Part shown: piece by piece, positions 1 to 64,000 of the stretch
How the letters are laid out: each line of letters opens with the position of its first letter
Position numbering within the stretch: the stretch's first letter is position 1
Assembly (NCBI RefSeq): GCF_000247995.1
Contig: NZ_BAFE01000030.1
Location: 1-64,000, forward strand
Direction of reading: 5' to 3'
DNA: 64,000 nt
DNA from: Mobilicoccus pelagius NBRC 104925
GTDB taxonomy: Bacteria > Actinomycetota > Actinomycetes > Actinomycetales > Dermatophilaceae
The notes under the pieces: model-generated
Databases searched by the model: none
Told to the model about the DNA's origin: nothing
Seen by the model: the letters and a program-made list of their open reading frames with translations, nothing else
Program-made: the position numbers and the translations under genes

Positions 1-948
1 GCGCAGACCGACGCGACGATGCGCGCCCTCGGCCGCGAGCGCGCCCGAGAGCTCGGATGGACCGACGTCTACACGATGACGAAGTCGCTCGGCGAGCGCG
101 TCGCCGAAGAGCTGTGGGCCGCCCCCGGACACCGCCTCACGATCCTGCGTCCGACGATCATCGAGAGCGCCCTGCGGCATCCGTTCCCGGGGTGGATCGA
201 CGGGTTCAAGGTGGCAGACCCGCTCATCGCGGCGTTCGCCAAGGGGCGGCTCGTCGCGTTCCCGGGATATCCCGAGGCCGTCCTCGACGTCGTCCCCGTC
301 GACCTCGTCGTCGACGCGATCCTCGCGGCGACGCACGTGCCGCACGACGACGCCCTCCCGCGGTACCTCCAGGTGGGGACGAGCGTGAGCAACCCGATGA
401 CCCTCGACACGCTGCGGGGCCACGTCGAGGGGTTCCTCCGGGAGCACCCGTGGGTCGACCGGGACGGTGCACCGATCCGCCTGCGTCCGTGGCGGTTCCT
501 CGACCCCGACGCGCTCGAGGCGTGGGCCGGGCGCCGCATCGACGTCGTCGATCGTCTCGGCCGAGCGCTCGACGTCCTTCCCGCCGCGACGCTCCCCCGG
601 GCCCGTCGCCGAGTCGCGACGGCGGCCCGCGGGCTGGGTCTCCTCCGGCAGTACGCGGGGATCTACCAGCCGTACACGTGCAGCCACACCCGCTACGACG
701 ACGCCGAGACCCGCACCCTCCTCGCCCGCGCGAACGCCGCCGGGTTCCTCGACGCGCTCGACGCGCGGGAGATCGACTGGGCACACTATGTCCGCGCAGT
801 CCACATGCCGAGCCTCACCCGCACCGCCACCGAGCACCGCGCCCGCCGGGAGGCGCGCCGCGAGGCACCTCGGGGCAGCGAGGGGCAGCGTCCCCACCGC
901 CGCACCGGCCACGCCGCCCGCACCTCGGCCCTCCTCGCGGAGGCCTGA
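1..948 (+). CDS. Fatty acyl-CoA reductase-like SDR protein, C-terminal part (5' end outside window)
   Basis: The frame is open from base 1, so the gene begins upstream; 315 residues are visible. The fragment starts inside the catalytic half of an extended short-chain dehydrogenase. Tyr24 and Lys28 of the fragment form the YxxxK active site (YTMTKSLGE), and the following LRPTIIESAL and FPGWIDGF segments are typical of the male-sterility / fatty acyl-CoA reductase NAD-binding family. The C-terminal 150 residues look like the helical sterile domain of that family. By family knowledge it would reduce fatty acyl-CoA to aldehyde or alcohol with NADPH; the substrate cannot be read here. The tail is Arg-rich. 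It points toward dnaE, with a broken small gene between them. Family call fairly sure, substrate not. Confidence 0.72.
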   Translation, partial: AQTDATMRALGRERARELGWTDVYTMTKSLGERVAEELWAAPGHRLTILRPTIIESALRHPFPGWIDGFKVADPLIAAFAKGRLVAFPGYPEAVLDVVPVDLVVDAILAATHVPHDDALPRYLQVGTSVSNPMTLDTLRGHVEGFLREHPWVDRDGAPIRLRPWRFLDPDALEAWAGRRIDVVDRLGRALDVLPAATLPRARRRVATAARGLGLLRQYAGIYQPYTCSHTRYDDAETRTLLARANAAGFLDALDAREIDWAHYVRAVHMPSLTRTATEHRARREARREAPRGSEGQRPHRRTGHAARTSALLAEA

Positions 949-1064
949 AGGGGCAGCCGCTGCAGGGTCCCGGGCCTTCCCCGGTGATCTCCCAGGCGGG
1001 GACGAGGAGGGGCACCTACCGTCGGCTCCGGGACCGGAGGATCCGGCCCGCGAACGGGGGCCCG

Positions 1065-1557
1065 ATGACCGAGACAGCCGAGACAGCCGAGACAGCCGGC
1101 GGCGCCCCGGAACACGTCGCACGAGACGCCTCCTCGCCGCAGCTCTGGCCGTCTGCACCGCCGTCCTCGTCACGACCACGGGGGTATGGGCGGTACGCGG
1201 CCTGTCACGGGCGATGACGACCGCACGGCTGCAGCATCACTGGGGCTTCCCGCTCGACGGTGGCTCGCTCGTCGCGCATGCCGAGGAGAAGGGTGCGTTC
1301 GGCGACGGGGTCGGCGTCACCGTCTACGCCTTCCCCTGGGAGATCCCCCCGGCGCCGACGCGCGCCGTGCCCGCGCGGTCGTCACGGCCGAGGAGGTCGT
1401 GGAGCAGGTCCGGAGGTCGATCCCCGACGCCCCCGCCTCCCCGCCGGGCACGTGTCGACTCGTCGTGTCCGACGACCGCGGTCACCTCGTCGTCTGCCTC
1501 CACGAGGACGCCCCCGGCGGGCCGAGCCGCGTCGTGCTCTACGAGACCGTCGTCTGA
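1065..1557 (+). pseudogene. Small membrane-anchored protein of unknown function, disrupted by two apparent frameshifts
   Basis: Coding signal moves through three frames. An ATG at 1065 opens MTETAETAETAGGAP (three copies of a 9-base repeat). After the C run at 1105-1108 the sense continues in another frame: basic residues, then a hydrophobic segment LLAAALAVCTAVLV and about 55 residues. After the C run at 1345-1350 it moves again, to a soluble C-terminal part ending CLHEDAPGGPSRVVLYETVV. Adding one C at each run restores one frame of 165 codons that ends at the TGA at 1557. The restored protein would have a short cytoplasmic tail, one membrane anchor and an outer domain of about 120 residues. 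I do not recognise the family. The pattern suits either under-called homopolymers in the sequence or a real decaying gene. Confidence 0.5.
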
Positions 1558-1575
1558 AGGGCATGAGCCCGGAGT

Positions 1576-1605
1576 GGGCCGCGGCGGAAAGACCCGTCGC
1601 GGCCC
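1576..1605. terminator. Bidirectional hairpin terminator between converging genes
   Basis: A 12-bp stem (1576-1587 with 1594-1605, one G-T pair) closes a 6-base loop, AAAGAC. It lies between the stop of the small plus-strand gene and the stop of dnaE, where a shared terminator is expected. There is no long T run, as is common in GC-rich actinobacteria. Confidence 0.6.
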
Positions 1606-1609
1606 GCGC

Positions 1610-4600
1610 TCAGGCGAGGCAGGAGGCGCCGAGGAGGGCCTTGAGGTCACCGAAGAGCGCGGGTGAGGCCGTGACGCGGAGGTTGTCGTCGAGCCTCATG
1701 ACGACGCTGCGGCCCGGCTGGGTGAGACGCAGGTGCACCTCGGTGGCGCCCGGGTGCTCGTGCAGGACGCTCTTCAGCTTGAGCGCGAGACCGTTCGTCG
1801 CCCGCGCCGCCGGCATCGACAGCACCACCGGGCCGCGCGGACCCTCGGAGATGTCGGGCAGCGTGAGCTCCTGGGCGTAGATCGACACCTGGTCCTCACG
1901 CCGGTTGATGCGCCCCCGCACCGCGCACACCGTGTCGGTCGAGAGCATCGTGCTCACCGTCATGTACGTGCTCGGGAAGAACAGGCACTCCACCGCACCC
2001 TCGAGGTCCTCCACCGTGACGATCGCCCACAGGTCGCCCTTCTTCGTGCGTTTGAGCTGCAGACCCGTGATGAGACCCGCGATCGTCACCGTCGCCCCGT
2101 CGGCACGGCCGCCCTCCTCCACCGACGCCGACACCGACGCGATCGACGTGTCGCTGTGCTGGGCGAGGATGTGCTCGATGCCGAACAACGGGTGGTCCGA
2201 GACGTAGAGACCGAGCATCTCCCGCTCGTACGTGAGCAGGGTGTGCTTGTCCCACTCCTGCGGCGGGATCGGCGGCAACCCGTCGAGCCCGCCCGTGGCG
2301 TCGTCGTCCTCGTCGTCCCCGAAGCCGAACGCCCCGAAGAGGGAGTCCTGCCCGATCGCCTCCTTGCGCTTGATGTCGACGAGGGCGTCGACGTAGCTCT
2401 CGTGCACCCGCACGAGACCGGCGCGCGGGTGGCCGAGGGAGTCGAACGCGCCCGCCTTGACGAGCGACTCGATCGTGCGCTTGTTGCACACGACGGCCGG
2501 CACCTTGGAGAGGAAGTCGGAGAAGCTCGCGAACTCCCCCTTCTCCTCGCGCGCGGCGACGATCGCGTCCACGACGTTCTGTCCGACGTTGCGGATCGCG
2601 GCCATGCCGAACCGGATGTCCTCGCCGACGGCGGCGAACCGGCCGATCGAGGAGTTCACGTCGGGCGGCAGCACCTTGATGCGCATGTGACGGCACTCGT
2701 TGAGGTACAGCGCCGACTTGTCCTTGTCGTCGCCGACGCTCGTGAGGAGTGCCGCCATGTACTCGGCCGGGTAGTTCGCCTTGAGGTAGCCCGTCCAGTA
2801 GGAGACGAGACCGTAGGCCGCCGTGTGCGCCTTGTTGAACGCGTAGTCGGAGAACGGGACGAGGACGTCCCACAGGGCCTTGACGCTCGCCGAGGAGAAC
2901 CCGTTGTCGAGCATGCCCCTCTCGAAGTCGACGAACTGGGCGTCGAGGACCTCGCGCTTCTTCTTGCCCATGGCGCGGCGGAGCAGGTCGGCGTTGCCGA
3001 GGGTGTACCCGGCAAGCTTCTGCGCGATCTCCATGACCTGCTCCTGGTAGATGACCAGGCCATAGGTCGTGCCGAGGATCGGGTCCAGCGCGTCGATCAT
3101 CTTCTGCTCGAGCTTGCCCTCGAGCCGCGGGTCGAGCGGGACGATCTCCTGCCGACCGTTCTTGCGGAGCGCGAAGTTCGTGTGCGCGTCGACACCCATC
3201 GGACCCGGGCGGTAGAGCGCGAGAGCCGCGGAGATGTCCTCGAAGTTGTCCGGCTGCATGAGCCGCAGCAACGCGCGCATGCCGCCGCCGTCGAGCTGGA
3301 ACACCCCGAGGGTGTCGCCCCGCTGGAGCAGCTCGTACGTCTTGGGGTCGGTGAGGTCCTTGGACAGGGCGTCGAGGTCGATCTCCTCACCCCGGTTGAG
3401 GCGCACGTTGTCGATCGCGTCGTCGAGGATCGTGAGGTTGCGCAGGCCGAGGAAGTCCATCTTGACGAGCCCGAGCGTCTCGCACGTCGGGTAGTCGAAC
3501 TGCGTGATGACCTGCCCGTCCTGCTCGCGCCGCATGATCGGGATGACGTCGATGAGCGGCTCGCTGCTCATGATGACGCCGGCGGCGTGCACGCCCCACT
3601 GACGCTTGAGGCCCTCCAGGCCGAGCGCGGTCTTGACGATCTCCTGCGCCTGCGGGTCCTCGTCGTGCATCGCGCGGAAGTCGACGGCCTCGGCGTACCG
3701 CTTGTGCTCCGGGTCGAACACGCCGGAGAGCGGGATGCCCTTGCCCATGACGTCCGGCGGCATCGCCTTCGTGAGCTTCTCGCCCATCGCGAAGGGGAAG
3801 CCCATGACGCGGCTCGCGTCCTTGAGGGCCTGCTTGGCCTTGATCGTGCCGTACGTGACGATCTGCGCCACGCGCTCCTCGCCGTACTTCTCCGTGACGT
3901 ACTTGATGACCTCGCCGCGCCGACGCTCGTCGAAGTCGACGTCGAAGTCGGGCATCGACTTGCGCTCGGGGTTGAGGAACCGCTCGAAGATGAGGCCGTG
4001 CGGGATGGGGTCCAGATCGGTGATCTTCATCGCGTACGCGCACATCGACCCCGCACCCGAGCCACGGCCCGGCCCGACACGGATGCCCTGCGACTTGGCC
4101 CAGTTGATGAAGTCGGCGACGACGAGGAAGTACCCCGGGTAGCCCTTGCCGATGATGACCTCGGCCTCGTACTCGGCCTGCTTGCGGGCGTAGTCGGGGA
4201 CACCCTCGGGGAACCGCTGGTGCAGCCCCGTCTCGACCTCCTTGAGGAACCAGCTCGTCTCGTCCTCCCCCGGCGGGCAGGGGAAGCGCGGCATGTAGCG
4301 GCCCTCGCCCTCCACGAAGTCGATGTTGCAGCGCTCGGCGATGAGGAGGGTGTTGTCGCAGGCCTCGGGGAGCTCACGCCACAGGTGACGCATCTCCTGG
4401 GGGCTCTTGAGGTAGAAGTCGTCGGCGTCGAACTTGAACCGGCCCGGGTCCATGAGCGTCGACCCCGACTGGACGCAGAGCAGCGCGGCGTGCGCCTTCG
4501 CGTCCTCCGGGCGCGTGTAGTGAAGGTCGTTCGACGCGACGAGCGGGAGCCGGAGCTCCTTGGCGAGCCGCAGGAGGTCCTTCTGCACGCGGCGCTCGAT

Positions 4601-5203
4601 GTCGAGGCCGTGATCCATGAGCTCGCAATAGAAGTTGTCGACGCCGAAGATGTCGCGGAAGTCGCTCGCCGCCTGCTTGGCCTCGGTGTACTGCCCGAGC
4701 CGCAGCCGCGTCTGGATCTCGCCCGACGGACAGCCCGTCGTCGCGATGATGCCCTTGCCGTACGTCTCGAGGAGCTCCCGGTCCATGCGGGGCTTGAAGT
4801 AATAGCCCTCCAGCGACGCGAGCGAGCACAACCGGAAAAGGTTGTGCATGCCCGGGGTGTTCTCGGCCCACAACGTCATGTGCGTGTAGGCACCAGAACC
4901 GGAGACGTCGTCGCGGCCACCGTCGCCGAACTTCACCCGCGTCTTGTCGGTGCGGTGCGTGCCCGGCGTGAGGTAGCCCTCGATGCCGATGATCGGCTTG
5001 ACGCCGTGCTTCTGCCCCTTCTTCCAGAACTCGTACGCGCCGAAGATCGACCCGTGGTCGGTCGTCGCGATCGCCGGCATGCCCATGCGGGCGGACTCGG
5101 CGAAGAGGTCGTCGATGCGGGCCGCACCGTCGAGCATCGAGTACTCGGTGTGGCAGTGGAGGTGGACGAAGTTTTCACCGGGGGCCGGGCTGTTCTCACT
5201 CAT
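1610..5203 (-). CDS. dnaE: DNA polymerase III alpha subunit
   Basis: 1197 residues, normal length for the DnaE1 type. It is the catalytic subunit of the replicative polymerase and extends both strands at the fork in the cytoplasm. The N-terminal PHP domain starts with HLHCHTEYS (14-22), keeping the metal-binding histidines. The polymerase catalytic aspartates are in PDFDVDFDE (418-426), followed by a KMDFLGLRNL palm motif. A helix-hairpin-helix region follows, and an OB fold is seen near residues 1000-1090 (VTIAGLITGLQLKRTKKG). It is the last gene of the long minus-strand series, 83 bases after rluD. The ATG at 5203 fits the family start. Very sure. Confidence 0.98.
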   Translation of the reverse strand: MSENSPAPGENFVHLHCHTEYSMLDGAARIDDLFAESARMGMPAIATTDHGSIFGAYEFWKKGQKHGVKPIIGIEGYLTPGTHRTDKTRVKFGDGGRDDVSGSGAYTHMTLWAENTPGMHNLFRLCSLASLEGYYFKPRMDRELLETYGKGIIATTGCPSGEIQTRLRLGQYTEAKQAASDFRDIFGVDNFYCELMDHGLDIERRVQKDLLRLAKELRLPLVASNDLHYTRPEDAKAHAALLCVQSGSTLMDPGRFKFDADDFYLKSPQEMRHLWRELPEACDNTLLIAERCNIDFVEGEGRYMPRFPCPPGEDETSWFLKEVETGLHQRFPEGVPDYARKQAEYEAEVIIGKGYPGYFLVVADFINWAKSQGIRVGPGRGSGAGSMCAYAMKITDLDPIPHGLIFERFLNPERKSMPDFDVDFDERRRGEVIKYVTEKYGEERVAQIVTYGTIKAKQALKDASRVMGFPFAMGEKLTKAMPPDVMGKGIPLSGVFDPEHKRYAEAVDFRAMHDEDPQAQEIVKTALGLEGLKRQWGVHAAGVIMSSEPLIDVIPIMRREQDGQVITQFDYPTCETLGLVKMDFLGLRNLTILDDAIDNVRLNRGEEIDLDALSKDLTDPKTYELLQRGDTLGVFQLDGGGMRALLRLMQPDNFEDISAALALYRPGPMGVDAHTNFALRKNGRQEIVPLDPRLEGKLEQKMIDALDPILGTTYGLVIYQEQVMEIAQKLAGYTLGNADLLRRAMGKKKREVLDAQFVDFERGMLDNGFSSASVKALWDVLVPFSDYAFNKAHTAAYGLVSYWTGYLKANYPAEYMAALLTSVGDDKDKSALYLNECRHMRIKVLPPDVNSSIGRFAAVGEDIRFGMAAIRNVGQNVVDAIVAAREEKGEFASFSDFLSKVPAVVCNKRTIESLVKAGAFDSLGHPRAGLVRVHESYVDALVDIKRKEAIGQDSLFGAFGFGDDEDDDATGGLDGLPPIPPQEWDKHTLLTYEREMLGLYVSDHPLFGIEHILAQHSDTSIASVSASVEEGGRADGATVTIAGLITGLQLKRTKKGDLWAIVTVEDLEGAVECLFFPSTYMTVSTMLSTDTVCAVRGRINRREDQVSIYAQELTLPDISEGPRGPVVLSMPAARATNGLALKLKSVLHEHPGATEVHLRLTQPGRSVVMRLDDNLRVTASPALFGDLKALLGASCLA

Positions 5204-5286
5204 CGTCCCCGCATCCTACGACCGGACGCCGACAGCCCTTCGCCCCTCCGCACCTCTCCCTCGGGGGCGGGACGCGGCGGGCGTCC

Positions 5287-6219
5287 TCAGCCCTCCGCGA
5301 CGACGTCGAGGGCGTGGGCGAGGTCGTCCGGGTAGGTGCTCTCGAACGTCACGTACTCCCCCGTACCGGGGTGGACGAGGCCGAGCGCCATCGCGTGGAG
5401 CCACTGCCGTGCCAACCCGAGGCGCTTCGCGAGGACGGGGTCGCCGCCGTACAGCGGGTCGCCGACGCACGGATGCTTGAGCGCGGCCATGTGCACGCGG
5501 ATCTGGTGGGTGCGCCCCGTCTCGAGCTTGACCTCGAGCAGGCTCGCGTGCCGGAACGCCTCGATCGCCTCGTAGTGCGTGATGCTGGGCTTGCCGCCCC
5601 GCATGACGGCGAACTTGAACTCGTGGCCAGGGTGCCGCCCGATGGGCGCGTCGATCGTGCCGACGACCGGGTCGGGCAGCCCCTGCACGAGGGCGTGGTA
5701 GGTCTTGTCGACCTCCCGGTTGCGGAACGCGCGCTTGAGCATCATGTACGCGTACTCGCTCTTCGCGACGACCATGAGGCCGCTCGTGCCGACGTCGAGG
5801 CGGCTCACGATGCCCTGACGCTCGCTCGCGCCGGAGGTCGAGATGCGGTACCCCGCCGCCGCGAGCCCCCCGACGACGGTCGGCCCCGTCCACCCGACGC
5901 TCGGGTGGGCCGCGACCCCGACGGGCTTGTCGACGACGACGATGTCGTCGTCGTCGTGCACGATCGCCATGCCCGGCACGGGCTCCGCGACCACCTCCGG
6001 CCCGGGGGGAAGGTTCGGGTCGGGCAGCGTGACCTCGAGGACCGCCCCCGGCACGAGTCGGTCGGACTTGCCCACCGTACGTCCGTCGAGGAGCACGTCC
6101 CCGGCGGCGGCGAGGTCCGCCGCCTTGGTGCGGGACACCCCGAACAGCCGCGCGAGGGCGGCGTCGACCCGCTCGCCCGCGAGACCGTCGGGCACCGGCA
6201 TCGTGCGCACGTCAGCCAC
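5287..6219 (-). CDS. rluD: RluD-type 23S rRNA pseudouridine synthase
   Basis: 310 residues from a GTG at 6219. That GTG lies 8 bases inside the end of lspA and has a GGAGG ribosome site at good distance; an earlier ATG at 6255 would lie deep in lspA and is not preferred. It has an S4 RNA-binding domain (about 15-65) and an RluA-family catalytic domain. The catalytic aspartate is D142 in SRLDVGTSG, and the family motifs [10 protein letters not shown] and [11 protein letters not shown] are present. By family knowledge it converts uridines of the helix-69 region of 23S rRNA to pseudouridine. The lspA-rluD pairing is widespread in bacteria. The exact target positions are inferred. Confidence 0.92.
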
Positions 6220-6805
6220 GGTGGTCGCCCTCCTCCGTCGTCGTGTCGGCGGCACGGCCGCCGAACGGGATGTCCTTGATCGCCGCGAGCACGATGCACA
6301 CCGCCGCGGTCGTGATGAACGAGTCCGCGACGTTGAACACCGGGAAGTCCGGCAGCATGAGGAAGTCGACGACGTGACCGTGCGCGAAGCCCGGGGGCCG
6401 GAACAGACGGTCGGTGAGGTTGCCGAGCGCGCCGCCGAGGAGGAACCCGGCCGACATCGCCCACCACCGCGACCCCACCCGCGTCGACGCGACGAGCAGC
6501 CCGATCCCGACCGCGGCCATGATCACCGTGATGACGGGCGTGAACGCCGTCCCCATCGAGAACGCCGCCCCCGGGTTGAACACGAGGGTGAACTGCAACA
6601 ACCGCCCCAGGAACGGTTCGGCCTCCCCCGGGGTGAACCGCCCGAGGGCCCACTGCTTGGTCGCCTGGTCGAGCGCCCACACGGCCGCGGCGAGGACGAG
6701 CATCGTCGCCGTGAGCCTCGGCCGCGACAACACGCGGGACCCGGCGGCGGGGGTGGTGGAGGTGGGGGTGGGGGAAATCGGCGACGCTCCGTCTCGTGCG
6801 GTCAC
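6212..6805 (-). CDS. lspA: Lipoprotein signal peptidase II
   Basis: A membrane aspartyl protease that removes the signal peptide from prolipoproteins after diacylglycerol transfer. From the GTG at 6805 it is 197 residues with four hydrophobic segments. The two catalytic aspartates are visible: D132 in GNLTDR and D161 in FNVADS. Family motifs DQATKQW and FNPGAAFS are present. The frame stays open further upstream but codes only Arg/Gly-rich sequence there, so the short start is preferred; its ribosome site is weak and the start is uncertain by a few codons. It overlaps rluD by 8 bases. A likely client in this window is the zinc-binding lipoprotein ZnuA. Confidence 0.93.
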
Positions 6806-7008
6806 GCCACGCTCGGCGTGGCCCGGGGTGAGGTGCAGGCGGGGCCACGACGGACGCCCACGCTGCCACCCCCCACGGTAGCCGCACCCGGCGGCACGTT
6901 CGCGCACGCCTCGACGACGCTCCCCACGACGCGAGATGGGGGCGGGCCCGCGGCCCACCCCCACCTCGTCCGGCGTCCCCGTTCACACGGGCGACGCACC
7001 GGCGTCGC

Positions 7009-8142
7009 TCAGCCGTGGTGTGCCACGGACTCCCCGTGCTCCTCGTGCTCCTCGTGCTCCTCGACGGGGGCGTCGCCGCCGTCGAAGGACTCCGCCCGGT
7101 CGGCGTCATACGGCTCGTCCACGGATGCGTCGGGCATCGGCCCGGGCTTGACCTCGCCGTCGCCGACGAGGCTGTGCAGGTGCGACTCGATGAGCGACGT
7201 GAGCGCGGAGCGGTACCGCTCCTCGTACGTCGAGAGCTCGCCGATCTTCGCGTCGTAGGCGCCACGGCGACGCTCGAGCTCGCCGAGGACCTGCTCGCGA
7301 CGCGTCTCCGCCTCCCCGACGAGCTCCTCGGCCGTCGAGCGCGCCTCGGTGACGAGACGGTCGTGCTCGGCCTGACCCGTGCGCAGCAGCTCGTCGTGCT
7401 GCGACTGCGCCGTCTCGACCAGCTCGGTGTGGCGCGCCTCGCCGGTGGAGACGAGTTCGTCGTGCCGCGCCTGTCCCTTGCTCACGAGTTCGTCGTGACG
7501 GGCCTGACCGGACTCGACGAGCTCCGTGTGACGCGCCTGCCCCTCGGCGACGAGCTCGTCACGGCGGGACGTGCCCTCCGACACGAGACGGTCGTGCTCC
7601 TGGCGCCCCTGGTCGACGTACTCGTCGTGCACCTTCTGCGCGAGGGCGATGACCCCGGCGGCGTCCGCGGGTGCGGAGACCGACGACGAGGAGACGCCGG
7701 CAACGGGGGCGACGGGGGCGTCCGAGGACTCCGGTGAGTCGGCCGACTCGGCCGACTCGGCCGACTCCTCGATCTCACGGGCCCGGACACGGGCGGCCTC
7801 GATGCGCTCCTGCGACTCCCGCTCGGCCCGCTCGGCCTGCTCGACGGCGGCGGCGATGCGCTCACGCGCCTCGATCTCGGCACGCGCCGCACGCTCCTGG
7901 GCCTCCGCGAGGGCGGCCTCGGTGACGGCGACGTCCTCGACCGCCGCAGCGCCCGCGGATCCCCCCTGGGCGCCGGCGGCGACGGACGCGTGACGCCGGA
8001 GATCCGCGTTCTCGCCGGCGAGGCGGCGCAGCTCGACGACGACCTCGTCGAGGAAGTCGTCGACCTCCTGCTCGTCGTATCCGCGCCTGAACTGCGTCGC
8101 CGTGAAGTGCTTGTTCAGGACGTCCTCAGGAGTGAGAGCCAT
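7009..8142 (-). CDS. divIVA: DivIVA / Wag31-like polar scaffold protein with hendecad repeats
   Basis: 377 residues from the ATG at 8142, which follows an AAAGGG ribosome site and opens with MALTPEDVLNKHF, the classic DivIVA N-terminus. The conserved DivIVA domain (about 1-60, FRRGYDEQEVDDFLDEVV) binds curved membrane at poles and septa. After it come an Ala/Glu/Arg coiled coil (about 60-130), a Ser/Glu/Pro-rich spacer, ten tandem 11-residue units (179-288) and an acidic tail ending in HEEHEEHGESVAHHG. In actinobacteria DivIVA directs polar growth and wall synthesis. Its place beside yggT, sepF and ftsZ is the standard one. The length and the repeat block are larger than in the usual homologues of 250-300 residues. 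Confidence 0.93.
   Translation of the reverse strand: MALTPEDVLNKHFTATQFRRGYDEQEVDDFLDEVVVELRRLAGENADLRRHASVAAGAQGGSAGAAAVEDVAVTEAALAEAQERAARAEIEARERIAAAVEQAERAERESQERIEAARVRAREIEESAESAESADSPESSDAPVAPVAGVSSSSVSAPADAAGVIALAQKVHDEYVDQGRQEHDRLVSEGTSRRDELVAEGQARHTELVESGQARHDELVSKGQARHDELVSTGEARHTELVETAQSQHDELLRTGQAEHDRLVTEARSTAEELVGEAETRREQVLGELERRRGAYDAKIGELSTYEERYRSALTSLIESHLHSLVGDGEVKPGPMPDASVDEPYDADRAESFDGGDAPVEEHEEHEEHGESVAHHG
7279..7608 (-). repeat. Ten tandem 33-base units coding 11-residue coiled-coil repeats in DivIVA
   Basis: Ten consecutive 11-residue units are visible, with consensus GQARHDELVSx. Examples are GQARHTELVES, GQARHDELVSK, GQARHDELVST and GEARHTELVET, degenerating at both ends. 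The 11-residue period (three helical turns) is the hendecad of right-handed or straight coiled coils. The central copies are close to identical at DNA level, which marks recent unit duplication and possible slippage. Confidence 0.85.
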
Positions 8143-8325
8143 GTCGAACCCTTTTGTCGCGCCGTCATATCCGTCATCAGAGTAACCCCAAGAACGGTGA
8201 TCGGCCGACCCGTCATCCACAGGAACGCCGCAGGTGAGAGGCCCTTTCTATGATTCGATCGTCCAGGTCGGACGCCTGTCGTCCATGAATTCGGACGTTC
8301 GTCATGGCGACATTCTCGCCGCTTT

Positions 8326-8625
8326 TCAGGCGGCCGTGACGGCCATTTGCGCGAACACGTTGCCAAGAATCGAGACTGCGAGGAAGAGAAGGATGAAACC
8401 CACGTCGAGCGCGACGGTGCCGAGACGCAGCGGCGGGATGAGCCGACGCAGCGCGTTGAGCGGCGGGTCCGTGAGCCCGTAGATGAGGTTGGCGAACACG
8501 AGGACGACACCCCGCGGACGCCAGTCACGGGCGAACACCTGGATCCAGTCGAGCACCATCCGGATGATGAGCACGATGAGGTAGAGGTTGAGCAGGGCGG
8601 AGACGAGCGAGAACAACAGCTGCAT
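8326..8625 (-). CDS. YggT-family small membrane protein
   Basis: 99 residues with two YggT-type hydrophobic hairpins (about 5-25 and 70-92) around the conserved middle WIQVFARDWRPRG and LTDPPLNALRRLIPP. The family is widespread next to sepF and divIVA. It is a membrane protein of uncertain biochemical role, proposed to act in division or membrane stress. It follows sepF by 17 bases and is likely co-transcribed. About 180 bases separate it from divIVA. Confidence 0.9.
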   Translation of the reverse strand: MQLLFSLVSALLNLYLIVLIIRMVLDWIQVFARDWRPRGVVLVFANLIYGLTDPPLNALRRLIPPLRLGTVALDVGFILLFLAVSILGNVFAQMAVTAA

Positions 8626-8642
8626 GGACCGAGTATGTCCTG

Positions 8643-9326
8643 TCAGCTCTGGTTGAACACGCTGCGACGAGCGCGAGAGCCCTCGCCCTCCCCCGTCGTG
8701 ACCTCGAGATTCACCGGGGACAGCAGGAACACCTTGTTCGTCACCCGTTCGATCGCACCCTGGAGACCGAACACGAGACCCGCGGCGAAGTCGACGAGAC
8801 GCTTGGCGTCCGCGTCGTCGAGATCTGAGAGGTTCATGATGATCGGGGTGCCCTCGCGGAACGTCTCACCGATCTTCTTGGCCTCGTTGTACGTCCGCGG
8901 GTGGATCGTGCAGATCCGGTGCACACCCGTCACGTCCACGTCCTTCACGACCTCACTCACGGGGGTACGGCGCGGAAACGGAGTGACTTCCGCGGTGCGG
9001 CGCTCCTCGACGGGAGCGAGGGCGACGCTCGACCCGCGGCGTTCGCGGGCGACGGGGACCACGCTACCCGCATCCTCACCCTCGCCCTCGCGGACGAGGG
9101 GCCGACGTTCCTGGGGCAACACCTCACGGACGGGCTCGCGGGACTCGACGCGCTCCGACCGCTCGGCACGCACGGGCTCGGCGTCGACGCGGTCGTCGTC
9201 GCGCTCGTCCTCGTGACGGCGCATGTGGACCTCCCGGTCCTCGTACTCGTCCTCGTAGCGCACGTCGCGGTCGTCCTCGTCGGCCAGACCGAGGTAGACC
9301 CAGGCCTTGCGCAGTGCTCCCGCCAT
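8643..9326 (-). CDS. sepF: SepF, membrane anchor of the Z ring
   Basis: 227 residues. An N-terminal amphipathic helix (MAGALRKAWVYLGL) binds the membrane. A long Arg/Glu/Asp-rich linker (15-115) follows. The C-terminal SepF/DUF552 domain (about 125-215) has HPRTYNEAKKIGETFREGTPIIMNLSDL and the G-rich dimer helix. By family knowledge it binds the FtsZ C-terminal peptide and tethers the ring in bacteria without FtsA; no ftsA is seen in this cluster, as expected for actinobacteria. It sits between yggS and yggT in the standard order. Confidence 0.95.
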   Translation of the reverse strand: MAGALRKAWVYLGLADEDDRDVRYEDEYEDREVHMRRHEDERDDDRVDAEPVRAERSERVESREPVREVLPQERRPLVREGEGEDAGSVVPVARERRGSSVALAPVEERRTAEVTPFPRRTPVSEVVKDVDVTGVHRICTIHPRTYNEAKKIGETFREGTPIIMNLSDLDDADAKRLVDFAAGLVFGLQGAIERVTNKVFLLSPVNLEVTTGEGEGSRARRSVFNQS

Positions 9327-9452
9327 CAGTGTGCTCCCACCTGCCGTGTGTCGTGCTCGTCGTGGATCGTCGACCTCACCCTCGGCCGTCCCCGCACGAT
9401 ACGACGACGTGGGTGTCCGGGACGACCACGGGGCGAAGTCCTCGGACCCACG

Positions 9453-10193
9453 TTATCGGGCTCGTGGTCGGGCACCCAGGATTGCCGACCCGACACGCAC
9501 GTGGGTCGCCCCGTGCACCAGCGCCGCCTCGAGGTCGCCGCTCATGCCCGCCGACCGCCACGTCGCCTCCGGATGGTCCCGCAGTAGACGCTCGTGGAGA
9601 TCCGCGAGACGGGCGAACGCCGCGTCGGGGTCGCCACCGAGAGGCGCCACGGCCATGACGCCGCGCAGGTCGAGGACGTCACTGCCCGCGACCCGTTCGG
9701 CGAGGGCGGGCAACGCGTCGGGGAGGACCCCGCCGCGACCCTCGTCGTCTCCCGCGAGGTCGACCTGGAGGAGGACGTCGAGACGACGCTCCGCCGCCCG
9801 CGCACCCTTCTCGAGCGCGGTGACGATCTTCACCCGGTCCACGGACTGAACGACATCGGCGTACCGGGCGACGGATGCGGCCTTGTTGCTCTGGAGCTGC
9901 CCGATGAAGTGGACCCGCGCCGGACGGTGCCCGGTCTCCTCGAGCTCGGCGACCTTGGCCGCGGCCTCCTGGTCGCGGTTCTCGCCGATGTCGGTGATGC
10001 CCAGGTCGACGAGCGCCGCGGCGTCGGCGGCGGGGAAGAACTTCGTCACGACGACGAGCGTCGGCTCGGCGCCGGTGACGGCGATACGCTCGCGAGTCCG
10101 TTCGAGGGCCTCGGCGAGCTCGGCGCGACGGCGTGTGCGTTCCGCGTCGCCCTCCGCGAGCGGCGCGGTCCCGTCCTGCGGCGCGTCAGCCAT
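9453..10193 (-). CDS. yggS: YggS/PROSC-family pyridoxal-phosphate homeostasis protein
   Basis: 246 residues from the ATG at 10193, which overlaps the end of pgeF by 8 bases. It is a single TIM-barrel protein resembling the N-domain of alanine racemase. K51 in LVVVTKFFPAAD is the PLP-binding lysine, and ENRDQEAAAKV, HFIGQLQSNKA and SAGMSGDLEAAL are family motifs. It carries PLP without known catalysis and buffers free PLP. Location between pgeF and sepF is the usual actinobacterial one. Confidence 0.94.
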   Translation of the reverse strand: MADAPQDGTAPLAEGDAERTRRRAELAEALERTRERIAVTGAEPTLVVVTKFFPAADAAALVDLGITDIGENRDQEAAAKVAELEETGHRPARVHFIGQLQSNKAASVARYADVVQSVDRVKIVTALEKGARAAERRLDVLLQVDLAGDDEGRGGVLPDALPALAERVAGSDVLDLRGVMAVAPLGGDPDAAFARLADLHERLLRDHPEATWRSAGMSGDLEAALVHGATHVRVGSAILGARPRAR

Positions 10194-10998
10194 CGATGCC
10201 CTCCCTCGTCGTGACGACGCCGGCGAAGCGCCCCGTGCGGGACGCCCGGCGGTAGCTGTAGAAACGTGGATCCTCCCGCGTGCACCCCGGCACCCACGTG
10301 AGGGGGACGTCGAGGGCGTGGAGTCGGGCGACGACCCCGGCGGCGACGTCGAGCGCGGCCGTGCCGGTCCAGGAGACCGTGGCCGCCACGGGATGACGTG
10401 CCGCGACCTCGTCGCGCATCTCGGCCGGCACCTCGTAGCAGCGACCACAGACGCTCGGACCGACGGCGGCGCGCAGGGCGTGTGCCCCGAGGTCGCGGGC
10501 GGCCTCGACGGCGGCGTCGACGACACCGGCGTCGAGGCCGGGACGACCGGCGTGGACGGCACCGACGACGCCGGCCTCCGGGTCGGCGAGGAGGATCGGG
10601 GTGCAGTCGGCGACGAGGACGGCGAGAGCGAGGCCGGGCCGGTCGGTGACGATCGCGTCGACCTCCGGCGGGTCGCCCTCCCACGGGCCACGAACGACCG
10701 CGACGTCGGACCCGTGCACCTGCGCCATGAAGAGCAGGTGCTCCCGGTCGACGCCCACGGCACGCGCGAGACGGGTGCGGTTCTCCTCGACCGCCGCCGG
10801 GTCGTCACCGACGTGACCGCCGAGGTTGAGCCCGGCGAAGTCGCCGGTGGAGACCCCACCGTCGTCGGCGCGGGTGAACCCCCAGTCGGCGACACGCGTC
10901 GGCTGCATGTCCCCACCGTGCCCGGACATGCGCGTGGCGTGCGCCGTGGGCTCCCCCGTCTCGGGGAGAGGTCCCACCTGCGCACGCCACGCGAACAC
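10186..10998 (-). CDS. pgeF: PgeF/YfiH-family purine nucleosidase-like protein (laccase domain)
   Basis: 270 residues from a GTG at 10998, 13 bases after the ftsZ stop. An inner ATG at 10908 (residue 31) is also possible, since the conserved part starts near FTRADDGGVS. The metal-site residues of the family are present: H62 (GGHVGD), C132 (DCTPILL) and H149 (AVHAGRPG), with the motifs MAQVHGSDV and GPSVCGRCYEV. The family was long called laccase or polyphenol oxidase. Members have been shown to act on purine nucleosides or to edit muropeptide precursors; which applies here is inferred only from the cell-wall operon setting. Confidence 0.88.
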   Translation of the reverse strand: MFAWRAQVGPLPETGEPTAHATRMSGHGGDMQPTRVADWGFTRADDGGVSTGDFAGLNLGGHVGDDPAAVEENRTRLARAVGVDREHLLFMAQVHGSDVAVVRGPWEGDPPEVDAIVTDRPGLALAVLVADCTPILLADPEAGVVGAVHAGRPGLDAGVVDAAVEAARDLGAHALRAAVGPSVCGRCYEVPAEMRDEVAARHPVAATVSWTGTAALDVAAGVVARLHALDVPLTWVPGCTREDPRFYSYRRASRTGRFAGVVTTREGIDG

Positions 10999-11011
10999 GA
11001 GGAGCCGGGTC

Positions 11012-12460
11012 TTACTTGAGGAAGTCGGGCACGTCGAGGTCGTCGCCCTCGTCGAACGTCACCGTGCGCGGCGGGCGACCCGGCTGCTGCGGCATCTGTG
11101 TCGGCGGCTGCTGCTGGTGCTGCGGCTGCTGGTGCTGGTGCTGCGGCTGCTGCGGACGCTGGGGCTGGACCGGCTGCTGCTGCGGCATCTGCTGACGCGG
11201 CGGGGCCTGACGCTGCGACATCGGGTCGAGCGACGGCTGCACACCGGCCGGCTGGACCTGCTGCGGCATCGGGCGACGCTCCTGCGCCTGCTCCTGCTGC
11301 TGGTGGGGCACCTGGCCCTGACGCGGCATCACCGGCTGCGACATGCCGCCCTGCTGGGGCATGCCACCATGCGGGTGCTGCTGCGGCATCGGCGACTGCT
11401 GCGAGGCCGCCTGACCCATGCCCGGCATCGAGGTCGGACGCCCCTGCGGCATCTGCGGCGGACGCTGCTGCTGACCGGCCTGGCGGGGGTTCTCGTCGGT
11501 GCGACGCTGCGGGCTGCCACCGTCGAACCCGGCCGCGATGACCGTGACGCGGACCTCGTCGCCGAGGGCGTCGTCGATGACGGCACCGAAGATGATGTTG
11601 GCCTCGGGATGCGCCGCCTCCTGGACGAGACGCGCGGCCTCGTTGATCTCGAAGAGACCGAGGTCGCTGCCACCCTGGATCGACAGGAGCACGCCGTGCG
11701 CACCGTCGATGCTCGCCTCGAGGAGCGGGGAGCTGATCGCGAGCTCGGCCGCCTGCACCGCGCGGTCCTCGCCGCGGGCCGAGCCGATGCCCATGAGCGC
11801 GGACCCCGCGCCCTGCATGACGGACTTGACGTCGGCGAAGTCGAGGTTGATGAGACCCGGCGTCGTGATGAGGTCGGTGATGCCCTGGACACCCGAGAGG
11901 AGCACCTGGTCGGCGCTGCGGAAGGCGTCGAGCATGGAGACCGCGCGGTCGCTGATCGACAGGAGTCGGTCGTTGGGGATGACGATGAGGGTGTCGACCT
12001 CTTCGCGCAGCGCACCGATGCCGGACTCGGCCTGGTTGGCGCGGCGACGACCCTCGAACGTGAAGGGGCGGGTGACGACACCGATCGTCAGGGCGCCGAG
12101 ACCCTTGGCGATCTTGGCGACGACGGGCGCGCCACCGGTACCGGTGCCACCACCCTCACCGGCGGTGACGAAGACCATGTCGGCGCCCTTGAGGGCCTCC
12201 TCGATCTCCTCCGCGTGGTCCTCGGCGGCCTTCTTGCCGACCTCGGGGTCGGCGCCGGCGCCGAGACCACGGGTGAGCTCACGGCCCACGTCGAGCTTGA
12301 GGTCGGCGTCGCTCATGAGGAGCGCCTGGGCGTCGGTGTTGATCGCGATGAACTCGACGCCCTTGAGGCCGACCTCGATCATCCGATTGATGGCGTTGAC
12401 ACCGCCCCCGCCGATGCCGACGACCTTGATGACGGCCAAGTAGTTCTGCGGTGCTGCCAC
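11012..12460 (-). CDS. ftsZ: Cell division GTPase FtsZ with very long Gln-rich linker
   Basis: 482 residues from a GTG at 12460 ([19 protein letters not shown]), with an AGGAGA ribosome site about 10 bases ahead; the upstream open frame is not FtsZ-like. It polymerises with GTP into the Z ring. The tubulin signature GGGTGTGG is at 103-110, and the T7 loop [11 protein letters not shown] follows. After the globular domain (to about 315) comes a linker of about 150 residues, rich in Gln, Pro and Met. The conserved SepF-binding tail [10 protein letters not shown] ends the protein. Usual actinobacterial FtsZ is about 380-420 residues, so the linker is unusually long. The 268 bases before ftsZ probably hold its own promoter; I could not place it. 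Confidence 0.97.
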
Positions 12461-12728
12461 GACGGGGGCCTCTCCTGAAGACGATCTTTCGGTCGAGCGG
12501 GTCGAGCACGCCCGTACGGACGGGCGTATCGGCCCCACGATATGAGGTCGGACCGCAGGCACACCCCCACCCGCCGATTTCCGGCGAGTCGCAGCGGGAT
12601 CGCTGCTGTCCGCACTCATCGTAATGGACGTTCGACCGCCCACCCTGCCATCTCGACCCGACTTTCCCAACCCTTGACCTCTGATTGACGTCGAGCGGTG
12701 CCGAGGGCCGCCGGTCGTTCGCCGCGGC

Positions 12729-13589
12729 TCAGGAACGGGTCGGCGACGGCGTCGGCGAGGACGTCGAGGAAGGACTCGAGGGTCGGGAGGCGTCGCCGCC
12801 CGCCCGGGACGTCTCCCGGGCCGCGCCCGAGGTCGGGGGCGACGAGCGCCGCGTCGCCGAGGTCACCGGCTCCATCGGGACGGACACGTCGACTCGGGCG
12901 ACCCCGGCCCGGCCGACGAGGTCACGGACGACGGCGGCCTTGAGCGCGCTGTCCTCGGCGGTCCCCCAGTCGATCTCGACACGAGAGAGGGACGCGGTGA
13001 GCCTCCCCCGGTCGTCGACGTTCAGGTCGCGGACCTGGGACAGGAGCCCGGGGTCGAGGGCGCCGACGAAGGCGACGAGCGTGCGCAGCGCCCCCGGATC
13101 CTCGGGTGCGTCGGCGCGGGCCGTGAGGACACCGTCGGGCACCTCGGCGACGGAGTCGTAGGCCACGCCCTCGGCGTCGACGAGGCGGAACGTCGGGGCC
13201 TCCCGCTCCTGCAGGGCGACGACGGGCGTGCGCGGGGTGGCCTCGACGACGAGGGTGGACGGCCACGAGCGGCTCACGTCGGCGGCACGGAAGACGGGAT
13301 TCGCGAGCACCGCGTCATGGACCGCCCGGGTATCGACCTCGACTAGAGGTCGACCCTTCTCGACGGGTGCCGAGGCGGCCAACGCCGACGCCCGGTCGGG
13401 CGTCGTGCGGTAGTCGACCTCCGAGACCCGGAAGAAGGGTGCGAGCCACAGGACCGCCGCGAGGAGCCCGGGGACGGCGACGACGAGGGCGACGATCCCC
13501 AGCACGCGGGCCGGGATCCGGGGCACCCACAGGCGCGGGGTGGGACGGGGTCGGCGCGGGGCACCGGCCGTCGTCGAGCCGGATCTCAC
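12729..13589 (-). CDS. ftsQ: Cell division protein FtsQ
   Basis: 286 residues from a GTG at 13589 that forms a 4-base GTGA overlap with the murC stop. It has a basic N-terminus, one membrane helix (about 30-50), then an extracytoplasmic POTRA domain (FRVSEVDY to about 120) and the FtsQ beta domain. It links FtsL and FtsI to the divisome. The C-terminal 45 residues are Ser/Thr/Pro-rich, probably disordered. Order murC-ftsQ-ftsZ is standard. Confidence 0.9.
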
Positions 13590-15133
13590 GCCCGGGCCTC
13601 CAGGGCGTGGAGGAGGACGGGACCGACGGTCGTCACCGATCCGGCACCGACGGTGAGGACGAGGTCGCCCGGGCGGACGAGACCGGAGAGGGTCTCGGCC
13701 GCCGCGTCGAGGCCGACGACGTCGTGGACCTCGCAGTGGTGGTCCTCCTCGGCGGAGAGGCGCCGCACCTCGTCGGAGACGAGGGCGGAGCTCACACCGG
13801 GCATCGGGTCCTCACGCGCGCCGTAGACGTCGAGGAGCACGAGGACGTCGGCGCGGGCGAGCCCGGCGGCGAACTGGGGCGCGAAGTCGCGGGTGCGGCT
13901 GTAGAGGTGGGGTTGGAAGCAGACGACGAGTCGCCCCGGCGCACACACCTGACGCCCGGAGGCGACGACAGCCTCGACCTTGGCGGGGTTGTGGGCGTAG
14001 TCGTCGACGACCCGCACTCCCCCGACCTCACCCTTGGCCTCGAACCGGCGGCGTGTGCCCCGGTAGTCGGCGAGGCCGGCGAGCACGGCGGTCGGGTCGG
14101 CGTCGAGGCCGATGCACGCGGCGAGGAGCGCCGCGGCGGCGTCGAGGAGGTTGTGGGTGCCCGGCATGGCGACCTCGAGGGTGCGGCCGTCGAGGTCGGC
14201 GAGCGCCTGTCCGTGCGGGGCGTCGACGCCGCGCGCGGCGTCGCGGACGACGAGACGGGCGCGACCGCGCAGTCCCTCCCCGACGACGTCGACGAGGCGG
14301 AGGTCGGCGTCCTCCCCGGTGCCGAACGTGAGGACCCGGGCACCGGCGCGGCGACGCTCCTCGGCGAGGCGTCGAGCACCCTCGTCGTCGGCGGAGGTGA
14401 CGACGAGACCTGCGACCGCGTCGGCGGATCCCTCCGGGTGGGCCGTGCCGATGCTCTCGGCGAAGAGGCCGTAGGCGGCGCGGACCCCCTCGAAGGTTCC
14501 GTAGAAGTCGAGGTGGTCGGGCTGGACGTTGGTGACGACGGCGACGTCCGGGTGGTAGACGAGGAACGACCCGTCGCTCTCGTCGGCCTCGACGACGAAC
14601 GCGTCGCCCTCGCCGAGCCGGGCGTTGACCTCGGGTCCGACGAGTTCGCCACCGATCGCGAACGAGGGGTCGGCTCCCGCGGTGAGGAGCGCGGAGGTGA
14701 GCATCGCGGTCGTCGTCGTCTTGCCGTTCGCACCGGCGACGGCGACGCGTCGACGACCGGCCATGAGGCTTGCGAGGGCCTGGGACCGGTGGAGGACCCG
14801 CAGCCCGGCGGCGCGGGCGGCGACGAGTTCGACGTTGTCGTCACGGACGGCGGAGGACACCACCAGCGTGTCGGCGTCCGCGACGTACGCGGCGTCGTGG
14901 CCGACGTGGATCGTCGCGCCCTGGGTGCGGAGGGCGTCGAGGACGGCCGAGTCGCGGGCGTCGGAGCCGGAGACCTCGAGGCCGGCGTCGAGGAGGAGCC
15001 GGACGACCGCAGACATGCCCGCGCCGCCGGCGGCGAGGACGTGGACGTGGCCGAGCTCCGCGGCGGGCGGGACGACCGCGTCGACGTCGAAGCGCGGGGT
15101 GAAGGGCCGCCGGGTGGGGCGGGCGTCGCTCAT
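13586..15133 (-). CDS. murC: UDP-N-acetylmuramate--L-alanine ligase
   Basis: 515 residues. It adds L-Ala to UDP-MurNAc with ATP, the first peptide step of peptidoglycan synthesis in the cytoplasm. The Rossmann motif is AAGGAGMSAVV (34-44). The ATP P-loop reads GANGKTTTT (134-142), where most MurC have GTHGKTTTT, so two usually conserved positions differ (T to A, H to N). Other Mur motifs are kept: VEADESDGSF, TNVQPDHLDFYG, VDDYAHNP and CFQPHLYSRT. It starts 1 base after the murG stop. The call is firm; the P-loop variant is noted. Confidence 0.95.
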   Translation of the reverse strand: MSDARPTRRPFTPRFDVDAVVPPAAELGHVHVLAAGGAGMSAVVRLLLDAGLEVSGSDARDSAVLDALRTQGATIHVGHDAAYVADADTLVVSSAVRDDNVELVAARAAGLRVLHRSQALASLMAGRRRVAVAGANGKTTTTAMLTSALLTAGADPSFAIGGELVGPEVNARLGEGDAFVVEADESDGSFLVYHPDVAVVTNVQPDHLDFYGTFEGVRAAYGLFAESIGTAHPEGSADAVAGLVVTSADDEGARRLAEERRRAGARVLTFGTGEDADLRLVDVVGEGLRGRARLVVRDAARGVDAPHGQALADLDGRTLEVAMPGTHNLLDAAAALLAACIGLDADPTAVLAGLADYRGTRRRFEAKGEVGGVRVVDDYAHNPAKVEAVVASGRQVCAPGRLVVCFQPHLYSRTRDFAPQFAAGLARADVLVLLDVYGAREDPMPGVSSALVSDEVRRLSAEEDHHCEVHDVVGLDAAAETLSGLVRPGDLVLTVGAGSVTTVGPVLLHALEARA

Positions 15134-15134
15134 G

Positions 15135-16256
15135 TCAGCGCCCCTTCCTGTCGGCGACGGCTGCCTCGACGAGGTCGGCGAGGCGGTCGTCCGCGTCGCG
15201 TTCGCCGCAGGAGGCGGACGCGGCCGCCATCTGCGTCAGGCGCTCGGTGTCGGTGAGGAGGGGCAGCACCCGGGTGCGGACGACGTCGGGCGTGAACGAG
15301 GCGTCGTCGACGATGCGGGCGCCGCCCGCGTCCACGACCTGGGTCGCGTTGACGCGCTGCTCGCCGTTGCCGATGGGCAGCGGCACGAATATCGCGGGCA
15401 GCCCGACGGCGGTGAGTTCGCAGACGGTGTTCGCGCCGGAGCGGCAGACGACGAGGTCGGCGGCGGCGTAGGCGAGCTCCATGCGGTCTGCGTACTGGCG
15501 GACGACGTAGCGGGCGCCGGACTCGGCGACGACACCGCCGTCGGTGTGCTCCCCCGCGACGCCGGAGAGGTCGACGTCCTTGCCGCGGCCGCACAGGTGG
15601 ACGACCTGGATCCCGGCGTGGAGGAGTGCGGGGGCGGTCTCGCCGAGGACGGTGTTGAGACGTTGCGCGCCGAGCGACCCACCGGTGACGAGGAGCGTGG
15701 GACGCTGCGGGTCGAGGCCGTAGTGCGCGAGGGCATCCCCGCGGAGGGCGGCGCGGTCGAGGTCGGCGATCTCGCGCCGCAGCGGCATGCCGACGACCGT
15801 GGCGTGCGGCAGCGGGGTGTCGGGGAACGTCACGCCGACGTGCCGGGAGAGGGAGGCTCCGAGACGGTTGGCGAGGCCGGGGCGCGCGTTCTGCTCGTGG
15901 ACGACGATCGGGATGCCACGGCGACGGGCGGCGAGGTAGGCCGGGCTCGCGACGTAGCCACCGAACCCGACGACGACGTCGGCGCCCGCCACGACACGGT
16001 CGGCGGCCCTCACCGCTCGGGCGAGGCGGGCGGGCAGCGAGAACGCTGCGGCGTCGAGGCGGCGCGGGAACGTCACCTTGGGGAGCGTCTCGAGCGTGTA
16101 GCCGCGGGCGGGCACGAGGCGGGACTCGAGCCCGGCCACCGTGCCGAGGGCCGTGATCGTGGCCTCGGGGTGGCGGGCGCGGAGACGGTCGGCGAGCGCG
16201 AGGAGCGGGGACACGTGGCCGGCCGACCCTCCTCCGGCGAGGACGACGGAACGCAT
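15135..16256 (-). CDS. murG: UDP-GlcNAc:lipid I N-acetylglucosaminyltransferase MurG
   Basis: 373 residues from the ATG at 16256, overlapping the ftsW stop by one base (TGATG). It is a GT28 glycosyltransferase on the inner membrane face that makes lipid II from lipid I. The glycine-rich GGGSAGHVSP loop (8-17), VVHEQNARPG, VTGGSLGAQRLN and CRSGANTVCEL (UDP-GlcNAc site) are all present. Length is normal. The same frame remains open far upstream across ftsW and murD, but that part is an antisense-like shadow. Confidence 0.97.
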   Translation of the reverse strand: MRSVVLAGGGSAGHVSPLLALADRLRARHPEATITALGTVAGLESRLVPARGYTLETLPKVTFPRRLDAAAFSLPARLARAVRAADRVVAGADVVVGFGGYVASPAYLAARRRGIPIVVHEQNARPGLANRLGASLSRHVGVTFPDTPLPHATVVGMPLRREIADLDRAALRGDALAHYGLDPQRPTLLVTGGSLGAQRLNTVLGETAPALLHAGIQVVHLCGRGKDVDLSGVAGEHTDGGVVAESGARYVVRQYADRMELAYAAADLVVCRSGANTVCELTAVGLPAIFVPLPIGNGEQRVNATQVVDAGGARIVDDASFTPDVVRTRVLPLLTDTERLTQMAAASASCGERDADDRLADLVEAAVADRKGR

Positions 16257-17638
16257 CACTTGTCCTTTCGGGTCGGGGGCGTGGGGCGGGCCCGGCGGGT
16301 CGTTCTCGTCCGGGCGGAGGTCACGGGGGGCTCGTCGGAGGTGGCGGGCACGGGGGCGAGGCGGCGGCGGGTGAGGCCGGGCAGATGGACGGTCTCGAGG
16401 GAGCGGCGCCAGGCGACGGGCCGGACGGCGAGGGCGCGGCGGCAGGCAGGTTCGCTGCGGGCGAAGGAGATGACCATGCCGAGCGCGCCGAGGTTCGTCA
16501 CGAGCGCCGACCCGCCGTAGGAGACGAGCGGCAGCGGCACGCCGATGACGGGCAGGAGCCCGATGACGGAGCCGATGTTGATCATCGCCTGGACGAGGAT
16601 CCACACCATGACGCCGGTCGTCGCGAGGCGGACGAACTGGTCGTCGCTCTGCATGACGATGCGGTAGCAGGCGAGGGCGAGGAGGGCGTAGAGGGCGAGG
16701 ACGAGGAGCGCCCCCCAGAGGCCGAGCTCCTCGCCGATGATCGCGTAGATGAAGTCGTTCTGCGGCTCGGGCAGCCACAGCCACTTCTCGACGCTGTTGC
16801 CGAGGCCGCGGCCGAGGATCCCGCCGTCGGCGAGGGCGAACTGGCCGTGGCGCGTCTGCCAGCACTGGTGGACGTCGGTGCAGTTGAGCCACTGGTCGAT
16901 GCGCGACATGCGGTTGCCGCTCACGAGGACCATGACGGCGGCGAGCGCGCCGAAGAGACCCCCGGCGGCGACGAACAGCTTCCACGAGACGCCCGCGGCC
17001 CAGAGCAGCCCCGCGATGATCGCGAGGAGGATGAGCGCGGTGCCGAGGTCGCGTCCGAGGAGGGTGAGCCCGACGATGATCGCCCCGAACGGCACGAGGG
17101 CGGGGACGACGACGTGCTGCCACTCGTGGAGGCGGCGTCGCTTGGTCGCGAGGCCGAGGGCGATGCAGAGGACGAGCGCGAACTTGCCGATCTCCGAGGG
17201 TTGGAGCTGCATCCCGGGGAGCTGGATCCAGTTGCGGTTGCCGTTGACCTCGACGCCGACGGGCGTGTGGACGAGGAGTTGGAGGAATACCGCGACGCAG
17301 AAGATCGGGAACGCGAGCTTCTTCCACGCGCTCACGGGCAGCCGGGAGGCGACGAACGCCCCGACGGTGCCGAGGACGGCGAACTGCGCCTGCTTCATGA
17401 AGAGGCTGTAGGCGGGGTTGCCGGCCTTGAGGGAGGTGACGGAGGAGGACGAGAGGACGACGACGAGGCCGATGAGCGTGAGGCTCGAGATGACCGCGAT
17501 GAGGAGGTAGTACGTCGACAGAGGCGACTCGAGGCCGACCCAGAAGGGGTGCGGGTCCGGCGGGGCGCCGCCACCCGTCTCGCCGCGGGCGTAGCGCGAG
17601 GCCGCCGATGTCGTCGGGCGGCGGGTCGAGGTGCTCAC
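16256..17638 (-). CDS. ftsW: Septal peptidoglycan glycosyltransferase FtsW (SEDS family)
   Basis: 460 residues with about ten membrane helices. It polymerises lipid II strands at the septum together with FtsI. SEDS motifs visible: NGNRNWIQLPGMQLQPSE, LLGRDLGTA, and PLPLVSYGGSALVTNL near the C-terminus. The cytoplasmic tail (about 55 residues) is Arg/Thr/Pro-rich. It is coupled to murG. About 108 bases separate it from murD, a rare gap in this operon that could hold a promoter. Confidence 0.97.
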   Translation of the reverse strand: MSTSTRRPTTSAASRYARGETGGGAPPDPHPFWVGLESPLSTYYLLIAVISSLTLIGLVVVLSSSSVTSLKAGNPAYSLFMKQAQFAVLGTVGAFVASRLPVSAWKKLAFPIFCVAVFLQLLVHTPVGVEVNGNRNWIQLPGMQLQPSEIGKFALVLCIALGLATKRRRLHEWQHVVVPALVPFGAIIVGLTLLGRDLGTALILLAIIAGLLWAAGVSWKLFVAAGGLFGALAAVMVLVSGNRMSRIDQWLNCTDVHQCWQTRHGQFALADGGILGRGLGNSVEKWLWLPEPQNDFIYAIIGEELGLWGALLVLALYALLALACYRIVMQSDDQFVRLATTGVMVWILVQAMINIGSVIGLLPVIGVPLPLVSYGGSALVTNLGALGMVISFARSEPACRRALAVRPVAWRRSLETVHLPGLTRRRLAPVPATSDEPPVTSARTRTTRRARPTPPTRKDK

Positions 17639-17746
17639 CGGGGCCTCCTTCGAGGGGTCGTGTCCACCGTGCGCGCCGCGGGCGACGTGCCGGTCGTGCG
17701 CCGTCGCGGCCCACGCGTCGTCGCACGGGCGGCGGTGGCGGGGGTG

Positions 17747-19318
17747 TCAGTGCCCGAGGTGGGCGTGGACGGCGGCGGCGAACTCCTCGCCGCGCACCTC
17801 GTAGTTGCGGAACATGTCCATCGAGGCGGCGGCCGGGGCGAGGAGGACGACGTCGCCTGGTCGGGCGAGCGCCGCGGCCTCGGCGACGATGCGCGTCATC
17901 GCCCCAGTGTCGGTCTGCTCCACGTCGACGACGGGGACCTCCGGCGCGTGTCGGGCGAGCGCCTCGGCGAGGCGGGCCCGGTCGCGTCCGAGGAGGACCG
18001 CGCCGCGGAGCCGGTGGGCGTTGTCGCGGACGAGGTCGTCGACGTCGGCCCCCTTGAGCAGGCCGCCGGCGATCCACACGACGGGGTCGAAGGCCTGGAG
18101 GGACGCGGTGGCGGCGTGCGGGTTCGTCGCCTTGGAGTCGTCGATCCACGTGATGTCGCCGGAGCGGGCGACCTCGGCGATGCGGTGTGCCTCGGGCGTG
18201 AACACGCGCAGACCGTCGCGGACTGCGACGGGTTCGACGCCCACGGCACGGGCGAGGGCGGCGGCGGCGAGGGCGTTCGCGACGACGTGCCTCGGGGGCG
18301 TGATGCTCCCCCGCTGGAGGTCGGCGACGGTGCCGAGTTCGGCGGCCGCGGTGCGGCGTTCCTCGACGAATGCGCGGTCGGCGAGGACGTCCTCGACGAC
18401 CCCGACCATCGAGAGACCGGGTGTGCCGAGCGTGAAGCCGACGGCGCGGCAGCCCTCGACGACGTCGGCGTCCTCGACGAGCTTCTCGGTGGCCGCGTCC
18501 TCGACGTTGTAGACGCACGCGACGTGGGTGTTCGCGTAGACGCGTCCCTTGGCGGCGACGTACTCCTCGTAGGAGCCGTGCCAGTCGATGTGGTCGGGGG
18601 CGAGGTTGAGGCAGACGGAGGCGACCGGCGAGACGGAGTTCTGCCAGTGGAGCTGGAAGCTCGAGAGTTCGACGGCGAGGACGTCGTAGGGCTCGGGGTC
18701 GAGCACGGCCTCCATGATCGGGGTGCCGACGTTGCCGACGGCGCGGGAGCGGAGCCCGGCGGCGGTGAAGATCGAGTGGAGCATCTGCACCGTCGTGGTC
18801 TTGCCGTTGGTGCCGGTGATCGTCACCCACGGCGCGGCACCCTCGGGGCGCATCCGCCAGGCGAGTTCGACCTCGCCCCACACGGGGATGCCCCAGGCGT
18901 CGGCGGCGACGAACAGCGGAGTCGTGGGCCGCCAGCCGGGCGAGGTGACGACCAGGTCGATCCCCTGCAGGAGGCGGTCGTGGTCGTCGGCGAGCGCGGT
19001 GGCGGCGTCCTCGCCGAGGACGAGGTCGGCGCCGAGGACCTCGAGGATGCGGCACCGCTCGGTGAGCGCCTCGGAGGAGCCGGAGTCGACGGCACGGACG
19101 AGCGCGCCGCGTTCGAGGAGGGCGTCGGCGGCGGCGAATCCGCTCACGCCGAGGCCCGTGACGAGGACCCGCAGTCCGGCCCAGTCGGCGCCGGCGTGGT
19201 CGAGGGGGCCGCGGCGGCCGGCGGGCTCACCGCCACACCGCACGACACCGGTGGGTTCGACGACACCGTTGGGTTCGGGAGCGTCCGAGCCGGGGACGGG
19301 GCTGGTCTGGGCGCTCAC
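17747..19318 (-). CDS. murD: UDP-MurNAc-L-Ala--D-glutamate ligase
   Basis: 523 residues from a GTG at 19318 that makes a 4-base GTGA overlap with the mraY stop, with GGAGG six bases ahead. It adds D-Glu. The first 45 residues are a variable Pro/Gly extension before the Rossmann motif [17 protein letters not shown]. The ATP loop is [37 protein letters not shown] carries the carbamylated-lysine region, and [12 protein letters not shown] and [20 protein letters not shown] close the family pattern. Slightly longer than the usual 450-490 residues because of the N-terminus. Confidence 0.96.
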
Positions 19319-29360: not shown

Positions 29361-30944
29361 ATGCGGCCCCGTCTCACGGGACGCGGCTCCGCCCTCCTCG
29401 GCGGCGGGCTGGCCCTCGCCGTCGGCGGCCCTCTCCTCGGCGTCCCCGACCTCACGCGGTGGGGCCTGTTCGCGCTCGGTCTCGTCGCCTGCGCCGCCCT
29501 GAGTGTCACCCTGTGTCGACCTGGCGTCGAGGTCGAGGTCCGTCCGTCGCCCGGCACCACGTCCGTCGGCCGCAGCACCACGCTCGCGCTTGCCGTCACC
29601 GCACACCGCCCCACACGGACACACCCGATCTCGGTGGCGATCCCGCCGGCCCTCACGGGCGGCACACCCTGCTCGTCCGTCCTCGTCGACGACGATCTCG
29701 GCCCGACCGAAACTTTGGACCTCACCCTGAGACTGAGGCCCACCAGACGGGGACTGCATCGCATCCCACCTGCGACGATCGACGTCGTCGACCCCCTGTG
29801 CCTCGCCCGGACGGCGAGCGTCGTCGGCACCCCCACGGACGTCCTCGTGGCCCCCCGTCTCCACGACCTCGACGCCCTCCCGGGAGCCGCGGTGTCGACG
29901 CGGCCCGGCTCCGCCGTCCTCTCCGCCGCGGCAACACCTGCCGGTGGCGTCCCCGCCTCCGCCCGCCCCTACAGCCCGGGCGACGACCTGCGACGCATCC
30001 ACTGGCCGATGAGCGCCCACCGCGGGGAGCTCATGGTGCGGCAGGAGGAGCCCGAGGGTCGGCTCCACGTCACGCTCGTCCTCGACCCCTGGCTTGCCGA
30101 CGGTCGACACCCCGCCCGCTTCGAATGGGGGATCGACCTGCTCGCCTCGGTCGTCGTCGCCTGCGACGAGGCCGGGGCCGACGTCTCCCTCGTCGTCGCC
30201 GGTCCCGGCCCCACGTCCGTCGCCGCGGGCCCCGCGACACCGACGGCACGCCGATCCGAGGGGAGCGTCGCGGACATCGCGGCCGGGACGAGCGCCGCCG
30301 GGACCTCCCGCGCCGGGGCGCTTCGGCCCGGTCCCACGGCAGGCGATGCGAGCTCCGCCGAGGCGGAGGTCGGTCGGGTGCTCGGCGTCGGCCGCGACGC
30401 CTGCCTGCGGGCGCTCGCCCTCGCCCCGACCCGTCCACCCGGCCGTGGACGACGAACCGCCCCGCCGGCCTCCCCCACGCCGGAAGGGCAGGAGACGACG
30501 GGACCGGAGCAGAGCGGTTCACCGCGGCGGGCGAGGGATGTCTCCGCCCGGACCGTCCTCGACCACGCGGGCTGGGTCCTCCAGGTCACGGGGAGCCATG
30601 CCTCCGACGGGATCTGCTCGTCGCTCGACACACTCGCGCCGGGAACTGCTGCCACGGTCGTCGTCGTCGCCGACTCCTCTGTCGCGACCGCGGGGTCGGG
30701 CGGGGCTCGGGGCGTCACGTCACGCGACGGCGCGGCCGAGCGGGGTCCGGGCCTCCGCCGTCGCCCGACGACCGCACCCCCTCTCGAGGACGGTGACGAG
30801 GCCGCCACCGCCCGGGTCGTCGCCGGACTGCGCGCAGCAGGAGCCCACGTCGTCGTCGTGTCCGAGCGCACGCCCCACGCGGAGGCGTGGCGGCAAGCCC
30901 TCGCCCCGCTGGAGGACGCACGCGTCGGCGGGTGGCTGCGATGA
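29361..30944 (+). CDS. DUF58 protein (MoxR partner, membrane-anchored)
   Basis: 527 residues starting 2 bases after moxR. Two N-terminal hydrophobic segments (about 10-50) are followed by a beta-rich region and the DUF58 core YSPGDDLRRIHWPMSAHRGELMVRQEEPEG, given here as its two halves YSPGDDLRRIHW and MSAHRGELMVRQEEPEG. The domain is related to von Willebrand A folds and probably receives the MoxR ATPase. About 150 residues in the C-terminal part (from AGPGPTSVAAG) are low-complexity and variable. It overlaps the next gene by 4 bases (ATGA). Biological role unknown; the operon is often linked to envelope stress. Confidence 0.85.
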   Translation: MRPRLTGRGSALLGGGLALAVGGPLLGVPDLTRWGLFALGLVACAALSVTLCRPGVEVEVRPSPGTTSVGRSTTLALAVTAHRPTRTHPISVAIPPALTGGTPCSSVLVDDDLGPTETLDLTLRLRPTRRGLHRIPPATIDVVDPLCLARTASVVGTPTDVLVAPRLHDLDALPGAAVSTRPGSAVLSAAATPAGGVPASARPYSPGDDLRRIHWPMSAHRGELMVRQEEPEGRLHVTLVLDPWLADGRHPARFEWGIDLLASVVVACDEAGADVSLVVAGPGPTSVAAGPATPTARRSEGSVADIAAGTSAAGTSRAGALRPGPTAGDASSAEAEVGRVLGVGRDACLRALALAPTRPPGRGRRTAPPASPTPEGQETTGPEQSGSPRRARDVSARTVLDHAGWVLQVTGSHASDGICSSLDTLAPGTAATVVVVADSSVATAGSGGARGVTSRDGAAERGPGLRRRPTTAPPLEDGDEAATARVVAGLRAAGAHVVVVSERTPHAEAWRQALAPLEDARVGGWLR

Positions 30945-33283
30945 CGGCGACGAACGGGAGCGCGGCCGCATCCGCGGGGCGTCGGCTCCCCGCCGAGGCA
31001 CCACGCGGTGACCGCATCCCGACGCCCCGGTCCGTCGCGGTGTCGGGGGTCGATCTCGTGGCGCGATCCGGAGTGGCGGCCTCCGCGCTCGTCGCCGTCG
31101 CCCTGTGGGCCTCCGCCGCACCGATCGCGACGCAGTTCACCTCGGCGCCGTGGCGCACCCCACTCCTTCTGGTCTTCGTCGCCCTCGTGCTCACGGGGTC
31201 ACTCGTGCGTCAGTGGTCCCGTGTGGCGACTCCGTTCGTGCAAGCCCTCGTCCTCGCCGGCGTCCTCACGGCCGCGTTCGGCGACGGTGCGGCCCTTTTC
31301 CGCGCCGTCCCCACCCCGGCGACGGTCGAGCGTGCAGGCGCCCTCCTCGACGACGCGACCCTCACCATCGCGACGAGCCCTCCCCCCGCGCCCGGCACGG
31401 TGGGCGTCGCGTTCGCGTTCGCCGCAGGCCTCGGGCTCCTCGCACTCCTCACCGACACGCTCGCCGTGACGCTGCGCCGCCCGCTCCTCGCGGTCGTCCC
31501 CGTCGTCCTGCCCGCGCTCGTCGTCGTCGCGGTGAGTGGGGAGCCGTCCCCGTGGCCGGCGTTCGTCGTCCCCGCCCTCGCCCTCGTGGGGCTCCTCCTG
31601 CTCGAACCGAGCCCGCCACGTCGTCCCACCCCGACGACCATCGGGTCCCCCTCGGCCGGTCGCGATGCCAGGACGGCGACGCGGGCGCGCCGGGTCGGCG
31701 TCACGGCCGTCGTCACCGGTGGCGCCCTCCTCCTCGCGACGGGCGGCGCGGCGCTCCTCCCCCACCACCGCCACCCGATCCTCGACCACCTCGGCGGTGG
31801 GGCGTCACGCGACCTCGCCCAGGTCGGCTTCACCCCCGCGCCCGATCTCCTCACCGACCTGCGCGACGACGACCCGACGCCGGTCCTCCGCTACCGCACG
31901 ACCGATCCGACCCCGCCTCCCCTGCGCATCGCCGTCACGTCGGAGTACGACGGCGCGCGATGGCTGCCCGCGACCGCGGCGGCCGTCCCGACGACGTCAC
32001 CGACCCTGCCCTATCCGCCCGGCCTCACCGTGCCCGCCGCCGAGCGCACCCTCACCGTCACCGAGACGCGCCTCGACCCGCCCTACCTCGCCGCCCCCGC
32101 GCCCCTCGTCGGCGGCACCGTCACCGGGTCTCGATGGGGTCAGGACCCGGTCACCGGCATGCTCGTCGTCGACCGCCGCCCCCGCCACTACGAGATGACA
32201 TACCTCGCCGTGCCCCGCACGACGGCGGACGACGGCGGCCGCCGCACCCCCGACCTCGTCGACGAGCTCGACGCCACGACGGTCCGACCGGAGGTGTGGG
32301 AGGCGGCCGAGGAGGCGACGCGTGGGGCACGCACCGACCGCGAGCGCGCCGAGGCGATCGAGGCGTGGCTGCGGGACGAGGACCGGTTCACGTACTCCCT
32401 CGACCTGCCCGAGCCGCAGAGCGTCGACCCGATCGAGACGTTCCTCCACACCCGCACGGGCTACTGCACGCATTTCGCGACGACGATGATCCTCCTGGCC
32501 CGGGCACAGGGCATCCCCGCGCGTCTCGCCACGGGGTTCCTCCCCGGGACGCCCGACGGGGACTCTCGTGTCGTGCGTGCCGACGACGCCCACGCCTGGC
32601 CGGAGCTGTACCTGCCCGGTCTCGGCTGGACGCGGTTCGAGCCGACGCCCGCGACCCGCACGGGCGCCACGCCGACGGGTCGGCCCACCGCGAGACCGAG
32701 GCCCTCGGCCACCCCCACCTCGGCGCACCCCACGGCCGCGAAGGCCTCGCCGGGCGCCTCGACGACCCCTTCGACCGCACCGGGCACACCCGCGGGTTCC
32801 CCTCGCCCCGCAGACGACCTCCTCGGGCGCCTCGCCGCCGCGGCCCTCGTCGCTCTGGTCCTCCTCGCCGCCCTCGCGGCCCCGGCAGCCCTCGCGAGCG
32901 CCCGGCACCGACGCCGTCTGCATGCCGCATCCTCGCCCGCCGAGGAGATCGACGAGCACTGGCGTCGGCTCACCGCCGCTCTCACCGACCTCGGCCTCCC
33001 CACCGTCCCCGACGCCACCGTCCGGGCGAACGCCGCGACCTACGCCGAAGACCTGCACGACGAGGCCCGCGCAGGGCTCGACCGGCTCGTCGCCGCCGTC
33101 GAAGCGGGGCGGTACCGGCCCCCGGTGGATGCCCCGACCGCCGAGACCGCAGAGGCGGCGGGCCGGGACGCCGAGAGCGTTCGCGCGGCGGCCCTCGCCG
33201 GTGCGTCACGGCGCGTGCGGTGGCGGGCCCGACTGTGGCCCACGGACGCTCACTCTTCGGCCCCGAGCCTCCCCCGGCATTGA
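30941..33283 (+). CDS. Membrane transglutaminase-like protein (DUF3488 plus transglutaminase core)
   Basis: 780 residues from the ATG at 30941, coupled to the DUF58 gene. The N-terminal part has six or seven membrane helices (about 45-270), then an extracytoplasmic transglutaminase-like domain with catalytic C509 (GYCTHFATTMILLARAQGIPARL) and H551 (ADDAHAWPELYLPGLGW). A Thr/Pro/Ala-rich linker, another membrane helix (about 625-650) and a cytoplasmic tail follow. It may act on peptides or proteins outside the membrane; the substrate is unknown. The stop overlaps the Zur operator region of znuA by position, so the genes are packed closely. Confidence 0.87.
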   Translation: MTATNGSAAASAGRRLPAEAPRGDRIPTPRSVAVSGVDLVARSGVAASALVAVALWASAAPIATQFTSAPWRTPLLLVFVALVLTGSLVRQWSRVATPFVQALVLAGVLTAAFGDGAALFRAVPTPATVERAGALLDDATLTIATSPPPAPGTVGVAFAFAAGLGLLALLTDTLAVTLRRPLLAVVPVVLPALVVVAVSGEPSPWPAFVVPALALVGLLLLEPSPPRRPTPTTIGSPSAGRDARTATRARRVGVTAVVTGGALLLATGGAALLPHHRHPILDHLGGGASRDLAQVGFTPAPDLLTDLRDDDPTPVLRYRTTDPTPPPLRIAVTSEYDGARWLPATAAAVPTTSPTLPYPPGLTVPAAERTLTVTETRLDPPYLAAPAPLVGGTVTGSRWGQDPVTGMLVVDRRPRHYEMTYLAVPRTTADDGGRRTPDLVDELDATTVRPEVWEAAEEATRGARTDRERAEAIEAWLRDEDRFTYSLDLPEPQSVDPIETFLHTRTGYCTHFATTMILLARAQGIPARLATGFLPGTPDGDSRVVRADDAHAWPELYLPGLGWTRFEPTPATRTGATPTGRPTARPRPSATPTSAHPTAAKASPGASTTPSTAPGTPAGSPRPADDLLGRLAAAALVALVLLAALAAPAALASARHRRRLHAASSPAEEIDEHWRRLTAALTDLGLPTVPDATVRANAATYAEDLHDEARAGLDRLVAAVEAGRYRPPVDAPTAETAEAAGRDAESVRAAALAGASRRVRWRARLWPTDAHSSAPSLPRH

Positions 33284-33284
33284 T

Positions 33285-33314
33285 TTGACAATCATTCCCA
33301 ATTGCGGGTTGTCT
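33285..33314 (+). promoter_or_regulatory. Zur box and promoter of znuACB
   Basis: TGACAATCATTCCCA (33286-33300) matches 11 of 15 positions of the actinobacterial Zur consensus TGAAAATGATTTTCA. It covers a perfect -35 hexamer TTGACA (33285-33290). TTGTCT at 33309-33314, after an 18-base spacer, is a usable -10, which would put the transcript start at the A of the znuA ATG (33321), making a leaderless mRNA. Zinc-loaded Zur would then block the promoter. The -10 is the weaker part. Confidence 0.75.
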
Positions 33315-33320
33315 CGTCCC

Positions 33321-34385
33321 ATGACCTTCCGCCGTACCGCCGCCCCCACCGCCGCTCTCACCGTCTGCGCCCTCCTCGGCGCGTGCGGTGCCCCCTCCCC
33401 GGAGAAGAGCGGCACGGGCGGCACCGACGGCAAGCCCTCCGTCGTCGTCGGGTTCTACCCCCTCCAGTACGCCGCCGAGCGCATCGGTGGCGACCGCATC
33501 CACGTCACCAACCTCACCCGCCCCGGCGGGGAGCCGCACGACGCGGAGCTCACCCCCAAGGACGTCGCCGCCGTCGCCGACGCGGACCTCGCCGTCCACG
33601 AGAAGGGCATGCAGCCCGCGCTCGACGACGCCGTCGCGGCCGAGAACCCCGACAAGGCCTTCGACGTCGCGACCGTCGCCCAGCTCGACGCGCCCGTCCC
33701 CGAGCCGGTCGCCGACCTCGGCGGCGACGGCCACGACCACGCGCACGGCGACGAGCACGCGCACGAGGAGGGCCACGAAGAGGGCCACGAGGGGCACGAC
33801 CACGCACACGAGGGCGAGGGACACGAGGGCGAGGAGAAGGGGCACGAGGGGCACAGCCACGACCACGGCACGGTGGATCCGCACTTCTGGCTCGACCCGG
33901 TGCGGTACGAGGCGGTCGCGGCGGCGCTCACCGAGCGGCTGTCGCAGGTCGACCCGGAGGGCAAGGCGACGTACGAGGCCAACCTCGCCGACCTGCGCCG
34001 TGATCTCGAGGCCGTCGACGCCGAGTACGAGAAGGGCCTCGAGAAGTGCCGCAGCACGACCCTCGTCACCGGACACGCGGCGTTCGGGTACCTCGCGGCG
34101 CGGTACGGTCTGACGCAGGCGGCGATCAGCGGCCTGTCCCCCGAGTCCGAGCCCGACCCGGCCCGGCTCGCGGCCGTCGCCGACTACGTCCGCAAGCACG
34201 ACGTGAGCACGATCTACGCCGAGACGCTCACGAGCCCGGCGGTCGCCGAGACGGTCGCACGGGAGACGGGCGCCCGCACCGCCGTGCTCGACCCCATCGA
34301 AGGCCTCACGAAGGACGGAACGGACTACCTCGGCCTCATGCGCTCCAACCTCGCCACCCTCCGCACCGGACAGGGATGTTCATGA
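33321..34385 (+). CDS. znuA: Zinc-binding lipoprotein of the ZnuABC importer
   Basis: 354 residues. The N-terminal signal ends in the lipobox LLGAC, so it is anchored to the outer face of the membrane. Cluster A-I solute-binding fold: metal-ligand histidines are in GGEPHDAELTP and VDPHFWLDP, and VTGHAAFGYLAARYGL and AETLTSP are family motifs. Between them lies a His/Glu/Asp-rich loop (about 138-182, repeats like GHDHAHGDEHAHEEGHEEGH) typical of zinc, not manganese, carriers. The start ATG lacks a strong ribosome site, fitting a leaderless mRNA. First gene of znuACB. Confidence 0.95.
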   Translation: MTFRRTAAPTAALTVCALLGACGAPSPEKSGTGGTDGKPSVVVGFYPLQYAAERIGGDRIHVTNLTRPGGEPHDAELTPKDVAAVADADLAVHEKGMQPALDDAVAAENPDKAFDVATVAQLDAPVPEPVADLGGDGHDHAHGDEHAHEEGHEEGHEGHDHAHEGEGHEGEEKGHEGHSHDHGTVDPHFWLDPVRYEAVAAALTERLSQVDPEGKATYEANLADLRRDLEAVDAEYEKGLEKCRSTTLVTGHAAFGYLAARYGLTQAAISGLSPESEPDPARLAAVADYVRKHDVSTIYAETLTSPAVAETVARETGARTAVLDPIEGLTKDGTDYLGLMRSNLATLRTGQGCS

Positions 34386-35101
34386 CCGCTGCCCCACCTC
34401 GCGGGCCCCGCCCGGCGGACACGCCGGTGATCGACCTCGTCGACGCCTCGTTCGGATACCGGCACCGGCCGGTCGTCACGGGCGCGACCCTGGCGATCCG
34501 CCCCGGCGAACGCGTCGCCGTCGTCGGCCCGAACGGCAGCGGCAAGTCGACGCTCGTCAAGGGCGTTCTCGGCCTCAACGACCACCTCGGCGGGCAGGTG
34601 CGCCTCTTCGGCACCCCGGCCGACCGGTTCCGGCAGCGTCACCTCCTCGGCTACGTGCCGCAGCGACACACCGTGTCGGCGACGGTACGGGCGACGGCCG
34701 GGGAGGTCGTCGCGAGCGGCCGCCTGCCGCGCCTCGGCCTCCTCGGACGCCCGGGCCGCGCGGATCGGGCGGTCATCGCCGAATGTCTCGCCGTCGTCGG
34801 TCTCGGTGACGCGGTCCACCGCGAGGTCGCCGACCTCTCCGGCGGGCAGCAGCGGCGCGTCCTCATCGCCCGCGCCCTCGCCGCCGGCCCGGAGGTGCTC
34901 GTCATGGACGAGCCCACCGCCGGCGTCGACGCCGCCAACCAGGTCGTCCTCGCCGAGGTGCTCGGCCGCCTCGTCGAGCGCGGGGTGACCCTCGTCGTCG
35001 TCACGCACGAGATCGACCCCCTCGCCTCGCTGCTCACCCGCGTCGTCACGGTCGACACCGGCCGCATCACCGGGGACGTCCCCGCTCCAGGAAGGGCCTG
35101 A
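34382..35101 (+). CDS. znuC: Zinc ABC transporter ATP-binding protein
   Basis: 239 residues from the ATG at 34382, overlapping znuA by 4 bases (ATGA); another in-frame ATG lies 2 codons earlier. Walker A is GPNGSGKST, the signature LSGGQQRRVLIARAL, Walker B VLVMDEPTAGVD, and the switch histidine is in VVTHEID. It powers zinc import through ZnuB in the cytoplasm. The stop and the znuB start share one base (TGATG). Confidence 0.95.
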   Translation: MTAAPPRGPRPADTPVIDLVDASFGYRHRPVVTGATLAIRPGERVAVVGPNGSGKSTLVKGVLGLNDHLGGQVRLFGTPADRFRQRHLLGYVPQRHTVSATVRATAGEVVASGRLPRLGLLGRPGRADRAVIAECLAVVGLGDAVHREVADLSGGQQRRVLIARALAAGPEVLVMDEPTAGVDAANQVVLAEVLGRLVERGVTLVVVTHEIDPLASLLTRVVTVDTGRITGDVPAPGRA

Positions 35102-36180
35102 TGCTCCACTTCCTCACGTACGAGTTCATGCAGCGTGCGCTGCTCGCCGCAGTGTTCATCGGGGCGGCGGCGCCGATGGTGGGCATCTTCCTCATGCAGC
35201 GGCGCCTCACGCTCATCGGCGACGGCATGGGCCACGTCGCGTTCGCGGGCGTCGCCCTCGGCGCCGTCACGGGCACCCAGCCGGTGTGGACCGCGCTCGC
35301 ACTCGCCGTCGCCGCGGCCGTCGCGATCGAGCTCATGCGGGCGCGCGGCACGACGACCGGCGACACCGCGCTCGCGATCCTGTTCTACGGCGGCATCAGC
35401 CTCGGCGTCGTCCTCATGAGTCGCGCCCCTTCGGGCGGCAAGAGCATCCCCGCGTACCTCTTCGGCGCGATCTCGACGACGAAGGACTCCGACGTCGTCG
35501 TGTTCGCGGGGCTCGCGATCGCCGTCGCGATCGTCACGTGGTTCCTGCGTCCGCGGCTGTTCGCCGTCGCGAACGACCCGGAGTTCGCCCGCGCGTCGGG
35601 GCTGCCCGTCCTCGCCCTCAACGTCACGCTCGCCGTGCTCACTGCGATCACGGTCGTCGTATCGATGCGGGTCGTGGGTCTTCTCCTCATCGCGGCGCTC
35701 ATGATCGTGCCGAACGCGGCCGCGCAGGTCGTCGCGCGGAGCTTCGCGTCGGCGATGGGCATCGCGGTCGCGATCGGACTCGTGTGCAGCGTCGTCGGGG
35801 TCGTCGCGTCGTTCCAGCTCGACACCCCCTCGGGCGGCACGATCGTCGTCCTCGCCGTGATCGTGTACGCGGTGCTCGCGTCGGCGGACACGGCGCTCGG
35901 TGCCGTACGCGGGCGTCGCCTGCGGCGCGCGCCCGGCCACGAACACGCCCACGACCACCCGCACGTCCACGGCATGCCGGACTGCGAGCACCTGCCCGTC
36001 CTCCACGAGGACCACGTCGACTACGTCCACGACGGCCACCTCCACTCCCCCCACGGCGACCACTACGACGAGCACGGCCCCATCGAGCAGTGCGGCGACC
36101 ACGGGCACGGACCGGGCCACGCGCCCACGCACGAGTCCGCGGCCGAGGTGGGGACGCCCCGCCCGTTCGAGCCGAGGTGA
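35101..36180 (+). CDS. znuB: Zinc ABC transporter permease with C-terminal His-rich domain
   Basis: 359 residues. The first 275 are a regular ABC-3 permease with eight or nine helices (MQRRLTLIGDGMGHVAFAGVALG, ALMIVPNAAAQV). Unusual is the extra tail (about 278-345) with 20 or more histidines, including HVDYVHDGHLHSPHGDHYDEHG, given here as HVDYVHDGHLHS plus PHGDHYDEHG. Stand-alone small His-rich proteins with a similar DHVDYVHDGH pattern accompany zinc transporters in other actinobacteria, so this looks like a fusion. The tail is probably cytoplasmic and may hold incoming zinc. Confidence 0.93.
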   Translation: MLHFLTYEFMQRALLAAVFIGAAAPMVGIFLMQRRLTLIGDGMGHVAFAGVALGAVTGTQPVWTALALAVAAAVAIELMRARGTTTGDTALAILFYGGISLGVVLMSRAPSGGKSIPAYLFGAISTTKDSDVVVFAGLAIAVAIVTWFLRPRLFAVANDPEFARASGLPVLALNVTLAVLTAITVVVSMRVVGLLLIAALMIVPNAAAQVVARSFASAMGIAVAIGLVCSVVGVVASFQLDTPSGGTIVVLAVIVYAVLASADTALGAVRGRRLRRAPGHEHAHDHPHVHGMPDCEHLPVLHEDHVDYVHDGHLHSPHGDHYDEHGPIEQCGDHGHGPGHAPTHESAAEVGTPRPFEPR

Positions 36181-36185
36181 GACGC

Positions 36186-36209
36186 CGGGCGCCCTGACCG
36201 GGGCGCCCG
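36186..36209 (+). terminator. Hairpin after znuB
   Basis: A perfect 9-bp stem (36186-36194 with 36201-36209) encloses the loop TGACCG, five bases after the znuB stop. No T run follows. It probably ends the znuACB transcript and separates it from zur. The rest of the znuB-zur gap (36210-36408) shows nothing clear beyond a GGAGAGG ribosome site before zur. Confidence 0.55.
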
Positions 36210-36408
36210 CGTCGCCGTCCTCCCGCACACCTCCCACCGGTCGAGTCTCGTCCTCCCGCATCGGCGCCCACGCCGGTCGCACCCTCCTCAGCGGCCCGCC
36301 CTCGACTCGACGCGCACGGCCCGTGCCCCGCAGGCGCGGCGAGCCTCCTAGGGTGGGGCAGAGCCACGGCCCGCCGACGAGGCGGGCCAGGAGAGGAGAC
36401 ACGCCGCG

Positions 36409-36810
36409 ATGACCGAGTCCGGACCCCGCACCACCCGGCAGCGTCGTGCCGTCGAGGCGGCGCTCCGCCGCACCGCCGACTTCGTCTCGGCCCAGGACCT
36501 CCACCTCACGTTGCGGGAGGCCGGCGAGCGCGTGGGGCTCGCGACCGTCTACCGCACCCTCGGCCTCATGGCCGAGACGGGCGCCGTCGACATGATCCGC
36601 GCGGAGGACGGCGAGGCCCGCTACCGGCTGTGCGCGTCGGAGGACCACCACCACCATCTCGTGTGCCGCGAGTGCGGCCGCACGGTGGAGGTCGAGGAGC
36701 CCGACGCGGAGCGGTGGGCGGAACGCATGGCCTCCGCCCACGGCTTCACCGACGTCTCCCACACCCTCGAGATCTTCGGCCTCTGCGCCGAGTGCAGCAC
36801 CGCCTCGTGA
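36409..36810 (+). CDS. zur: Fur-family zinc uptake regulator Zur
   Basis: 133 residues. The winged-helix DNA-binding part (1-80) has VSAQDLHLTLREAGERVGLATVYRTLGLM. The metal part has EDHHHHLVCRECG and FGLCAEC, giving two CxxC pairs for structural zinc and a histidine cluster for sensing. Its place after znuACB and the Zur-like box before znuA support zinc rather than iron regulation. No own Zur box was seen upstream. Confidence 0.9.
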   Translation: MTESGPRTTRQRRAVEAALRRTADFVSAQDLHLTLREAGERVGLATVYRTLGLMAETGAVDMIRAEDGEARYRLCASEDHHHHLVCRECGRTVEVEEPDAERWAERMASAHGFTDVSHTLEIFGLCAECSTAS

Positions 36811-36840
36811 CGAGCCGCGGCCCGAACGCGTGAGCGACGC

Positions 36841-37272
36841 TCAGGCGCCCGTGGCCGAGCCGAGGAACCTCCGGGCCCGCTCGAGCGCGGCGGGTATCAC
36901 GGTGTAGTGCGCCCATCTCCCCCGCTGCTCCCGGGCGAGGAGCCCTGCCGCGACGAGCTTCTTGAGGTGGTGGGAGAGGGTGGGCTGGCTGATCCCGAGC
37001 TCGTCGGGCAGGTGGCAGGCACACACGGTGCCGCCCTCCGCCGAGGCGACGTAGCCGAGCAGCCGGACGCGCGTGGGATCGGCGAGGGCCTTGAAGACGT
37101 CCGCGAGTGCGGCGGCCCGGTCGGCGTCCGGCAGCGTGGCCGTCGACGCCGGGCAGCAGGTCTCCGTGCCCCGAGGCGGGTCGCCCGCCGCGTTCTCGCC
37201 GGAGGAGGCGGGTGCCGCCTGCACCACCGCCGCTCTCACGAGACCGTCCGCTGGGGTGTCGTGCGTCGCCAT
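36841..37272 (-). CDS. arsR: ArsR-family arsenite-responsive repressor
   Basis: 143 residues with a winged helix (ADPTRVRLLGYV, GISQPTLSHHLKKLVAAGLLAREQRG). A vicinal Cys pair (C39, C40 in TETCCPAS) lies ahead of the helix-turn-helix, and two more cysteines (C84, C86 in TVCACHL) lie in the DNA-binding helix region. An N-terminal CC pair plus a Cys near the recognition helices matches the Corynebacterium-type As(III) site. It is divergent from acr3 with two palindromes between, so it likely represses both directions until arsenite binds. Confidence 0.9.
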   Translation of the reverse strand: MATHDTPADGLVRAAVVQAAPASSGENAAGDPPRGTETCCPASTATLPDADRAAALADVFKALADPTRVRLLGYVASAEGGTVCACHLPDELGISQPTLSHHLKKLVAAGLLAREQRGRWAHYTVIPAALERARRFLGSATGA

Positions 37273-37303
37273 GAAGGCGAGTCTAGGCACGCCACGCGAT
37301 CGC

Positions 37304-37353
37304 ATTGACGTACGTCGATACGACTGACACAGTTCGTATCGACGATCGTCGAT
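37304..37353. promoter_or_regulatory. Two 16-bp palindromic ArsR operators between arsR and acr3
   Basis: ATCGACGATCGTCGAT (37338-37353) is a perfect palindrome. ATTGACGTACGTCGAT (37304-37319) is the same pattern with one mismatched pair and a different centre. Their centres are 34 bases apart, about three helical turns, so two dimers could bind the same DNA face. They fill most of the 93-base gap between the divergent starts. Confidence 0.75.
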
Positions 37354-37365
37354 GAAAGGCCCTCC

Positions 37366-38454
37366 ATGTCCACCGACACCCGCACCGTCCCCGACGCACC
37401 CGTCGCGGCGCGCCTGTCCACCCTCGACCGGCACCTCCCCCTGTGGATCGGGCTCGCCATGGTCGCCGGACTCCTGCTCGGGCGCCTCGTCCCCGGGCTC
37501 GGCGAAGCCCTCGCCGCGGTGTCGATCGACGGCGTCTCGCTCCCCATCGCCGTCGGGCTGCTCGTGATGATGTACCCGGTGCTCGCCAAGGTGCGCTACG
37601 ACCGGCTCGACACCGTCACCCACGACCGCCGGATGCTCCTCACCTCCCTGTTCCTCAACTGGATCCTCGGGCCGGCGCTCATGTTCACGCTCGCCTGGGT
37701 GTTCCTGCCCGACCTGCCGGAGTACCGCACCGGCCTCATCATCGTCGGGCTCGCCCGGTGCATCGCCATGGTCATCATCTGGAACGACCTCGCCTGTGGC
37801 GACAGGGAGGCCGCCGCCGTACTGGTCGCCGTCAACTCGATCTTCCAGGTCGTCGCGTTCGCCTTCCTCGGCTGGTTCTACCTCTCCGTGCTCCCCGGTC
37901 TGCTCGGTCTTCCGCAGACCGGTCTCGAGGTGTCGGCGTGGCAGATCGCGAAATCGGTGCTCATCTTCCTCGGCATCCCCCTCGTGGCGGGGTACCTCAC
38001 GCGCCGCCTCGGTGAGAAGCGCTGGGGCCGGGAGGCCTACGAGCGGTCGTTCCTGCCGCGCATCGGCCCGTGGGCGCTCTACGGCCTGCTCTTCACGATC
38101 GTCGTGCTCTTCGCCCTCCAGGGCGACCAGATCACGACGCACCCGCTCGACGTCGCCCGCATCGCGCTCCCGCTCCTCGCCTACTTCGCGATCATGTGGG
38201 GCCTCGGATACGTCCTCGGCCGCGCCCTGGGCATGGGGTACGAGAGGACGACGACCCTTGCGTTCACCGCGGCGGGAAACAACTTCGAACTCGCGATCGC
38301 CGTCGCGATCGCGACCTTCGGGGCGACGAGCGGTCAGGCCCTCGCCGGCGTCGTCGGGCCGCTCATCGAGGTGCCGGTGCTCGTCGGTCTCGTCTACGTG
38401 AGCCTCTGGCTGCGTCGTCGATTCCCCGACGCCGTCGCCGCCGACGCCCGCTGA
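37366..38454 (+). CDS. acr3: Arsenite efflux permease ACR3
   Basis: 362 residues with ten predicted membrane helices. It exports arsenite using the membrane potential. The conserved catalytic Cys is C132 in GLARCIAMVIIWND, and the conserved Glu of helix 9 is in TAAGNNFELAIAVAIATFG. Normal length and start (an AAAGG ribosome site before the ATG). It is controlled by the palindromes upstream and followed after 90 bases by the arsenate reductase gene. Confidence 0.95.
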   Translation: MSTDTRTVPDAPVAARLSTLDRHLPLWIGLAMVAGLLLGRLVPGLGEALAAVSIDGVSLPIAVGLLVMMYPVLAKVRYDRLDTVTHDRRMLLTSLFLNWILGPALMFTLAWVFLPDLPEYRTGLIIVGLARCIAMVIIWNDLACGDREAAAVLVAVNSIFQVVAFAFLGWFYLSVLPGLLGLPQTGLEVSAWQIAKSVLIFLGIPLVAGYLTRRLGEKRWGREAYERSFLPRIGPWALYGLLFTIVVLFALQGDQITTHPLDVARIALPLLAYFAIMWGLGYVLGRALGMGYERTTTLAFTAAGNNFELAIAVAIATFGATSGQALAGVVGPLIEVPVLVGLVYVSLWLRRRFPDAVAADAR

Positions 38455-38544
38455 CCCACCCCTCACCCGCACGCCCCGAGACCGCCGCGCCCCACCCAGC
38501 AGCGCCGCTCCACCGGATGCACCGTCCCACCGAGGAGACCCCCC

Positions 38545-38973
38545 ATGAGCAGGTCACCCTCCGTCCTCTACGTCTGCGTCAAGAACGGCGGCAAGTCCCA
38601 GATGGCCGCCGCACTCATGAGGCACGTCGCCGGTGACGCCGTCGAGGTGCACTCCGCCGGGACACACCCGGGGACCTCGCTCAACGCGGAGTCCCGGCGC
38701 GTCGTCGAGGAGATCGGCGCGACGTTCTCAGGTGAGCACCCCAAGCCCGTCGACCCCGCCCTCCTCGACTCCGTCGACCGCGTCGTCGTCCTCGGCGCGG
38801 AGGCGCACGTCGAGGCCCCCGGCCGAGCACCCGATCGGGCCCCCGTGGAGGTCTGGGAGATCGACGAACCCTCCCTTCGCGGCGTCGAGGGCCTCGAGCG
38901 CATGCGTCTCGTCCGGGACGACATCCTCCGCCGCGTCCGCGCGCAGGCCGACGACCTCCTCGACGGGAGCTGA
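38545..38973 (+). CDS. arsC: Arsenate reductase, low-molecular-weight phosphatase type (mycothiol-dependent)
   Basis: 142 residues with an LMW protein phosphatase fold. The nucleophile is C11 in CVKNGGKSQMAAALM; the usual CX5R loop has Lys instead of Arg, as in actinobacterial arsenate-mycothiol transferases. HSAGTHPGTSLNAES and the later VWEIDEPS segment fit the family. By homology it makes an arsenate-mycothiol adduct that mycoredoxin reduces, giving arsenite for ACR3. Last gene of the ars group. Confidence 0.88.
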   Translation: MSRSPSVLYVCVKNGGKSQMAAALMRHVAGDAVEVHSAGTHPGTSLNAESRRVVEEIGATFSGEHPKPVDPALLDSVDRVVVLGAEAHVEAPGRAPDRAPVEVWEIDEPSLRGVEGLERMRLVRDDILRRVRAQADDLLDGS

Positions 38974-38985
38974 GACACGGTTCAG

Positions 38986-39006
38986 GCCCCGCTTCTGCAT
39001 CGGGGC
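38986..39006 (+). terminator. Weak hairpin after arsC
   Basis: Stem GCCCCG/CGGGGC (6 bp, 9-base loop) starts 13 bases after the arsC stop. No T run. In the remaining gap to the tRNA (39007-39240) I see no gene, only mixed-frame noise. Confidence 0.4.
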
Positions 39007-39240
39007 GCGCCGAGACGCGGAGGGATCGGCTCGAACGACGACCAGAACTCGCCCACCCGGCACCCCTCGCGCCTGTGACCAGCGGCGCTCCAGAACGGAC
39101 GAGAGTTGTGGTTGTTCTCCGGCCCCGTCGAACGACGAGCCCTTCCCGGGCGACGGCCTGCGAGCGCGCTCGGCGTTCGCGCGAAGCGGAGCGATCACCC
39201 GGGGGGGATGCACTCGCGCCGGTCCGGAGGCAGAAACGAC

Positions 39241-39270
39241 GAAAGCCTCCCGATCTCTCGGGAGGCTTTC
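39241..39270 (-). terminator. Strong hairpin terminator downstream of tRNA-Ala
   Basis: A perfect 13-bp stem (39241-39253 with 39258-39270) closes a TCTC/GAGA tetraloop, 10 bases past the 3' end of the tRNA. In the tRNA direction the stem ends in GGCTTTC and is followed by GTCGTTTC. It can serve both strands and is the strongest hairpin near the ars genes. Confidence 0.75.
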
Positions 39271-39277
39271 GTCGTGC

Positions 39278-39352
<75 letters not shown>

Positions 39353-39390
39353 GTTCCCAAGAGAACCTTTCGGCCCTTGAGCACCCGATG

Positions 39391-39419
39391 AGTTTAGCGC
39401 CCTTGCTCGTCGGCGCCAA
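39391..39419 (-). promoter_or_regulatory. Promoter of tRNA-Ala
   Basis: TTGGCG (39419-39414), 17 bases, then TAAACT (39396-39391): good -35 and -10 hexamers at ideal spacing. The start would fall near 39384, giving a leader of about 32 bases before the tRNA. The promoter overlaps the 3' end of the histidine phosphatase gene. Confidence 0.6.
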
Positions 39420-40059
39420 ATCGGGCTCGGAGGTTCCATCCGGAAAGTCGCCAGCTCCGGCCGTTCTCGCGGAGTTCGGCCCAGTGACAGTTGCCGAGTC
39501 CGGAGAGCATCGCCCACGAGGACGCCCGATCGAGACCGAGAAGGTCCCCGGTGAGCACGCGGGCGGAGACGCCGTGCGTGACGAGGAGGAGGGTGCCCCC
39601 GTCGGACACGTCGTGGAGGGCGTCGGCGGCGGCGGCGCCCACCCGCTCCCCCAGCTCTCCGTACGTCTCGCCGTCGACGCCTCGACGGAAGTCCTCGCTG
39701 CCGGCGAGCAGCGCGGCCGCGTCGGGGAACCGTTCGGTCATCACGGAACGCTCGAGGCCCTGCCACTGACCGACGTGGATCTCCCGCAGCCGGGGGTCGA
39801 TCCGGAGGTCCCGGCCGGGAAGCGCGCGGAGGACGATCTCGGCGGTGATCCGGGCACGCTGGAGGTCGCTCGCGACGACGACGTCGGGGGCGTACGACGC
39901 GACGGCGTCGGCGGCCCGCTCCGCCTGGGCCCGGCCCTCGTCGGTGAGCGGGGAGTCGAGGTGCCCCTGCCACACCCCACGTGCGTTGTGCGCGGTGAGG
40001 CCGTGCCGGAGGACGACGATGCGTCGACCGGGGCCGGGTGCGTCGACCGCGGGGCTCAC
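39394..40059 (-). CDS. Histidine phosphatase family protein (phosphoglycerate mutase-like)
   Basis: 221 residues from a GTG at 40059 that forms a 4-base GTGA overlap with rsfS; a longer open frame ahead is Arg/Gly noise. The catalytic motif is LRHG (17-20, H19), with E in REIHVGQWQG and H in LLLVTHGVSARVL. It likely removes phosphate from a small metabolite. The nadD-rsfS-phosphatase order is common in actinobacteria, where such enzymes are sometimes called GpgP or cobalamin phosphatases. The substrate is not known here. Confidence 0.87.
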   Translation of the reverse strand: MSPAVDAPGPGRRIVVLRHGLTAHNARGVWQGHLDSPLTDEGRAQAERAADAVASYAPDVVVASDLQRARITAEIVLRALPGRDLRIDPRLREIHVGQWQGLERSVMTERFPDAAALLAGSEDFRRGVDGETYGELGERVGAAAADALHDVSDGGTLLLVTHGVSARVLTGDLLGLDRASSWAMLSGLGNCHWAELRENGRSWRLSGWNLRARFGADEQGR

Positions 40060-40472
40060 ACCCCGACCTCGCCCTCGCCCTCGGGCTCGTCCGCGCCGGG
40101 CGACGTGGCGGCGCCGAGGCCCTCGAGAGGCACCCGCGGGCAGTCCTTCCACAGCCGTTCGAGCTGGTAGAACATGCGGTCCTCGGCCTGCATGACGTGG
40201 ACGACGATGTCGCCGAAGTCGAGGAGCACCCAGTGCCCCTCCCGCTCGCCCTCCCGTCGCAGGGGCTTGACGCCGACCTCGTGCATCTTCTTCTCGACGC
40301 CCGACACGATCGCCTGCACCTGGCGGTCCGTGGGGGCGGAGGCGATGACGAAGACGTCGGTGAGGGCGAGGTGCTCGCTCACGTCGATCGCGACGATGTC
40401 GGTGGCGAGCTTGTCGTCGGCCGCGGCGGCGGCCTGTCGTGCCTGGGTGAGCGCCTCGGGCGTTGCAGCCAC
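40056..40472 (-). CDS. rsfS: Ribosome silencing factor RsfS
   Basis: 138 residues, Iojap/RsfS family. VIDVSEHLALTDVFVIASAPTDRQVQAIV and HWVLLDFGDIVVHVM are the conserved core (seen as DVFVIASAPTDRQV and LLDFGDIVVHVM). It binds ribosomal protein uL14 and blocks subunit joining under starvation. It follows nadD by 122 bases and couples to the phosphatase gene by a GTGA overlap. The last 20 residues are an acidic tail. Confidence 0.95.
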   Translation of the reverse strand: MAATPEALTQARQAAAAADDKLATDIVAIDVSEHLALTDVFVIASAPTDRQVQAIVSGVEKKMHEVGVKPLRREGEREGHWVLLDFGDIVVHVMQAEDRMFYQLERLWKDCPRVPLEGLGAATSPGADEPEGEGEVGV

Positions 40473-40594
40473 GCGGGGTCTCCTAAGGGGTGTCGAGAAA
40501 GGGTGGGGGGTGCGGGGCCGACCTCACCGGCGCCGGCGACGCCCACGCGATGGGCATGACGTGGCGGGAGTGTGGACGGGCCGCGGTGCGCACG

Positions 40595-41212
40595 TTACGT
40601 GAGCGCCGACCGCAGCGCGGCGGGGGCCGCGGCCGCAGGCGTCCCGGGGCGGCGGTAGAGGTCGTACTTGTCGATGTACTGGACGACGCCGTCGGGGACG
40701 AGGTACCAGACGGGGGCGCCGCCGCCGACGCGTGCGCGGCAGTCGGTCGAGCTGATCGCCATGGCGGGCACCTCGGTGAGGGTGACGCCCTTCTCGGGGA
40801 GTCCCTCGTCGCTGAGGACGTGACCGGGGCGGGTGACGCCGACGAAATGCGCGAGCTCGAAGAGCTCGTCGGCGTCCTTCCACGAGAGGATCTGCTGCAA
40901 CGCGTCGGCACCGGTGATGAAGAACAGCTCGGCGTCGGGGTCGAGCGCGCTCAGGTCCCGTAGCGTGTCGATCGTGTACGTGGTGCCCGGCCGGTCGATG
41001 TCGACGCGACTCACCGAGAACCGCGGGTTCGAGGCGGTGGCGATGACCGTCATGAGGTAACGGTGCTCGGCCGGGGAGACCTTGCCGGCGTCCTTCTGCC
41101 ACGGCCGGCCCGTAGGAACGAAGATCACTTCGTCGAGGCCGAGGAGGTGCTGGACCTCACTCGCCGCGACGAGGTGACCGTGGTGGATGGGGTCGAAGGT
41201 CCCACCCATCAC
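40595..41212 (-). CDS. nadD: Nicotinate-nucleotide adenylyltransferase
   Basis: About 205 residues from the GTG at 41212. It makes deamido-NAD from nicotinate mononucleotide and [16 protein letters not shown] is the nucleotidyltransferase motif, and SSTDCRARV carries the ISSTxxR motif. The conserved first beta strand (RRIGV) lies ahead of this GTG in the same frame, but no standard start codon is there: at 41230, where relatives have a GTGA overlap with the preceding stop, the sequence is CTGA. Either CTG starts the protein or the strand is shortened. Confidence 0.93.
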
Positions 41213-41226
41213 CCCGATTCGCCTGC

Positions 41227-41493
41227 TCAGTGTCGGCGCCCATGGTCGTCACCGGTGGTGCCGTGACGGCCGTCGTGGCCGTGCCCCTCGGGGGCGTTGC
41301 CGTGGGCGAAGTCGCCCTGAGCGGGGCCGTGGCCACCCTCGAGGAGGGAGGAGGCGGTGTGGCGGAACATCCACACGAACAGGAGGAGGGCGAGGAAGAC
41401 CCCGAGGCCGAGAACCCCGAAGGCCCACGCCGGCATCGGCAGGTGGACGTGGCCGTTCTCGGCGGCGGTCGCGAGTGTGAGGAACATCGACAT
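41227..41493 (-). CDS. Small single-helix membrane protein with His-rich tail
   Basis: 88 residues. A short outer or luminal start ([21 protein letters not shown]), one membrane helix ([22 protein letters not shown], about 22-43) and a tail rich in His, Gly and Asp ([19 protein letters not shown]). Family not recognised; such small proteins often precede nadD in actinobacteria. The tail could bind metal, but nothing proves it. Probably leaderless: a TAGGCT -10 lies 7 bases before the ATG. The stop is 15 bases before the nadD GTG. Confidence 0.72.
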
Positions 41494-41500
41494 GCAGTAC

Positions 41501-41541
41501 AGCCTACCGTGAGGTCACGCCCAGGGTCGGTCACCTAACCT
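41501..41541. promoter_or_regulatory. Back-to-back leaderless promoters
   Basis: TAGGCT (41506-41501, minus) lies 7 bases before the ATG at 41493. TAACCT (41536-41541, plus) lies 6 bases before the ATG at 41548. The usual 6-8 base distance from -10 to the transcript start puts both 5' ends at the start codons, and neither gene has a Shine-Dalgarno sequence. The -35 parts are not distinct. Confidence 0.5.
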
Positions 41542-41547
41542 GTGCTC

Positions 41548-43092
41548 ATGCACCCAGAGTTGTCGGTCGTCATACCTGTCTACAACGAGGAAGAGGTGCT
41601 CCCCCTCCTCGCCCATCGGCTGCGTCCGGTCCTCGACGGACTCGACGTTCCGTACGAGGTCGTGACGGTCGACGACGGCAGTACGGACGCCTCGGCGGTC
41701 ATCCTCCAACGGTTGCGGCACGAGTGGCCCGAGGTGCGCGTCGTCCGGCTGCGCGCCAACGCCGGGCACCAGGCCGCGATCTCCGCGGGTCTCGCCCGGT
41801 CGCGGGGTCGGTACAGCGTGACGATCGACGCCGACCTGCAGGATCCGCCCGAAGTCATCGCCGAGATGCTGCACCTCGCGAAGTCCGAGGGCGTCGACGT
41901 CGTCTACGGCGTCCGCAACGACCGCAGCACCGACACGGCGTTCAAGCGGGGCACGGCGCGGGCGTTCTACGCGACGATGCGCGCCGTCTCCGGCACCGAC
42001 GCCCCGCCGGACGCGGGCGACTTCCGCCTCATGTCGCGGGCGACGGTCGATGCCGTCAACGCCCTCCCCGAGCACCACCGGGTGCTGCGCCTCGTCGTGC
42101 CCGCGCTGGGGTTCCCCTCCGCGCAGGTCACGTACAAGCGTGAGGAGCGCGCGGCCGGGCACAGCAAGTACCCGCTCACGAAGATGATCAAGCTGTCCAT
42201 CGACTCGCTCACGAGCCACTCGATGGCGCCGCTGCGGCTCGCGACATGGTGCGGTCTGCTCGGCGGGGTGCTCTCGCTGCTCATCCTCGTGTATGCCCTC
42301 ATCTCGGTGTGGAGCGGTCACGCGGTCGCCGGCTGGGCGTCCACGGTCGTCACGGTCGCGGCGATCGGCTCGATCCAGCTGCTCTGCCTCGGTCTGCTCG
42401 GCGAGTACGTCGGGCGGATGTACACGATGATGCAGGGCATCCCCACGTACTTCGTCGCCTACGACTCCGCCGAGATCCGGCGCGACTCCCGCTCGCGCGT
42501 CGAGGCCGCGGCGGCCGCCGCCCCCCGGTCGACGCTGGAGCGGGTGCGTCCCGTCCCCGCCTCGGAGTTCCCCGGCGGCACGAGCGTCCACGACGAGGAC
42601 GGTGCCGTCCACGTCGTCACCGGCGCGCGGCCCGACGCCCCGAGGCTCGTCGTCACCGAGGCCGTCGAGGAGTCCGCCGCGCAGGACGGCGTCGAAGCCG
42701 AGCCCGCCGTCGTCACCTCGGGGTCGCGCAACGACCTCACCCGCCGACACGACGACACCGCATCCACGTCCGACCGCGACGACGAGCGGACGAGCGCACC
42801 CACGGTCGACCCCGTCCTCACCCAGATGGAACGCGCCGCCGCCGTCGCCGAGGGCTCGGAGGCGCCGACCGACGCGTTCGTCACGACAGAGGGCGCGACC
42901 GCGACCGACGCGGTGGAGCGAGACGATGCGGACGACGACCGCACCGTGGCCACCGTTCCGCCGACGTCCGTTCTCCCCCGCATCGACGCCCCCGTGCTCG
43001 GTTCTGAGCAGGCGGCGCACCACGACGAGCGGCACGTCGCCCACCATGGCGGCCTGTCCGCCGAGGAGCGCATGGCCCGTCGCCTGCGCTGA
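41548..43092 (+). CDS. GT2 glycosyltransferase of DPM1/polyprenyl-phosphate type with long acidic tail
   Basis: 514 residues from the ATG at 41548 (a GTG two codons earlier is possible). GT-A fold: LSVVIPVYNEEEVL, VDDGSTDASA, the DADLQDPPE metal site near 94, and DAGDFRLMSR. Two membrane helices (about 232-255, 266-290) and the YVGRMYTMMQGIPTYFV end are typical of enzymes that load a sugar onto a polyprenyl phosphate. Residues 315-514 are an Ala/Asp/Glu/Thr-rich region with no domain I recognise, absent in usual homologues of 310-340 residues. Donor sugar unknown. Confidence 0.88.
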   Translation: MHPELSVVIPVYNEEEVLPLLAHRLRPVLDGLDVPYEVVTVDDGSTDASAVILQRLRHEWPEVRVVRLRANAGHQAAISAGLARSRGRYSVTIDADLQDPPEVIAEMLHLAKSEGVDVVYGVRNDRSTDTAFKRGTARAFYATMRAVSGTDAPPDAGDFRLMSRATVDAVNALPEHHRVLRLVVPALGFPSAQVTYKREERAAGHSKYPLTKMIKLSIDSLTSHSMAPLRLATWCGLLGGVLSLLILVYALISVWSGHAVAGWASTVVTVAAIGSIQLLCLGLLGEYVGRMYTMMQGIPTYFVAYDSAEIRRDSRSRVEAAAAAAPRSTLERVRPVPASEFPGGTSVHDEDGAVHVVTGARPDAPRLVVTEAVEESAAQDGVEAEPAVVTSGSRNDLTRRHDDTASTSDRDDERTSAPTVDPVLTQMERAAAVAEGSEAPTDAFVTTEGATATDAVERDDADDDRTVATVPPTSVLPRIDAPVLGSEQAAHHDERHVAHHGGLSAEERMARRLR

Positions 43093-43115
43093 CGCTCGAG
43101 GCCTCCTCGACACAC

Positions 43116-43150
43116 GAAGGGCCGCTCCCCGAGATGGGGAGCGGCCCTTC
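43116..43150. terminator. Bidirectional terminator hairpin
   Basis: A perfect 15-bp stem (43116-43130 with 43136-43150) and a 5-base loop lie between the stop of the plus-strand glycosyltransferase and the stop of the minus-strand methyltransferase. The position and symmetry suit termination of both transcripts. Confidence 0.8.
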
Positions 43151-43172
43151 GCGCCTACCGGAGCGGGCGGTG

Positions 43173-43865
43173 TCAGACGCGACGCACGTCGGCGAACAGC
43201 GTGACGCCGGGGAGGTTCTTGACCGGCAGGTAGCGCTCGGCGGTGACGATGGTGCGAAGGCCGAGGTTGACGATCGGGTTCAACTTCTCGAGGTCGCTGC
43301 CGCTGCTCTTCTTGCGGCGCATCGCGACGACGGGGCGCAGGAGCACGTTCCACGACGTCATCGAACGGAGCTCGAAACCGGGGCGGTCGAGGAGTGCCGT
43401 GAGGGTCTCGCGGGTGTAGCGGCGCAGATGGTCGACGGCGACATCGTGCTCACTCCACAGCTTGGGGTCGCAGGGGACGGCGACGAGGAACCGGCCGTGG
43501 GGGCGCAGGACGCGCATGACCTCCTCGACGGTGCCCTCGTCGTCGGCGATGTGCTCGAGGACGTCGTACGCGACGACGAGGTCGACGGACTCGTCGGCGA
43601 GGGGGAGGCGGCTGGCGTCGGCGCGGATGACCGACAGGCCGCGTTCGGCGGCGACCTCGGCACCGGGGGCGCCGTACTCGAGCGGGATGGCCTTCCAGCC
43701 CATCTCGCGCAGAACGCGGGAGTTGCCACCGCCGGCGGCGCCGATGTCGAGGGCGGTGCCCGGCGTCATCCCCCTGAGGGAGGAGGCCAGGATGTGGCGC
43801 CGCTCGCGGTACCACCAGTGGTCCTCCTCGAGTGCCGCGAGCTTACGGACCTCGGTGGCTTCCAT
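43173..43865 (-). CDS. Class I SAM-dependent methyltransferase
   Basis: 230 residues with methyltransferase motif I ALDIGAAGGGNSRVL, motif II near LPLADESVDLVVAYDVLEHIADD and the post-motif region VEEVMRVLRPHGRFLVAVPCD. The N-terminal EEDHWWYRERRHIL is common to sugar- or lipid-linked methyltransferases next to polyprenyl glycosyltransferases, so it may act in the same glycan pathway as the converging GT2 gene. The substrate is not determinable. Confidence 0.85.
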   Translation of the reverse strand: MEATEVRKLAALEEDHWWYRERRHILASSLRGMTPGTALDIGAAGGGNSRVLREMGWKAIPLEYGAPGAEVAAERGLSVIRADASRLPLADESVDLVVAYDVLEHIADDEGTVEEVMRVLRPHGRFLVAVPCDPKLWSEHDVAVDHLRRYTRETLTALLDRPGFELRSMTSWNVLLRPVVAMRRKKSSGSDLEKLNPIVNLGLRTIVTAERYLPVKNLPGVTLFADVRRV

Positions 43866-43908
43866 CGCTACGTCTTCCTCACTGCCTGTTCCGGGGGGAC
43901 GTCCGACT

Positions 43909-45240
43909 CTACCGCGCCGCGTGGGGCGCGGCGGCGTCGGTCGGGTCGTCGTCGCCGCGGGTCTGGCCGTCGCCCTCGACGATCCACGTCGTCGTCGTGA
44001 GTTCGGGCAGGGCCATGGGTCCGCGGGCGTGAAGCTTCTGGGTGCTGATACCGATCTCGGCGCCGAAGCCGAACTCGCTGCCGTCGGTGAACCGGGTGGA
44101 GGCGTTGACGACGACGACGGCGGCGCCGACCTCGCCCGTCCAGCGACGGGCGGCGGCGCGGTCCTCGGTGACGATCGCCTCCGTGTGGCCGGTCGTGTAC
44201 CGACGCACGTGGTCGAGCGCGGCGTCGAGGGAGTCGACGACGGCGATGGTCATCTCCAGGCCGTGGAACTCGGTGTCGTAGAGCTCTTCGGTGGCGGGCT
44301 CGACGGGCACGTCGCCGGCATGGGCACGGGTGGTGTCGTCCCCGTGGAGACGGACGCCGCGCGCGTGGAGGTCGGCGAGCAGCACGGGGAGGAGGGAGTC
44401 GGCGAGGTCGGCGTGGACGAGGAGGGTCTCGGCGGCGTTGCAGACGCTGGGCCGGTGGGTCTTCGCGTCGACGACGATGCGGCGCGCCTTGGCGTGGTCG
44501 GCGGCGGCGTCGACGTAGACGTGGCAGTTTCCGCTGCCGGTCTCGATGACGGGGACGATCGACTCGCGCACGACGGTGGCGATGAGGCCGGCTCCCCCGC
44601 GCGGGATGATGACGTCGACGAGCCCGTGGGCGCGCATGAGGGCGCGTGCGGCCTCGCGCCCGCCGTCGTCGACGGAGGCGACGGCGTCCTGCGGCAGGCC
44701 CTGCTCGGCGAGCACCCGACGGACGACTCCGACGAGGGCTGCGTTGCTGCGGGCCGCGGCCGACCCGCCGCGCAGGAGCACGGAGTTGCCGCTCTTGAGC
44801 GCGAGCGCGGCGGCATCGACGGTGACGTTGGGGCGGGCCTCGTAGATCATCCCGACGACGCCCATGGGCACCCGCACCTGGCGGATCTGCAGGCCGTTGG
44901 GCAGGGTCGATCCGCGTACGACGTCTCCGACGGGGTCGGGCAGCGCGGCGACGTCCCGCACCGCCTGGGCGATCGCTGCGAGGCGCGACTCGTCGAGACG
45001 CAGCCGGTCGAGGAGGGACTCGGGTGATCCGATCTCGCGACCGGCGGCGAGGTCGGCCCCGTTCGCGGGCAGCACCTCCGCCGCCGAGGTGTCGAGGGCG
45101 TCGGCGAGGGCGTGGAGCACGGCGTCCTTGCGGGCCCGGGTGAGTCCGGCGAGGACGCGGCCCGCCTCTCCCGCGAGGCGGGCGCGGCGTTCGACCTCGG
45201 CGGTCACGGCGGCATCCACGGGCGTCGTCTCGTCGGTCAT
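43909..45240 (-). CDS. proA: Glutamate-5-semialdehyde dehydrogenase (gamma-glutamyl phosphate reductase)
   Basis: 443 residues, aldehyde dehydrogenase fold. It reduces gamma-glutamyl phosphate with NADPH in proline synthesis. The catalytic Cys is in [37 protein letters not shown] and [23 protein letters not shown] are ProA hallmarks (seen as [13 protein letters not shown] and [19 protein letters not shown]). Separated from proB by a GNAT gene. Normal length with a short acidic C-terminal tail. Confidence 0.96.
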
Positions 45241-45279
45241 TCCTCGTCGTCCTTCGTGTCGGGCGTGCGGTGGGGCCGG

Positions 45280-45786
45280 TCAATCGTCGGTGTCGATGCG
45301 CCGGATGAGGCGCGTCATGTACGGGCGGAACCCGTTCTTCGTGATGAGGCCCATGGCCTCCTCGTTGGTCGAGAGGGTCTCGATGCAGCAGTAGGAGATC
45401 TCGCGGCGTTCGAGTTCGCGACGGCACTGGTTGAGGAGCTGGTTGCCGATGCCCTGGCCGCGGTGGTCGGGGTGGACGACGAGCGTCTCGATCAGGCCGA
45501 TGGCGTCGCCGAGGTTCATGACGGCGCCGGACTCGACGAACCGCATCGCGGCGTATCCGAGGAGACCCGCGTCGGGGTCGGCCTCATCGGCGGCGAGGTA
45601 GACGACCCCGTCCCCGTCGTTGATCCACGACAGGTACTCCTGGTGGCGGAGCTGCCAGGCCTCCTGGGGGTCACGCACCGGCCAGTCGCCGGCGGTGTAC
45701 TCCTGGTAGCGCTGGAGGAGAAGCTTCCACAGCGGCTTGACGCGGGTGAGGTCCCGCACGTGGGCACGCTGGATTCGAACGGTCAT
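45280..45786 (-). CDS. GNAT-family N-acetyltransferase
   Basis: 168 residues from the ATG at 45786; an earlier open start is Pro/Arg noise. The acetyl-CoA loop is VVHPDHRGQGIGNQLLNQC, preceded by GLIETLV. It ends in FRPYMTRLIRRIDTDD. The acceptor is unknown. It lies between proB and proA, 39 bases before proA, so it is probably co-transcribed with proline genes without a proven link. Confidence 0.85.
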   Translation of the reverse strand: MTVRIQRAHVRDLTRVKPLWKLLLQRYQEYTAGDWPVRDPQEAWQLRHQEYLSWINDGDGVVYLAADEADPDAGLLGYAAMRFVESGAVMNLGDAIGLIETLVVHPDHRGQGIGNQLLNQCRRELERREISYCCIETLSTNEEAMGLITKNGFRPYMTRLIRRIDTDD

Positions 45787-45860
45787 GCCCAGACGGTAGC
45801 GAGGTCGGGTGCCCGGCGGCGACACGGGACCCCGGGCAGGGCGGGGCGGGGCGCAATCGT

Positions 45861-46988
45861 TCACACGAGGACGAGGTGGTCACGGTGGACGATCTCGCGG
45901 GCGTACTCACCGCCGAACACGTCGGCGATCCACGTCGTGGATCGGCCCAGCAGGCGCGGGAGTTCATCGCTGCCGTAGGCGACGAGGCCGCGGGCGACGC
46001 CGATACCGCGGCGGTCGACGACCTCGACGGGGGCACCCTCGTCGAAGGAGCCCTCGACTCGGACGATCCCGGCGGGCAGCAGGGAGGCACCACGGCCGCG
46101 GAGCGCGCGGACGGCGCCGTCGTCGACGACGAGTCTCCCGGCGGGGTCGCTCGCGTGGGCGAGCCACAGCATGCGGGAGGCGGGGCGGGTGCCGGTGGGG
46201 AGGAAGACGGTGCCGGCGTCGCGGCCGGTGAGGGCGTCGACGATCTGGTCGGCGCTCGTGAGGAGGGTCGTCACGCCCGCGCCGGTGGCGATGCGGGCGG
46301 CCTCGACCTTGGTCACCATCCCGCCCGTGCCGACCTTGGACCCCGTGCCGCCGAGGCGCACCTCGGCGAGGTCCTCCTGGCGTCGGACGAGCGGGATGCG
46401 GACGGATCCGGCCTCGCTCGGCGGGCCGTCGTAGAGCCCGTCGACGTCGGTGAGCAGCAGCAGCGCGTCGGCCCGGGTGAGGTGGGCGACGAGGGCGGCG
46501 AGACGGTCGTTGTCGCCGAAGCCGATCTCGTCGGTGGCGACGGCGTCGTTCTCGTTGACGACGGGCACGACGCCGAGACGCAGCAGGCGGCCGACGGCGC
46601 GGCGGGCGTTGCCGTAGTTCTGTCGGCGGATGAGGTCGTCGGCGGTGAGGAGGAGCTGCCCGACTGTGAGCCCGTGGGCGCCGAACGCGGCGGTGTAGGC
46701 CGCGATGAGCGCGCCCTGCCCGACGCTCGCAGCGGCCTGTTGCGTCGCAAGGTCGTTGGGGCGCGTCGTGTGACCGAGCGGGACGATGCCGGCGGCGATG
46801 GCGCCGGAGGAGACGAGGACGACGTCGGACCCGGCGAGGCGGCGCGCGGCGAGGGCGTCCGCGAGGGCCGTGAGGCGGGCGACGTCGAGGACACCCTCGG
46901 GGGTCGTCAGCGAACTCGACCCGACCTTGACGACGACGGTCCGTGCCTCCCGCACCCGCGCCCGCGCGGCCTCCAACGCATCACTCAC
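45861..46988 (-). CDS. proB: Glutamate 5-kinase
   Basis: 375 residues from a GTG at 46988. It phosphorylates glutamate, the first and feedback-controlled step of proline synthesis. Kinase motifs: VVKVGSSSLT, VSSGAIAAGIVPLG, VVPVVNENDAVATDEIGFGDND and GTGGMVTKVEAARIA. A C-terminal PUA domain (about 280-375) is present, as in the feedback-sensitive type. The ribosome site is weak. 67 bases follow it before the unknown gene upstream ends. Confidence 0.95.
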   Translation of the reverse strand: MSDALEAARARVREARTVVVKVGSSSLTTPEGVLDVARLTALADALAARRLAGSDVVLVSSGAIAAGIVPLGHTTRPNDLATQQAAASVGQGALIAAYTAAFGAHGLTVGQLLLTADDLIRRQNYGNARRAVGRLLRLGVVPVVNENDAVATDEIGFGDNDRLAALVAHLTRADALLLLTDVDGLYDGPPSEAGSVRIPLVRRQEDLAEVRLGGTGSKVGTGGMVTKVEAARIATGAGVTTLLTSADQIVDALTGRDAGTVFLPTGTRPASRMLWLAHASDPAGRLVVDDGAVRALRGRGASLLPAGIVRVEGSFDEGAPVEVVDRRGIGVARGLVAYGSDELPRLLGRSTTWIADVFGGEYAREIVHRDHLVLV

Positions 46989-47046
46989 GTCTGCGAGAGT
47001 ACCGGCCGCGCAGGTCGGCCCGAGCGACGTGTTCGCGCGCGCCGTC

Positions 47047-47478
47047 TCACATGGCGATGTCGATGCGGCCCGAGGCGCGGGACTCGACGAAGGCCATCGC
47101 CCGCTTGAGCAGGGCGCCGGCGAAGGGATTGGCCTCGCCGAGGCCGAGGAGCCGACGGTGGGTGCGGGAGAGGTAGTCGAGGTCGACCTCGCGCCCGGCG
47201 GGCAGACGACCGTTGTGACGGTCGGCGAGGATCTGCAACGCGAACGCCGACAGATCGTTCGGGTGGAGGATCTCGACGTTCTCGCCGGTGACGGCGCGGA
47301 TGAGCGCCCGGTCGAGGACGGAGAACCCCACTCCACCTGCGTAGGCGACGTGGCCGCCCCACTGGAGGCGCGGGTCCTCCTTGGCCTTGCCCGTGTTGGT
47401 CGCGGTGGCTCCCGGCGACGGGGAGGCGACCACGGGAACCGCCGGCGGTATGGGCATGCGCAGGTCGAGCACGATCAT
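47047..47478 (-). CDS. Protein of unknown function between obg and proB
   Basis: 143 residues from the ATG at 47478, with a clear GGGAGG ribosome site, so translation is credible. I do not recognise it. The N-terminal 35 residues are Pro/Ala-rich. The rest is soluble, mixed alpha/beta, with VLDRALIRAVTGENVEILHPNDLSAF and LDYLSRTHRRLLGLGEANPFAGALLKRAM (given in family-free terms as a VLDRALIRAVTG and a LSRTHRRLLGLG segment). No signal peptide or membrane helix. Its place between obg and proB suggests only co-transcription. Confidence 0.7.
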   Translation of the reverse strand: MIVLDLRMPIPPAVPVVASPSPGATATNTGKAKEDPRLQWGGHVAYAGGVGFSVLDRALIRAVTGENVEILHPNDLSAFALQILADRHNGRLPAGREVDLDYLSRTHRRLLGLGEANPFAGALLKRAMAFVESRASGRIDIAM

Positions 47479-47624
47479 CGTGGGCCTCCCTTCGTCTCAC
47501 GCTCGTGGTGGACCGCGGCGGGGAGGGGAACCGGCGTGGCTTCGGCGTATGGCCAGGGTAGACGCGGGTGGCCCGCCGCCGAAGGGCACGTTGTACTCAT
47601 CGACGGCGGGCTCCCGTGGGTGGG

Positions 47625-50219
<2,595 letters not shown>

Positions 50220-50223
<4 letters not shown>

Positions 50224-51638
50224 GAGCGGTGCTCCTTCGTGTCGTGGCCGGGTGCGGTGCGCTCGTCCGACCCGCCTGCGTCGCGCAACCGCTGCACGAC
50301 CTCGGCGAGGGCCTCACGGCCGCCCACGTTGCCCGGGAAGACGACGTACGGCACGCCGAGGACGTCGGCGGGTGCGTCGGTCGCGGTGAACATGCTGATC
50401 TGCCCGGCGTAGAACTGCCCTGCGACCCGCGCCCGGCGGATCTCCAGTCCCGATGCGGCGACCTCGTGGGACGTGATGCCGCCCTTGGCGACGACCCACG
50501 CGGGCCGGGCGCCGCGGATGCCTCGGGCGACGGCCACGACGGCGTCGGACACGCGCCGCGCGATCGCGAGGGACTCCTGCTTGCTGTCGGTCTTGACGAG
50601 GTCACGGCTCGTGTAGACCACGCAGTCGCTGCTCACCAGCGCAGCGCTGATGCCGTCGACGGTCTCGCGGACGTGGTCCGCACGGGTGTCGTCGTCGAGC
50701 AACCGCGGCACCTGCAGTTCGAACTCCGTGAGCGATGCCCCACGGCCGCCCCCACGTTCCTGCAGCACCTCCAGCTGCCTGCTGGTCAGGCCGACGTGCG
50801 AGCCGACGACGACGACCCCGTGGGGCGCACGCTCTCCGCTCGTCCTGATGCCCTCGGGCCCGAGGACGGTGGCGCCCGACTGACCGGCGAGCGACCGCAC
50901 GAAGGACGGGCCGCACCGGGTGACGAACACGCGCCCCTCGGCTTCGAGACGGGCCATGGCCTCCGCGACGACGTCCATGTCGGCGTAGTCGGTGGCGTTC
51001 ACGACGACCCAGGTTCGACCCCGGGCGCCGCGGAGCACCTCGGTCACCCGGTCCACGCCGCCTTCACGGATGTCGGCCAGGCTCACGGAGAGGCACTCCT
51101 CCGCTCGGACCGCGCCGTCGGAACGCTCCTCGAGGAACTCCCGCAGGTTCGATCGGCCGTATCCGAAGGTGGCGTCCTGGGCGAAGTCGGTGTCCTCGAC
51201 GCGGGTCGGCACGCCGTCGACCGTGGCGTAGTGGACGTCGTCCTTCGTGAAGCGTCCGGCCTCGATCATCGCGGGGCAGAACACGAACGCGTCCACCTCG
51301 ATGCCGTGCTCGGCGAGCGCGTCGGCGACGGCGGTCGGTTCGGCGATGACGTGCCCGCGCAGCGTGGAGTCCGAGCGGGAGACGACATGGAGCCCCGCCA
51401 GGGCGCCCCTGTCGGCGAGCAGGTCGACCACGCCACCGACGACGCGCCGGTTGAGGGCCTCCGCGTCGGCCTCGTCGAGGGCGCGGGAGTTGGTGAGGAC
51501 GAAACAGGTACTGCCGGCCTCTGCGAGCACCTGGGCCGGGATGGCAGGGTCGGTGTCGAAGGCCACCTCGACCCCGGCCACGCACTGCGAACCCGTCGGG
51601 TCGTCGTCGAGGACGAGTAGACGTCGCTCGCTCGTCAT
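50220..51638 (-). CDS. otnK: Four-carbon acid sugar kinase (DUF1537/OtnK family)
   Basis: 472 residues. The N-terminal sugar-acid binding domain has LLVLDDDPTGSQCVAGVEVAF, VLTNSRAL and SRSDSTLRGH. The C-terminal nucleotide-binding domain has VVVGSHVGLTSRQLEVL, WVVAKGGITSHEVAASGL and PYVVFPGNVGG. The family phosphorylates 3-oxo-tetronate and relatives. It is coupled by ATGA overlaps to both gntP and ltnD, so the three form one operon. Confidence 0.88.
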
Positions 51639-53020
51639 GCCGCCACCCCCAGCACGAGCCATAGGAGGGAGGCGACCACGAGGCCCACGACCGACATCAC
51701 GGTCGTCACCAGGGAGTACGACTTCAACGCGTCGACCGTCGAGACCTGGTAGTAGCGGCTCCACACCCAGAACAGGGAGTCGTTGACGTGACTGAACGCC
51801 ATCGAGCCCGCACCGACCGTGACGGTGAGCAGCGCGATCTGCGCGGGGTTGAGGCCGAGGGTGGCGATCATGGGTGCGACCAGCGGCGCGGTCGTCAGCG
51901 CCGCGACGGTGGCGGAGCCCTGGGCGGCGCGGATGAACGCCGCCAACAGCCAGGCCAGGAGGAGCACCGGAAGCCCGGTCGAGATGAGCAGGTCGGCGAC
52001 GGCCTTGGCGACGCCGGTCTCGCGGAGGACGGCACCGAAGGTTCCACCCGCACCGGTGATGAGGATGACGGCGGCGGTGGCGGGAAGTGCCGAGGAGACG
52101 ACGTCCTCCACCCGCTTCGCGTTCCAGCCGCGCGCGAAGCCGAGGGTGACGATCGCGAAGACCACGCCGATGAACAAGGCCATCGGGGAGTCGCCGACGA
52201 ACCCGAGGAACGACCGCACGCCGTTGCCCTTCGGCAGGGTCAGCGCCGAGACGGTGCCGCCCATGATGAGCAGCAGCGGCAGGACGATCGCGGCGAGGAC
52301 GAGGGCCACCGACGGTTCCTTGCCGGTGTCCCTGAGTTCGTCGTGATCCGAGCTGGTCGTGCCCGCCGGGGCCGAGCCGAGCCCGGGGACCGGCGAGAAC
52401 ACGCGCTTCGCCACCACACCGGAGAGCACCTGCCCGACGAGCCACATGACGAGGGCGGGGACGAGACCGATGAGCAGGACGAGACCGACATCCGCACCGA
52501 TCATCTCCGAGGCGCCGACGATGCCGGGGTGGGGCGGCAGCACGACGTGCACGGTGAGGAGCGCGGCCACGGTCGGCAACGCGTAGGCGAGCATGTTGAC
52601 CTTGGAGCCGGGCATGCGGCGGGCCACGGCCAGGACGATGGGCACGAGGACGATCGTCGCGACGTCGACGAACACGGGGATGCCGAAGAGGAACGACGCC
52701 GCGCCCAGAGCCCACGGGGCGCGCTTCTCGCCGAAGGCGTCGCCGAGCTTGCGGGCCAGGACCTCGGCTCCGCCGGAGACCTCGACGATGCGCCCGAGCA
52801 TCGCCCCCAGGGTGACGATGAGCGCGACTCCACCGAGCGTCGCACCCATGCCGTCCTTGAGCAGGGGGACGATCTCGTCGAGCGGGATGCCCGCGACCAG
52901 GGCGAGCGCGGTGGCGACGAACAGCAACGCGAGGAACGGGTGCGTCCTGCCCTTGATGATGAGTCCGAGGATCACCAGGACGGAGGCGAGTCCGAGAAGG
53001 ACGAGAACGGTGGGGGTCAT
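51635..53020 (-). CDS. GntP-family gluconate/sugar-acid permease
   Basis: 461 residues with 12-14 membrane helices. The family pattern IIKGRTHPFLALLFVA at the start, FGIPVFVDVATIVLVPI, LPPHPGIVGASE and GSATVAALTTAPLVAPM are seen. It imports gluconate-like acids with protons; the partner genes point to threonate or erythronate. A GAGGA ribosome site precedes the ATG. First gene of the minus-strand catabolic operon. Confidence 0.9.
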   Translation of the reverse strand: MTPTVLVLLGLASVLVILGLIIKGRTHPFLALLFVATALALVAGIPLDEIVPLLKDGMGATLGGVALIVTLGAMLGRIVEVSGGAEVLARKLGDAFGEKRAPWALGAASFLFGIPVFVDVATIVLVPIVLAVARRMPGSKVNMLAYALPTVAALLTVHVVLPPHPGIVGASEMIGADVGLVLLIGLVPALVMWLVGQVLSGVVAKRVFSPVPGLGSAPAGTTSSDHDELRDTGKEPSVALVLAAIVLPLLLIMGGTVSALTLPKGNGVRSFLGFVGDSPMALFIGVVFAIVTLGFARGWNAKRVEDVVSSALPATAAVILITGAGGTFGAVLRETGVAKAVADLLISTGLPVLLLAWLLAAFIRAAQGSATVAALTTAPLVAPMIATLGLNPAQIALLTVTVGAGSMAFSHVNDSLFWVWSRYYQVSTVDALKSYSLVTTVMSVVGLVVASLLWLVLGVAA

Positions 53021-53276
53021 ACGGATCCTCGTTGATCGTGTGTGACGCGGCAGACGGGTGGGTGGCCCCGCCAGGGACGTTCCCCGGGGCGGATGTCCGC
53101 CAATCTAGTGGGGTGGGGTGCCCCTCGGACGGTTGTCGACACGATGCGGCCGATCCCCCGCGTGTCTCGTCCTGCCGAAACCGCACCCGCCCGCTCCGAC
53201 GTGGGTTTCAATCGGTTCCACCGGCCGACCCGGCCGTCTCGCCAGGCCCCCTCACCCCCCGATGGAGGAGTCACCG
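53021..53276. promoter_or_regulatory. Divergent control region of the sugar-acid genes
   Basis: 256 bases between the gntP-otnK-ltnD operon (minus) and denD (plus). TAGATT at 53107-53102 is a plausible minus-strand -10. TTGTCGACA at 53133-53141 contains an 8-bp palindrome, resembling the short sites of GntR-type regulators, but no regulator gene lies nearby. A GGAGGAG ribosome site is at 53264-53270 before denD. Function is inference only. Confidence 0.35.
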
Positions 53277-54251
53277 ATGCACATCGTCGTCACCGGAGGT
53301 GCCGGGTTTCTCGGCACCCTGCTCACCCGGCGTCTGCTCGACCTCGCGGACGCGGGGGACGTGGACCTCCAGCGCATCACGTCGCTCGACCTCGCCCCCA
53401 GCCGTGTCGAGGACGCGCGCGTCGCCTCGGTGGTGGGGGCGATCACCGACCCGACGATCGTCGCGGAGGCCCTCGGCGACGGCGTGGGCGCGGTCTATCA
53501 CCTCGCGGCGGAGCTGTCCGGCGGTTCGGAGGCGGACTTCGACGCCGCGATGAGCGTCAACGTCGACGGCACCCGAACGCTGTTGGAGGCCGCGCGGCGG
53601 GCCGGATCCCAGGGGCGACCGGTGCGGTTCGTCTTCACCTCCAGCCTCGCCGTCTTCGGCGGGCAGATGCCCGACGTGGTGCCGAGTCACTGGGCCACGC
53701 AGCCCGATTCGACGTACGGCGCCACCAAGGCGATCGGCGAGATCCTCGTCAACGAGTACACGCGCAAGGGCTACGTCGACGGTCTCGTGTGCCGTCTTCC
53801 GACGATCTCGGTGCGCCCCGGCCTGCCCAACTCGGCGGCGTCGAGTTTCGCGAGCGGAATCATCCGCGAGCCGCTGTCCGGGGTGGCCTCCCAGGTGCCG
53901 GTGCCCCACGACACGCGCATGTGGCTGTCCTCGCCGCGCACGGTCGTGACCAACCTCGCGCACGCGCTCACCCTGGACTCCGCGTCGCTTCCCCGTTGGC
54001 GGGTGCTCGATCTGCCGGGCATCACCGTGACCGTCGGCGAGATGCTCGACTCACTGGAGCGCGTCGGCGGCGCGGAGGCTCGAGCGCTGGTGACCGACGC
54101 GCCGGACGACCGGGTCGCCGCCATCGTCACGAGCTGGCCGGGCGCGTTCGACGTCACGACGGCCACGGCTCTCGGGTTCGCCCAGGACACGTCCTTCGAC
54201 GACGCCGTGGCCCAGTACCGCGACGACGTCGCGCTGCCCCCCGCACGCTGA
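53277..54251 (+). CDS. denD: D-erythronate dehydrogenase-like extended SDR
   Basis: 324 residues from the ATG at 53277, with GGAGGAG six bases ahead. NAD motif GGAGFLG (8-14), catalytic Y147 and K151 in YGATKAIGE. The segment CRLPTISVRPGLPNSAASSFASGIIREPL (recognised through SVRPGLPN and SGIIREPL) is characteristic of the DenD group found with OtnK kinases. It likely oxidises D-erythronate to 2-oxo-tetronate for the same kinase pathway. No OtnC aldolase or OtnI isomerase gene is in the window. Confidence 0.82.
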   Translation: MHIVVTGGAGFLGTLLTRRLLDLADAGDVDLQRITSLDLAPSRVEDARVASVVGAITDPTIVAEALGDGVGAVYHLAAELSGGSEADFDAAMSVNVDGTRTLLEAARRAGSQGRPVRFVFTSSLAVFGGQMPDVVPSHWATQPDSTYGATKAIGEILVNEYTRKGYVDGLVCRLPTISVRPGLPNSAASSFASGIIREPLSGVASQVPVPHDTRMWLSSPRTVVTNLAHALTLDSASLPRWRVLDLPGITVTVGEMLDSLERVGGAEARALVTDAPDDRVAAIVTSWPGAFDVTTATALGFAQDTSFDDAVAQYRDDVALPPAR

Positions 54252-54276
54252 CGGCCGCCCGTACGTCACCCGCGGC

Positions 54277-54320
54277 GGTGAGGGCGTGGATCGCGGGCGG
54301 TGAGGGCGTGGATCGCGGGC
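54277..54320 (+). repeat. Perfect 22-bp tandem duplication
   Basis: The unit GGTGAGGGCGTGGATCGCGGGC occurs at 54277-54298 and again at 54299-54320, with no mismatch, 25 bases after the denD stop. Unit quoted in two parts: GGTGAGGGCGT and GGATCGCGGGC. It lies in non-coding sequence at the right edge of the sugar-acid block. Confidence 0.8.
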
Positions 54321-54340
54321 GGAGTGTTCTCGTTCGGACA

Positions 54341-54382
54341 TGCGTCAGGGGTAGGGCCCTGGTGGGCCCTACCCCTGATGCG
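54341..54382. terminator. Very stable bidirectional terminator
   Basis: A perfect 15-bp stem (54345-54359 with 54364-54378), extended by four more pairs including wobbles, closes the loop TGGT. It lies between the converging denD and rpmA stops and marks the right border of the sugar-acid block. Confidence 0.85.
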
Positions 54383-54402
54383 TGTGTCGTGTGTCTCCTG
54401 GG

Positions 54403-54663
54403 TCAGGCGGTCTCGACGAGGTCGATGTTCACGGTCTTGCGGCCGCGCTTGGCGCCGAACCGGACCTCACCGGCGGCCAGGGCGAACAGCGTGTCGTCCT
54501 TGCCACGGCCGACGTTGTCGCCGGGGTGGAAGTGGGTGCCGCGCTGGCGGACGATGATCTCGCCCGCGTTGACGAGCTGACCACCGAAGCGCTTGACGCC
54601 GAGGAATTGCGGGTTGGAATCGCGCCCGTTCTTGGAGCTGGACGCACCCTTCTTGTGTGCCAT
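54403..54663 (-). CDS. rpmA: 50S ribosomal protein bL27
   Basis: 86 residues, normal length. [19 protein letters not shown] begins directly with the functional N-terminal peptide that reaches the peptidyl-transferase centre, without the Firmicutes-type cleaved leader. [27 protein letters not shown] is the conserved core (partly quoted as [10 protein letters not shown]). It follows rplU by 32 bases. The usual next gene, obg, is displaced by 5 kb. Confidence 0.98.
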
Positions 54664-54695
54664 GTCGCGTTCTGCCTCTCGCTACGAGCGACGCC

Positions 54696-55004
54696 TCAGG
54701 CGTCGATCCCCGTGATCTTGATCTGCGTCGAGTGCTGACGGTGACCCTGACGCTTCTTGTACCCGGTCTTGTTCTTGTACTTCTGGATCGTGATCTTCGG
54801 GCCCTTGGTGGGCTTCACGATCTCGGCGGAGACCTTGACCTTCGCGAGAGCGGAGGCGTCGGTCGTCACCTTCTCGCCGTCGACGAGGAGGATCGGGGCG
54901 AGCTCGAGGCTGTCGCCGGGGTTGCCCTTCACCTTGTCGATGATGAGGACGTCGCCGACGGACACCTTCTCCTGACGGCCGCCTGCACGGACGATCGCAT
55001 ACAC
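54696..55004 (-). CDS. rplU: 50S ribosomal protein bL21
   Basis: 102 residues from a GTG at 55004 with an AGGAG ribosome site. [18 protein letters not shown] is the typical start, and [15 protein letters not shown] the rRNA-binding tail. It binds 23S rRNA in the 50S subunit. It is preceded by a structured leader and probable promoter, see the separate entry. Confidence 0.98.
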
Positions 55005-55159
55005 GTGGATGACTCCTGTTGGTCGAACGAAGCACCTCTGAAGAACCGGCCCGTCGAGACGGGACCACCACGCCGCAGGCGGCGGAGGACACGCGAATCA
55101 CGGATCTCGGTGGGCGCACCGACTCTCCAGGGTAGGCGACGCCCCTCCCCCGCTCCAAA
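55005..55159 (-). promoter_or_regulatory. Probable rplU promoter and structured 5' leader
   Basis: TTGGAG (55158-55153), an 18-base spacer and TACCCT (55134-55129) form a likely promoter. The leader of about 118 bases contains two hairpins: CGCCG/CGGCG (55071-55084) and CCCGTC/GACGGG (55050-55063, tight loop). Leaders of L21 operons are autoregulated in some bacteria; whether this one is cannot be told from sequence alone. Confidence 0.4.
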
Positions 55160-55167
55160 CCCGCCGG

Positions 55168-55743
55168 TCACCTCCGGGGACGCCGCACCTCCCCCTCGGA
55201 CGCACGACGAGCTCCCGCCACCCGGACGAGGGAGGCGAGGACGGCCGTGACGACGACGGCGCCGGGGACGGCGACGACCCACGAACGGCCACCCGAGACC
55301 GACGCCGCGACGAGGCACCCCACCCCGATCCAGGCGAACATGCCGCACACGACGGCGGTGTCCGCGGCGACGTGCAGGCCCCGCCGGTGACGCCACGTGA
55401 CGGCAGCCGACCACAGGCCGCACACGACCGCCATCTCTGCGGGGAACAGCAGAGCCGTCTCACGGGACCCCCACCCGTCGACACCTCCCGCGCCCCAGTG
55501 GGTGGGGAACGCCCCCGCACCCGACCGCCACCCGGCGGCGAGGGCCACCGCCGCCATCGCACCGAGGACCGGCCAGCCGTACAGCAGCGCCTGCGCCCAG
55601 CCGGGCGCCGCGTCCCACGCGTTGCGTGGGTCGGTGGTCTCGGGCCGCAGCGACCCCCGCTGCCGGATGCGCAACCCCAGCGCGGCCGCCGAGATCACCC
55701 CGACGAGCCCGTTCAGTGCCCAGAACTCCTCCACCGCACTCAC
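55168..55743 (-). CDS. Small membrane protein with DUF1648-like segment
   Basis: 191 residues from a GTG at 55743 with GGAGAG ahead. Five or six membrane helices are predicted. The segment FPTHWGAGGVDGWGSRETALLFP resembles the DUF1648 motif of SdpI-like proteins (pattern FPxHWxxxGxxD). The N-terminus MSAVEEFWALNGLVG is conserved-looking. Role unknown; SdpI relatives give immunity or signal toxin presence, but the match here is short. It lies between the rne hairpin and rplU. Confidence 0.62.
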   Translation of the reverse strand: MSAVEEFWALNGLVGVISAAALGLRIRQRGSLRPETTDPRNAWDAAPGWAQALLYGWPVLGAMAAVALAAGWRSGAGAFPTHWGAGGVDGWGSRETALLFPAEMAVVCGLWSAAVTWRHRRGLHVAADTAVVCGMFAWIGVGCLVAASVSGGRSWVVAVPGAVVVTAVLASLVRVAGARRASEGEVRRPRR

Positions 55744-55826
55744 CTCTCTCCCATCCTCCCCGCGCGCGAGGCGATCCGGTGGGATCCGCCGCCGCCATCC
55801 CCTCCGCGAGAGGAGCGGGGAACGAC

Positions 55827-55870
55827 GCGAGGCGGGGACGAATCCCTCGAAGGATCCGTCCCCGCCTCGC
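55827..55870 (-). terminator. Terminator after rne
   Basis: A perfect 14-bp stem (55827-55840 with 55857-55870) continues after one mismatch into ATCC/GGAT around the loop CTCGAA. It lies 25 bases after the rne stop in the direction of transcription. Confidence 0.75.
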
Positions 55871-55895
55871 GCTCAGGCGTCGTGACGCCGGAGGG

Positions 55896-58800
55896 TCACT
55901 CCCCCTCGACGGGACGCGGCGGACCGGCCGGGGCGCCCGCGGCGCGGCGGACCGCACGGCGACGCGTCGGGGCCGGAGCCTCCGCGGCCGGCGACTCCGC
56001 CGCAGGCGTCTCCGACGACGGCGCGGCGGCCGCCGCGGGGATCGTCTTCGGTGCGGACGCGGCGAGGGCCTCGGTGGCCTTGGCGGCCTCCTCCGCGGTG
56101 AACACCGCCGGTGCCGCACCCGAGGGGGCGGCCGTCGGCGCGCTCGCTGCACGGCGGGCGCCACGGCGACGTTTCGGCGCGGGCGTCTCCGTCGCGGACA
56201 CGGCGGCAGCGGTCTCGGCCGGGGACTCGCCGCCGGCCGCGGCTTCGTCGCCCGAGTGGCCGGTCCCGTCGGAGGCGTCGGTGTCCCGATCCTCCACCGG
56301 GGCGGTCCGTGCCATGCCGGACGCCTTGCCGGTGACCTTGCCCGTCACCGCGCCGCTCACACGGCCGGTGACGTCGGTGGAGGCATCGTCGCCCGACGTG
56401 CCCGGTTCGACGACGGGCGCGGCTGGTGCGGTGCTCGGGGAGGACGCGCGACGCGAACCCCGCGAACGACGACCGGTGGGAGCGTTCCCCGTGGGCTCGG
56501 AGCCGGAACGGACCTCGTCCGACGTCGGCACGGAGGCCTCGGTCGTCTCGGCGCCCTCGAGGTGCTCGGCGACGATCGCCTCGACGGCGGCCGTCTCCAT
56601 CGGCGCGTCACCGTCGAGCGCCTCGGAGCCACCCTCCTCGTGCGACTGCACGGCGGCGGCGTACGCGACGGCGGCGATCTGCGCCGGAGTCGGGCCCGAC
56701 ATCGACGCCTGCGACGAGGAGTTCCCGGAGGAGTTCGACGACGAGGAGGACGACGAGGACGAGGAGTGGTCGCGGGAGTGACCGCCGGAGCCCTTGCCCT
56801 CGCGGCGGCCCCGGCCACCACGGCCGCGACCACGGTCGTCGCCGCGCCCGGAGTCCCCGGACTTCTCGAGCGGCTCGGTGCTCACGAGGATGCCGCGACC
56901 GTGGCAGTGCTCGCACTCCTCGGAGAACACCTCGATGAGCCCGGCACCCACGCGCTTACGCGTCATCTGGACGAGGCCGAGCGAAGTGACCTCGGCGACC
57001 TGGTGCTTCGTGCGGTCGCGCCCGAGGCACTCGACGAGACGACGCACGACGAGCTCACGGTTGGCCTCGAGCACCATGTCGATGAAGTCGACGACGACGA
57101 TGCCGCCGATGTCGCGCAGCCGCAGCTGTCGGACGATCTCCTCGGCCGCCTCGATGTTGTTCTTCGTCACCGTCTCCTCGAGGTTGCCCCCGGAGCCGGT
57201 GAACTTGCCGGTGTTGACGTCGATGACCGTCATGGCCTCGGTGCGGTCGATGACGAGCGACCCGCCGGAGGGCAGCCAGACCTTGCGGTCCATCGCCTTG
57301 GCGATCTGCTCGTCGACGCGGTACTCGGCGAACACGTCCTTCTCGCCCGTCCACCGCTCGAGGCGGTCGGCGAGATCGGGCGCGACGGACTCGACGTAGT
57401 CGCTGATCGACTCCCACGCGACCTCGCCGGAGACGACGAGCTTGGTGAAGTCCTCGTTGAACACGTCGCGCACGACGCGGGTGGTGAGGTCGGCCTCCCC
57501 GTGCAGGAGTACGGGCGCGTTGCCGGTCTTCGCCTTCTTCTGGATCTTCTCCCACGCCCGCTGGAGGCGTTCGACGTCGGCGGTGAGCTCGGCCTCGCTC
57601 GCACCCTCCGCGGCGGTGCGCACGATGACGCCCGCGTCGTCGGGGACGATCTGCTTGAGGATCTTCTTGAGGCGCGCACGCTCGGTGTCGGGCAGCTTGC
57701 GGCTGATGCCCGTCATCGACCCGTCCGGCACGTACACGAGGTAACGGCCCGGCAGGGAGACCTGCGACGTGAGCCGGGCGCCCTTGTGCCCGATGGGGTC
57801 CTTCGTCACCTGCACGAGGACGGACTGCCCGTTGGAGAGGGCGTTCTCGATGCGGCGCGCCTTGTGCTGCTCGAGCCCGGCTGCGTCCCAGTTGACCTCG
57901 CCGGCGTAGAGCACGGCGTTGCGGCCACGACCGATGTCGACGAACGCGGCCTCCATGCTCGGGAGGACGTTCTGCACACGGCCGAGGTAGACGTTGCCGG
58001 CCATCGACGCGCCGGGCTCGCCCGCCGCGCCCTGGGCGGAACGCCCACCGGAGATGTAGTGCTCGACGAGGATGCCGTCCTCGAGGACGCCGATCTGGGT
58101 GTGGTGACCGCGCTCGCGGACGACCATGACCCGTTCGACGGCCTCGCGGCGGGCGAGGAACTCGGCCTCGGTGATGATCGTGCGCCGGCGCCCGGCCTCA
58201 CGGCCCTCGCGGCGACGCTGGCGCTTCGCCTCCAGGCGGGTCGACCCCTTGATGCCGGTCGCGGCCCCCCGCGGCTCCCGGACCCGGGTCACGGTGCCCG
58301 GCGGGTCGTCGGAGTCGCCCCCCGACCCGCTGCGGCGGCGGCGGCGGCGACGGCGGCCGGTGGGTTCACCCTCTCCCTGATCGCCGGAGTCGGAACGGCC
58401 GGGCGAGGACGACCCCTTGTCGTCGTCGTCCGAATCGTCACCGGAGTCGTCGGAGTCGCCCCGACCGTCGGAGCCCTCACCGGAGTCATCCCCACCACGG
58501 GAGGAGCGGCGGCGGCCACGACCACCGCGGCGACGGCGGCGCCGCCCACCCTCGGAGTCGTCGTCCCGGTAGTCGGTCGAATCGTCGGAGTCGCCCGAGT
58601 CGTCGTCGGAGTCGTCCGAGTCGTCACGGCCCTGATCGTCGGAGTCGTCACCACGACCCCCGTCGTTCGGACGATCTCCGCCACGGTTGCGACGGTGGCG
58701 CCCGCGGCGAGACCGCCGCGAGCCGCGCGACCCCTCGTCGTCGTCCGTGTCGTCGGAGTGGTCGTCTCCGTCGTTGTCGTCGGCCTCGGCGTCGTCGGCG

Positions 58801-59447
58801 ACCTCTTCCTCGACGACGTCGGTCTCGTCCTCGTCGTCCTCGTCCTCGTCCTCGTCGTCGAGGCGGTCCTTGAGGACCTCCTCGGGCTCGGGCGCCTGGA
58901 ACAGCAGCCCGAAGCTCGGCACGACCGGCCGGACCTCACCCGTCTCGTGCCCGCGGGCACGGGCGGCGCGCACGACCGGGTCCGCCATCGGATCAGTGAG
59001 GGGGTCCCCGCCGTCGTAGGCGTCGGAGGGCCCGTCGTCGACGAGACCCGTGGACTCGGGGGCGGCGGGGGTGAACGCGTCGTCGGACGGGGCGGACACC
59101 GGGGCGCTGACGACCTCGGCGGCGGGAGAGGTGGCGCCGTCCACGACGGGCTCGTCGGGGCGGGCCGACGCAGCCGTGACGGCAGCGCCCTCGGCGTCGC
59201 TCGTCCCGTCGGCCTCGGCCTGCTCGGCGGCGAGCCGCGCGGCGGCCTCCGCCTTCTTGCGGGCACGCGTCGCCGCGGCCTTCTTGGCGGCCGCCTGCCG
59301 CGACTCGAGGCTGCGGGTGGAACGCTTGCGCGGCGCGGGGGCCGCCTCCGCTGTCGCCGCGGCGGGAGCCTCGGCGGCGCCGAGGTCCGTTCCCGGCCCG
59401 ACGGGCTGGGTGGGATCAGGTGTGGTGGTGTCGTCGTTGGAAGCCAT
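55896..59447 (-). CDS. rne: Ribonuclease E/G family endoribonuclease with very large disordered arms
   Basis: 1183 residues from the ATG at 59447. The catalytic core spans about 420-850: S1 domain (GNVYLGRVQNVLPSMEAAFVDIG), the DNase I-like site with acidic residues in VIDVNTGKF (about 740) and VVVDFIDM (about 787), and the zinc-link cysteines in CEHCHGRG (about 844). The N-terminal 410 residues alternate acidic Asp/Ser/Glu blocks with Arg clusters such as [15 protein letters not shown]; the C-terminal 330 have a Ser run, VTGRVSGAVTGKVTGKASG and Ala/Pro tracts. It processes rRNA and decays mRNA. The arms probably bind RNA and partner proteins. Confidence 0.95.
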   Translation of the reverse strand: MASNDDTTTPDPTQPVGPGTDLGAAEAPAAATAEAAPAPRKRSTRSLESRQAAAKKAAATRARKKAEAAARLAAEQAEADGTSDAEGAAVTAASARPDEPVVDGATSPAAEVVSAPVSAPSDDAFTPAAPESTGLVDDGPSDAYDGGDPLTDPMADPVVRAARARGHETGEVRPVVPSFGLLFQAPEPEEVLKDRLDDEDEDEDDEDETDVVEEEVADDAEADDNDGDDHSDDTDDDEGSRGSRRSRRGRHRRNRGGDRPNDGGRGDDSDDQGRDDSDDSDDDSGDSDDSTDYRDDDSEGGRRRRRRGGRGRRRSSRGGDDSGEGSDGRGDSDDSGDDSDDDDKGSSSPGRSDSGDQGEGEPTGRRRRRRRRSGSGGDSDDPPGTVTRVREPRGAATGIKGSTRLEAKRQRRREGREAGRRRTIITEAEFLARREAVERVMVVRERGHHTQIGVLEDGILVEHYISGGRSAQGAAGEPGASMAGNVYLGRVQNVLPSMEAAFVDIGRGRNAVLYAGEVNWDAAGLEQHKARRIENALSNGQSVLVQVTKDPIGHKGARLTSQVSLPGRYLVYVPDGSMTGISRKLPDTERARLKKILKQIVPDDAGVIVRTAAEGASEAELTADVERLQRAWEKIQKKAKTGNAPVLLHGEADLTTRVVRDVFNEDFTKLVVSGEVAWESISDYVESVAPDLADRLERWTGEKDVFAEYRVDEQIAKAMDRKVWLPSGGSLVIDRTEAMTVIDVNTGKFTGSGGNLEETVTKNNIEAAEEIVRQLRLRDIGGIVVVDFIDMVLEANRELVVRRLVECLGRDRTKHQVAEVTSLGLVQMTRKRVGAGLIEVFSEECEHCHGRGILVSTEPLEKSGDSGRGDDRGRGRGGRGRREGKGSGGHSRDHSSSSSSSSSSNSSGNSSSQASMSGPTPAQIAAVAYAAAVQSHEEGGSEALDGDAPMETAAVEAIVAEHLEGAETTEASVPTSDEVRSGSEPTGNAPTGRRSRGSRRASSPSTAPAAPVVEPGTSGDDASTDVTGRVSGAVTGKVTGKASGMARTAPVEDRDTDASDGTGHSGDEAAAGGESPAETAAAVSATETPAPKRRRGARRAASAPTAAPSGAAPAVFTAEEAAKATEALAASAPKTIPAAAAAPSSETPAAESPAAEAPAPTRRRAVRRAAGAPAGPPRPVEGE

Positions 59448-59569
59448 CAGGCGTTCCTTCCGTCAGCCATGCGAGCGGCCGACCACACCGGGCGGGATGC
59501 CCTCCACCGCCGCGTGGTGCGCGGTTCGTGCGTCGTGATGCCGGGTCCGGCACCACGGAAGTCGTGTCG

Positions 59570-60424
59570 TTACGACTGCTCGGCTCGCGTGTCGCGCGGC
59601 ACCGACCAGACGCCGACGGCCTCCTGATCGGCGGCCAAGGGATCGGCCACCCGCACCGGAGTCTCGAGCAGCGGGCCTTGCGCGAGCCGCGTCACCATGG
59701 GTGGTGACGGCGGGGTCAACGCGGCGGCGGTTCGCAGCGCGGTCAGGACGTCGTCGGGGCGTACGGCCGGTGTGGTGTGCCGTACGACCATCTGCAGTAT
59801 CGCACAGGGCACCTCCACGGGCCCCTCCTCGACCGTGGACTGCGTGTTCATCGGAGCCCCGCCGGCGAGACCGGCACCTGCGTCGTCGCCGGTCACGGCG
59901 ACGTCGAGGACGGCCTCCCGGACGTCAAAGGTGCGGGGGCCCTTCTTGAAGGTGCGGGTGACGAGCGCCTCGTCGAGGGCGAGGAACCGTTCGACCGCGG
60001 CCTGCACCTCCATACGGGCCGCCCCGGGGAGTTCGACGCGCCAGAGGCTCCCCTCGAGGGAGTCGGCGAGCGCGCCGGCCTCGGCCTCGGCGACGTGGAG
60101 GACGTCGTAGCCGTGCGGGAGCGCCTCGTCGAGGGCGACGCGCACCGCTTCGGGGTCGAGACGCTCGACGACGCCGATCTCGACGTACTCGGCCTCGCTC
60201 GCCGTCCCCGTGGGTGCGGCGTTCGCGTAACTGATCTTGGGGTGGGGGTGGAACCCGGAGGAGTACGCCATCGGCACACCGGCCCGGCGGACGGCCCGCT
60301 CGAGCGCGCGCTGGAAGTCGCGGGTCGAGCTGAACCGCAGCCGTCCACGCTTGGCGTAGCGGATGCGGAGCTTCTGTACCGCGGGAACGGCGGGCGGGCC
60401 TTCGGGAACACGCTGGCGAGACAT
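59570..60424 (-). CDS. TIGR03936/DUF2344 radical SAM-associated protein
   Basis: 284 residues. The conserved start KLRIRYAKRGRLRFSSTRDFQRALERAVRRAGVPMAYSSGFHPHPKISYA is diagnostic (quoted as RLRFSSTRDFQRALERA and GFHPHPKISYA). The family normally sits next to, or is fused with, a TIGR03960 radical SAM protein and upstream of rne; a role in RNA or tRNA modification is suspected but unproven. Here the partner gene is 2.3 kb away at the right edge. Confidence 0.9.
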   Translation of the reverse strand: MSRQRVPEGPPAVPAVQKLRIRYAKRGRLRFSSTRDFQRALERAVRRAGVPMAYSSGFHPHPKISYANAAPTGTASEAEYVEIGVVERLDPEAVRVALDEALPHGYDVLHVAEAEAGALADSLEGSLWRVELPGAARMEVQAAVERFLALDEALVTRTFKKGPRTFDVREAVLDVAVTGDDAGAGLAGGAPMNTQSTVEEGPVEVPCAILQMVVRHTTPAVRPDDVLTALRTAAALTPPSPPMVTRLAQGPLLETPVRVADPLAADQEAVGVWSVPRDTRAEQS

Positions 60425-60659
60425 TGCACGAAGGGTACCCGCAGCGCGTCACCGCACGATCACACGTGACGTTCCCCCGGCCTCTGCGCGACGGACGGCC
60501 CACCCCGACCGTCGCCCACGGCACACGAACGTCCGGGTGGTCGAGGTGGCAGGTCGCACCCCACCCGCCCGGGAACGGGCCGATCACATACCGGAGGATG
60601 AGGAGGAATGAGCCCGCAGACGGATGTGGGAGGACGTGCCCGGGCGGGAGGGTGGATCC

Positions 60660-61385
60660 ATGAGCATCCAGAGCCCCCTCGCCGCACCCGGTGTCGTCGT
60701 CGCGCAGGACCTGCGACTCGTCCAGGACGGCCGGGAGGTGCTGGGCGGAGCGGATCTCACGATCGCTCCCGGCGAGAGCGTCGCCGTCCTCGGGAGGGGT
60801 GAGGACGGCGCGACCGCGCGGATGCTCGGTCGGGTCGTCGCGGGGCTCGCGCTCCCCGCCGCGGGATGGATCCACCGCGGCGGCGACGACCTCACCCGGC
60901 TCTCCGACTAGCGGCGCAGCGCACTCCGCCGCCGCGAGGTCGGGGTGGCCCTCGGTGACGGCGTCCTGCCCGAGCTGCCCGTCCTCGAGAACGTCGCCCT
61001 CCCGCTGCTCCTCGACGGCCTCCCCCATCGGCGCGCCGTCGCCCACGCCGCCGACCTCCTCGACGAGATCGGCCTCAGCGGTCTCGGCGCCCGGCGCCCC
61101 GCCGACCTGCGGCCCCGCGACCGCGTCCTCGTCGCCGTCGGCCGGGCCCTCGTCACCGAGCCACACCTCGTCGTCGCCGCCGACCCGACCCCGGAGCTCG
61201 GCGAGGCAGTAGGAGCGGACGTCCTCGACGTCCTCCTCGGCCGTTGCGCCCACACCGGGGCGGCCCTCCTCCTCACCACCGAGGTGGGGGCGAGCGCCGC
61301 CCGGTGCACCCGCCGCGTCGAGATCTGCGACGGCCGCCTCGTGCGCCACCCCGAGGTGCACTACGCGACGCAGGCCCTCCTGTGA
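60660..61385 (+). pseudogene. Eroded FtsE/LolD-like ABC ATPase with in-frame amber stop
   Basis: From the ATG at 60660 (GGAGGG seven bases ahead) the frame reads an ABC ATPase-like protein to a TAG at 60909-60911, then goes on in the same frame without a break to the TGA at 61383-61385, 241 codons in all. The order of segments is that of an FtsE-type ATPase, but the motifs are lost: Walker A reads GRGEDGAT (Lys gone), the signature region is PADLRPRDRVLVAVGRAL instead of LSGGQ, and Walker B reads LVVAADPT instead of LLADEPT. It overlaps the following permease by 4 bases (GTGA). Codon use on both sides of the TAG is normal for this genome. Likely a dead ATPase; readthrough or a sequence error at TAG is possible. 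Confidence 0.75.
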
Positions 61386-61999
61386 GAGCCGCGATCCGCC
61401 TCTGGTGGCTCATGCGTTCGACGTGCGGCCGACGGCACGACGTCACCGTCGGCGGGCCGTTCGGGCTCTTCACGTGGGTGGCGCTCACGTGCGGGGGCCT
61501 CCTCACGGTTGCCCGGGGACCGGCCACGCTCGACGTGCCGCGGATCGGTGCGCTCCTCGCACTCGGCGCGGCCCTGACGCTCATGGGCGTGTGGTGCACC
61601 CGCACGCTCCTCCGTCCCGCGCCGGACGAGCACCTGCGCGTGCTCCGGGCGACCGGGGCGTCCCGGCACCAGGCCGCCGTCGTCGCCGCCCTCGACGTCG
61701 CCGAGTCCGCTGTGCCCGGAGTGCTCGCCGGTGTCGCCTGCGGCGTGGGGCTCGCCTGGCTCCTCCACCTGATCGGTGCCGACGTCGTCCCCCCGCTCAG
61801 GTTTTTCGTGCTCACCGGCGTCGCCCTCTGCGCCCTCCTCGCGGCCACGGTCGCCCGCCGGCTCGACGCGACGGACCGCCCCGACGACGAGACCGGCCTC
61901 GACGACCACATGCGCGGACCCGCCGGTCTCACCGACGCCCCGGACGTGCGCATACACCGCGTGAGGCCCACGCCGGAACCGCACGACGCACGTCCTTGA
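61382..61999 (+). CDS. FtsX-like ABC permease half, partner of the eroded ATPase
   Basis: 205 residues from a GTG at 61382 inside the ATPase stop. Four membrane helices are predicted. LRVLRATGASRHQAAVVAALDVAESAVPGVLAGVACG matches the FtsX-like permease core (LRATGASRxQ motif). It is much shorter than typical permeases of 400-800 residues: only one helix bundle and no extracytoplasmic domain are visible. The C-terminal 40 residues are polar. With its ATPase partner broken, transport is unlikely; it could still be made as a membrane protein. Confidence 0.6.
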   Translation: MRAAIRLWWLMRSTCGRRHDVTVGGPFGLFTWVALTCGGLLTVARGPATLDVPRIGALLALGAALTLMGVWCTRTLLRPAPDEHLRVLRATGASRHQAAVVAALDVAESAVPGVLAGVACGVGLAWLLHLIGADVVPPLRFFVLTGVALCALLAATVARRLDATDRPDDETGLDDHMRGPAGLTDAPDVRIHRVRPTPEPHDARP

Positions 62000-62066
62000 A
62001 CACGCCCGTCCGCGAACTCGGCCACCCGGGCGCGACGTCCCACGGGGCCCCAGGGGCAGGTGGAGG

Positions 62067-62105
62067 CCCCGCGCCTCCCGCGCCGGCGCACCCTCAGGCG
62101 CGGGG
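62067..62105. terminator. Hairpin between converging genes
   Basis: Perfect 10-bp stem CCCCGCGCCT (62067-62076) with AGGCGCGGGG (62096-62105), with a smaller CGCCGGCG palindrome in the loop. It lies after the permease gene and overlaps the last codons of the hemerythrin-like gene. Confidence 0.55.
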
Positions 62106-62621
62106 GCTGCTCCAGGCGGCCTCGCCCTGTTCCTTCCACAGCGGCCCGTCGAGGCGGGCGACGGCGGCGGTGCGGAGGCGCTCGCAGCGGTCCCAGTCGG
62201 CCTGGTCGAGGGCGACCGCCGCGGCCGGGAAGAGACCGTTCTCCTCATGGTCGATGTGCTCGAGCAGGACGTCGAACTCGGCGAGCAACGGCGCGAAGTC
62301 GATATCGGCGTACCGGTCGGCATCGGCGAGCGCGAGGAGGTCGTCGATGACGGCGTCGAGGGCGTCGTGCTCGTCGTAGAGGGTGCCGGCCTTCTCCTCG
62401 TACTCCTCGAAGCGTGTCATCGAGAGGTAGAGACCCCCCTCCTCGACGGAGTTGTGCACGGTGAAGTACCGGACGAGCTGACGGACGAGGTCGACGGCCT
62501 CCTCCCGCCGATCGGCCTCGACGTGGCCGCGGATGTGGCGGCACAGGTTGCGGATCTCGAAGTGGTCGTCCATGAGCGCCCCGATGGGCTCGATCTCGTG
62601 ACAGCCGCAGTACTGGCACAT
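62094..62621 (-). CDS. Hemerythrin-like cation-binding domain protein
   Basis: 175 residues from the ATG at 62621. The N-terminus MCQYCGCHEI carries a CxxCxC cluster. A four-helix HHE domain follows, with metal-ligand-type His and Glu in MDDHFEIRNLCRHIRGH, VHNSVEEGGLY, YDEHDALDAV and LEHIDHEENGLFP. Such proteins bind a di-iron centre and sense oxygen or nitric oxide or take part in iron repair. The ending Trp-Ser-Ser-Pro is short and polar. It stands alone between the ABC remnant and the radical SAM gene. Confidence 0.88.
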   Translation of the reverse strand: MCQYCGCHEIEPIGALMDDHFEIRNLCRHIRGHVEADRREEAVDLVRQLVRYFTVHNSVEEGGLYLSMTRFEEYEEKAGTLYDEHDALDAVIDDLLALADADRYADIDFAPLLAEFDVLLEHIDHEENGLFPAAAVALDQADWDRCERLRTAAVARLDGPLWKEQGEAAWSSPRA

Positions 62622-62738
62622 GACGGTCTCCCTTCCTCGCCGCAAGTATCGCCGCTTTCCATCGGCGAAACACGTCGGAGCGGGGGACGACGACGGCGGT
62701 CACCCCCCGAGAGGGACGACCGCCGTCGAGGCACGCGG

Positions 62739-64000
62739 TCAGCGGTGCTCGAGCATCTCCTGCTTACCCGCACCGAGGACGGTGAGCGGGAGCAGCTTCT
62801 TACCCGTCGGACCGATCTCGATGTCGAGGTCCATCTGGGGGCACACGCCGCAGTCGAAGCACGGGTCCCAGCGGCAGTCCGGCTGCTCCTCCTCGTCGAG
62901 GGCGGCCTGCCAGTCCTCCCACAGCCACGCCTTGTCGAGGCCGGAGTCGATGTGGTCCCACGGAAGCGTCTCGAACTCGTCGCGCTCACGCGTGGTGAAC
63001 CAGTCGACGGAGACGTCCCAACCGTGCTCGTCGTTCATCGCCGAGAAGACCTCGTCGGCGCAGCGCATCCACCGCTCGTAGGAGAAGTGTTCGCTCCACC
63101 CGTCGAAGCGGCCGCCGTCGCGCCACACGGCCTCGATGACGTCGCCGACGCGGCGGTCACCGCGGGAGAGGAGTCCCTCGACCACACCGGGTTCGCCGTC
63201 GTGGTAGCGGAACCCGATGGAGGAGCCGTACCGCTTGTCGGAGCGGATCTCGTCGCGGAGCAGCGCGAGGCGACGGTCGGTGTCGGCCGCGGAGAGCTGA
63301 CCGGCCCACTGGAACGGGGTGTGCGGCTTGGGCACGAACCCACCGATGGAGACGGTGCAGCGGATGTCCTTGCGGCCGCTGACCTTGCGCCCCGTCTCGA
63401 TGACGGCCTTGGCGAGGTTCACGATGCCGAGGACGTCCTCGTCGGTCTCGGTGGGCAGGCCACACATGAAGTAGAGCTTGACGTTGCGCCACCCGGCGCC
63501 GAACGCGGCGGCGACGGTGTCGATGAGGTCCTGCTCGCTCACCTGCTTGTTGATGACCTTGCGCAGGCGCTCGCTGCCGCCCTCGGGCGCGAACGTGAGG
63601 CCGGAGCGTCGCCCGTTGCGGGTGAGCTCGTTGGCGAGATCGATGTTGAACGCGTCGACGCGGGTGCTCGGCAGCGACAGACCCGTCTGGGTGCCCTCGT
63701 ACCGGTCGGCGAGGCCCTTGGTGATGTCGGCGATCTCGGAATGGTCCGCGCTGGAGAGCGAGAGGAGACCGACCTCCTCGTAACCCGTCGCCTGCAGGCC
63801 GCGTTCGACCATCTCGCCGATGCCCGTGATCGACCGTTCCCGCACGGGACGGGTGATCATGCCCGCCTGGCAGAACCGGCAGCCGCGCGTGCAGCCGCGG
63901 AAGATCTCGACGCTCATGCGCTCGTGGACCGACTCGGCGAGCGGCACGAGCGGCTGCTTCGGGTACGGCCACGCGTCGAGGTCCATGACCGTGTGCTTGC
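62739..64000 (-). CDS. TIGR03960-type B12-binding/radical SAM protein, C-terminal part (5' end outside window)
   Basis: The frame is open to the right edge; about 420 residues of an expected 600-650 are visible, and the ATG at 63986 is internal. The radical SAM cluster is CTRGCRFCQAG (CxxxCxxC), near the start of the visible part. SLPSTRVDAFNIDLANEL, TFAPEGGSERLRKVINK and CGLPTETDEDV are typical of the family. The C-terminal domain has a second cysteine group, CRWDPCFDCGVCPQMD. It pairs with the DUF2344 protein at 59570-60424. The substrate is unproven. Confidence 0.92.
   Translation of the reverse strand, partial: KHTVMDLDAWPYPKQPLVPLAESVHERMSVEIFRGCTRGCRFCQAGMITRPVRERSITGIGEMVERGLQATGYEEVGLLSLSSADHSEIADITKGLADRYEGTQTGLSLPSTRVDAFNIDLANELTRNGRRSGLTFAPEGGSERLRKVINKQVSEQDLIDTVAAAFGAGWRNVKLYFMCGLPTETDEDVLGIVNLAKAVIETGRKVSGRKDIRCTVSIGGFVPKPHTPFQWAGQLSAADTDRRLALLRDEIRSDKRYGSSIGFRYHDGEPGVVEGLLSRGDRRVGDVIEAVWRDGGRFDGWSEHFSYERWMRCADEVFSAMNDEHGWDVSVDWFTTRERDEFETLPWDHIDSGLDKAWLWEDWQAALDEEEQPDCRWDPCFDCGVCPQMDLDIEIGPTGKKLLPLTVLGAGKQEMLEHR

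Follow-up and report, generated by a model that had tools for sequence, protein, structure and literature searches.

Within a 64,000-nucleotide stretch of the Mobilicoccus pelagius genome (hereafter the window), two overlapping genes appear, judging by their sequences, to encode an inherited pseudo-ATPase, pA, paired with a half-permease, pP (Table 1). Our preferred reading, to which we assign a probability of about one half, is that pA and pP formed a regulatory or scaffolding module that was orphaned by the loss of an active partner and is starting to decay. A sequence-only reading of the locus had described a 241-codon frame interrupted by a single TAG, free of frameshifts and coupled through GTGA to a short FtsX-like permease. 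These observations were borne out: no further stop is met on read-through, the GTG of pP overlaps the pA stop, and the pA genes of three genomes stay in one frame throughout, only three single-codon indels apart. That reading had missed that pP corresponds to the N-terminal half of a longer permease and that both relatives carrying the pair also possess an intact paralogous pair, iA/iP.

Table 1. Coordinates of the pA/pP pair, its altered motifs and its neighbours in the window.
Feature	Positions	Strand	Remarks
TIGR03936 family protein, divergent neighbour marking the syntenic slot	59573-60424	-	
Conserved upstream element, 42 nt	60587-60628	+	32-73 nt 5' of the pA start
pA pseudo-ATPase frame	60660-61385	+	241 codons, open except for TAG; stop TGA 61383-61385
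pA former Walker A	60792-60818	+	GRGEDGATA here; GPSGSGKT in intact copies
In-frame amber codon, pA residue 84	60909-60911	+	Ser in both orthologues
Possible reinitiation site in pA	60936-60947	+	GAGG, 5-nt spacer, in-frame GTG
pA former Q-loop Gln position (column 99)	60954-60956	+	Gly here; G/D/D across the trio; Q in intact homologues
pA former signature motif	61107-61121	+	LRPRD here; LSDRD and LSERD in orthologues; LSGGQ when intact
pA former Walker B	61167-61184	+	Catalytic Glu to Asp in 3/3; preceding Asp to Ala here only
pA former H-loop His position (column 208)	61281-61283	+	Glu here; E/A/A across the trio; H in intact homologues
GTGA stop/start overlap coupling pA to pP	61382-61385	+	Identical overlap in both orthologues
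pP short FtsX-domain permease	61382-61999	+	Start GTG 61382, stop TGA 61997-61999
Hemerythrin-domain protein, downstream neighbour	62097-62618	-	Intact pair lies just past the hemerythrin gene in relatives

The case for lost catalysis comes from a comparison of the three pA proteins with 12 intact homologues over 209 columns. The intact homologues share 106 invariant columns; the pA trio loses 38 of these in all three members and keeps 48 in all three, the remaining 20 being retained in some members and lost in others. Missing from every pA are the A-loop Tyr, Walker A Lys, Q-loop Gln, signature GGQ, catalytic Glu and H-loop His. Besides the Lys, the preceding P, S, G and S of Walker A, invariant in the 12 intact homologues, are gone from all three, and the first Gly is retained. 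The earlier description of Walker A, signature and Walker B as altered is therefore upheld against the intact homologues, except that loss of the Walker B Asp is confined to M. pelagius; both orthologues keep this Asp as well as the LS of the signature (LSDRD, LSERD). None of the three proteins carries the residue set of an ABC ATPase (Walker A Lys, Q-loop Gln, LSGGQ, Glu and His) and, with these key residues lost in all three, we do not class pA as one. What we find, catalytic residues gone from all three orthologues of a protein that, within the limits of the tests below, is still under selection, matches the definition of a pseudoenzyme. Because both stop-free relatives lack the same key residues, catalysis was lost before the stop arose.

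Among the retained columns are L89-R90-R91 and the stretch LPELP..N.ALPL that follows the Q-loop, both of which we take to belong to the surface facing the permease. Walker A, the D-loop and the H-loop are invariant within the trio at 6 of 24 positions, compared with 125 of 215 elsewhere (P = 0.002); when the signature and Walker B are added to the set, the figures become 16 of 39 and 115 of 200 (P = 0.08), so that a faster drift of the old ATP pocket than of the rest of pA depends on the loops chosen.

Family models place the read-through pA just inside the ABC ATPases: PF00005 (ABC_tran) matches it at 27.9-28.1 bits against a cut-off of 25, and the orthologues reach 47.5 and 48.6 bits. No PF00005 match was obtained for the two fragments flanking the TAG when each was scored by itself. 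The C-terminal piece, which was the one scanned with NCBIfam, scores 57.7 bits with the FtsE equivalog TIGR02673, far from its cut-off of 264.85, and is matched better by the LolD and YbbA models. Of the proposed FtsE/FtsX-like identity, then, the ABC/FtsX kinship stands and FtsE in particular does not; the nearest named ATPases are of the LolD/YbbA type, together with a domain of Rv1281c. AlphaFold2 modelled the read-through pA with a mean pLDDT of 88.2 and a pTM of 0.87, from a 6-row alignment that included intact homologues. The top Foldseek match of this model is YbbA (9ge6_B; TM 0.83/0.89); normalised by target, TM values reach 0.91, and YbbA, LolD, BceA, MacB and FtsE are among the best matches. 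Thus, pA is predicted to adopt the fold of a nucleotide-binding domain (NBD) whose nearest counterparts in the PDB are YbbA and LolD.

The permease pP scores slightly under the PF02687 (FtsX) cut-off (24.1 versus 25.5 bits), as does one of its orthologues (23.7); the other orthologue and the intact paralogue iP itself each score 25.5. It has several hydrophobic stretches and a variable tail, and aligns with the N-terminal half of the 436-aa iP. Its structure prediction is of low confidence (pLDDT 54), and its hydropathy peaks are lower in M. pelagius than in the relatives. Its C-terminal tail, which is hydrophilic and some 38 residues long (window 61883-61999), has no counterpart in the first relative, G001, and a short, unlike one in the second, G002.

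The pair was sought by profile searches in 186 genomes of the family, among them M. pelagius (G000) and three other genomes of the genus (G001, G002 and G003). G001 and G002 carry stop-free copies of pA and pP with the same GTGA overlap, in the corresponding slot immediately downstream of the divergent TIGR03936 gene. In G003 the TIGR03936 gene, a YbaK-like gene and the hemerythrin gene stand in a row with no pA/pP pair there, and the pair was not found in the other 182 family genomes searched. Among the matches listed, the pA profile (E cut-off 1e-32) gave 427-459 bits for the trio and at most 195 bits for anything else, and the pP profile gave 276-293 and at most 29 bits; these whole-genome searches scored a subset of the initial candidates, namely 18 per genome for pP and 15 per genome for pA. 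Some pP-profile match at E up to 0.001 was present in 35 of the 186 genomes, always below 29 bits outside the trio. Each of the 15 loci of other homologues that we inspected, representing 12 distinct genes, has Walker A and the signature motif. Among the genomes searched, the pseudo-transporter pair is restricted to this genus. A weak pP match in G003 reads like an oligopeptide-type permease and has a different neighbourhood; another weak match lies in genome G050, and a scan of named genomes with pP produced, among the matches listed, a single weak one, in Paraburkholderia.

Two further observations concern G003. Its nearest intact ABC pair adjoins an apparent response regulator and histidine kinase, as read from the open reading frames (locus L047, contig C146, 5214-9056), a neighbourhood which suggests a possible link of this ABC family to two-component sensing. 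Near the locus (L186, within 1061-4000, contig C67), an apparent membrane-protein gene is interrupted by a few unread bases, which appear as X in translation.

In G001 and G002, an active NBD, iA, and the 436-aa permease iP are encoded past the YbaK-like and hemerythrin genes, 1476 nt and 1459 nt from pP, respectively (L045 9822-11860; L046, minus strand). The iA protein retains all motifs, and the NBDs of the paralogous pairs are 43-49% identical. iA/iP was not found in the M. pelagius genome, where the best-matching permease is 31% identical and encoded elsewhere; in the window, the hemerythrin and TIGR03960 genes are less than 130 nt apart. M. pelagius thus seems to lack iA/iP, and we infer loss rather than original absence. 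A gene with a YbaK/tRNA-editing domain lies 3' of pP in G001 and G002 (L045 8502-8990; L046 8385-8873) and is missing from the corresponding interval of the window (61999-62094); its loss may have accompanied that of the intact ABC pair.

The origin of the pair is indicated by genomes of another genus. In G062 and G066, the slot taken here by pA/pP, next to a divergent TIGR03936 gene, is filled by an intact pair; in G058 the intact pair lies beside YbaK and TIGR03960, with no TIGR03936 within the 7 kb looked at. As intact pairs occupy the slot in G062 and G066, the slot beside TIGR03936 is old, and the most likely origin of pA/pP is duplication of an ordinary ABC pair followed by alteration in situ. 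In the trees, the pA proteins and the pP proteins each form one clade with support of 100/100, and long branches (1.03 + 0.46 for pA and 1.52 + 2.14 for pP, midpoint root) join these clades to the remaining sequences; the M. pelagius pP row was itself flagged as long.

Upstream of the pair, the 42-nt element ranks first among ungapped matches between the intergenic regions for each of the three genome pairs. In each, none of 200 resampled pairs reached its score, narrowly so for G000-G002 (17.6 versus a maximum of 16.2). The element is conserved in all three genomes, and the remaining spacer between TIGR03936 and pA aligns poorly. Its core, GGATGAGNNNGAATNRGC, occurs once in each of G000, G001 and G002 with zero mismatches, always at this position. 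An inverted repeat seen by eye in G001 is not common to the other two genomes and was set aside, and no Rfam family was found in 60300-62100, element included, at E up to 1. The element is probably a promoter or operator of the pair; if a promoter, it may be one of unusual type.

The evidence for constraint comes from three orthologues. On the M. pelagius branch, a codon model rejected omega = 1 for pA after the stop (2ΔlnL = 13.5) and for pP (2ΔlnL = 17.9), but not for the 83 pA codons before the stop (2ΔlnL = 1.05). Synonymous sites were saturated and branch bounds were reached, which makes the omega values rough and merely supporting; because of this saturation, we place the weight on protein branch lengths, indels and a membrane-column test. 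An excess of change before the stop, hinted at by the codon model, was discarded on the counts (7/83 versus 15/156, P = 0.82). After the stop, pA has 15 lineage-specific changes in M. pelagius, compared with 16 and 13 in the relatives, and its protein branch lengths (0.24/0.26/0.22 for G000/G001/G002) reveal no speed-up here. The controls gave 0.12/0.12/0.11 for TIGR03936 and 0.14/0.17/0.19 for hemerythrin (TIGR03960, with two rows, was left out as a rate control). If neutral change were 5, 10 or 20 times faster than change under constraint, which are assumed factors giving rough bounds, the neutral share of the pA branch would be at most about 9, 4 or 2%.

The permease behaved differently, with branch lengths of 0.75/0.39/0.17 and 44 lineage-only changes here versus 20 and 9 in the relatives (Poisson P ~4e-10 against the mean of the two, a crude figure that ignores tree shape). 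Its 60 membrane-like columns include 27 that differ here from both relatives, none of which has turned polar or charged; neutral simulation at similar divergence predicts a mean of 4.2 polar changes (P = 0.010), and the test weakens to P = 0.03 to 0.125 at lower assumed divergence. By these measures pP has evolved two to four times faster here yet stayed membrane-like. Since pA after the stop is unloosened while pP is accelerated, the stop is probably not the cause of the pP acceleration. Loss of the active iA/iP would be the obvious earlier candidate, and the speed-up could also be adaptive.

Given that pA shows no extra protein change in M. pelagius, the stop is very recent, tolerated, or an assembly error. 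We screened 44 window intervals homologous to open reading frames in the syntenic DNA of the two relatives. Seven contained stops in the raw match, and on inspection the six other than pA reflected alignment edges, sequence before a gene start, gaps, or antisense or non-gene frames, leaving pA, in what is partly a judgement, as the sole clean internal stop. Of the options put forward in the sequence-only reading, the orthologues, which are stop-free and lack the same residues, favour a stop newly acquired by a homologue that had already lost catalysis; the new job that it attached to the protein is deduced from constraint and would be putative.

An incorrect base call or assembly, or an uncommon variant in the isolate that was sequenced, would leave the gene open as it is in the relatives. 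The uninterrupted copies in both relatives that have pA, the lack of any other lesion or rate increase in pA and the draft state of the assembly (96 contigs) are all consistent with this explanation. However, the absence of a second clean in-frame stop from the 44 intervals indicates that such lesions or errors are uncommon nearby, and we consider an error doubtful.

Alternatively, the stop could be tolerated. Reinitiation at GTG 60945 would yield an 83-residue N-terminal and a 146-residue C-terminal piece, keep the coupling to the permease and let the pair work as a split gene. The GAGG, 5-nt spacer and GTG lie just past the stop, with 33 nt from the stop to the GTG and a 146-aa open reading frame running to 61385. 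Neither the GAGG nor the GTG is found at that place in the two orthologues, and in nine comparison frames a comparable site falls within the next 12 codons for 96 of 3142 codons (~3%). The unloosened state of pA after the stop, by the codon model and by the change counts, the still membrane-like pP and the preserved upstream element are likewise compatible with a working split gene. On the other hand, the site was found after the fact, its codons are also constrained as protein sequence (RRR-D/E-VG), and a very recent stop would equally predict an unloosened downstream part; we judge reinitiation unlikely.

Long-running decay of a dead duplicate, functionless since its motifs were lost, is improbable. 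The missing key catalytic residues, the halved permease, the long inner branches in both trees and the stop in one of three genomes would all fit it. Yet two of the three copies are wholly open, with single-codon indels only, the GTGA coupling, upstream element and conserved interface columns are kept, and omega = 1 is rejected for pP and for pA after the stop. Neither orthologue combines intact Walker motifs with random frameshifts, the pattern that the sequence-only reading had named as the mark of plain decay. Programmed TAG readthrough to full-length pA, also raised there, is highly improbable: the frame is open with conserved sequence on both sides of the TAG, but the stop is missing from both orthologues, none of the 45 tRNA genes has a CUA anticodon, TAG also closes ordinary genes (it ends 2 of the 31 conserved intervals in the window, with 19615-20493 left out as antisense to a stronger match), and no RNA family was found in the region at E up to 1.

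Under the preferred reading of an orphaned regulatory or scaffolding module, an ordinary ABC pair iA/iP would have been duplicated; in the order of events that we infer, the copy beside TIGR03936 lost its catalytic residues to become pA, and the permease was shortened to its first half to become pP. The reading frame, the coupling, the upstream element and the presumed contact surface between NBD and permease were retained. Unable to power transport, pA/pP would act as a docking module to hold, tune or restrain the adjacent iA/iP, docking with iA/iP or sharing its regulation. In M. pelagius, iA/iP would have been lost before the stop arose; the orphaned pP would then have changed fast, and the nonsense mutation in pA would be the first disabling lesion of a pair losing its purpose. 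Several points stand against this reading: long silencing by the stop should have loosened the downstream part of pA, and no loosening is seen; in the relatives the Walker B Asp and the signature LS are still present; and the small number of orthologues, the saturated codon model, the loop-dependent pocket comparison, the divergence-dependent membrane test, the lowered hydropathy peaks of pP and its possibly adaptive acceleration also count against it. The more specific proposal that the dead pair assembles with its own active paralogue to restrain or gate it, and begins dying once that partner is lost, we put forward only tentatively.

Known systems share some of these features. As in LolD/YbbA/MacB-type (type VII) ABC ATPases with FtsX-domain permeases, pA has the corresponding predicted fold, pP an FtsX domain near the cut-off, and the genes overlap; in contrast, pA is without the key catalytic residues and pP is half the length of its own paralogue's permease. 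Degenerate NBDs and pseudoenzymes are themselves known kinds. According to PMC7756269, each ABC site combines the Walker A of one subunit with the signature of the other, and Pdr5 has one site altered in all motifs (Walker A Lys, Walker B Glu, H-loop His) that is still functionally important; its changes are spread over both NBDs, and the other composite site is canonical. Set against that account, pA differs in being a separate subunit that alone has lost both Walker A and signature. A putative pA/iA dimer would consequently contain no canonical ATP site, so that pA does not fit a degenerate composite site with a canonical partner, and the lack of a canonical site in any pA-containing dimer argues for a role in restraint or scaffolding over one in asymmetric catalysis. 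FtsEX, as described in PMC11627006, is an ABC pair that transmits signals rather than moving substrate and uses the ATPase activity of FtsE, an activity that pA, from its sequence, would be expected to lack. In the accessible portions of the open-access literature, we found no description of a stand-alone NBD lacking both site halves that is kept in three genomes of one genus together with a halved permease.

Degenerate nucleotide sites in ABC proteins normally lie opposite a working site. If the preferred reading is true, an ABC scaffold can be retained for something other than ATP use, and an ABC transporter may come under the built-in control of its own dead copy. The missing iA/iP in M. 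pelagius would then constitute a natural test of the dead pair's dependence on its live paralogue.
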